In this document: one piece after another, positions 1 to 30,571 of the stretch | How positions within the stretch are numbered: the first letter of the stretch is position 1 | Layout of the letters: each line of letters begins with the position of its first letter | IMG/VR virus record: IMGVR_UViG_3300044858_004159 | Location: 1 to 30,571 of that record | DNA: 30,571 nt | Strand: one strand, 5' to 3' | Source: a virus | The notes under the pieces: generated by a model | The model's input: the letters and a program-made list of their open reading frames with translations, nothing else | The model's database searches: none | Told to the model about the DNA's origin: nothing | Program-made: the position numbers and the translations under genes

Positions 1-629
1 GGGCAGCGGAGAAGGCGGCACGGGAGGCCGAGGGCTACGACCTGCTCTCGCTGCAGGAGAAGAAGGCGCAGGGGCTGGGAGCGGAATGGGTGGGAGCCGT
101 AACCCCCGAGGTGATGGACGCCACCGTGGCTCCGCCACCGGCCAAGCCGCCGCGCCGCCGCATCGCGGACACGCTGCGAACCCTGGCTGAACCCGACACC
201 AGCCCCAACCGGGCCATCGGCGAGGCCTCGGGGGCGCCGGAGTTCAACCTGCCCCCCGAACTGGCCAAGGCTTCCCCCCGGTACGGCCGGAACACCCTGC
301 AGTTCGAGTCCGATCTGGACCGCGTTGCCTATGTGCTGGCGAACGACAAGGCCAAGGGTAAATCAAAGTCGGCCAACAAGTTCCGCGATTCACTGATCGC
401 CGCCGGGTTTGATCCCGACCAGGTGGCCGCCCACGGCAAGACCGTGAAGGAGGCGGTGAAGGCCGCTGCGCGGGATACTTCGGCTGAAACCGTGGTGGTG
501 CCGGTGCAGGACTTCGCCGCTGGGCGCCCCCGGCTGCCGCTGCCCGAACAGCAGCGCCAGATCGAGGGCACCAAGGCCCAGATTGATGACCTGCAACAGA
601 AACTCAACGAAGGAGGCTGCGGCACATGA
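1..629 (+). CDS. Internal virion protein, 3' part only
   Basis: The reading frame is open from the first base, so the gene begins outside the window; 208 codons are visible. The visible part is hydrophilic, with Pro- and Lys-rich linkers and a predicted C-terminal coiled coil (PLPEQQRQIEGTKAQIDDLQ). It ends in ATGA, overlapping the start of the next gene. T7-like phages place gp14, gp15 and gp16 core proteins just before the tail fibre, so this is probably the protein before the gp16 equivalent. I recognise no catalytic motif. The assignment to a virion protein rests on gene order. Confidence 0.6.
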   Translation, partial: AAEKAAREAEGYDLLSLQEKKAQGLGAEWVGAVTPEVMDATVAPPPAKPPRRRIADTLRTLAEPDTSPNRAIGEASGAPEFNLPPELAKASPRYGRNTLQFESDLDRVAYVLANDKAKGKSKSANKFRDSLIAAGFDPDQVAAHGKTVKEAVKAAARDTSAETVVVPVQDFAAGRPRLPLPEQQRQIEGTKAQIDDLQQKLNEGGCGT

Positions 630-3600
630 GCAACTGCGACGACCTGCTTAGGCAGATTGCCGAGCTGAAACAGCAACAGGCCAGGCAGCAGGCCGATCTG
701 GACCAGACCGAACGGGTGTCGCGGGCCCTGTCGAACGAGCAGACCGGCGACCCTGCCACGCAGATACTGCGGCGCTTCCTGGGGGCGATGGATTCCGACT
801 CGATTCGGAAGCTGGTGCGCCGATCACTGGGGGAGCGCGAGACGCCGATGGGCTTCGATGGCCGCTTCCAGAACTTCGCGCAGCTTGCGGACTGGTTCGA
901 TGAGTTGCCGGCCGAGGAGATGGGCGCCGCGGCTGAAGTGCTTCTGGGCGACTGGGCCAACAAGGCCCCCGGCGACCACGCCTTTGTCACCTCGACGGTG
1001 AGCCCCGAGCAGTTCGCGGACATGGCATCAGAGGCATTCCCGGCCGCTGGCCTCGATTACGACGGGCTGGTGGAGTTCGCCGCCCAGAACATGGTGCCGG
1101 TGCAGAACATCCTGGAGGCCACCACCCGCAACCGGGTGATCGCGGACCTCACCATGCAGAACATGTTGGCCGACATCCGCTCGATCCGGGCCTTCATGGA
1201 GGAGGCCGGGGTGCCGGCACCGGTGGAGCTGGGCCGAAAGTTCGCCACCAGCTACGAGAAGGCACTGCTGGGCCAGCGCAACTGGGCCCTGAACCGCCGC
1301 CGGCTGGGCCAATCGCTGCAGAGCATCAAGAAGGCCCCTGGGGACTTCGCCGACCAGCTGCGGATCCCTGAGCAGGATCTGATCGTCCGCCCTGGCACCG
1401 AGGACAACCCAATCCCCACGAAGCAGGAGATCGCCGACTACAGCGACGATTCGATCTTTGGGAAGGTGGTCAGCCTGGTGGATCAGGGCCCCGATGGTGT
1501 GGCGGGGCTGAAGCAGCTGGAGCTGGACATCGCAATCGCCGGGATGGACCCCCTCGGCATGCTCGATGAGCGGTGGACATCGCCGGCCGCCCGCCGTGAC
1601 CTGGGCTATGTGAAGGACACCTGGCTGTTCAACGGCTTCACGCCGATCTTCAGCAGCGCCATCCCCAACCGGGTGATGGAGACCTGGGGCCTGGCCAAGG
1701 TGGCAGCGGAGAATGGACCGCTCATGGCCCCGTTCGGCACGAAGGTATTTCGCACCGCCTGGCGCGATCGGCTGGAGGGCTACCAGACCGCATGGGAGGC
1801 GTACTGGACCACCCAGCGGGCTATGCGGCTTGGCTTCCGGGAGCTCTACTGGGAGCGGTTCCTGGATGGCGATACCCCATTCGCCAGCGACATCGACATG
1901 CACGGGCGGGCGCTGGCCCCCGAGCAGGAGCTGCAGCAGGCGCGGGAGGTGCTGCAGAGGCCGATCAACTGGGACCCGCGGCTGTGGGCCAGCGGCGACA
2001 AGAACCCATTCGGTGATGAGGGACTGATCCGCGATGTGCGCGACAAGCTGCATGTGGCCTGGAAGCTCACGCAGAAATCGCTGGCCGAAAAGATCCCTGG
2101 CGTCAGCAACTTCCCGGTGACGCCGGGTTTCCGAATGTTGTCGGTGGACGACAACGTAGTCGGGGCCCGGATGTACCGCTTCAAGCTCCACAACGACCTG
2201 CTGATGGATGCCAAGCGCAACGGCATCCAGCTTGGCCTGGTGGATGCACAGACCGGTGTGACCGATCAGGCCAGGCTCAAGGCCTATGTGGACCAGCAAC
2301 TCGAGAACGCGATCTACCAGCAGATCCCCTCGGAGCAGAACCTGATCGACTTCCGCCGCAAGAACGGCATCACCAAGGATCTGGCCAGCGACGAGGACTT
2401 GCGGGCCTACATGGCGCAGAAGGGGATCCCCGGCACCCCCGTGCTGGCCAACGACATGCAGCAGGCTGCCTGGGACTATGCCCAGGGCATGCGGTTCCAG
2501 AACGACCCAGAAGGCGTGGCCGGCGCCGTCTTCGACATCCAGAAGCGAGCGCAGAAGGCCAGCTGGATCTTGGACTCCACCGCCTTCCCGTTCCCCCGGA
2601 TCCCCACCAACAGCATTGCCTTCTTGCTCGACACGGCCACCGGCCCACTGGGGGCTGGGTTCAAGACGGCCAAGCTGCTGACCCAACACCTCCACGGCGC
2701 CAGCCCCACGGCGGCGCAGATCGCCCAGGTGGAAAGCGCCTGGGTACTGCAGGCCTTCCTGGGGGCAGGTTTTCTGGCGCTCGATAACCCATGGGGGAAG
2801 CTCACCGGCAACGGCCCGCAGGACCCCAAGCAGAGGCGGGAGTGGCTGGCCGCAGGGAACATCCCCAACACGGTATTTGGGATCCCGATCCCGCTGGGCC
2901 AGGTGCCGCTGCTGAGCACGCTGATGCTGTGGAAAGACCTTTCCGATGCGGCGGACGCGGCCGGCGCCAGCCATTACGACAAGGCGACGATCGCCGCCGG
3001 CATCGGGCAGGTGATGACCGGCGCCATCGTGAGGGCCACCCCGCTGCAGTTCCTGCAGCAGTTCATGCAGGTGCTGCAGAGCAACGACGAATCGCAATGG
3101 AAGCGGTTCTTCGGCTGGGTGGCATCGGGCCAAGGGAACCCCGTCAGCGGCCTGGTCCGCACCGCTGAGCGCCTTGGAGAAAGCGGCAGCCGGGACTTTT
3201 ACCGCTACCCCGAGATCACCCCCGGCGACCGAGATCTGATGCGCAACCTGCCCGAGGAGATCAGGTTCACCGAGGACGGCCTGCGCAACCTGCTGGTCAC
3301 CCTACAGCCGGCCCTGGGCCGCGTGGCAGGCGTGGCCTATCGGGAGAAGGATCACCTAGGCCGCGACATCCACCTGTCCGATGGGATGCGGCAGGAGGAC
3401 CACCCGGCGGGAATGCCGGGCTTCTACACCGGCCCGGTGCATCAGGAGCTGGACCGGCAGGATCTCCTCGACCCGCCCAAGGTGCTTCTGACCGGCCGCC
3501 TCAATGGCGTCCCCCTGGCGCCCGAAGCCCAAAAGGAATGGAACCGATACCGCTACAGCACCAAGGGCGGCAGCGACTACGACCTCCTCAACGACCTCTA

Positions 3601-4057
3601 CGGCCGATCGGGGGAGTTCAGCATCAAGGCGGTCCGAACCCAGGTCCTGAAGATGGACAACGGCGAGAAGGTCACCGTGAAGGACACGGATGCGCTCGAA
3701 ACGCCGTTGCGCAGCCTGGTGGCCACGGCCATCAGTGGTCGCACCATCTACGAAGCCTACAACTGGCTTTTCCGATCGCATGAATACCGGGCGCTGCAGG
3801 CTGATCCGGCCACCTCCTCCAACCGAGAGGTCACGGACCGGCCGCCAGCGAAGCGGCAGCAGATGCCGGGGCCATGGGTGATCAGGGAGATCGCCACCTA
3901 CTACGACCTTCGCGCCACCGGGCAGCTACAGGCCAGCGAAACCCCATGGGCAAAGGAGTGGCAGGGCCTCGCTGCGCAGCAATACGCCAACAGCATCCCC
4001 GAGGCCAACAACGAGCTCCGCGCCATCACCGAAATCCTGGTGCCAGGCGCCCGATGA
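626..4057 (+). CDS. Large internal virion (core) protein, T7 gp16 position
   Basis: This 1143-residue protein starts at an ATG sharing ATGA with the previous stop. Its size and its place directly before the tail fibre match the large internal core protein of T7-like phages (T7 gp16, about 1300 residues), which is ejected with the DNA and forms the trans-envelope channel. The N-terminus is a Gln/Ala-rich coiled coil (residues 8-35). The C-terminal half holds hydrophobic stretches that could contact membrane (around residues 650-685, 710-730 and 750-775). I do not see the transglycosylase motif that T7 gp16 carries at its N-terminus, so the peptidoglycan-cutting activity may be absent or elsewhere. 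GC3 is high throughout and the frame is unbroken. Confidence 0.75.
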   Translation: MSNCDDLLRQIAELKQQQARQQADLDQTERVSRALSNEQTGDPATQILRRFLGAMDSDSIRKLVRRSLGERETPMGFDGRFQNFAQLADWFDELPAEEMGAAAEVLLGDWANKAPGDHAFVTSTVSPEQFADMASEAFPAAGLDYDGLVEFAAQNMVPVQNILEATTRNRVIADLTMQNMLADIRSIRAFMEEAGVPAPVELGRKFATSYEKALLGQRNWALNRRRLGQSLQSIKKAPGDFADQLRIPEQDLIVRPGTEDNPIPTKQEIADYSDDSIFGKVVSLVDQGPDGVAGLKQLELDIAIAGMDPLGMLDERWTSPAARRDLGYVKDTWLFNGFTPIFSSAIPNRVMETWGLAKVAAENGPLMAPFGTKVFRTAWRDRLEGYQTAWEAYWTTQRAMRLGFRELYWERFLDGDTPFASDIDMHGRALAPEQELQQAREVLQRPINWDPRLWASGDKNPFGDEGLIRDVRDKLHVAWKLTQKSLAEKIPGVSNFPVTPGFRMLSVDDNVVGARMYRFKLHNDLLMDAKRNGIQLGLVDAQTGVTDQARLKAYVDQQLENAIYQQIPSEQNLIDFRRKNGITKDLASDEDLRAYMAQKGIPGTPVLANDMQQAAWDYAQGMRFQNDPEGVAGAVFDIQKRAQKASWILDSTAFPFPRIPTNSIAFLLDTATGPLGAGFKTAKLLTQHLHGASPTAAQIAQVESAWVLQAFLGAGFLALDNPWGKLTGNGPQDPKQRREWLAAGNIPNTVFGIPIPLGQVPLLSTLMLWKDLSDAADAAGASHYDKATIAAGIGQVMTGAIVRATPLQFLQQFMQVLQSNDESQWKRFFGWVASGQGNPVSGLVRTAERLGESGSRDFYRYPEITPGDRDLMRNLPEEIRFTEDGLRNLLVTLQPALGRVAGVAYREKDHLGRDIHLSDGMRQEDHPAGMPGFYTGPVHQELDRQDLLDPPKVLLTGRLNGVPLAPEAQKEWNRYRYSTKGGSDYDLLNDLYGRSGEFSIKAVRTQVLKMDNGEKVTVKDTDALETPLRSLVATAISGRTIYEAYNWLFRSHEYRALQADPATSSNREVTDRPPAKRQQMPGPWVIREIATYYDLRATGQLQASETPWAKEWQGLAAQQYANSIPEANNELRAITEILVPGAR

Positions 4058-4116
4058 GCTTGTAGGCAGCGCCTGAGCGGCCACAATGGAGCGATACACG
4101 GCTGCAGAACATCGCA

Positions 4117-5739
4117 TTGGCCTACGCCTACGTCCAGACCCCGGGCAACGGCACAAACCGCCTCTTCTCGGTTCCGTTTCCCTTCATCGTGCGGGCCCAC
4201 GTCAAGGTCTACCTGGGCTACGACGTTGCCGCAGGGACCGGGACGGAGCTGGTCAATGGCACCGGCTTCATCTGGCTTTCCGACACCCAGATCCAGACCA
4301 CCGTTGCGCCGGCCCTGGGCACGACGCTCACCGTCATCCGAAAGACCCCAAACGGTTCGCAGCTGGTGGTCTGGGCGCCCGGCTCCCCTCCCACGCAAGC
4401 CGACCTCAACACGGCCGGCCTGCAGTCGCTCTATGTAGTCCAGGAGCAGGCTGACCTCACGGCCTCGGCGGTAACCACGGCAACGTCGGCGGCAGCGGCG
4501 GCAAATGCTGCTGTGGCGGCCGTGGCGGCAGCGCTCCCGTATCAACCCATCGCTGCCGTTGCGAACATTCCGGCATCGCCGACAGCGGGCCAGCGGATCG
4601 AGATCAGCAACACCACCGGGCTGGGATCGTTCACCCCATTGGCGGGCAAGCCCACAGGCTTTGTCGGTGGCACGGACGTAAAGGCCAGGCTGGTCTATGG
4701 CACTCCTAACGCCGCCGCCTGGAACTGGATCGACTACTTCCCGGTGGATCCCGATGGCCGCTACGCCACAATCACAGCCGCCGCGAATGCACAGACCACC
4801 GCGAATAACGCCTCCACAAATGCCGCGAATGCACAGACCACCGCCGACAGCGCACTTGCCAAGACAGGGCGAAACCGCATCATCAATGGCGCAATGGCGG
4901 TGGACCAGAGGAATAATGGAGCCGCGCAGACGCTTACTGCAGCCGCCGCCCTGGCCTATACCGTAGACCGCTGGTATGCCTATTGCACCGGGGCCAATGT
5001 AAGCGCTCAACGTGTTGTCGGAGCATCCGCTAACCGGTATCGCTATCGATTCACTGGTGCAGCTGGCGTTACCGCAATCGGGTTTGGGCAGCGGATTGAA
5101 GCGATCGACAGTGCTGACCTTGCTGGCACAACGGTAACTCTCAGTGTCGATCTGGCGAATTCCTTGCTTACATCAGTAACCTGGACGGCTTACTACGCGA
5201 ACACTGCGGATACATTTGGCACACTTGCCTCTCCTACCAGGACGCTAATCGCCACTGGAACATTTACGGTCACCAGCACCGTTGCCCGGTTTAGCGCTCA
5301 AGTCAACATCCCAGTCGCCGCAACGACTGGTATCGAGATTGTGTTTTCGGTCGGCGCCCAGACTTCCGGGACTTGGACGATCGGCAGTGTTCAGCTCGAA
5401 CCCGGCTCAGTGGCAACACAGCATGAGAACAGGAGCTACGGGCTTGAGCTTGAGCTATGCCAGAGGTATTTCCAGTGGGCTCCCTTCAATATAAGGTTCT
5501 ACCCTCCAGTGTCAGGATCCTCTGTGCAGGGACCCATTGTGTGGCCTGTCGTGATGCGAGCCACCCCATCCGTGGCGGCGCTCACCGCAGACCCAACCGT
5601 TCCTCAGTTTCTCCAGAACGTTACAGTTTCCTCTGTTATACAACAGTCCGCGTCAGGCGCTTCATGCCTGATAACTGCTGGGGGCGTGATAGACACATAC
5701 GCGTTTGGCTATCGCTCAGCTGTATCCGCGGAACTTTGA
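4117..5739 (+). CDS. Tail fibre protein with T7 gp17-like N-terminus
   Basis: The TTG start gives MAYAYVQTPGNGTNRLFSV, which follows the pattern of the T7 gp17 N-terminal domain that fixes the fibre to the tail (residues 1-110, with PFPFIVRAHVKVYL and TQADLNTAGLQ blocks). An Ala-rich helical stretch follows (about 120-145), then two 14-residue coiled-coil repeats (about 222-249). The C-terminal 290 residues form a beta-rich module with RNRIINGAMAVDQRN, YTVDRWYAY, LEPGSVAT and a terminal ELCQRYF, a pattern common in phage receptor-binding fibre ends. There is no clear Shine-Dalgarno; CTGCAGAAC lies just upstream. The C-terminal part is more AT-rich than the N-terminal part, consistent with exchange of the host-range domain. 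Confidence 0.9.
   Translation: MAYAYVQTPGNGTNRLFSVPFPFIVRAHVKVYLGYDVAAGTGTELVNGTGFIWLSDTQIQTTVAPALGTTLTVIRKTPNGSQLVVWAPGSPPTQADLNTAGLQSLYVVQEQADLTASAVTTATSAAAAANAAVAAVAAALPYQPIAAVANIPASPTAGQRIEISNTTGLGSFTPLAGKPTGFVGGTDVKARLVYGTPNAAAWNWIDYFPVDPDGRYATITAAANAQTTANNASTNAANAQTTADSALAKTGRNRIINGAMAVDQRNNGAAQTLTAAAALAYTVDRWYAYCTGANVSAQRVVGASANRYRYRFTGAAGVTAIGFGQRIEAIDSADLAGTTVTLSVDLANSLLTSVTWTAYYANTADTFGTLASPTRTLIATGTFTVTSTVARFSAQVNIPVAATTGIEIVFSVGAQTSGTWTIGSVQLEPGSVATQHENRSYGLELELCQRYFQWAPFNIRFYPPVSGSSVQGPIVWPVVMRATPSVAALTADPTVPQFLQNVTVSSVIQQSASGASCLITAGGVIDTYAFGYRSAVSAEL
4780..4844 (+). repeat. 23-bp direct repeat in the tail fibre shaft
   Basis: Two identical 23-bp copies occur at 4780-4802 and 4822-4844, offset by 42 bp (14 codons). 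They encode repeated AANAQTTA units, i.e. two pairs of heptads of a coiled-coil shaft. Such in-frame repeats can let shaft length vary by slippage or recombination. Confidence 0.85.
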
Positions 5740-5742
5740 CCA

Positions 5743-6171
5743 ATGACTTACCAGCTCAGAAACGACGGCTACGTTCTCCGCGCAAACGACGGGACAATCA
5801 TTCCCTTAGACACCAGCAACACAGACTATCAGGCTTACATAAGTTGGCTGGCAGATGGCAACACGCCGCTGCCTGCCGCTACACCTCCAGGTCACCAGCC
5901 CGATTACCAGCTCCTCTACGACAGCATCTTGGGTAGCAGCGTCTACCAAGCAATCAGGACAGCGGCAACAACGTCTCTTCCCCTGACACTGGCCTGCACC
6001 GAGTACATCGCTGCCATTGGCGACGCAAAGGCCGGGAGGCCAAATGTACCCGCGCTACAGGCTTGCATTTTTAATATCTTGCAACTTGCGGATTTCAGCG
6101 AAAGCCAGAAAACACTCCTACGCGGCTACATCCAAGACGCCAATCTTGCCTCTGTATTTATCATACCCTAA
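5743..6171 (+). CDS. Tail-fibre-associated protein (assembly or tip)
   Basis: The 142-residue protein begins three bases after the fibre stop. Its N-terminus (YQLRNDGYVLRANDGTIIPL, then NTDYQAYISWLADGNTP) follows the pattern of short phage proteins encoded right after tail fibres, often annotated as fibre assembly or fibre tip proteins. The C-terminal half (about 60-142) is helical and unfamiliar. Base composition matches the AT-richer 3' end of the fibre gene, suggesting that the two move as one host-range cassette. No signal peptide or membrane segment is visible. Confidence 0.55.
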   Translation: MTYQLRNDGYVLRANDGTIIPLDTSNTDYQAYISWLADGNTPLPAATPPGHQPDYQLLYDSILGSSVYQAIRTAATTSLPLTLACTEYIAAIGDAKAGRPNVPALQACIFNILQLADFSESQKTLLRGYIQDANLASVFIIP

Positions 6172-6244
6172 GCGTAGCCGGCGCATAGCGACTTGCGGCC
6201 GTGTTCCACCCTTGTAGACTTGCCGCATCGCAAGCCATGCTGTT

Positions 6245-6505
6245 ATGTCTTTTCCGGTGTCGATTAACGACCTGGCGGTTCTAGTGGTTGGCTTGCTGCT
6301 CGGCAGGATGGACCGATGGGCTCGGGCTCGATCAAGCACTGATACCCAGCAGGCCACCGCGCTGGCGCTGTTGACGCAAAGCATCACCCACTTGAACACA
6401 ACCATGGGGCGGCTTGATGTCTCCCTCGATCGGTTGTGGGACCGCTGCAACAACCTTGAAACCAGGGTTTCGACGCTGGAAGGGAAGCAGGAGGGCAGGT
6501 CCTAA
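6245..6505 (+). CDS. Small membrane protein with coiled coil, i-spanin candidate
   Basis: An 86-residue protein with one N-terminal hydrophobic segment (LAVLVVGLLLG, residues 10-20) followed by a basic patch (RMDRWARARS) and a long heptad-rich helix (residues 35-80, with MGRLDVSLDRLW and NLETRVSTLEG). One anchor followed by a coiled coil is the build of inner-membrane spanins (T7 gp18.5, lambda Rz), though it is also common in other small phage membrane proteins. It overlaps the next small membrane gene by one base, which fits a lysis pair. No o-spanin lipobox gene is seen nearby. Confidence 0.5.
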   Translation: MSFPVSINDLAVLVVGLLLGRMDRWARARSSTDTQQATALALLTQSITHLNTTMGRLDVSLDRLWDRCNNLETRVSTLEGKQEGRS

Positions 6506-6705
6506 TGGCCCGCTACCTCAGCCATTGCCTTGTGTTCGCGGGCACCTGCCTCCTGGCTGTAGCGGGCTTGAACACCGTTGCGTGGATCATCTGCCTGCGC
6601 GCCAATCGGCCCAGCTGTGAAGCACCCCTGGCGGCGGCGAGCACTGCTCTTACCGGTGCCGCCAGCGCGGCGCTGGGAGTGGCCTTGCAGGACCAGAAGC
6701 CTTAG
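6505..6705 (+). CDS. Two-segment small membrane protein, holin candidate
   Basis: This 66-residue protein starts at an ATG overlapping the previous stop (TAATG). It has two hydrophobic segments (about residues 7-30 and 42-60) separated by a short polar loop, and a short charged tail (QDQKP). Size and topology fit a class II holin such as T7 gp17.5, but small membrane proteins of this build are poorly conserved and I see no diagnostic motif. It sits after the tail genes next to the spanin candidate and before an L,D-transpeptidase, a plausible lysis region. Confidence 0.45.
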   Translation: MARYLSHCLVFAGTCLLAVAGLNTVAWIICLRANRPSCEAPLAAASTALTGAASAALGVALQDQKP

Positions 6706-6712
6706 GTGGCCC

Positions 6713-6742
6713 TTGGCTGATTGCTCTACAGCCCCGTAGCAT
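6713..6742 (+). promoter_or_regulatory. Candidate promoter with TAGCAT element
   Basis: TTGGCT (6713-6718) and TAGCAT (6737-6742) are 18 bp apart, resembling a sigma70 promoter. The -10-like element lies in CCCCGTAGCATAGGGG (6732-6747), nearly identical to a block at 25415-25429. Confidence 0.35.
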
Positions 6743-6767
6743 AGGGGGGAAGCTATGACGCGCGCTC

Positions 6768-6887
6768 ATGGGATCCGCCGTCGCCTTCGCCCCCTTTCAT
6801 CATGATCTGTTCGGTCGGCTGAAAACGACTGAGCACCAGGCGGTCTTCGACGCGGATGATGAGCTAAGGCCGCTCCTGCCAGGCTGA
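6768..6887 (+). CDS. Possible 39-residue small protein
   Basis: The frame ATG 6768 to TGA 6887 encodes a 39-residue peptide with FAPFHHDLFGRLKTT and DADDELRPLLPG segments and high GC3, like real genes here. There is no ideal ribosome-binding site; the purine run at 6743-6751 is about 17 bases upstream. It could equally be the remnant of a longer gene. No function can be given. Confidence 0.2.
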   Translation: MGSAVAFAPFHHDLFGRLKTTEHQAVFDADDELRPLLPG

Positions 6888-6978
6888 CACGAACGACGTG
6901 TCCTTGGCTGGCTGGGCGCGGTAGCGGAACTGTTGCACTCTCGTAGAGTACGGCCGAGAACCGCTTGCCGCTCTCGCC

Positions 6979-7506
6979 ATGACTTCGACCCCCTTTTACG
7001 AGTTTCCGATATCGACCCCCATCCTGGGCCGGGGAAGCGGCGTGTCGGTGACTTTCACCCGGCCCGTTGATACGACCAGTTACGCCGCTGCTGACGTGAT
7101 CGGCAGCGCCACCAGCGCAATCCATGAGTTTGCTCGCGTTGGCCGGGCTGGGGGGCTGTATCAGTTGCTTGGTGCGTCCTGCATCATCAATTCGGCGACC
7201 GTGCCTACGGGCATGACTACCCTTAAGTTGCACCTCCTCAGCTCGCCTCCGTCCGCCATCTTGGACAACGCCGCCTTTGCGTTGACGGCAGCCGATCGGA
7301 ACAGGTACTTGGCTCATATCGACTTTCCCGCCGTTGCGGCGGTTGGCGCTGGCTTTGTCAGGTCCGCCGTAGATATCTCTGGTGAACGCGCCATCGCCAC
7401 GGTCGGATCAAGCCTGTTCGGACTGCTCGTTACAGATGCAGCGGTAACCTCCCCTGCCAGCGCCCTGGAGTTCCAGCTCCGGGTTTTCCTGCGGGAAATT
7501 GCCTAA
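6979..7506 (+). CDS. Conserved-type phage protein, probably virion-associated
   Basis: A 175-residue protein, mostly beta-rich, with GSGVSVTFTRPVDTTSYAAADVIG near the start, a LLGASCIINSATVPTGMTTLKLHL block in the middle, and a hydrophobic C-terminus. The opening pattern (TRPxDTTxYxAxDVIG) resembles uncharacterised proteins encoded among tail or decoration genes of several phages; this is from memory and is not a domain call. It is convergent with the L,D-transpeptidase gene, and the two ends overlap by four bases. The ATG at 6979 follows CTCTCGCC with no clear ribosome-binding site. A surface decoration or fibre role is possible but unproven. Confidence 0.55.
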   Translation: MTSTPFYEFPISTPILGRGSGVSVTFTRPVDTTSYAAADVIGSATSAIHEFARVGRAGGLYQLLGASCIINSATVPTGMTTLKLHLLSSPPSAILDNAAFALTAADRNRYLAHIDFPAVAAVGAGFVRSAVDISGERAIATVGSSLFGLLVTDAAVTSPASALEFQLRVFLREIA

Positions 7507-8036
7507 GCAGCAGTGCGCTCCTGGTAGACCGACACAAACACCGTGCCCTTGTTCAGCAGGGGCACGATCTTGTCGCGCAGGTCAGCGTTATGGACCCGGG
7601 CGCAGCCGTGGGTCGATAGCAGCGGCTGGACCGGCACCCAGCAGCCGCGTGCGCCGAGGGCCGACCCGCCGCCATGGATGGCGATGCCGGCCCGGCCGTA
7701 GCGGCGCTCCTGGGCCTCCAGCTCCTCCATGTCCAGGGTGTACCAGCCGTAGGGGCGCAGTTCGTGCGGGACAGACTCCGGTGACGGGCCCAATTTCTCG
7801 TAGTCACGCCAAACCGATCCAACCTTGTAGAGACCCGGCGGGGTGTCGGTGTTGCGCGACTGCCACTCGTTATCGGCTCCTTGGCCCCGCGCCAGGCAGG
7901 GGATCGTGAACAGCTTCTTGCCGCTGAAATCGAACGCCGTCAGGGTTTCAGCCTGATCGTTGATGACTAGATGGGAGTCACCAGGCTTGAAGCCGAACTG
8001 GTGCGGCGTCTTGGTTGGTCCGACGAGGGAGGTCAT
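7503..8036 (-). CDS. L,D-transpeptidase (YkuD-fold) protein
   Basis: The 177-residue protein shows the YkuD catalytic signature: His121 in GIAIHGG and, 20 residues later, STHGCARVHNADL with Ser141, His143, Gly144, the catalytic Cys145 and Arg147. Enzymes of this family form or exchange 3-3 crosslinks in peptidoglycan through a Cys thioester. There is no signal peptide, so it would reach the wall through a holin or as part of the virion. It lies between virion and lysis-type genes, where T7-like phages usually have their endolysin, and no amidase or lysozyme is visible in the window. It is transcribed leftward, 32 bp from the divergent small terminase-like gene. Confidence 0.8.
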   Translation of the reverse strand: MTSLVGPTKTPHQFGFKPGDSHLVINDQAETLTAFDFSGKKLFTIPCLARGQGADNEWQSRNTDTPPGLYKVGSVWRDYEKLGPSPESVPHELRPYGWYTLDMEELEAQERRYGRAGIAIHGGGSALGARGCWVPVQPLLSTHGCARVHNADLRDKIVPLLNKGTVFVSVYQERTAA

Positions 8037-8068
8037 AATGAGGGCAGGAAGTCTGCACCCATGTAAGC

Positions 8069-8359
8069 GTGGCCGACCATCAGGGCCAGCTGGAGTCGAT
8101 CCAAGCCAAGCTGCTGCAGCAGATCGAGGAATCCCTCGATGTCCGAGAGCTCCCGGATGGCAGGGTGCTGGTGCCGACCGACGAGGACAAGCGACTGGCC
8201 CTGGCGGTGCTCAAGCACAACGGCATCACATCCTCGATCGGCGATTCGCAACGGGAGAAACTAAAGGCCAAGATTGCCGGCAACATCGACACCAGTCGCA
8301 TCAGGGAGAAGCGCCGCCTGGTCGCGGTGCCCACACCGCCGACAGAGGGAGCGGCCTAG
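8069..8359 (+). CDS. Small terminase (DNA maturase A)-like protein
   Basis: A 96-residue, mainly helical protein from a GTG start (AGGAAG lies about 17 bases upstream; the frame is closed by a stop at 8039). The stretch LLQQIEESL then DEDKRLALAVLKHNGITS resembles the N-terminal helix-turn-helix region of T7-like small terminase subunits, which recognise the packaging site and hand DNA to the large subunit. Codon use is clearly that of a plus-strand gene. Its stop codon shares CTAG with the stop of the large terminase gene, which reads in the opposite direction. T7-like phages normally place these two genes in tandem. The function is inferred from pattern and position. Confidence 0.5.
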   Translation: MADHQGQLESIQAKLLQQIEESLDVRELPDGRVLVPTDEDKRLALAVLKHNGITSSIGDSQREKLKAKIAGNIDTSRIREKRRLVAVPTPPTEGAA

Positions 8360-10227
8360 TGCCTCGCTGCTGCCACGGGCCGAGGCTCCCGGGTAACGCC
8401 TCCCTGGGGGCCCCGCTGCGCCGGTCGCCGGCCGCCCATCACCAGGGTGTCGATGGCGCTCGCGTCATCGCTCAGGAACAGCTCCAGCAGGGCATCCTCC
8501 TCTTCATCCACCCGCCGCTGCTGCTCCTTCTCCTGGTCCTTCGCCAGCAGATCGAGGAAGTGCTTCACGCCGAACGAAAGGACGTCCGCCCGGTCGTCCC
8601 ATTCCAGGCAGCCTCGTTCCGTCGTGATGCGTGAGAGCTGGTAGGGCAGTGATCGCAAATGGCCGTGCTCCTCGTCCTGCTCCGCCTCGGCATAGCTGCG
8701 CTGCAGGACCGCCTTGGCCACGATCAGCCGGTGCTGCTGGATCAACGGGGCCAGGCTGTCTACGATCCGCAGCTCCTTCTGCTGGCTGACCCGCTCCTCT
8801 TCGACCACGACCCGATGGATCTTGGTCATCGCCGGCTGCAGCAGGGCCGCGAACATGCCGTCGCCAAAGTTCGACTCGGCCTTCACGGTGACGCAGCCCC
8901 AGTGCTTGGCACGCTGGGCCAGCATCGTCAGCACCTCCTCCTCGTAGCCGGCGCTGGTGCCGCCCTCTTCGAGCTGGAAGATGTTGCCGTTCAGCTCCAC
9001 CAGCACGGTCCAGGCCAGCTCGTGCTTGCCGCGGCCGGAGGGGTCGATGAATAGGCCGGCGTTCCAGTGCTCCGACCGTGGCAGCCAGCTGCCGAGCACC
9101 TTGGGCTTGTGGTAGTGCCGATCGGCACCCATCCCCACGCACACCAGGTCGTTGTGGCGCAGCTCGGCATCGTCGGACCACACCACCAGCTCCGGCAGCG
9201 CCTTCCCGTCCAGCGCCAGTACCACCAGGTCGCCGAGGCGGATCGGATAGCGATCAGCGGTGCTGAGCCTGGTGTTCACCATCCACTGCAGCTGCCAGTT
9301 CTGGCGGCTCAACCGGCTCTGGCGGCCCAGCAGTTCTTCGTGATCGAACCGCTCTGGATCGGTGGGCGCCCCCGCAAGCTCCGGGTGGGCCTGCACCTCC
9401 TCGGCAATCAGCGGATCGAGGTGCCCCTCGTAGGTTCCCCACTCCTCTGGCTTGCTGGGATCCGGATACCGCGCCGGCCAAAACCGGATCGCATAGCCCC
9501 GCTCGCGCACCAGCCGCCAGTACAGCGAGGTTTCAAGGTGGGGGGTGCCCTTGTAGCTGATCCTCCGCGGAAACACTTGCCGCACCTGGTCGGCCATGTC
9601 GAAGCTGGGAGGGTTACTGGGATCCCAGTCACGGTCCGGCGGCTTCATGATCGACTCGAGCTCGCTGATCGCGTGGAACAGTCGCTCCACCTTCAGCGGT
9701 GTGATCGAGTTGTTCAGGGTCTCGATGTCGTCGGGCACAATGAAGGTGGCCCGCTTCCCGGTCAGCGCTGACGCCAGGATCCCCGAGGCCCGCACGGAAG
9801 GCGCCTGCTCCGCCCCGGGCCGGGCCGGCGCCACATTGAACGCACCGGCAGCCTTGAGGCCATCGGGCCGCGGCTGCAGGCACCTCAGGATGTCGATGGT
9901 CTGGGTCCAGGCCAGCATCTGCCCGGTGATCTCCGCCGCTTTCTCGTCGGTGTTGGAGGCGATCAACACCCGCTCGTTGAAGGGGTCGATCCGCAGCCGC
10001 CGCATCGCCTCGATCGCGGCGAGCGTGGACTTTGCCACCCCCCGGAAACCCACGGTGATTTGGAACTGGGGGCCCGCGTCACCCCACTCAAGGATGCCCA
10101 GCTGCTGCTTTGTCGGCTCGTCGGCCAGGCCCAGCTCCTGGAGGATGTAGGCCGCAAACGCATCAAGCGGCCACAGCTCCTCCGGCAGCGGTTCCCAATC
10201 AGGGATCACAGTGGAAACCCCCGCCAA
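8356..10227 (-). CDS. terL: Terminase large subunit (DNA maturase B)
   Basis: This 623-residue protein matches T7 gp19-type large terminases in length and layout. The ATPase half has a Walker A (residues 60-68, GFRGVAKST), a Walker B (about 162-170, FIVPDDIET) and downstream motor motifs. The nuclease half begins at GLFIDPSGRGK (Asp395, a metal-binding acidic residue of the RNase H fold) and includes VKAESNFGDGMF. It drives ATP-powered packaging into the prohead and cuts concatemers. The start is a TTG at 10227; no in-frame ATG gives a better N-terminus. It is on the minus strand, unlike the head and tail genes. Confidence 0.92.
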   Translation of the reverse strand: MAGVSTVIPDWEPLPEELWPLDAFAAYILQELGLADEPTKQQLGILEWGDAGPQFQITVGFRGVAKSTLAAIEAMRRLRIDPFNERVLIASNTDEKAAEITGQMLAWTQTIDILRCLQPRPDGLKAAGAFNVAPARPGAEQAPSVRASGILASALTGKRATFIVPDDIETLNNSITPLKVERLFHAISELESIMKPPDRDWDPSNPPSFDMADQVRQVFPRRISYKGTPHLETSLYWRLVRERGYAIRFWPARYPDPSKPEEWGTYEGHLDPLIAEEVQAHPELAGAPTDPERFDHEELLGRQSRLSRQNWQLQWMVNTRLSTADRYPIRLGDLVVLALDGKALPELVVWSDDAELRHNDLVCVGMGADRHYHKPKVLGSWLPRSEHWNAGLFIDPSGRGKHELAWTVLVELNGNIFQLEEGGTSAGYEEEVLTMLAQRAKHWGCVTVKAESNFGDGMFAALLQPAMTKIHRVVVEEERVSQQKELRIVDSLAPLIQQHRLIVAKAVLQRSYAEAEQDEEHGHLRSLPYQLSRITTERGCLEWDDRADVLSFGVKHFLDLLAKDQEKEQQRRVDEEEDALLELFLSDDASAIDTLVMGGRRPAQRGPQGGVTREPRPVAAARH

Positions 10228-10291
10228 GGCAAGCCCGGACGAGGATTTCCGTCACCTATCCGAGGGCTACCACACCCTTTGGACCCATGGA

Positions 10292-11134
10292 TCATACGAC
10301 CTTCTCGCTGGCCTCATCGACCAGCTGTTGCACTTGGGCGATCAGCTCATCCTTGGAGTCCGTCCGCTTCAGCTCCACCCCCAACTGATCCCAGGCAAAG
10401 CTCACCAGCTGGGCCTTGGTGAAGCTGGAGAAATCGCGGTCTTCGATCTGCGGATCCGCAGGGGCCGGCTCGGCAGCTTCTTCGCCAGGGGGCTCCTGCT
10501 CGGGCTCCTCTGCCCCTTCCGTCACGATCTCCAGCGGAGAGCGCCATCCGTCGACCGAGGTATCCTCGGCGGCCTCCTGGCCCTCGACGGTGGGCTTTGC
10601 ATTGTGGAGCTGGCGTAGCAGTTGCATCCGCTCGTGGTCGTCAGGGTGGCCTTCGTACCCCCCCGAAAACGCGAGGTAGTCCGCTATCTGCTCAGCTGTG
10701 AAGGCTCCGGCCCCCTCGCTGGCCGCGGGCTCTTCGGGGGCTCCCTGGCCCTCCGTGGTGGGGCGGCAATCCGTCCAGCCGCCAATCAGGTCTGACGGCT
10801 CCAGCATTTGCCCGTCGGTGGCCAACGCCATGTAGTCCGTCATCTGCTCCGCCGTGGTGGCCTCCTCTCCCTCCTGGAAAGCCTCGATCCCCTCAAGGAG
10901 CCCCTGCTGGAGATTGCTGGCGAACTCGTCGCCCTCGGCCTCCTCGGCCAGCTGCCCTGCCAGCCGCTCTTCCAAGTCCAGTGCATTCGCCAGCCGCAAC
11001 CGCAGCGCCTCCTCCCCGGGCACATAGGTGCCACGCGCCAGCGCCTGCTCCAGCCCCTGCTGCACGACCCACGGCGGGACATCGCCGTAGCCGGTCAGGA
11101 ACAGTGCCTCCTTCTCAGCGTTGCTCAGGTACAC
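10292..11134 (-). CDS. Acidic repeat protein upstream of terminase
   Basis: I do not recognise this protein. From a GTG at 11134 it has about 280 residues and is strongly acidic. Two similar blocks occur, TTAEQMTDYMALATDG and FTAEQIADYLAFSGG, each followed by a Glu/Pro/Ala-rich linker. The C-terminal 45 residues (SSFTKAQLVSFAWDQLGVEL, then TDSKDELIAQVQQLV) look like a small helix-extension-helix (HeH/LEM or SAP-like) nucleic-acid-binding domain. The frame stays open to an ATG at 11263, but codon use there fits the overlapping upstream gene, so a start near 11134-11177 is likelier. It lies between the RepL-like gene and terL on the same strand, so a packaging or DNA-binding role is possible. 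Confidence 0.6.
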   Translation of the reverse strand: MYLSNAEKEALFLTGYGDVPPWVVQQGLEQALARGTYVPGEEALRLRLANALDLEERLAGQLAEEAEGDEFASNLQQGLLEGIEAFQEGEEATTAEQMTDYMALATDGQMLEPSDLIGGWTDCRPTTEGQGAPEEPAASEGAGAFTAEQIADYLAFSGGYEGHPDDHERMQLLRQLHNAKPTVEGQEAAEDTSVDGWRSPLEIVTEGAEEPEQEPPGEEAAEPAPADPQIEDRDFSSFTKAQLVSFAWDQLGVELKRTDSKDELIAQVQQLVDEASEKVV

Positions 11135-11175
11135 GGGTGGATCGCAGCGTCGAGCGAAATCTAACGCCGCCGTCC

Positions 11176-11625
11176 TCAGTCCTCCACATCGCCGCCACGG
11201 TCGAAAGCCTCCCGGAACTGGGCCCACAGGTGCCCCTCCTTCTGGGCCCTCCCGATCGCCCACAGGTGTGGATCCAACAGGTAGAACACCTCGCCGCTGC
11301 GGCGGTTCCGGCAGCGCACCAGCAGGAATTCCTTCCGCAGCCGGGTCATCGACGTGTGGACGTTCGGGGGCTTGGTGCCCGACAGCTCCGCCAGGTGCTC
11401 AACACTGGCCTTGATCCGCCCCTGGTCCCGCCCAGCGGCCTTGCACATGCACACCTGCAGAGCTCGCACCACAACCAGGTCGCGGGGCTGCAGCTTCTTC
11501 TGCCGGATCAGCAGCAGCAGCCTGTCATCCATGGCGCTGGTGTCCGGCAGGTACATCTTGATGAAGTGCCTAGAGTCCATTCGTTGATCGCTGATGGGGC
11601 GGTCAGACAGCCCGCTTGCATCCAC
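11176..11625 (-). CDS. RepL-like winged-helix DNA-binding protein
   Basis: A 149-residue protein from a GTG at 11625 (an ATG at 11580 gives a 134-residue alternative). It has a helical DNA-binding core: ASVEHLAELSGTKPPNVHTS then TRLRKEFLLVRCRNR forms a helix-turn-helix, followed by a wing ending in GEVFYLLDPHLWAIGR. This wing pattern resembles RepL-type plasmid replication proteins and related phage regulators. It heads the leftward unit (acidic protein, terminase). Two TATAGGC copies lie 40-60 bp upstream. It could be a replication initiator or a transcription factor for its own operon. Confidence 0.6.
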   Translation of the reverse strand: MDASGLSDRPISDQRMDSRHFIKMYLPDTSAMDDRLLLLIRQKKLQPRDLVVVRALQVCMCKAAGRDQGRIKASVEHLAELSGTKPPNVHTSMTRLRKEFLLVRCRNRRSGEVFYLLDPHLWAIGRAQKEGHLWAQFREAFDRGGDVED

Positions 11626-11666
11626 TTCTGGTTTCGCAGCCCAGTCGTGGAGAGGGTTGTCGTTTT

Positions 11667-11690
11667 GTGCCTATAGCGGCGCCTATAAAG
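11667..11690 (-). promoter_or_regulatory. Tandem TATAGGC promoter/operator candidate
   Basis: On the minus strand the motif TATAGGC occurs twice with five bases between copies, about 45-65 bp before the RepL-like start. It could be a pair of -10 elements or a binding site; no good -35 is visible. Confidence 0.35.
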
Positions 11691-12231
11691 CTACCCCCCA
11701 AACGCCACGCCACCACAGGCCCGTTTGGCAATTGATCTGATGATCTCTCTAGTGCTCCCATAGCAACCGTCGATCCAAGGCTCTCCCCGGATGCCGGGCC
11801 TCACGGCTGCTCTCCACCCCCCGAGCACACACATCCCCTCTTTCTCCTCGTGAATCCCGACGGAGCGCAGCGGAGACGGGATGCCCCGCCGGCGAGGCGG
11901 GCTGTTCAGGGGCGCTGTGGGGCGAAGCCGTACGAGACACCAACCCAGCAACAACGGGATCCACCGCAACCGCTGCAGCCCTGGTGCCCACTCACCCCCA
12001 GCACCCCGGAAAAATGTGGCGCATTTGGTCGGGGGGTCCCCTGAAGCGCTCGGCGCGCAATCCCCCCCCGGCGGGGGGTGCCGATCCACCCTGGGCAGTG
12101 GTCGCAGCCAGGGGACCAGCAGCAGCCAGGGCAGGTTGACCGTGCTGCAGGGGGTCTCGGTGGATTGAACATCCGCTGCGGGGCCATGCAGCCAGCACCA
12201 GGCAGGGCAAAAGCCACATGTCAACCCTGAA

Positions 12232-12247
12232 ATGTAACGATTTACAT
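12232..12247. promoter_or_regulatory. Palindromic operator candidate
   Basis: ATGTAACGATTTACAT is a perfect 6-bp inverted repeat around CGAT, about 120 bp before the first early gene. MarR-type and other winged-helix regulators bind palindromes of this size. The half-site TGTAAATC (reverse of GATTTACA) recurs at about 13450, before the second MarR-like gene. Confidence 0.45.
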
Positions 12248-12364
12248 CAGGATGGTAAAGGGCCCCGCACCCAACCATTCCACCTATGTAGGCTTTGGAA
12301 GCCAGGGAAACCGCTGCTGACTGCGGAGCCTGGCATCACCTACCCCACCTACCACAAGGGACCG

Positions 12365-12701
12365 ATGACCAAGGACCAATGGGCCGATGTGGCCACGTGT
12401 GCAGCCCGCCGCAGTGTGACCGCCTACAGCCTCGCCATCAGCGCACCATCAGCGACCGCATGGGCCGGGCACGAGGCCTTGTATCAGCGGGAGCGGGAGA
12501 CGTACCGAATCTTCCTGGACAGATACAGAGCGATGCCTTACCCGCTACAGACAGGAACCGTTGCCAGTCCCTGGGGCCGAGCCCCGCGAATGGTCGCCAC
12601 CGGTGCAGCGCACCGAGAAGCCGGCGCAAGGCTGGCTGCCCTTCAACGATGGGAGCCATCTGGGCCCCCTGTTCAACACCACCACCACGGAGGCGAAATG
12701 A
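12365..12701 (+). CDS. Small early protein, apparently frame-broken
   Basis: Two coding-like stretches lie in different frames. From ATG 12365 (after AAGGGACCG) the first gives MTKDQWADVATCAARR through GHEALYQRERETYRIFLDRY and loses coding character after about 12540. The second, one frame over, runs from about 12550 to TGA 12701 (EPLPVPGAEPREWSPP, then KPAQGWLPFNDGSHLGPLF) with high GC3, and its stop shares ATGA with the next gene. A +1 shift near 12540 would join them into about 110 residues. Alternatively the second part is its own 46-residue gene starting at TTG 12561 behind AGGAA. I recognise no family. Confidence 0.45.
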
Positions 12702-12910
12702 TTCAGCTCACCAAGGAAGAAGCCCTCGCCGCTGCGGCGGCGGTGCTGACAGTGTGCGAAGCACTGGAGAACCTGCTGGACAATCCGGTGCTGCAGCTCC
12801 CCGAGGGGATCGTGGACTGGGAAAAGGCCAAGGCGCTGCAGCTGGTCCACCGCACGGCATACCACCAGCTCCAGAACATGGCCGTAATCCAGATGGCCGT
12901 AGTCCAATGA
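12698..12910 (+). CDS. Small helical early protein
   Basis: The 70-residue product starts at an ATG behind the best ribosome-binding site of this region (GGAGGCGAA). The frame stays open upstream, but this start is preferred because of the site and the ATGA overlap with the preceding stop. The sequence is almost entirely helical, with TKEEALAAAAAVLTVCEALE and a C-terminal QNMAVIQMAVVQ. No motif is recognised. It is followed by an ATGA overlap to the next gene, so it is part of a tightly coupled operon. Confidence 0.6.
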   Translation: MIQLTKEEALAAAAAVLTVCEALENLLDNPVLQLPEGIVDWEKAKALQLVHRTAYHQLQNMAVIQMAVVQ

Positions 12911-13098
12911 GCACCACCACTGCAGCCGTGGCAATCGCCGCGGCCTTCACCCTGGGCCCCGTGCTGCTGATCGCATACCAGCAACACCAGAAGCGGGAGC
13001 GCCGCCGCAAGGTTCAAGGCCAGATGGCGCCGAAGCGCCGGCCACCCGTGCGCTATCTCGTCGTGGTTCACCGCAACGAAAGGAGCCGGGACGCATGA
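12907..13098 (+). CDS. Small single-pass membrane protein
   Basis: A 63-residue protein whose ATG overlaps the previous stop. Residues 5-25 (TAAVAIAAAFTLGPVLLIAY) form one hydrophobic segment, followed by a very basic cytoplasmic-type tail (QKRERRRKVQ, APKRRPPVR), which suggests N-out topology. Small membrane proteins in early phage operons often act on host envelope functions or superinfection, but nothing here specifies a role. It is coupled to the winged-helix gene downstream. Confidence 0.6.
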   Translation: MSTTTAAVAIAAAFTLGPVLLIAYQQHQKRERRRKVQGQMAPKRRPPVRYLVVVHRNERSRDA

Positions 13099-13445
13099 AC
13101 CACCACCAGCAGCAGGCCGAGATGCTGCACCGGTTGAGGATGTCGGCAATCGAGTCCGCCGGCTGCGGTCGCGTCACCATCGCCACCGTGGAGGCCCTGC
13201 TCTGGGTCGCTGCTGGCGTGGACAACACCAAGGACCTCGGCACGGCCATGGGCCAGCCGGGGCGCCCCCAGGCTGTGGCCAGCACCAACCGCATCCTCTC
13301 GGCCCTCAGGGGCCGGGATCGGATGGCAGCGGGGAAATGGGTGCCGGCTCCGTTCCAGCTGATCAAGACCCGCCGGCACCCGCACCGCCGCGGCTACCTC
13401 CTAGCTCTGACCCCGGAAGCTGAAGAGCTTCTGGGGGGGGGGTAA
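13095..13445 (+). CDS. Winged-helix regulator 1 (MarR-like)
   Basis: A 116-residue protein with a MarR-like layout: a helix with VTIATVEALLWVAAG, then NTKDLGTAMGQPGRPQAVAS as helix-turn-helix, TNRILSALRGRDR, a beta wing (FQLIKTRRHPHRRGYLLALT) and a last helix PEAEELL. The same order occurs in the gene at 13622, so the two look like paralogs. The ATG overlaps the previous stop. It probably binds DNA as a dimer; targets may include the palindrome at 12232 or the CTAG repeats. The G run at its 3' end (13434-13442) is a potential slippage or assembly-error site. Confidence 0.55.
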   Translation: MNHHQQQAEMLHRLRMSAIESAGCGRVTIATVEALLWVAAGVDNTKDLGTAMGQPGRPQAVASTNRILSALRGRDRMAAGKWVPAPFQLIKTRRHPHRRGYLLALTPEAEELLGGG

Positions 13446-13621
13446 CTCCACCCCTGTAAATCAGGCCTAATCATGGAAACCAGGACTCTAATTCTCTCGA
13501 TCGAGGTACCCACCCACAAGGGCCCTTTTCACATTGCTGCATGGCTGCATCGGTCCCGCATCCGTTCCCGCGTCACGCTACAGGCCTGCACTAGTGTCCA
13601 CTCTAGTGTTCCCGCTAGTCC
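13446..13621. other. Regulatory gap before second MarR-like gene
   Basis: The gap holds CCTGTAAATCAGG (about 13448-13460), an imperfect palindrome sharing TGTAAATC with the 12232 operator candidate, and the CTAG repeat array described separately. An 80-codon frame crosses it (13473-13715) but has Arg/Ser/Trp-rich shadow composition and overlaps the next gene, so I do not call it. Confidence 0.5.
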
Positions 13622-13626
13622 ATGGA
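13589..13626 (+). repeat. CTAGT repeat array with 12-bp period
   Basis: CTAGT begins at 13591, 13603 and 13615, exactly 12 bp apart; the first two copies extend to CTAGTGT. The first lies in the palindrome CACTAGTG (13589-13596). The array reaches to within two bases of the ATG of the MarR-like gene at 13622, so a bound protein would block its transcription or translation. The same pattern recurs at 19664-19692. Confidence 0.8.
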
Positions 13627-13939
13627 TCTGGGCAAACTTGAGGCCGCTCTGGCCGCTTTCTCAGTTCTGGAGCCGACCGCGCTCCCGCTCCACCACGTCC
13701 AGGTCTTCCTGGTAGTCGCGCAGAAGGGGCCCATCCTCTATGACGACATTGAACGGACCCTGGGTCTATCCAATGCGTCTGTGTCCCGGACTGTGAATGC
13801 CCTCAGCGACGTTCACAGGACCGGGCGAGAAGGGCTCCGCCTGCTCAAGGTCGAAAAAGACCCAGAGGAGCGGCGCCGTTACCTGATCTCACTCTCGAGT
13901 CGGGGGCGGGCCCTACTCCGCCAGATCAAGAGACTGTAA
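13622..13939 (+). CDS. MarR-family-type winged-helix regulator 2
   Basis: The 105-residue protein follows the MarR fold order: LHHVQVFLVVAQKG, PILYDDIERTLGLSNASVSR as the recognition helix-turn-helix, TVNALSDV, a wing with LRLLKVEKDPEERRRYLISL, and the final helix SSRGRALLRQIKRL. It is shorter than typical cellular MarR proteins because the N- and C-terminal dimer helices are reduced. It likely represses or activates phage genes. Its own start is overlapped by three CTAGT repeats, which suggests autoregulation. The start ATG has no Shine-Dalgarno. Confidence 0.75.
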   Translation: MDLGKLEAALAAFSVLEPTALPLHHVQVFLVVAQKGPILYDDIERTLGLSNASVSRTVNALSDVHRTGREGLRLLKVEKDPEERRRYLISLSSRGRALLRQIKRL

Positions 13940-14012
13940 GCCGTGCACGATCGCGCCAAGGCCCATGAGTGGCCCTAGCCGCGGTCCTGCCGCATTCTTC
14001 GCCAAAACAACC

Positions 14013-14258
14013 ATGACCAACGCGATAACCCAAGCAGCGCCCGAATACAGCGCCGCTGACGTAGCCGATCAAGTTCTTGCTACGTCCGTAGACCAGACGC
14101 TGGTGGCTTTTCCCGAGCTGGAGCCAATCAGGGGCCAACTGGAAGCCCTGAAGCCTTGCTCAGATCGGTGGGAAACCGCTCAAGAGGCACAAAGGGAAGC
14201 GGGGAAAGCCTTCGACGTAATAGTGGATGCGATCGACGATTTTATCGAATCGCTCTGA
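14013..14258 (+). CDS. Small acidic protein of unknown function
   Basis: From ATG 14013 the product has 81 residues (the frame opens 48 bp earlier at 13965, but the AAACAACC context before 14013 recurs at other starts here). It is acidic and helical, with YSAADVADQVLATSVDQTLV and a C-terminal AFDVIVDAIDDFIESL. A charge-rich small acidic protein next to regulator and integrase genes could be a recombination directionality factor or an anti-host protein, but these factors are usually basic, so I make no assignment. A stable UUCG hairpin follows. Confidence 0.5.
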   Translation: MTNAITQAAPEYSAADVADQVLATSVDQTLVAFPELEPIRGQLEALKPCSDRWETAQEAQREAGKAFDVIVDAIDDFIESL

Positions 14259-14263
14259 TCACT

Positions 14264-14281
14264 GGGGCCCTTCGGGGCCCT
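14264..14281 (+). terminator. UUCG-capped hairpin
   Basis: GGGCCC TTCG GGGCCC forms a 6-bp stem closed by the C(UUCG)G tetraloop. It is followed by TTCCC, not a T run, so it is a weak terminator at most, or an mRNA-stabilising 3' end or a barrier between the small acidic gene and the integrase unit. Confidence 0.4.
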
Positions 14282-14307
14282 TCCCGACCACCTACCCACA
14301 CCACACC

Positions 14308-14493
14308 ATGACCCAACCCATACCCACCGTTGACGAAATCCTGGCCCGCACGCACCTAGGCGGCCATTTCCATGAATGGGGCGCTGATGGCGGCGTGATC
14401 CGCGTCACCCGCGCCGAGCTGCGTCCGGCTCTCGAAGGCGCCTACGACCCGACCATGCCCGATTGGCCCTCCACCGTGGAGCTGGGCGAATGA
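14308..14493 (+). CDS. Small protein upstream of integrase
   Basis: A 61-residue product from ATG 14308 (the frame is open from 14227 but the earlier codons are shadow-like). It begins MTQPIPTVDEILARTHLGG and contains WGADGGVIRVTRAELRPALEG. Its stop overlaps the integrase ATG (ATGA), so the two are translationally coupled. An excisionase would fit such a place, but the sequence lacks an obvious helix-turn-helix and I recognise no family. Confidence 0.55.
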   Translation: MTQPIPTVDEILARTHLGGHFHEWGADGGVIRVTRAELRPALEGAYDPTMPDWPSTVELGE

Positions 14494-15500
14494 CCGGAGC
14501 AGTCAGGAAACGAACCGATGCCAGCGGCCAGACCCGCTGGATCGCTGATGTCACGATCAACGGCAAACGCCGGCAGGCCAGCGGCTGGACGAAGGCCGAG
14601 GCCATTCGCAAGAAGAAGGAGCTGCAGGCGCTGCTGATCGCCGCCCCCTTATCGGCGGGAGACCAAACCTTCCAGCTCGCGGAAGCCAGGATGCTCAGCC
14701 TGAAAGTGCGCTGGGCCGGGTTGGCTTACGAGCGCACCGCGAGCATTTACAGCCAGGCTGCGGTCGATTTCTTTGGCCCTCACATGCCGCTGGGGGCAAT
14801 CAGCGCCACAGCGGTGGAGGAGTGGCGCTCCGCGCTGCGGGCCCAGGGCAACCGGCCGGCCACCATCAACCGGAAGGTCTCCGCCCTCAAAGCGATGTTC
14901 AGCGATGCCCATCTGCACGGACGCATCACCACCAGGCCGGCGATGCCCAAGCAGCTGAGGGCCGGCGGTGACAAGGACAGAGTGATGAGCGACCGCGAAC
15001 GGGACCAGTTCTGCGAGCACTTCCAGGCGATCGAGGAGCCCGCCGCGGCCCTTGTGCTGGTGTTCCTGCTGGAATCGTGCGCCCGCTGGGGAGAGGTGGA
15101 GAGGCTGCGCTGGAGCGATGTGGATTTCCAGCGGAGCAGGGTGACCTTCTGGAAGACGAAGAACCGCCATCCCCGCACCGTGCCTCTGACCGCCCGGGCC
15201 ATGGATGCAGTGAAGGCGGCCGGTGTGCCGGTGCCCAGCGCCAGGGTGTTCCCCTATTCCTACGACCGCTACCGCCGCCTGTTCGATCGAGCCAAGGAGC
15301 ACATGGGCCTCGCGCACGACCCGAGCCTGACCATCCACACCACCCGGCACACGTGTGCCTCGAAGCTGGCGAGCCGGGGGATCTCGTTGGTGCAGTTGAT
15401 GACCTTCGGGGGCTGGAGCTCCCTGGCTGCCGTGAAGCGCTACCTGCACCTCTCCACCGATGCCCTCTCGGCATGCGTGGAAGCGCTGGAGGCAGGGTGA
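14490..15500 (+). CDS. int: Tyrosine-type site-specific integrase
   Basis: From the ATG at 14490 the protein has 336 residues. The N-terminal arm-binding part (NGKRRQASGWTKAEAIRKKK, about 22-41) is followed by a SAM-like core-binding domain and the catalytic domain. All expected catalytic residues are visible: Arg199 (CARWGEVERL), a Lys in WKTKNRH (222 or 224), His283 and Arg286 (HTTRHT), Trp309 (FGGWSS) and Tyr318 (VKRYLHL). It would recombine a phage attP with a host attB; the tRNA-Leu-like segment at 17085-17129 is the likely attP core. Few T7-like phages carry integrases; some cyanopodoviruses do. Confidence 0.93.
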   Translation: MTGAVRKRTDASGQTRWIADVTINGKRRQASGWTKAEAIRKKKELQALLIAAPLSAGDQTFQLAEARMLSLKVRWAGLAYERTASIYSQAAVDFFGPHMPLGAISATAVEEWRSALRAQGNRPATINRKVSALKAMFSDAHLHGRITTRPAMPKQLRAGGDKDRVMSDRERDQFCEHFQAIEEPAAALVLVFLLESCARWGEVERLRWSDVDFQRSRVTFWKTKNRHPRTVPLTARAMDAVKAAGVPVPSARVFPYSYDRYRRLFDRAKEHMGLAHDPSLTIHTTRHTCASKLASRGISLVQLMTFGGWSSLAAVKRYLHLSTDALSACVEALEAG

Positions 15501-15841
15501 TGGAAGACCCAACATCCAGGGCGGCCGATGAGATGGCAACGGCTGTGGCCAGAGCTGAAGACGCTGCGGTCCGCTCGATCCTTGATTCGTTCCATGGTCC
15601 CAACAACTGGACGATGGAAGAGGCGTTGACTCATCTTCGACGCGCCTACAACCCTTATGTTCGAGGCAATTTTCAGCATGGTCGCCGCTGGTTCCTCTTC
15701 TGGGATGAAATCTGTTTGGCAGAGGTAAAAACCGTCATCGAAACGCATAAAGATGGACCGAACCTCAAAATGGTGGCCACCACAACGGTGAAATCAACGA
15801 TTGCGAGAAGCATGCCGATGCCCGGCAGGGAGGCCTCCTGA
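15500..15841 (+). CDS. Unknown protein after integrase
   Basis: The ATG at 15500 lies in TGATG with the integrase stop, giving 113 residues: MEDPTSRAADEMATAVARAE, then SILDSFHGPNNWTMEEALTH, NFQHGRRWFLFWDEICLAEV and TVIETHKDG. The region is more AT-rich than its neighbours. The frame stays open upstream across the integrase, but that part is out-of-frame shadow. It ends in TGATG with the next gene. I recognise no family; coupling to the integrase suggests a lysogeny-module accessory gene. Confidence 0.6.
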   Translation: MEDPTSRAADEMATAVARAEDAAVRSILDSFHGPNNWTMEEALTHLRRAYNPYVRGNFQHGRRWFLFWDEICLAEVKTVIETHKDGPNLKMVATTTVKSTIARSMPMPGREAS

Positions 15842-16104
15842 TGGCCTGGACCACCTGGCGAAACCACTGCCGCCCGATCATCGCCGAGGTGATCCAGCGG
15901 GTCGGCACCGAAGATCCCAAGGCCCTGAGGAAGGCGCTGCTGGAGGCATACCCCTATGGCCAGCGCAGCATGCACCCCTACAAGATATGGCGCGACGAGA
16001 TCCGGCGCCAACTGAACCCGCCGGCAACCACCTACCGCCGGCCCCGTGTGCCGGCTGTGCCACAGGAGGCCCCGGGCCAGCTCTCGCTGCTGGAGAGCGG
16101 ATAA
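15841..16104 (+). CDS. Small phage protein of the WRxHCRPIIAEV type
   Basis: An 87-residue protein starting in TGATG overlap. MAWTTWRNHCRPIIAEVI followed by LRKALLEAYPYGQRSMHPYKIWRDEIRRQL is a pattern I recall from uncharacterised small proteins in various phage genomes, often near replication or recombination genes. It is basic and helical; the C-terminus (PAVPQEAPGQLSLLESG) is a flexible tail resembling a clamp-binding peptide (QLSLLE), which is speculative. It is the last gene of the integrase unit before a strong terminator. Confidence 0.6.
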   Translation: MAWTTWRNHCRPIIAEVIQRVGTEDPKALRKALLEAYPYGQRSMHPYKIWRDEIRRQLNPPATTYRRPRVPAVPQEAPGQLSLLESG

Positions 16105-16207
16105 CCTGCTCCCCGCCGGGTCGGTCCTACCCGTAAGGCTGGACGCGGTGGCCGCTGTTGCGTAGGCGGCGGCCTGAAACCGTATCGGAGGCCCGGTTTC
16201 ATTCCAG
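16105..16207. other. Structured noncoding stretch before terminator
   Basis: No gene is seen. Inverted repeats GGCCGC/GCGGCC (about 16150-16173) and GAAACCG/CGGTTTC (16176-16200) lie just before the terminator at 16208. They could be the 3' end structures of the integrase mRNA or a small RNA; I see no tRNA. Confidence 0.35.
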
Positions 16208-16254
16208 GCAAGGGGGTCGGCTCACATCTGAGCTGACCCCCTTGCTGCTGTTTT
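16208..16254 (+). terminator. Rho-independent terminator
   Basis: A 17-bp stem (left arm 16208-16224, right arm 16229-16245, one G-U pair) closes on the loop CATC and is followed by GCTG and TTTT. It ends the integrase unit. The stem is nearly symmetric, so it might also work in reverse. Confidence 0.85.
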
Positions 16255-16287
16255 GGGTCCGTGCAGATCTGCGCAGACCCCCAGTGC

Positions 16288-16318
16288 TTGACGCGTTGCG
16301 GGCTGGTGTGCTTATGCT
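16288..16318 (+). promoter_or_regulatory. Promoter candidate for KilA-N gene
   Basis: TTGACG (16288-16293) and TATGCT (16313-16318) are 19 bp apart, a wide but acceptable sigma70 spacing. CTGCAG directly overlaps the downstream edge. It lies 47 bp before the KilA-N start and just after a terminator, so it would start a new unit. Confidence 0.5.
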
Positions 16319-16364
16319 GCAGACGTCAGGCAGCGATGCCCGGCGCCCTACAGCAGAAACAACC

Positions 16365-16973
16365 ATGAACGCCTCAGGCCTCAGCGTCCGCACGTGGAAT
16401 GACGCACCCATCAGCCGCCGCGACAGCGACGGTTACGCCGATGCCACGACCATGTGCCAGGCCAATGGCAAACGGTGGCACAACTACGAACGGCTCGACA
16501 CCTCCGCCGCTTACCTCCAGGCCCTGGCCGACTCCCTCGGCATCCCCGCCGATCGGCTGGTGCTCACCACCACCACCGGCCCCAACCGTTTCCGTGGCAC
16601 CTGGATCCATCCACGTCTCGCCGTGGACCTGGCCCGCTGGATCTCACCGCAGTTCGCGGTGTGGATGGATGGCTGGTTCCTCGAAGAGCTGGAGGCCAAA
16701 GCCAAGCCCAGCCCGTCGCGGCCCTTCATGGTGCTGCCGGGCGAAGACGTGTCGGAGGTGATCAGCGTTCTCTGCGCCGATCTCAGCAGGGAGTCCGAAC
16801 GGCTGGCGGCCATGACTGGATGGCCAACGCGGGGATCCCTGGCCACAGCGGCCGAGTGCCTGGCCCTGATCAGGAGGCGAGCGGCCGTGATCCAAAGCCT
16901 GCTGTCCATCGTTCAGCCGATGGGCCGAGGTGGCGCCATGCCGTCCGCCGTGGTGGTCCTGCAGACCCCGTAA
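16365..16973 (+). CDS. KilA-N domain protein (antirepressor-like)
   Basis: From ATG 16365 (context AGAAACAACC) the protein has 202 residues. Residues about 7-110 form a KilA-N domain: VRTWNDAPISRRDSDGYADA, TTMCQANGKRWHNYERL, a middle helix, then GTWIHPRLAVDLARWISPQF and WMDGWFLEEL. KilA-N domains bind DNA and occur in phage antirepressors and lysogeny-switch proteins. The C-terminal 80 residues are helical and unassigned. It has its own promoter candidate and sits between integrase and RNA polymerase, right next to the putative attP. Confidence 0.85.
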   Translation: MNASGLSVRTWNDAPISRRDSDGYADATTMCQANGKRWHNYERLDTSAAYLQALADSLGIPADRLVLTTTTGPNRFRGTWIHPRLAVDLARWISPQFAVWMDGWFLEELEAKAKPSPSRPFMVLPGEDVSEVISVLCADLSRESERLAAMTGWPTRGSLATAAECLALIRRRAAVIQSLLSIVQPMGRGGAMPSAVVVLQTP

Positions 16974-17023
16974 TGTGGATGCGTCCACCCGTTCTCTGGT
17001 TGCCGTTTTTTGCTGCCGACTTG

Positions 17024-17046
17024 CTGCTTTCCCAAGCAGCAGAAGC
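17024..17046 (+). other. Hairpin upstream of attP-like site
   Basis: TGCTGCTT TCCC AAGCAGCA gives an 8-bp stem. An extra AGCAGCAG copy follows. It could be an integrase arm-type site, a weak terminator for the KilA-N gene, or simply a repeat; no T run follows. Confidence 0.3.
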
Positions 17047-17084
17047 AGCAGCCGAAAAACCGAGAACCCAGGCCAGGACTAACC

Positions 17085-17129
17085 GGGGGCATGGCGGAAT
17101 GGTATACGCAGCGGACTTAAAAACCGCTG
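17085..17129 (+). other. attP: Putative attP core: 5' part of tRNA-Leu(UAA)
   Basis: The segment reads as the 5' two-thirds of a tRNA-Leu: a GGGGGCA acceptor strand, a TGGCGGAATGGTATACGC D arm and an anticodon arm with loop CTTAAAA (anticodon UAA). The first stem position next to the loop is an A-A mismatch. The T arm and 3' acceptor strand are missing (no GGTTCRA, no TGCCCCC nearby), so it is not a working tRNA. Phages that integrate into tRNA genes carry such a partial copy. P-SSP7 has a comparable tRNA-Leu match downstream of its integrase. Confidence 0.7.
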
Positions 17130-17239
17130 CCCACCCTTACGACCCTGCAGAACAGTTCCCGTGACTGGGGCGAGGATAGGGGGACTCACCTCTACAGGGT
17201 CCCGGTGGATTTTCTGCCGAACGGCCCTGTTCCTGCAGC

Positions 17240-19660
17240 ATGAATCCGCCAAGCAGCAAATCCACCACGGTGGACAGGGACCTCCAGCAGCGGCTGGAAT
17301 GGCAGGAAGCCACCAACGCCGAGCAACGAGCGCTGGTGATGCGGCAGGCGCTTCGCCGGTATCGGCGGGAAAGCTGCACCGAATACGGAACCGCCCTGTT
17401 TCAGCAGTTCGCTGATCCCGTCAGCCGAGAGATCGAGGCGATTCTTTATCGCTGGGGCGAGAACCCCCAGCTGGGTGGCCCTGGTTATGGGGCTCTGCCG
17501 CTGGTGGCCGCCCTCGGCAGCCCGCAACGCATCGCGGCGGTGGCCCTGGTCACGATCCTTGACCGCCTCTCCCACGCCGTCAGCTTCCAGGGGCTCGCCT
17601 TGTCCATCGGTGTGGCCGTGGATGCCGAGGTGAAGGCCGGCGAGATTGGCAAGCGATCCCCGGCCAGCCTGGATCGACTGCTTGAGAGGACCACAGCGGA
17701 GAAGCGCAAAGCGGTGCTGGCGATCGCCGCCCGGCCGATCGAGGGATCCAACCCGATCTGGACGCGGCTGGAGCGGGCGACGGTGGGCCTGCTGCTGCTC
17801 GAGGTGGTGCGACGCGAAACCGGGCTGGTGATTATCGACAAGAGCGACCAGCCCAACCGGCGGGCCCAGTGGCGGGTGCTGCCATCAGCCAAGGCCCTGG
17901 ACTTCATCCGGCGCCACCCTCCCCGCAGTCTCCGGCCGAACCGGGGGCCGATGGTGATCGAGCCGATCCCCTGGGAGGGGCTGGTAGGCGGTGGCCACCT
18001 GGCCAACACCTCCCCGGTGGTGCAGATCCGGGCGGCGCGAGGCCACATGGCCATCAGCTACCTGTCGGGCCGGATCGGTCCGCAGCTGGCAGCCGTCAAC
18101 GTCCTGCAGCGGCAGCAGCTGGAGGTAGACCCGTGGATGCTGCGGGTGCAGCGGGAGGCGTGGGACCGGAACATCCCCGGCCTGTTTCCGGTCGAGCGGG
18201 ATCCTGTCCCCGATGCGGGGCCGTTCCCCACCAGCGAACCGCCGGATGTGCAGGATGCCTGGCGGCGCGACCAGGCCCGGCACCACCAGGATCTGAGGGA
18301 CAACAGCTCCAAGCGGCTGGCGATCGAGCGGGCACTCCAGACAGGTGAGGCGCTGGCTGGCAGGCCGATCTATCAGGCCCATTTCCTCGACTTCCGTGGC
18401 CGGGCCTTCACCGCAAACCGGGGTCTCACGCACCAGGGCCCCGACCACCAGAAGGCACTGCTGCGGTTTGCCTCAAGCCAAAGCGTTGGAGTCGACGGGT
18501 TCGACTGGATCTTGAAGGCTGCCGCGGGGCACTGGGGTCTGACGCGCCACGAATGGAGTGCTCGGCTGGAGTGGGGCTTACAGGAAATTTGGCGGCTGAA
18601 AGCAATCGCGGACGATCCAATCGGCAACGCCGACCAATGGCGGCAAGCCAAGCAGCCTTGGCAGTTTCTGCAAATGGCCAAAGCTTGGGCGGAGCCGATC
18701 GGCAGGAGCAGCAGACACAAGGTTCCCATCCGCCTGGATCAAACCTGCTCCGGCGCCGGGATTATCGCGACCCTGCTCCGGGATCGAGCGATGGCCGAGC
18801 TCTGCAACGTCTGTGGCACCGGGCCGAACGACCTCTATTCCGTCGTGGTGAAGCGACTGCAGCAGCAGCTGGAGATCGATCTGCATTGCGGGGATGCGCG
18901 GACCCACCAGCTGGCCGCCGGCTGGCTGGAACTTGGCATCGATCGCAGCTGGGTGAAGGCCGCCGTGATGCACACACCGTTCGGCAGCACCTCCCGCACC
19001 GTGGCCGATGGCATCCGGGATCAACTGCAGCAGCGGCTGGGGCCCGTGGATGACTGGGCAGGCCGGATCTACCGGCCCAGCAGCTACCTGGAATCCAGGC
19101 TGCGGGTGGTGATCGGCACCGAAACCGCATCCCTGATGCAGCTCCGCCGCTGGCTCTGCGATGTGGGCCGCGAGGTGGTCGGCTACCACCAGCAACAGAT
19201 CAGGTGGACCACGCCGATGGGGTGGCCCATGCAGGTAGGCCGGCCGACACCCAGTAAATCCGTGATCCGCACGCACCTCCTCGGCAAGCTCGCAGCCGTC
19301 ACCTTCGAGGAGGACCCGCCGGAAGGCGAGCTGAGCGCCCGGCGGACCAACGGCAGCATCACCGCCAACCTGGTGCATTCCTTCGACGCGGCACTGGTGC
19401 ATGCCGTGGCCTACAGGGCTGGAGAACAAGGTGTGCCGTTGCTGACCAACCACGACTGTTTCGCCACTGATCCGGCCAACGCCAGCTGGTTGCAGAAGAC
19501 CTTGCTCGACGAGTTCCGGGCCCTCTATGCCACCGACTGGCTGGAGGCCATCGCCGAGGAGATCCGTTGCAACGCAGGGCTTAAGGCGCTGCCGCTGCCG
19601 CCACCACGGGGAGCGCTGGAGATCGGCGAGATCGGCAGTAACCCGTATCTGTTCAGCTAG
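17240..19660 (+). CDS. Single-subunit T7-like RNA polymerase
   Basis: The 806-residue protein (T7: 883) carries the phage and mitochondrial RNA polymerase motifs: an FRGRAF block (Arg386 region, T7 Arg425), motif A with Asp500 (RLDQTCSG), motif B with Lys573 (WVKAAVMHTPFGS) and motif C with Asp739 (NHDCFATD), plus NLVHSFDAALVHAV and a YLFS foot in place of T7 FAFA. Asp500 and Asp739 are the metal ligands. In motif B the residue matching T7 Tyr639 is Phe581, which is unusual. It would transcribe middle and late genes from phage promoters. The start ATG follows CCTGCAGC without a Shine-Dalgarno. Confidence 0.95.
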   Translation: MNPPSSKSTTVDRDLQQRLEWQEATNAEQRALVMRQALRRYRRESCTEYGTALFQQFADPVSREIEAILYRWGENPQLGGPGYGALPLVAALGSPQRIAAVALVTILDRLSHAVSFQGLALSIGVAVDAEVKAGEIGKRSPASLDRLLERTTAEKRKAVLAIAARPIEGSNPIWTRLERATVGLLLLEVVRRETGLVIIDKSDQPNRRAQWRVLPSAKALDFIRRHPPRSLRPNRGPMVIEPIPWEGLVGGGHLANTSPVVQIRAARGHMAISYLSGRIGPQLAAVNVLQRQQLEVDPWMLRVQREAWDRNIPGLFPVERDPVPDAGPFPTSEPPDVQDAWRRDQARHHQDLRDNSSKRLAIERALQTGEALAGRPIYQAHFLDFRGRAFTANRGLTHQGPDHQKALLRFASSQSVGVDGFDWILKAAAGHWGLTRHEWSARLEWGLQEIWRLKAIADDPIGNADQWRQAKQPWQFLQMAKAWAEPIGRSSRHKVPIRLDQTCSGAGIIATLLRDRAMAELCNVCGTGPNDLYSVVVKRLQQQLEIDLHCGDARTHQLAAGWLELGIDRSWVKAAVMHTPFGSTSRTVADGIRDQLQQRLGPVDDWAGRIYRPSSYLESRLRVVIGTETASLMQLRRWLCDVGREVVGYHQQQIRWTTPMGWPMQVGRPTPSKSVIRTHLLGKLAAVTFEEDPPEGELSARRTNGSITANLVHSFDAALVHAVAYRAGEQGVPLLTNHDCFATDPANASWLQKTLLDEFRALYATDWLEAIAEEIRCNAGLKALPLPPPRGALEIGEIGSNPYLFS

Positions 19661-19661
19661 G

Positions 19662-19692
19662 CACTAGCGCCAGCGCTAGTGGATGCCCTAGT
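19662..19692 (+). promoter_or_regulatory. CTAG palindrome/repeat operator before SSB operon
   Basis: CACTAGCGC CA GCGCTAGTG (19662-19681) is a perfect 9-bp inverted repeat. CTAG starts at 19664, 19676 and 19688, exactly 12 bp apart, as in the array before the MarR-like gene at 13622. The third copy overlaps the -10-like TAGTAT (19689-19694), and the palindrome covers the -35 region, so a bound regulator would control the SSB operon. Confidence 0.7.
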
Positions 19693-19720
19693 ATCCGGGA
19701 GCCCTACACCCCTGCAGAGC

Positions 19721-20368
19721 ATGGCATCCGAAACGCTGGTCACTCCGGCCGGCGAGGTCCTGTTTGCAAACGTCCTCAAGCCCAAGCTGATCAAGAACGA
19801 TTCAGGCGAAAAGATGCAGTACGGAATCGTGCTGCTTCAAGCTGATCCCGATCAAGATTCCGGGGCAAAGGCCTTCATTGGATCTCTTCATCACGCCTTC
19901 ATGGCCCACTTTGGCGGCAATGCAAAGTACGGGCCGAATGGCAAGCCGTGGAAGCGTGAAACGACCGTTGGCGACAACGGCGTCGAGACTCCTACCGGGC
20001 TTTATCGGATTACATTCGCTCGCGATACGAGAACCAGCCGTGGGACCGAGTTACCGCCCCCTATGGTGCAAGACGCCAAGGGGAACCCGTGGCCTGTTGA
20101 TGTCGCGATCGGCAACGGCTCGGTTTGCAAGATTGCTTATTCCACTTACCTTTGGAACAACGAAAAAGGCGGCAAAGGTGTAACCCTGCAGCTACTTGGC
20201 GTGCGCGTTCTCAATCACGTCCCCTACTCCATGCGAGCCGTGGATCCCGGTGTCTTCGGTGCGCCCGAGGAGGGCACGGACGCCACCACCCTGGCCCCTG
20301 CTGCCGCGGATCCGTTTGGGTTCGATGCTGCCGAGGGTTTCGCCAGTACTGAAGAGGTGCCCTGGTGA
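19721..20368 (+). CDS. Single-stranded DNA-binding protein (gp2.5-like)
   Basis: From ATG 19721 the protein has 215 residues, similar in size to T7 gp2.5. It begins with an OB-type region (TLVTPAGEVLFANVLKPKLI, MQYGIVLLQ), has a beta core with GLYRITFARDTR and VTLQLLGVRVLNHV, and ends in an acidic, aromatic-tipped tail (FASTEEVPW). A tail of this kind docks replication partners in phage and bacterial SSBs. It is the first gene of the operon behind the CTAG operator. The ATG has CTGCAGAGC directly upstream. Its stop overlaps the next GTG (GTGA). Confidence 0.8.
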   Translation: MASETLVTPAGEVLFANVLKPKLIKNDSGEKMQYGIVLLQADPDQDSGAKAFIGSLHHAFMAHFGGNAKYGPNGKPWKRETTVGDNGVETPTGLYRITFARDTRTSRGTELPPPMVQDAKGNPWPVDVAIGNGSVCKIAYSTYLWNNEKGGKGVTLQLLGVRVLNHVPYSMRAVDPGVFGAPEEGTDATTLAPAAADPFGFDAAEGFASTEEVPW

Positions 20369-20574
20369 GCCAAGAAATCCAGATCACGCGGTCATTCTAC
20401 GCCAAGGTCAACCTAGGCAACTACGAAAACGTGAACATCGGTTGCGCGGCCCAAGCGATTGGGCCCGAAGAACAAATGGCCGAGCAAAGCGCTTTTCTCG
20501 GAGACTTCTGCCGCGATCAAGTGCGGAAGGAGGTCGAGGCAATCAAGCGTCGCAAGGGTGGCGGCAATGCCTAA
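20365..20574 (+). CDS. Small basic protein after SSB
   Basis: A 69-residue protein from a GTG that overlaps the SSB stop. It opens with a beta-like stretch (IQITRSFYAKVNLGNYENVNIG) and ends with a charged helix (GDFCRDQVRKEVEAIKRRKGG). The first half resembles the start of small phage proteins encoded beside single-strand-binding genes, but I have no firm family. It overlaps the next gene by eight bases. Confidence 0.6.
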   Translation: MSQEIQITRSFYAKVNLGNYENVNIGCAAQAIGPEEQMAEQSAFLGDFCRDQVRKEVEAIKRRKGGGNA

Positions 20575-20896
20575 ATCATCCGTGGGCAAAACAACCGTCG
20601 AAATCAACGGTGTCGATTGCACGGCAGCCTCTGATCAGCTGGCCGCCGAACAGCGGGAGCTGACCAAGGCGCAGGAGCTGACGAGCTACATGCTCAAGGA
20701 ACACCTGGCCGAAGCGGCAAAGACCAGCATCGCGGGCCGCTTCACCATGGGCCTGTCGCTGACCTTCGACCGGCTGTCCGGCCGGACATCCATCAAGGCC
20801 AAGGTGGCCTATTCCCGCAGGTTCACTGACGAGCTGGAGGGCTTTGCCCAGCACCAGCAAGGCGACCTGTTCTACAACCTGGGGGAGGATGGATGA
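20567..20896 (+). CDS. Unknown replication-operon protein
   Basis: From ATG 20567 (109 residues) the product has KTTVEINGVDCTAASDQLAA, a helical middle (LTKAQELTSYMLKEHLAEA) and GLSLTFDRLSGRTSIKAKVA before an acidic tail. The frame is open upstream, but that part overlaps the previous gene out of frame. GGTGGCGGCA precedes the start. The stop overlaps the RuvC-like gene (ATGA). I recognise no family; co-transcription with SSB and a resolvase-type nuclease suggests a DNA-handling role. Confidence 0.6.
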   Translation: MPKSSVGKTTVEINGVDCTAASDQLAAEQRELTKAQELTSYMLKEHLAEAAKTSIAGRFTMGLSLTFDRLSGRTSIKAKVAYSRRFTDELEGFAQHQQGDLFYNLGEDG

Positions 20897-21360
20897 ACAT
20901 CCTGGCGATTGATCCAGGCCCGGTGCAATCGGCCCTTGTGCTGCTTGGCCCTGATCGCAAGATCCTTGACGCCAGCATCGAGAGCAATGAAAAGGTTGCC
21001 CATCTCTTGAGGGTCGGCCCCTGCGCCTTCGGCTTTCCCCACGTAGCAATCGAAATGATTGCCTCCTACGGGATGCCCGTGGGGGCCGAAGTTTTCGAGA
21101 CCTGCTGCTGGATCGGTCGCTTCGAGGAAGCCTATGTCCACAAGGATCTGATGTCCCGCCAATTCCGCAAGGACATCAAGCTGCATTTATGCGGCAGCAA
21201 CCGGGCCAGGGATTCCAATGTTCGCCAGGCATTGATCGATTACCTCGGCCCACCTGGAACCAAGAAGAACCCCGGCCCAACCTACGGGATCAAAAAGGAC
21301 ATGTGGGCAGCGCTTGCCCTTGCCATTTACGCCCATCACGTTCTCAATCAACCGAAATGA
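20893..21360 (+). CDS. RuvC-like Holliday-junction nuclease
   Basis: The 155-residue protein has an RNase H fold signature: Asp7 in LAIDPGPVQSALVLL, Glu54 in VAIEMIASYG and Asp136 in YGIKKDMWAALALAIYA. These match the acidic metal-binding residues of RuvC-type resolvases. T7 uses the unrelated endonuclease I (gp3) at this point in the operon to resolve branched DNA before packaging, so this gene probably replaces it. The start is the ATG in ATGA overlap with the previous gene. Confidence 0.75.
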   Translation: MNILAIDPGPVQSALVLLGPDRKILDASIESNEKVAHLLRVGPCAFGFPHVAIEMIASYGMPVGAEVFETCCWIGRFEEAYVHKDLMSRQFRKDIKLHLCGSNRARDSNVRQALIDYLGPPGTKKNPGPTYGIKKDMWAALALAIYAHHVLNQPK

Positions 21361-22523
21361 CCACCACCGCACCACCCCCCGAAGCCGAGGCCCTGGCCAC
21401 GGCGCCCAAGGCCATTGTCATCAGCCAGTTCGATGTGCTGATGGGTGACATCAAGGAAGCCAGGGAGAAGGCTGCCGAGGCAGTCTTCGATTACAGCACC
21501 AAGGCTGGCAACAAGGAAGCCCGGTCCTATGTGTTTGCCCAGCGCAAGCTCAAGAGCCGGATCGAATCGGCCCGCACCGATGCCAAGTCCTACGCATTGG
21601 CCTATGGCCGCAAGGTCGATGAGCAGGCCGGCGAACTCAAGGAGCAGGTGGAGGCGCTGATCAAGCCGCACCAGGATGCGCTTGATGCCATCACCAAGGC
21701 CGAGGCCGATCGGGTGCAGCGGCACCGGGATGTGATCAAGGTCATCACGGAAAATGGCCAGGTGCCGTTTGGCGCCAGCGCCGAGGCCCTGGCCACCAGG
21801 CTCGAAAGCGCTAAGGCCGCCGACATCGACGGACTGGAGGAGTTCAAGGAGGAGGCTGCCGCTGCCCTGCTGGAAACGATCCGCACCCTCGAAGCCGCCC
21901 ACGCCAAGGCCCTGGCCGACGAGGCCGCCGCCGCCGAACTGGCCCAGCTGCGCGAGCAGCAGCGGATCCAGCAGGAGCGGGACGCCGAGGACGCGCGGCT
22001 CAAGGCACAGCAGGAAGCCATCGCCGAAGCGGCCCGCAAGGCACAGGAGGAGGCCGATGCCGCCGCGCTGCAGGCGATCCAGGAGGCCGAGCAGAAGGCG
22101 GCCGATGCCGAGGCAAGGGCCGCAGCGGCGGAGGCCAGGGCCGCCGACTCCGATGCGGTGGTTGCCCTGCTGGAGGGAGAGGCCCTGCTGGCGATTAAGC
22201 CGGCGGAGATGCCGGTGGCGATGCCCCCGGAAATCGCCATCACCTACCAGCCCCGCCCCTGCCGAAGCCTCGGGACTGGGCTGACTCGCGACGAGGAAGA
22301 GGCCATGGAAACAGGTCGGGCCCAGTGCCTCGAAGAGCTGGAGGCTGCCGTCGGCTCCATCGCAACCGAGGCCGAGGCGACAGCAGCGGTCGCCGACGCA
22401 GAGCACAAGCTGCGGCGTGAGTTGGCAGCGAGCCTGGCCGGCAGGACGCGCTTGGCTGTCGTCGATGCCCTGATCGCCGGCACCCTGCACCCGGCCATCA
22501 CGATCGACTGGAGCAAGGTCTGA
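21357..22523 (+). CDS. Long coiled-coil protein of recombination modules
   Basis: From ATG 21357 (388 residues) the N-terminus (SQFDVLMGDIKEAREKAAEA, VFDYSTKAGNKEARSYVFAQ, RIESARTDAKSYALAYGRKV) follows a pattern known from phage proteins encoded next to SSB or RecT-type annealing genes. Residues about 150-290 are an extremely Ala/Glu/Gln-rich coiled coil (ALADEAAAAELAQLREQQRI onward). The C-terminus is helical, with AIDTIDWSKV-type ending TIDWSKV. It probably serves as a scaffold in the recombination or replication complex. The biochemical role of the family is unknown to me. Confidence 0.6.
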   Translation: MTTTAPPPEAEALATAPKAIVISQFDVLMGDIKEAREKAAEAVFDYSTKAGNKEARSYVFAQRKLKSRIESARTDAKSYALAYGRKVDEQAGELKEQVEALIKPHQDALDAITKAEADRVQRHRDVIKVITENGQVPFGASAEALATRLESAKAADIDGLEEFKEEAAAALLETIRTLEAAHAKALADEAAAAELAQLREQQRIQQERDAEDARLKAQQEAIAEAARKAQEEADAAALQAIQEAEQKAADAEARAAAAEARAADSDAVVALLEGEALLAIKPAEMPVAMPPEIAITYQPRPCRSLGTGLTRDEEEAMETGRAQCLEELEAAVGSIATEAEATAAVADAEHKLRRELAASLAGRTRLAVVDALIAGTLHPAITIDWSKV

Positions 22524-23143
22524 TGAATTGCCCTCACTGCGGCCACTGGGGTAATCGGGTGCTCGAAACCCGCGAGAGCGCGAGCGAAAACGCCGTCCGC
22601 CGCCGCCACGCTTGCCGGGGGTGCGGCAAGTCGTTCACCACCGTCCAACGGGTCGAGGTCTACCAGGATGGCGCGTGGCAGCCGGTGGCCCTGGCCGCCG
22701 TGCCCGATCCGAAGCCGGTGGCCCCGCCGGCACCGGTCGCACCACGGAGGCGGGCCGCCAGCCCCGCCCCGGATCGGTTGCATCCGATTACTGGCGGCGA
22801 GCCCTGGCTCGCGGACATCGAGCGCGATGGCCTGCCGCCGGACCTTCTCGACAAAATGCTGACGTGGTGGAACGAAAGCCGCTGGGGCAAGCACCGGACC
22901 CAAGCCGCATGGACTCGAGTGGCATTCACTTTGTCGGCCGGTCGGGTGTGTTTTCTGTGCCAGCAGGGCCAGCACGACACGGCCCGCGCCCTGGTGGAAG
23001 CCGGCATCGAGCACGGCTGGCAGGCACTGAAGCCTGAGTACCTGCGCGGCACCACTTCAGCAGCCCCGCCGGCCGCCGCCCCCGCAGGTGACCCGGCCGC
23101 CGCGGCTATCCGGGACATGCTGGAGAAGGCTGATGCTGCTTGA
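22523..23143 (+). CDS. Zinc-ribbon protein (NrdR-like N-terminus)
   Basis: The 206-residue protein opens with a four-Cys zinc ribbon: CPHC at residues 3-6 and CRGC about 30 residues later, in MNCPHCGHWGNRVLETRES and RRRHACRGCGKSFTTVQRVE. This resembles the NrdR zinc ribbon but lacks the ATP-cone that NrdR needs, so it is not a true NrdR. A Pro-rich linker (about 58-80) leads to a helical domain with LLDKMLTWWNESRWGKHRTQ and ALVEAGIEHGWQAL, a pattern seen in phage proteins of replication regions. It could be a DNA-binding replication or transcription factor. Confidence 0.55.
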   Translation: MNCPHCGHWGNRVLETRESASENAVRRRHACRGCGKSFTTVQRVEVYQDGAWQPVALAAVPDPKPVAPPAPVAPRRRAASPAPDRLHPITGGEPWLADIERDGLPPDLLDKMLTWWNESRWGKHRTQAAWTRVAFTLSAGRVCFLCQQGQHDTARALVEAGIEHGWQALKPEYLRGTTSAAPPAAAPAGDPAAAAIRDMLEKADAA

Positions 23144-23666
23144 TCCGGAGGCCTTCACCCGTGGCTGCCGCATGATCGAGCGGCACATCAGGATCCGGGC
23201 CGAAGCAGCCTGGAGCACCGAGGACTTCAAGCTGAAGTTCATCAGCTTCAGCAGCGACTTCCCGGAGGTCAGCGCACCGCAGTTCCTCTGGGCCTGCGAG
23301 CGCTGGATCCAGGGGGCCACCGGGGAGTTCCTGCGCTTCCCGACGTGGCAGCAGCTCATGGTGCCGCTGTACCGGTGCAGCGGGGGCATGCCGATCCGAG
23401 TGTGGGGGTTCAAAGAAGACTTGCCTCGATCGCTCCGGCCAACGCACCAGCAGCTGGCCATGCTGCCGAAGGGATCGGCTTCCCTCCCGCCGGATGGCGC
23501 CGAAAACCCCGCCGCCTACAACCTGGTGGTAGGCGCCTGCGATGGGCGGCGATTGCTGCCGGCTGCTGATGCCAGCCGAGGCCTGACGGCGGAGCAGTGG
23601 CGCCAGCACCTGCGGGAACAGGCGCAGCTGAGGAAGCAGGCGAAGAGGGGGTCACGTGCTCCCTGA
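23133..23666 (+). CDS. Unknown protein, possible helicase-loader type
   Basis: From ATG 23133 (behind GGAGAAGGCTG) the protein has 177 residues. The N-terminal half (AWSTEDFKLKFISFSSDFPE, QFLWACERWIQGATG, LRFPTWQQLMVPLY) loosely recalls phage helicase-loader proteins such as lambda P, where a Phe/Pro-rich step precedes a helical block. This is a weak, memory-based resemblance. The C-terminus is basic (LREQAQLRKQAKRG). Because no phage helicase or DNA polymerase is present, a gene that recruits the host helicase would make sense here, but that remains inference. Confidence 0.5.
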   Translation: MLLDPEAFTRGCRMIERHIRIRAEAAWSTEDFKLKFISFSSDFPEVSAPQFLWACERWIQGATGEFLRFPTWQQLMVPLYRCSGGMPIRVWGFKEDLPRSLRPTHQQLAMLPKGSASLPPDGAENPAAYNLVVGACDGRRLLPAADASRGLTAEQWRQHLREQAQLRKQAKRGSRAP

Positions 23667-23895
23667 AGAAAGAATGCTGAAACGCCGAATTGTCCTGCAG
23701 CGCGGTCTTCTTGCTGGGTATTGGTCGGTCAAAGACTTCAATCACGACCTGCCGCCGAACACCGAGCTTTGCTTGCCCACGTGGGATTTCCTAGACGCTC
23801 ACCCACGATTCGCCGACATGTTCTTCCGTGATATGGAAGCATTTCACAAACGCACAGCCGCCGATCACGTCGGCTTTGTTTCCACCATTCTTTGA
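23656..23895 (+). CDS. Small unknown protein, AT-richer
   Basis: A 79-residue protein from GTG 23656 (an ATG at 23674 is the alternative). It has LKRRIVLQRGLLAGYWSVKD, then LPTWDFLDAHPRFADMFFRD. Base composition is clearly more AT-rich than the genes on both sides, suggesting recent acquisition. It overlaps the previous gene by 11 bases and is four bases from the next. No family is recognised. Confidence 0.5.
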   Translation: MLPEERMLKRRIVLQRGLLAGYWSVKDFNHDLPPNTELCLPTWDFLDAHPRFADMFFRDMEAFHKRTAADHVGFVSTIL

Positions 23896-23899
23896 AGCC

Positions 23900-24175
23900 A
23901 TGCCTGACACCCACACAATCCTGGATGAACAGATCGGCATGGGCCGCATCATCGTGACCGCCCGCCCTGGGGCCAATCGTTATTGGCTCGTGACCTTTGT
24001 TCGCCGCAACAGCAGGGAAACGATTTTGGACGAAATTGCCGCATGGATACCCGATGGCAAATGGGCCGGGACGTATTGGCTTCCGTATCGCTCCCGGTTC
24101 GTCCCGCCCGACGTGCTGCAGCGGGTTCAGGACTGGCTGCGGGGCCGCCCGGTGCCGGCGGATGTGACGTTGTGA
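23900..24175 (+). CDS. Small unknown protein
   Basis: From ATG 23900 the product has 91 residues. GRIIVTARPGANRYWLVTFV and PDGKWAGTYWLPYRSRF suggest a compact beta-rich fold with many Trp and Tyr; the C-terminus is a basic helix (LQRVQDWLRGRPVP). It ends in GTGA overlap with the next gene. I recognise no family. It belongs to the AT-richer group of small genes between the zinc-ribbon operon and the exonuclease. Confidence 0.5.
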   Translation: MPDTHTILDEQIGMGRIIVTARPGANRYWLVTFVRRNSRETILDEIAAWIPDGKWAGTYWLPYRSRFVPPDVLQRVQDWLRGRPVPADVTL

Positions 24176-24378
24176 GCTATCAGGATGATCTTGATCTTGT
24201 CCGCTCCTGCATTGATCCCGTAAGCGCTGGCTGCCAATACCCCTGCTACCGGTGGCCAGGGGTGCCAGAGGAGTACGGCATCTATACCAGCAGGTGCCTC
24301 AATTCTTGGCCACAGTACAAAGAAAAGACCCGGCCTCTACTGGAGGCTTTATCCCGATTGGAGCAACGACAACCATGA
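24172..24378 (+). CDS. Small Cys-rich unknown protein
   Basis: A 68-residue product from GTG 24172 overlapping the previous stop (GTGA). It has four Cys (RSCIDPVSAGCQYPCYRWPG and SRCLNSWPQY), spaced in a way that could bind zinc or form a small metal-stabilised fold. The stop overlaps the exonuclease ATG (ATGA), giving an unbroken coupling chain. Composition is AT-richer. No function can be assigned. Confidence 0.5.
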   Translation: MSYQDDLDLVRSCIDPVSAGCQYPCYRWPGVPEEYGIYTSRCLNSWPQYKEKTRPLLEALSRLEQRQP

Positions 24379-25136
24379 CCGACCAACCCAGGGCCCTGGT
24401 GGATGCGGAGCTCTACCTCCGCCGCTGCACTGCCGTGGCCGAATACGAGATCGAATGGGCGCCGGATGACTGGACCTATGCGTGCCGGCACGGCGAGGCG
24501 AAGGCCCGTTTCCAAGACTTCCTGGCATCCGTCCGTGATGCGCTGCCCGACCACCAGCTGCACCTATGCCTTGGCACTGCTGCCAGCTTCCGCTACAGCC
24601 TCTTCAGCGCCTACAAGGCGAACCGCAAGGCATCCCGCAAGCCGGCCGGTTACAGCCAGCTGATCCAGTGGGCCATCGCAGCCGGGGAGCTGCGCGGCTG
24701 GAACATCGCCATGCTCGCCGAGGTCGAGGCCGACGATGTGATGGGCATTCTCTACCGCCCGGGTGATGTGATCGTCTCGGAGGACAAGGACATGCTGGGG
24801 ATCCCCGGCCGGCACCTTCGAGGCACCGAGTTCGTGGAGGTTTCCGAGCACCAGGCCGATCTGAATGTGTTCTCGCAGGCGCTGATCGGCGACACCACGG
24901 ACAACTACCCCGGCTGCCCTGGTATCGGCAAGGTGAAGGCGGAGGTCATCCTGGCCGGGCAGTCCGACGAGGCGGCGATGTGGGCGGCCGTGCTGAAGGC
25001 CTTTGAGAAGGCGGGCCTCACCCGACGGGACGCCATCACCCAGGTGCGCCTGGCTCGCATTCTGCGAGCTAGTGAATACGACCCGGACCGGAAGTTGCCG
25101 ATCCTGTGGAACCCACCTGACGCGGAGGAGCGGTGA
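24375..25136 (+). CDS. 5'-3' exonuclease (gp6-like, FEN family)
   Basis: The 253-residue protein carries the acidic metal-site residues of the 5'-nuclease family: Asp10 (LVDAELY), the YKANRK arch region (about 80-85), EVEADDVMG (Glu118, Asp120, Asp121), SEDKDMLG (Asp137, Asp139) and GDTTDN (Asp173, Asp176), followed by a helix-hairpin-helix-type GCPGIGKVKA. T7 gp6 removes RNA primers, degrades host DNA and helps concatemer processing. In T7 it closes the replication operon after DNA polymerase, which is missing here. The context ACAACC precedes the ATG. Confidence 0.88.
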   Translation: MTDQPRALVDAELYLRRCTAVAEYEIEWAPDDWTYACRHGEAKARFQDFLASVRDALPDHQLHLCLGTAASFRYSLFSAYKANRKASRKPAGYSQLIQWAIAAGELRGWNIAMLAEVEADDVMGILYRPGDVIVSEDKDMLGIPGRHLRGTEFVEVSEHQADLNVFSQALIGDTTDNYPGCPGIGKVKAEVILAGQSDEAAMWAAVLKAFEKAGLTRRDAITQVRLARILRASEYDPDRKLPILWNPPDAEER

Positions 25137-25399
25137 TGTCCGGCACCATCCGCGCCTACTCATGTCGCCCATTTGGGGCTGAATGGCACCTAGTCGTGTT
25201 TGCCGCCACTGCCAATCGTGCCCGCTTGCTGGCTTTCCGCGCAGGGCCGAGCGGTGAAGATGACAACTACATCGATTGGCGCGCCCGCCGACTACCGGAA
25301 GCTGACGGCCTCTATGCCAGCGAAGCTGCGTGGGTCCATGCCGACGATGCGCCGGAGTCGGTGCGAAAAAGGGTTGCGGGCCTTTGGTCCGATGACTAA
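25136..25399 (+). CDS. Small unknown protein after exonuclease
   Basis: An 87-residue protein from ATG 25136 (or GTG 25133, directly before it), behind GGAGGAGCG. It is beta-rich at the start (RPFGAEWHLVVFAATANRAR) and acidic towards the end (HADDAPESVRKRVAGLWSDD). The start overlaps the exonuclease stop. It is the last gene of the replication operon; the head operon begins after a 49-bp gap. No family is recognised. Confidence 0.5.
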   Translation: MSGTIRAYSCRPFGAEWHLVVFAATANRARLLAFRAGPSGEDDNYIDWRARRLPEADGLYASEAAWVHADDAPESVRKRVAGLWSDD

Positions 25400-25414
25400 C
25401 CCCACCTGACGGCA

Positions 25415-25438
25415 CCCCGTAGCATGGGGCAAACTCTG
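25415..25438 (+). promoter_or_regulatory. Promoter candidate for the head operon
   Basis: CCCCGTAGCATGGGG (25415-25429) can form a CCCC/GGGG stem around GTAGCAT and matches the block at 6732-6747. TAGCAT could be a -10 or part of a phage RNA polymerase promoter. CTGCAG follows before the ATG at 25449. Confidence 0.4.
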
Positions 25439-25448
25439 CAGCCGTGTA

Positions 25449-25658
25449 ATGCCGAAGCCCATCAATGCGGAGGAACTGGTCGAGCGGGCTGAAGCGCTGT
25501 GGCCCGACATCGCCCCGCACCCAGAGGCCACGGACCGCGAGATCCAGCAGCAGATCGGCGCGGTTCAGGTGGTCCGATGGCTGCGTATCGAGCTGCTGAC
25601 CAGCGACGCCGATGCGCCCACGGTCTACCCGCCCTCCTTCGATACCGGGAGGGACTGA
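25449..25658 (+). CDS. Small protein opening the head operon
   Basis: The 69-residue protein starts at an ATG 20 bp after the promoter candidate. It is acidic and helical (NAEELVERAEALWPDIAPHP, then REIQQQIGAVQVVRWLRIEL). It precedes two small virion-type proteins and the portal. No family is recognised; a role in head assembly or as a regulator is possible from position only. Confidence 0.5.
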   Translation: MPKPINAEELVERAEALWPDIAPHPEATDREIQQQIGAVQVVRWLRIELLTSDADAPTVYPPSFDTGRD

Positions 25659-25661
25659 GCC

Positions 25662-26069
25662 ATGTGCGCGGGCGGCGGGGGATCCCGGTCAACCATCTAC
25701 GCGCCCGACACCAGGGCTTACGACGCAATGGCGAGCCAGCAGCTCGGCCTGATGCAGCAGGCGCAAAGCTCTGATGTGCTGGCCAAACAGCGCCAGCTGG
25801 ATGCCCTGGTGCGTGACCGGATCGCACTGCAGACCCAGGAGCAGGCGGTGGCCACGGCCCGCGCCAACAACACGACCGCCCAAGCAGCCAGGCTCGCGGC
25901 ACTGGTCGGCGCACCGCCACCAGAGAAGCCGGCTGCGGCCCCGGTGATCGGCAGCGACCGCACTGGCGAGAAGCGGCCGACCGGTAAGGCGGCGCTGCGA
26001 ATCGATCGAGCGGCCGCAACGATTGCCGCCGGCCCTGGCGCCGGACTCAACATCACCACGGGGTACTGA
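25662..26069 (+). CDS. Small virion-type protein, MCxG family copy 1
   Basis: A 135-residue protein behind a good ribosome-binding site (GGGAGGGAC). It begins MCAGGGGSRSTIYAPDTRAY, has a Gln/Ala-rich helix (MASQQLGLMQQAQSSDVLAK to about residue 75), a Pro/Ala linker and ends GPGAGLNITTGY. Proteins opening with MC(F/L)GGG occur in other podoviruses beside the portal gene, where they are thought to be head or internal virion proteins. The ends match those of the next gene, indicating paralogy. Confidence 0.6.
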   Translation: MCAGGGGSRSTIYAPDTRAYDAMASQQLGLMQQAQSSDVLAKQRQLDALVRDRIALQTQEQAVATARANNTTAQAARLAALVGAPPPEKPAAAPVIGSDRTGEKRPTGKAALRIDRAAATIAAGPGAGLNITTGY

Positions 26070-26071
26070 TC

Positions 26072-26485
26072 ATGTGTTCAGGGAGAAGGGCGCGGGCACC
26101 GCAAATCGTCTACCAGGGCCCCAGCCAGGCCCAGATCGACGCGCAGAGCCAGCAGATGGAAGCGGCCCGGCGGCAGGCGGAGGAGGCCAGCCTGCGGATG
26201 CAGTCCCAGCTGGACCAGCAGATCGCCGCTGCCAATGCCGAGAGCGAGCGGTCCCGTGCCTCGCTGGCAGAGCAGACCGCCGCCATGGCCACGGAAGCGG
26301 CGGCCGTGGTGGCGCAAGCAGCGCCCTATGCCACCGCCACCACCTACGCGGCGCCCGCCGCTGGGCTCGCCCTGACCACTGATCCAGCCCAGCAGCAGAA
26401 GAAGAAGAAGCCGGCGTCCGGGCTCACGATTGCGCCGGCTGGCGCGGCGGCAGCGGCCGGCGCTGGCCTCAACATCGGCACCTGA
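26072..26485 (+). CDS. Small virion-type protein, MCxG family copy 2
   Basis: A 137-residue protein starting MCSGRRARAPQIVYQGPSQA and ending AAAGAGLNIGT, like its upstream neighbour. The middle is a long Gln/Glu/Ala coiled coil (QIDAQSQQMEAARRQAEEAS, QLDQQIAAANAESERSRA), followed by a basic QQKKKKP patch and an Ala-rich tail. It is likely a virion protein next to the portal. The ATG is two bases after the preceding stop. Confidence 0.6.
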   Translation: MCSGRRARAPQIVYQGPSQAQIDAQSQQMEAARRQAEEASLRMQSQLDQQIAAANAESERSRASLAEQTAAMATEAAAVVAQAAPYATATTYAAPAAGLALTTDPAQQQKKKKPASGLTIAPAGAAAAAGAGLNIGT

Positions 26486-26486
26486 A

Positions 26487-28175
26487 ATGGACACCACTCA
26501 GGGCCCAGCGGAACAGCTCTACGAGAAGCTCCGATCCGATCGTGATCTCTGGTTGTCGCGTGCCCGGCGGTCCTGCCGGCTGACGCTGCCCTGGCTGGTG
26601 CCGGCCGCCAATGACCCGGACCAGGGGCAACCCGAGACCTACCCGCTGCCTTGGAATGGCATCGGCCAAGAGGGGCATCAGCACCTCGCCAGCCGCTGGC
26701 TGCTGGCGGTAATGCCGGCCTCCGAGTCGTTCTTTAAGTACACGATTGACGAGCGGGAGCGGGCCACTCTGATTAGCGATGCCCGGCAGGCCGGAACGGC
26801 CGAGGATGAAATCGCCAGGTCCATGGTGGAGTTCGACCGCAGCCTGCTAGCGATGGAGCAGGCGGTGCTCCGCGAGATCAACAGCACCGCCGATCGCGCC
26901 GTGGTGCTGGAGGCGATGGTCCATTTGATCGGCCCCGGCAACGTCGTTCTCTATGACGACGAGGAGGATGGGCTCACCTGTTACCACCTGAACCGCTACT
27001 GCATCAGGCGGGATCCGATGGGCCGGCCGCTGGAGCTGGTGATCTGCGAGAGCTTCACCGAGGACAGCCTGCCGAATGCGGTGGCTCAGCACCTGGGCCT
27101 CCTCGAGGACGAGGGGAGCGAGGGCTACAGCCCCGATCCGTTAGCCCCCAACAAGGTGCTGGACGAGGAGGAGGTGATCAAGGTTTACACCCACGTGGAA
27201 TGGGACTACAGGGCGAAGAAGGTCAAATGGTGCCAGGAATGCAAAGGGCAGGAGATCGAGGGGCAAGAGAAGGAAGTCGGCCTTGAGATTTCCCCCTGGA
27301 TGCCGCTGCGGGCAACGAGGATCGACAGCTGCGACTACGGCCCCGGCTACATCGAAGCCCGGTGCCTGGCCGACCTGCAGACCGCCGAATCCCTGAGCCA
27401 GGCGCTCACCGAGGGGGCGATGATCGCCGCTGAATCCAAGTACGTGGTACGCCCTGGCGGGGTCACTTCGATCAAGGACTTGGTGGCCTGCCGCAACGGC
27501 GGCTATGTGATCGGCCACCCAGACGATGTGAAGGAGCTGGGATCCGATGGCCGCAGGGGGCAGGGCCTGGTGGTGGCGGAAGCCCGCCTGCAGCGGGTGG
27601 AGGCCGCATTGAAGCGGGCTTTCATGATGTCGAACGTCCGAGACTCGGAGCGGACCACCGCCGAGGAAATCCGGATGGTGGCGCAGCAGATGGACGAGGG
27701 GCAAGTCGGGATCTACAGCATCCTCACGACTGAGTTCCAGAACCCCTACATCACCCGCAAGCTGCACGTCCTGACCCGCCAGGGAAAGGTCCAGCTGCCC
27801 AAGGATCTGGTGAAGCCGGTGGTATCGGTTGGCCTGGCTGCCGTTGGCCGTGGCAACGACCTCGACAAGACGATGCGCTGGATCCAGGGCCTCGATGCAC
27901 TGGCCAACATCGTGGGTCCCGCGGAGGTTGCCGCCCGCGTCGATGTGAGCGCTGCCATCACCAGGCTCAGTAACGGGCTGGGCCTCGAAGCGATCGACCT
28001 GGTGCGCACGGAGGAGAAGGTCAACCAAATCAAGGCGCAGCAGGCGCAGGCGGCGCAGCAGGAACAGCTGATGCGATCCTCCATGGCGGACCCGGCAAAG
28101 CTGGCCACCGCTGCGGCCACCGCCCAGCAGATGCAGGGCGAACCGCCGCCCACTCAACAACCCACTGAACCATGA
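26487..28175 (+). CDS. Portal (head-tail connector) protein
   Basis: From ATG 26487 the protein has 562 residues (T7 gp8: 536). It opens TAEQLYEKLRSDRD-like (GPAEQLYEKLRSDRDLWLSR) with the SCRLTLPWLVP block, then NGIGQEGHQHLASRWLLAVM, a central AMVHLIGPGNVVLYDDEEDG core and a C-terminal clip/crown region (TAEEIRMVAQQMDEGQVGIY). The Gln-rich end matches connectors that pass into the internal core. It forms the dodecameric ring through which DNA is packaged and ejected. The stop overlaps the scaffold start (ATGA). Confidence 0.92.
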   Translation: MDTTQGPAEQLYEKLRSDRDLWLSRARRSCRLTLPWLVPAANDPDQGQPETYPLPWNGIGQEGHQHLASRWLLAVMPASESFFKYTIDERERATLISDARQAGTAEDEIARSMVEFDRSLLAMEQAVLREINSTADRAVVLEAMVHLIGPGNVVLYDDEEDGLTCYHLNRYCIRRDPMGRPLELVICESFTEDSLPNAVAQHLGLLEDEGSEGYSPDPLAPNKVLDEEEVIKVYTHVEWDYRAKKVKWCQECKGQEIEGQEKEVGLEISPWMPLRATRIDSCDYGPGYIEARCLADLQTAESLSQALTEGAMIAAESKYVVRPGGVTSIKDLVACRNGGYVIGHPDDVKELGSDGRRGQGLVVAEARLQRVEAALKRAFMMSNVRDSERTTAEEIRMVAQQMDEGQVGIYSILTTEFQNPYITRKLHVLTRQGKVQLPKDLVKPVVSVGLAAVGRGNDLDKTMRWIQGLDALANIVGPAEVAARVDVSAAITRLSNGLGLEAIDLVRTEEKVNQIKAQQAQAAQQEQLMRSSMADPAKLATAAATAQQMQGEPPPTQQPTEP

Positions 28176-29191
28176 GCACCACCACCGAACAGCTCCTCAG
28201 CCTGGTGCGCCCAGGCGAGGAGGGTCGCCTCGTCGCTGCACTGGACGAGCTTGAAGCGGAAGGCAGCCAGCCGTCCGGCGAGGAATGGGATATGTCCCAC
28301 CCCCTCGATCGGATGCTGGCGGCCGAGGAGCGGGCCGAGCGCAAGCAGGCCACGCCCCCCCGGCGGCCCACTGCCCCCGCGCCAGCCGAGGGCGAGGACG
28401 CCGACGACCCGCTGGCCGATCTGCTCAGCCCGGCCGAGGACGACACCACCACCGACGACGACCAGGCCGCCGACGACGACATCCCGGAGGAATACCGGGG
28501 CAAGTCGCTCAAGGAGGTCATCGCCCTGGCAGAGGGCAAGGCCAAGGCGCCCGCCACCGGGAACACGCTTCCCCCAGAGGCCTACACCCCCGAGCTGGGC
28601 AAGGCGCTGTACGGCGAGGCGCTGACCGGTCTGTTCACCGCCGCCGAGGTGAACCCCCTGCAGCTCGATGCAACCCTGCGTGCCGGGGGCGACGTGAGCG
28701 AAGCAGTGGAGTCGCTGGCCACCAAGGCTGGCCTGCCTAGGGCCGTGGTGCAGACCTATCTCGATGGGGTCAAGGCCAGCTCGCCGGCTGCCGCCCCCCA
28801 GCTGAGCGCAGAGGATGGCGCGGCGATCCGGCAATCGGTCGGAGGCGATGAGAAGTTCCGGGCGCTGAGCGGCTGGGCCCTTGCCAACCTGAGCGAGGGG
28901 GAGCTGGCTGGCTACAACGCAGCCATCGACTCCGGCAACAAGGAGCTGGCCGCCTTCGCGGTGAAGGCGATCCAGGCGCGGGCGGCTGCCGGTAGCAATC
29001 CACGGCAGCGCAGCGAGCCGCAGCTGGCCAGGGGCGGACGGAGCCAGGGCACAATGCGCTTCACCTCGATCGAGCAACAGAACGCGGCCGTCGATCGGCG
29101 CAACGCCCAGGGCGACCGACTGATGCACGTCGATCCCGCCTATGCCAAGCGCGTCAGGGCGGCCATCGCCAACTCGCCAGATTGGGCATGA
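28172..29191 (+). CDS. Capsid assembly scaffold protein (gp9-like)
   Basis: The 339-residue protein is very acidic in its first half (PAEGEDADDPLADLLSPAED, TTTDDDQAADDDIPEEY), like T7 gp9 (about 307 residues). The central helix block (EYRGKSLKEVIALAEGKAKA, AYTPELGKALYGEALTGLF) and a helical, basic C-terminus (RSQGTMRFTSIEQQNAAVDR) fit scaffolds, whose C-terminal end binds the capsid protein. It lies between portal and capsid genes, the standard position. Confidence 0.85.
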   Translation: MSTTTEQLLSLVRPGEEGRLVAALDELEAEGSQPSGEEWDMSHPLDRMLAAEERAERKQATPPRRPTAPAPAEGEDADDPLADLLSPAEDDTTTDDDQAADDDIPEEYRGKSLKEVIALAEGKAKAPATGNTLPPEAYTPELGKALYGEALTGLFTAAEVNPLQLDATLRAGGDVSEAVESLATKAGLPRAVVQTYLDGVKASSPAAAPQLSAEDGAAIRQSVGGDEKFRALSGWALANLSEGELAGYNAAIDSGNKELAAFAVKAIQARAAAGSNPRQRSEPQLARGGRSQGTMRFTSIEQQNAAVDRRNAQGDRLMHVDPAYAKRVRAAIANSPDWA

Positions 29192-29341
29192 AGGTGTAAC
29201 CTCAGCGCAGCAACTGCTACACCTGTGTAGTGCTGGCCTCCCTGCGGGAGAGGCCCGCACACCGTCCACCGGTCAAGTCAGTTGCTGCAGCTACAGCCTC
29301 ATTGCATCGTTTGGCCCCTCAAGGGGGGATTGCTAAACACA
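29192..29341. promoter_or_regulatory. Palindromes upstream of the capsid gene
   Basis: AGGTGTA (29192-29198) pairs with TACACCT (29218-29224), and CTACACCTGTGTAG (29217-29230) is itself a palindrome, so one half-site is shared by two structures. A GGCCTC/GAGGCC hairpin follows (about 29236-29256) and a CCCCT/AGGGG one near 29314-29328. No T runs follow. This is where T7 has its strongest late promoter (phi10). Confidence 0.45.
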
Positions 29342-29387
29342 GGTTGCAAGAAGCCACGGGCAAACAACCCAAACGCTTTTTGCAACC
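29342..29387 (+). promoter_or_regulatory. Hairpin abutting the capsid start codon
   Basis: GGTTGCAAGAAGC (29342-29354) pairs over 13 positions (one G-U) with GCTTTTTGCAACC (29375-29387); the 20-base loop has an inner GGG/CCC pair. The right arm ends at the base before the capsid ATG at 29388. It could regulate or protect the capsid mRNA, or be an RNase III-type processing site. There is no Shine-Dalgarno. Confidence 0.7.
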
Positions 29388-30404
29388 ATGGCAGTAAACA
29401 ATGCCTTGCTGGCCCGGCTTGGCCAGATTCGCGGGGCTGGCGATGTTGAGGCTATTTTCCAGAAACTCGGACAATCCGAGATTCTGAACGCGATGAAACG
29501 CGAGTGCGTCTTCACCAGATTCGTGAAGACCCGGAACATCAAGGGAGGCAAGTCGTTTGACTTCCAAGTTACTGGTCGCGCCGCCGCCTCCTACATGACC
29601 CCTGGCGTGCCGCTACTGGGTGGCCTGGCCGGCAACTCCCCCAGCGATAGCAACGTCCGGAACATTGCTGTCGATGGTCTCATGGTCGCCGACCAAGTGA
29701 TCGCCGACCTTGATCAGCTGATGAGCTACGCCGATGTGGCATCCGAGTACTTCGAGCAACTGGGCATCGCCCTGTCCTGGGAGACCGACAGGCGCATCGC
29801 TCGCATCCTCTTTGCCGCAGCCAACAGCACCGTCGAGCCCTTGGCCCGAACGATCAACACTGGCCGGACCGGCTTCAAAAGGACCCTGACGGCTGGCTAT
29901 GCCGCCGCATCAAAGCAGGCCAAAGGCGATGAGCTGGCATCCGCCATCGGTGACGTCAAGGTTGCCATGAGGAAAAAGGACGTACCCACTGCCGGCCTGG
30001 TCTGCGTGGTGCCGCCCGATGAATACGATTTCCTCAATGAGGGGACCCGTGTCATCAACACGGACTTCAACGGCGGGCAGAGTAACGGCACCATCGCCAG
30101 TGGCGCGGTTGGCCGGGTGAAAGGAATCCCTATTTACGAATCCAACCACCTGATCCAGCCCGCTTACACGCTGAACCCGCTTGACAAGAACCCTGATTAT
30201 GCCCAGGACCTGACCAAGTGCCGGGCCTTGATCTTCAACAGGGAAGCCGTGGGCATGCTTACCTTGCGGGCCCCTAGGTTCCAGATGACGACTGCGGACA
30301 GCACCTTCAACATCCAATACCAGGCCACCCTTGGCGTGGCCTCGCAGTCGATCGGCATCGGCCGGCTGCGGGATGAATGCGCTGCCTGCATCGTGATCCC
30401 CTAA
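29388..30404 (+). CDS. Major capsid protein (gp10-like)
   Basis: The 338-residue protein matches T7 gp10A in length (345) and build: an N-terminal helix region (LLARLGQIRGAGDVEAIFQK), the capsid block FTRFVKTRNIKGGKSFDFQV, then TGRAAASYMTPGVPLLGG, an IAVDGLMVADQVIADLDQLM spine-helix region and a beta C-terminus with FQMTTADSTFNIQYQATLGV. It forms the HK97-fold shell. It is flanked by a long hairpin before and a strong terminator after, as expected for the most highly expressed late gene. It is AT-richer than neighbours in its wobble positions. Confidence 0.93.
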   Translation: MAVNNALLARLGQIRGAGDVEAIFQKLGQSEILNAMKRECVFTRFVKTRNIKGGKSFDFQVTGRAAASYMTPGVPLLGGLAGNSPSDSNVRNIAVDGLMVADQVIADLDQLMSYADVASEYFEQLGIALSWETDRRIARILFAAANSTVEPLARTINTGRTGFKRTLTAGYAAASKQAKGDELASAIGDVKVAMRKKDVPTAGLVCVVPPDEYDFLNEGTRVINTDFNGGQSNGTIASGAVGRVKGIPIYESNHLIQPAYTLNPLDKNPDYAQDLTKCRALIFNREAVGMLTLRAPRFQMTTADSTFNIQYQATLGVASQSIGIGRLRDECAACIVIP

Positions 30405-30427
30405 GGTTTGGCCTGACGGAGCGACTT

Positions 30428-30454
30428 GGCCCTCGGTTTGCCGGGGGCCTTTTT
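30428..30454 (+). terminator. Rho-independent terminator after capsid gene
   Basis: GGCCCTCGG (30428-30436) pairs with CCGGGGGCC (30441-30449) over nine positions (one G-U) around TTTG, followed by TTTTT. It occupies the same place as the T7 T-phi terminator, just after the capsid gene. Confidence 0.9.
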
Positions 30455-30466
30455 CATGGCAGCCGA

Positions 30467-30472
30467 TAGCAT
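30467..30472 (+). promoter_or_regulatory. TAGCAT element before tail tube gene
   Basis: TAGCAT follows the capsid terminator and lies 24 bp before the ATG at 30497; CTCTGCA follows it. It resembles the elements at 6737 and 25420, so it may restart transcription after the terminator. Confidence 0.3.
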
Positions 30473-30496
30473 GTGCTCTGCACCGCTGGATCGCTC

Positions 30497-30571
30497 ATGG
30501 GCCTGGCCAACCAGTCAGCGACGCCAGGCCGCACCACCCTGCTGGATGCCGTCAACATCCTGCTGGCCGTG
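30497..30571 (+). CDS. Tail tubular protein A (gp11-like), 5' end only
   Basis: The window ends after 25 codons. MGLANQSATPGRTTLLDAVN followed by ILLAV resembles the first helix of T7-like gp11 (ELSAVNDILASIG), which forms the adaptor ring between portal and nozzle. Its place directly after the capsid gene and terminator matches T7. The call rests on few residues plus gene order. Confidence 0.7.
   Translation, partial: MGLANQSATPGRTTLLDAVNILLAV

Follow-up and report, generated by a model that had tools for sequence, protein, structure and literature searches.

MarR-integrase-RNA polymerase (RNAP) modules are known from temperate-like Autographiviridae such as Pseudomonas phage LUZ100, and MarR has been proposed as the lysogeny repressor (PMC10134795). 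Boeckman et al. (2022), as cited in PMC10134795, place the MarR sites of their model on either side of a promoter that precedes the RNAP gene. T7-like cyanophages have integrases and are able to integrate, and a study of this question reported that it found no homologues of lytic-cycle repressors (PMC8776855).

Here, we analysed a stretch of 30,571 bp (the window), which belongs to a T7-type (Autographiviridae) phage carrying an integrase. Arrays of the tetranucleotide CTAG are found at the start of its MarR-like gene and directly past its RNAP gene. We consider it rather likely that these arrays are operators of a phage winged-helix repressor, with the MarR-like protein wHTH-B (gene marR) as the most probable binder.

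Results

The genes of the window are arranged in the order of early genes, wHTH-A, ORF X, wHTH-B, integrase, single-subunit RNAP, and a gp2.5-like ssDNA-binding protein (SSB), followed 3' of SSB by resolvase, exonuclease, portal, scaffold, and capsid genes. SSB starts at a conserved ATGGCATCC, and this start is kept in relatives. Among isolates, Synechococcus phage S-SRP02 is the closest, and a contig whose MarR protein is 93% identical to that of the window was binned with a Cyanobium genome, so the host is likely a picocyanobacterium. The relative L210 (BJHE01000017.1) is a 44.8-kb contig binned as Cyanobium; its ends match each other at 92% and both carry phage-like sequence, so that it has the look of a free phage genome more than of an integrated one. 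We found no prophage flanked by host DNA. Of ten family members tested, only the window, L004, and L005 carry a KilA-N-like gene (16365-16919 in the window) between integrase and RNAP; the gene is probably a mobile insertion. Its product had been named in a preliminary description of this DNA as a possible binder of the arrays; we rejected it as a conserved binder, as all ten members have the arrays and only three have the gene.

Table 1. Genes and candidate control sites discussed in the text, with positions in the window.
Feature	Positions	Strand	Description
Winged-helix-like gene	11176..11580	-	adjoins early site; weak Pfam HTH matches; homologue of S-SRP02 p013
Single CTAG site TCTCTCTAGTG (CTAG 11749)	11742..11764	.	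divergent early region; weaker candidate operator
wHTH-A, second winged-helix protein	13095..13445	+	distant paralogue of wHTH-B; alternative binder
ORF X	13473..13715	+	80 aa; overlaps marR out of frame; array 1 inside
Array 1, CTAG-N8-CTAG-N8-CTAG	13591..13618	.	three adjoining CRCTAGYG-type palindromic units at 12 bp, 3 bp short of marR ATG; predicted operator
wHTH-B (marR), MarR-like regulator	13622..13939	+	PHROG 9665 E 2.3e-24; proposed binder of CTAG operators
Tyrosine integrase	14463..15500	+	PHROG integrase E 1.8e-52; homology with relatives from near 14490
T7-type single-subunit RNAP	17240..19660	+	Pfam RNA_pol 3.5e-46, phrog_414 3.1e-128
Array 2, CTAG-N3-CTAG-N8-CTAG-N8-CTAG	19657..19691	.	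spans RNAP stop codon into RNAP-SSB gap; predicted operator of replication genes
gp2.5-like SSB	19721..20368	+	phrog_112 E 1.2e-16; first gene 3' of array 2

CTAG occurs 23 times in the window, as compared to 51 +/- 6 in dinucleotide shuffles, and is therefore under-represented, which bears out the preliminary description of it as rare. That description had also placed three CTAGT words near the ATG at 13622, and the words are indeed found at 13591, 13603, and 13615, the first within CACTAGTG and the last ending two bases 5' of the ATG. Recurrence of the 12-bp period at 19664 was confirmed as well, with words at 19664, 19676, and 19688 directly past the RNAP stop codon; these read CTAGC, CTAGT, and CTAGT, and a fourth CTAG at 19657, 7 bp upstream of 19664, includes the stop codon and is also conserved. 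Written as units, array 1 is CACTAGTG-N4-CTCTAGTG-N4-CGCTAGTC and array 2 is CACTAGCG-N4-CGCTAGTG-N4-CCCTAGTA, each unit consisting of a roughly palindromic CRCTAGYG octamer plus four free bases, which makes 12 bp. The strict pattern CTAG-N8-CTAG-N8-CTAG occurs at exactly two places in the window, 13591-13618 and 19664-19691, and allowing up to three mismatches to the triplet still returned only 13591 and 19664 (four strand matches; 0.04 expected). When 23 words were placed randomly, the probability of a 12-bp triple was 2e-5, and none of 200,000 trials gave two equally spaced triples; shuffled sequences contain practically no such triplets. A different repeat, ACACCCCTGCAG, which precedes both SSB and ORF X, was discarded as a candidate phage promoter, because it is not enriched and is absent from L009 and the distant relatives.

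Both arrays are conserved with exact CTAG words and 12-bp spacing in all nine close relatives (L003-L009, L019, and L210), while the spacer bases vary. Neither outcome named in the preliminary description as refuting the pattern, a spacing lost in close relatives or equal numbers of triplets in shuffles, was seen. In the 3.5-Mb Cyanobium bin that holds L210, the triplet pattern occurs at these two places only. A scan of the contig collection for the bare CTAGT triplet matched at least 120 contigs, and tblastn with the window proteins found no homologue on those of them that were listed, so the bare pattern is unspecific when taken out of context.

A profile search for distant relatives gave 80 loci. 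About 44 of the more distant relatives, with MarR proteins 45-61% identical, have CTAG palindromes (ACTC-CTAG-GAGT) at both array places, as single copies or pairs 23 bp apart and without 12-bp triple arrays at marR or the gap. At the place homologous to array 1 these genomes have ACTCCTAGGAGT. In distant loci with Val or Ile at residue 54 of the MarR protein, the upstream CTAG is mostly at exactly -25 from marR, in or near this palindrome, and in the RNAP-SSB gap there are usually two such palindromes at a distance of 23 bp. All 37 distinct Val54 proteins have a CTAG within 80 bp upstream (3.8 expected), and 23 of 24 have one in the RNAP-SSB gap (2.3 expected), while for Ala54 loci the counts are 1/28 upstream and 1/23 in the gap, though many of these have more CTAG overall. 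CTAG presence at the two places goes together, and a sister clade is without the CTAG class at both. A further palindrome copy is found at -184 in many distant genomes. In the CTAG-lacking clade (e.g., L184-L198), another shared word, approximately CATACGA/CATGCGAC, was seen by eye at both places, in front of marR and between RNAP and SSB; judged by its placement, it may perhaps be the operator of the Ala54 MarR proteins.

The single early site at 11749 is kept in L003, L007, L008, L009, L019, and L210, and the corresponding early region of S-SRP02 and its relatives has a CTCCTAGGAG pair 13-14 bp apart. Just 3' of the early CTAG pair in L140 (10050-10130) and relatives, there is a conserved inverted repeat, approximately TTGCCCC..CTGG....ACCCAGTGGGGGCAA.

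In the RNAP-SSB gap, a sigma70-like TTG-N20-TANNNT element was found in 19 of 20 distant CTAG-bearing loci (0.3 expected in shuffles). Most of the promoter-bearing loci have one CTAG between the boxes and another just upstream of the -35, which, as far as the predicted promoters go, is the classic layout of a repressor. A sigma70 scan recognised no promoter at either window array, and the element was found in the gap of none of eight window-family members; a weak TAGTAT -10-like box overlaps the final CTAG of the window gap array.

Array 1 is located inside ORF X, whose out-of-frame overlap with the start of marR is present in essentially every relative and is unannotated in S-SRP02. In relatives the frame extends from about -149 to +91 or more from the marR ATG and has the motif LHRCxTPRS...PWI. 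ORF X appears to be coding, because its differences per site at codon positions 1, 2, and 3 are 0.38, 0.23, and 0.55 in the relatives examined, with the reading frame open. The four codons holding the CTAG palindrome have only 0.05, 0.00, and 0.03 differences per site. The codons for Pro, Arg, Ser, and Thr leave much synonymous freedom and yet the CTAG core is near-invariant, which indicates that the DNA word itself is kept.

wHTH-B matches Pfam MarR_2 with E 4.9e-4 and 20.6 bits, below the cut-off of 27, and is therefore called MarR-like. Its AF2 monomer model (pLDDT 85.6, pTM 0.79) predicts a MarR winged-helix fold; the top PDB folds are MarR-family proteins (E 2.2e-5), including E. coli MarR with operator DNA (5h3r). 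With 105 aa, as compared to 131-166 aa for its PDB matches, it is shorter than most MarR proteins, so its dimerisation is uncertain. The helix at residues 51-61 (NASVSRTVNAL) is likely the recognition helix according to the model. Residue 54 in this helix tracks the motif, with CTAG upstream for 38/38 distinct MarR proteins having Val or Ile and for 1/28 having Ala, an association that is confounded by phylogeny, the uvMED S31-C1/L194 lineage combining Ala54 with CTAG.

In L019 (10001-10144), marR has lost about 58 codons, including those for the recognition helix, through a clean in-frame deletion, and both CTAG arrays remain; this is either a natural null mutant for the repressor or an artefact of assembly. 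An iterated HMM started from the protein at 13095 recovers wHTH-A and wHTH-B in nearly every relative. The 3' end of the wHTH-A gene carries a G run (13433-13442 in the window), which varies from 7 to about 17 between relatives and is a possible slippage site altering the C-terminus.

Discussion

The joint conservation of the two arrays, the use of the same palindrome class at both places in distant relatives, and the absence of both in the sister clade support the earlier proposal that one protein serves both places. The idea of autorepression at marR fared unevenly: joint conservation favours autoregulation, while simple occlusion of a promoter at array 1 is not supported, with no sigma70-like promoter seen and the array lying inside ORF X. 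The 12-bp period had been read as iteron-like, and we found instead that it is peculiar to the window family, relatives having single palindromes or pairs with a spacing of 13-14 or 23 bp. Because relatives use single or differently spaced CTAG palindromes, the operator unit looks like one palindrome of about 12 bp.

We suggest that each CTAG-centred palindrome (CRCTAGYG in the window, ACTC-CTAG-GAGT in relatives) would be the site of one repressor dimer, and that the three units standing end to end in the window family would be filled side by side and cooperatively; the exact 12-bp period would then come from contiguous 12-bp units (4-4-4, as in ACTC-CTAG-GAGT). Repressor bound at its own gene start would limit its own synthesis, and repressor bound between RNAP and SSB would keep host RNA polymerase off the promoter from which SSB and the replication genes are expressed, while the weaker early site would control the divergent early region. 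Low repressor would lead to lytic growth, and high repressor would keep early and replication genes off. For the window family, repression is an extrapolation, because the gap promoter is recognised in relatives and in 0/8 members of this family. Alternatively, each CTAG may be a half-site, with a dimer bridging two; the midpoint of the first two CTAG words of array 1 falls exactly where relatives have the middle of their single CTAG, which may be chance (one in six). More tentatively, and with doubt prevailing, the MarR-like protein and its CTAG operators might form a lambda CI-like switch that silences early and replication promoters while the phage is integrated, and that in one lineage has come to use cooperatively filled 12-bp triplets, one of them inside an overlapping gene.

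The evidence on the identity of the binder is divided. wHTH-A and wHTH-B are homologous and lie side by side in nearly all relatives, wHTH-A also differs between the clades with and without CTAG, and L019 keeps both arrays with an intact wHTH-A though its marR is without the DNA-binding core, all of which speaks for wHTH-A or an A-B heterodimer acting on the same operators. However, the conserved site is at the start of wHTH-B and not of wHTH-A, and only wHTH-B matches the MarR family in PHROGs or Pfam; we therefore regard wHTH-A, or the heterodimer, as an unlikely, although still serious, candidate. With wHTH-B retained as the favoured repressor, the direction of control has to be weighed too. 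The missing TTG-N20-TANNNT element in the window-family gap and the weak TAGTAT box overlapping the last CTAG would fit a regulator that recruits host RNA polymerase from the arrays to a promoter lacking a -35 box, but in relatives one CTAG is placed between the boxes, so that a dimer on it would obstruct the polymerase. Activation seems improbable overall, although for the window family it is still a rival to be reckoned with.

Array 2 is located where T7-like phages place middle promoters, LUZ100 having phi2 and phi3 between RNAP and SSB, so the arrays could be promoters of the phage's own polymerase. We give this little credence: there are two arrays only and none before the capsid genes, the units are palindromic rather than an asymmetric consensus of about 20 bp, the mapped LUZ100 phi2 and phi3 have no shared CTAG, and in relatives CTAG lies between sigma70-like -35 and -10 boxes. 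Arm-type sites of the integrase or replication iterons are extremely unlikely despite the nearby integrase gene and the equal spacing of the repeats, as the arrays are about 6 kb apart with an early site in addition, the palindromic units lie at gene starts and promoters, and the spacing varies with lineage and site (12, 13-14, or 23 bp). Hairpins in the transcript, which the mutual pairing of the CTAG words and the folding of L019 array 1 (z -3.15 relative to shuffles) might suggest, were rejected with scarcely any probability left to them, for z is near zero in other homologues except window array 1 (-2.1), the structures are not shared between homologues, and the third pairs are broken without compensation in L007 and L008. 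Repressor operators, most probably of wHTH-B, thus remain our preferred explanation.

A repressor candidate, with its proposed operator sequence and target promoters, can now be named for a large clade of related phages. The clade includes S-SRP02, an isolate with a cultured host, Synechococcus SR-C1, and one or two proteins and three short DNAs would suffice to test the lysis-lysogeny question. If the proposal is true, such a switch has not previously been found in this virus group, the phages of freshwater cyanobacteria.

Repressors of the MarR family bind short palindromes close to the gene that encodes them. wHTH-B resembles this family in its predicted fold and in the short palindromic candidate sites at its own gene, and differs in its length of 105 aa and in CTAG-centred operators that are contiguous in triplets. 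Phage P-SSP7 has a homologous regulator, gp0.7 (37% identity), before integrase and RNAP, but is without a CTAG triple, and its SSB adjoins RNAP without a gap. S-SRP02 (MW822601, PMC8790148) and the uvMED G9 phages S38-C3 and S31-C1 share the gene order of the window, with MarR proteins 45-56% identical and CTAG palindromes at marR and RNAP-SSB, yet they have one or two palindromes per place instead of 12-bp triples; a term search of the S-SRP02 paper (PMC8790148) found no mention of promoters or palindromes. In the literature searched, we did not find CTAG-core operators, their placement 3' of the RNAP gene, or the triplet form. As in the LUZ100 module, the window has a MarR-like gene, a tyrosine integrase, and a phage RNAP in that order. 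In contrast to the model of Boeckman et al., its CTAG sites are at the marR start, at the early site, and 3' of RNAP before SSB, and no CTAG lies between 14359 and 19657; sites of the CTAG type do not flank a promoter in front of the RNAP gene. The module as such is known, whereas the predicted operators and their location 3' rather than 5' of the RNAP gene appear to be new.
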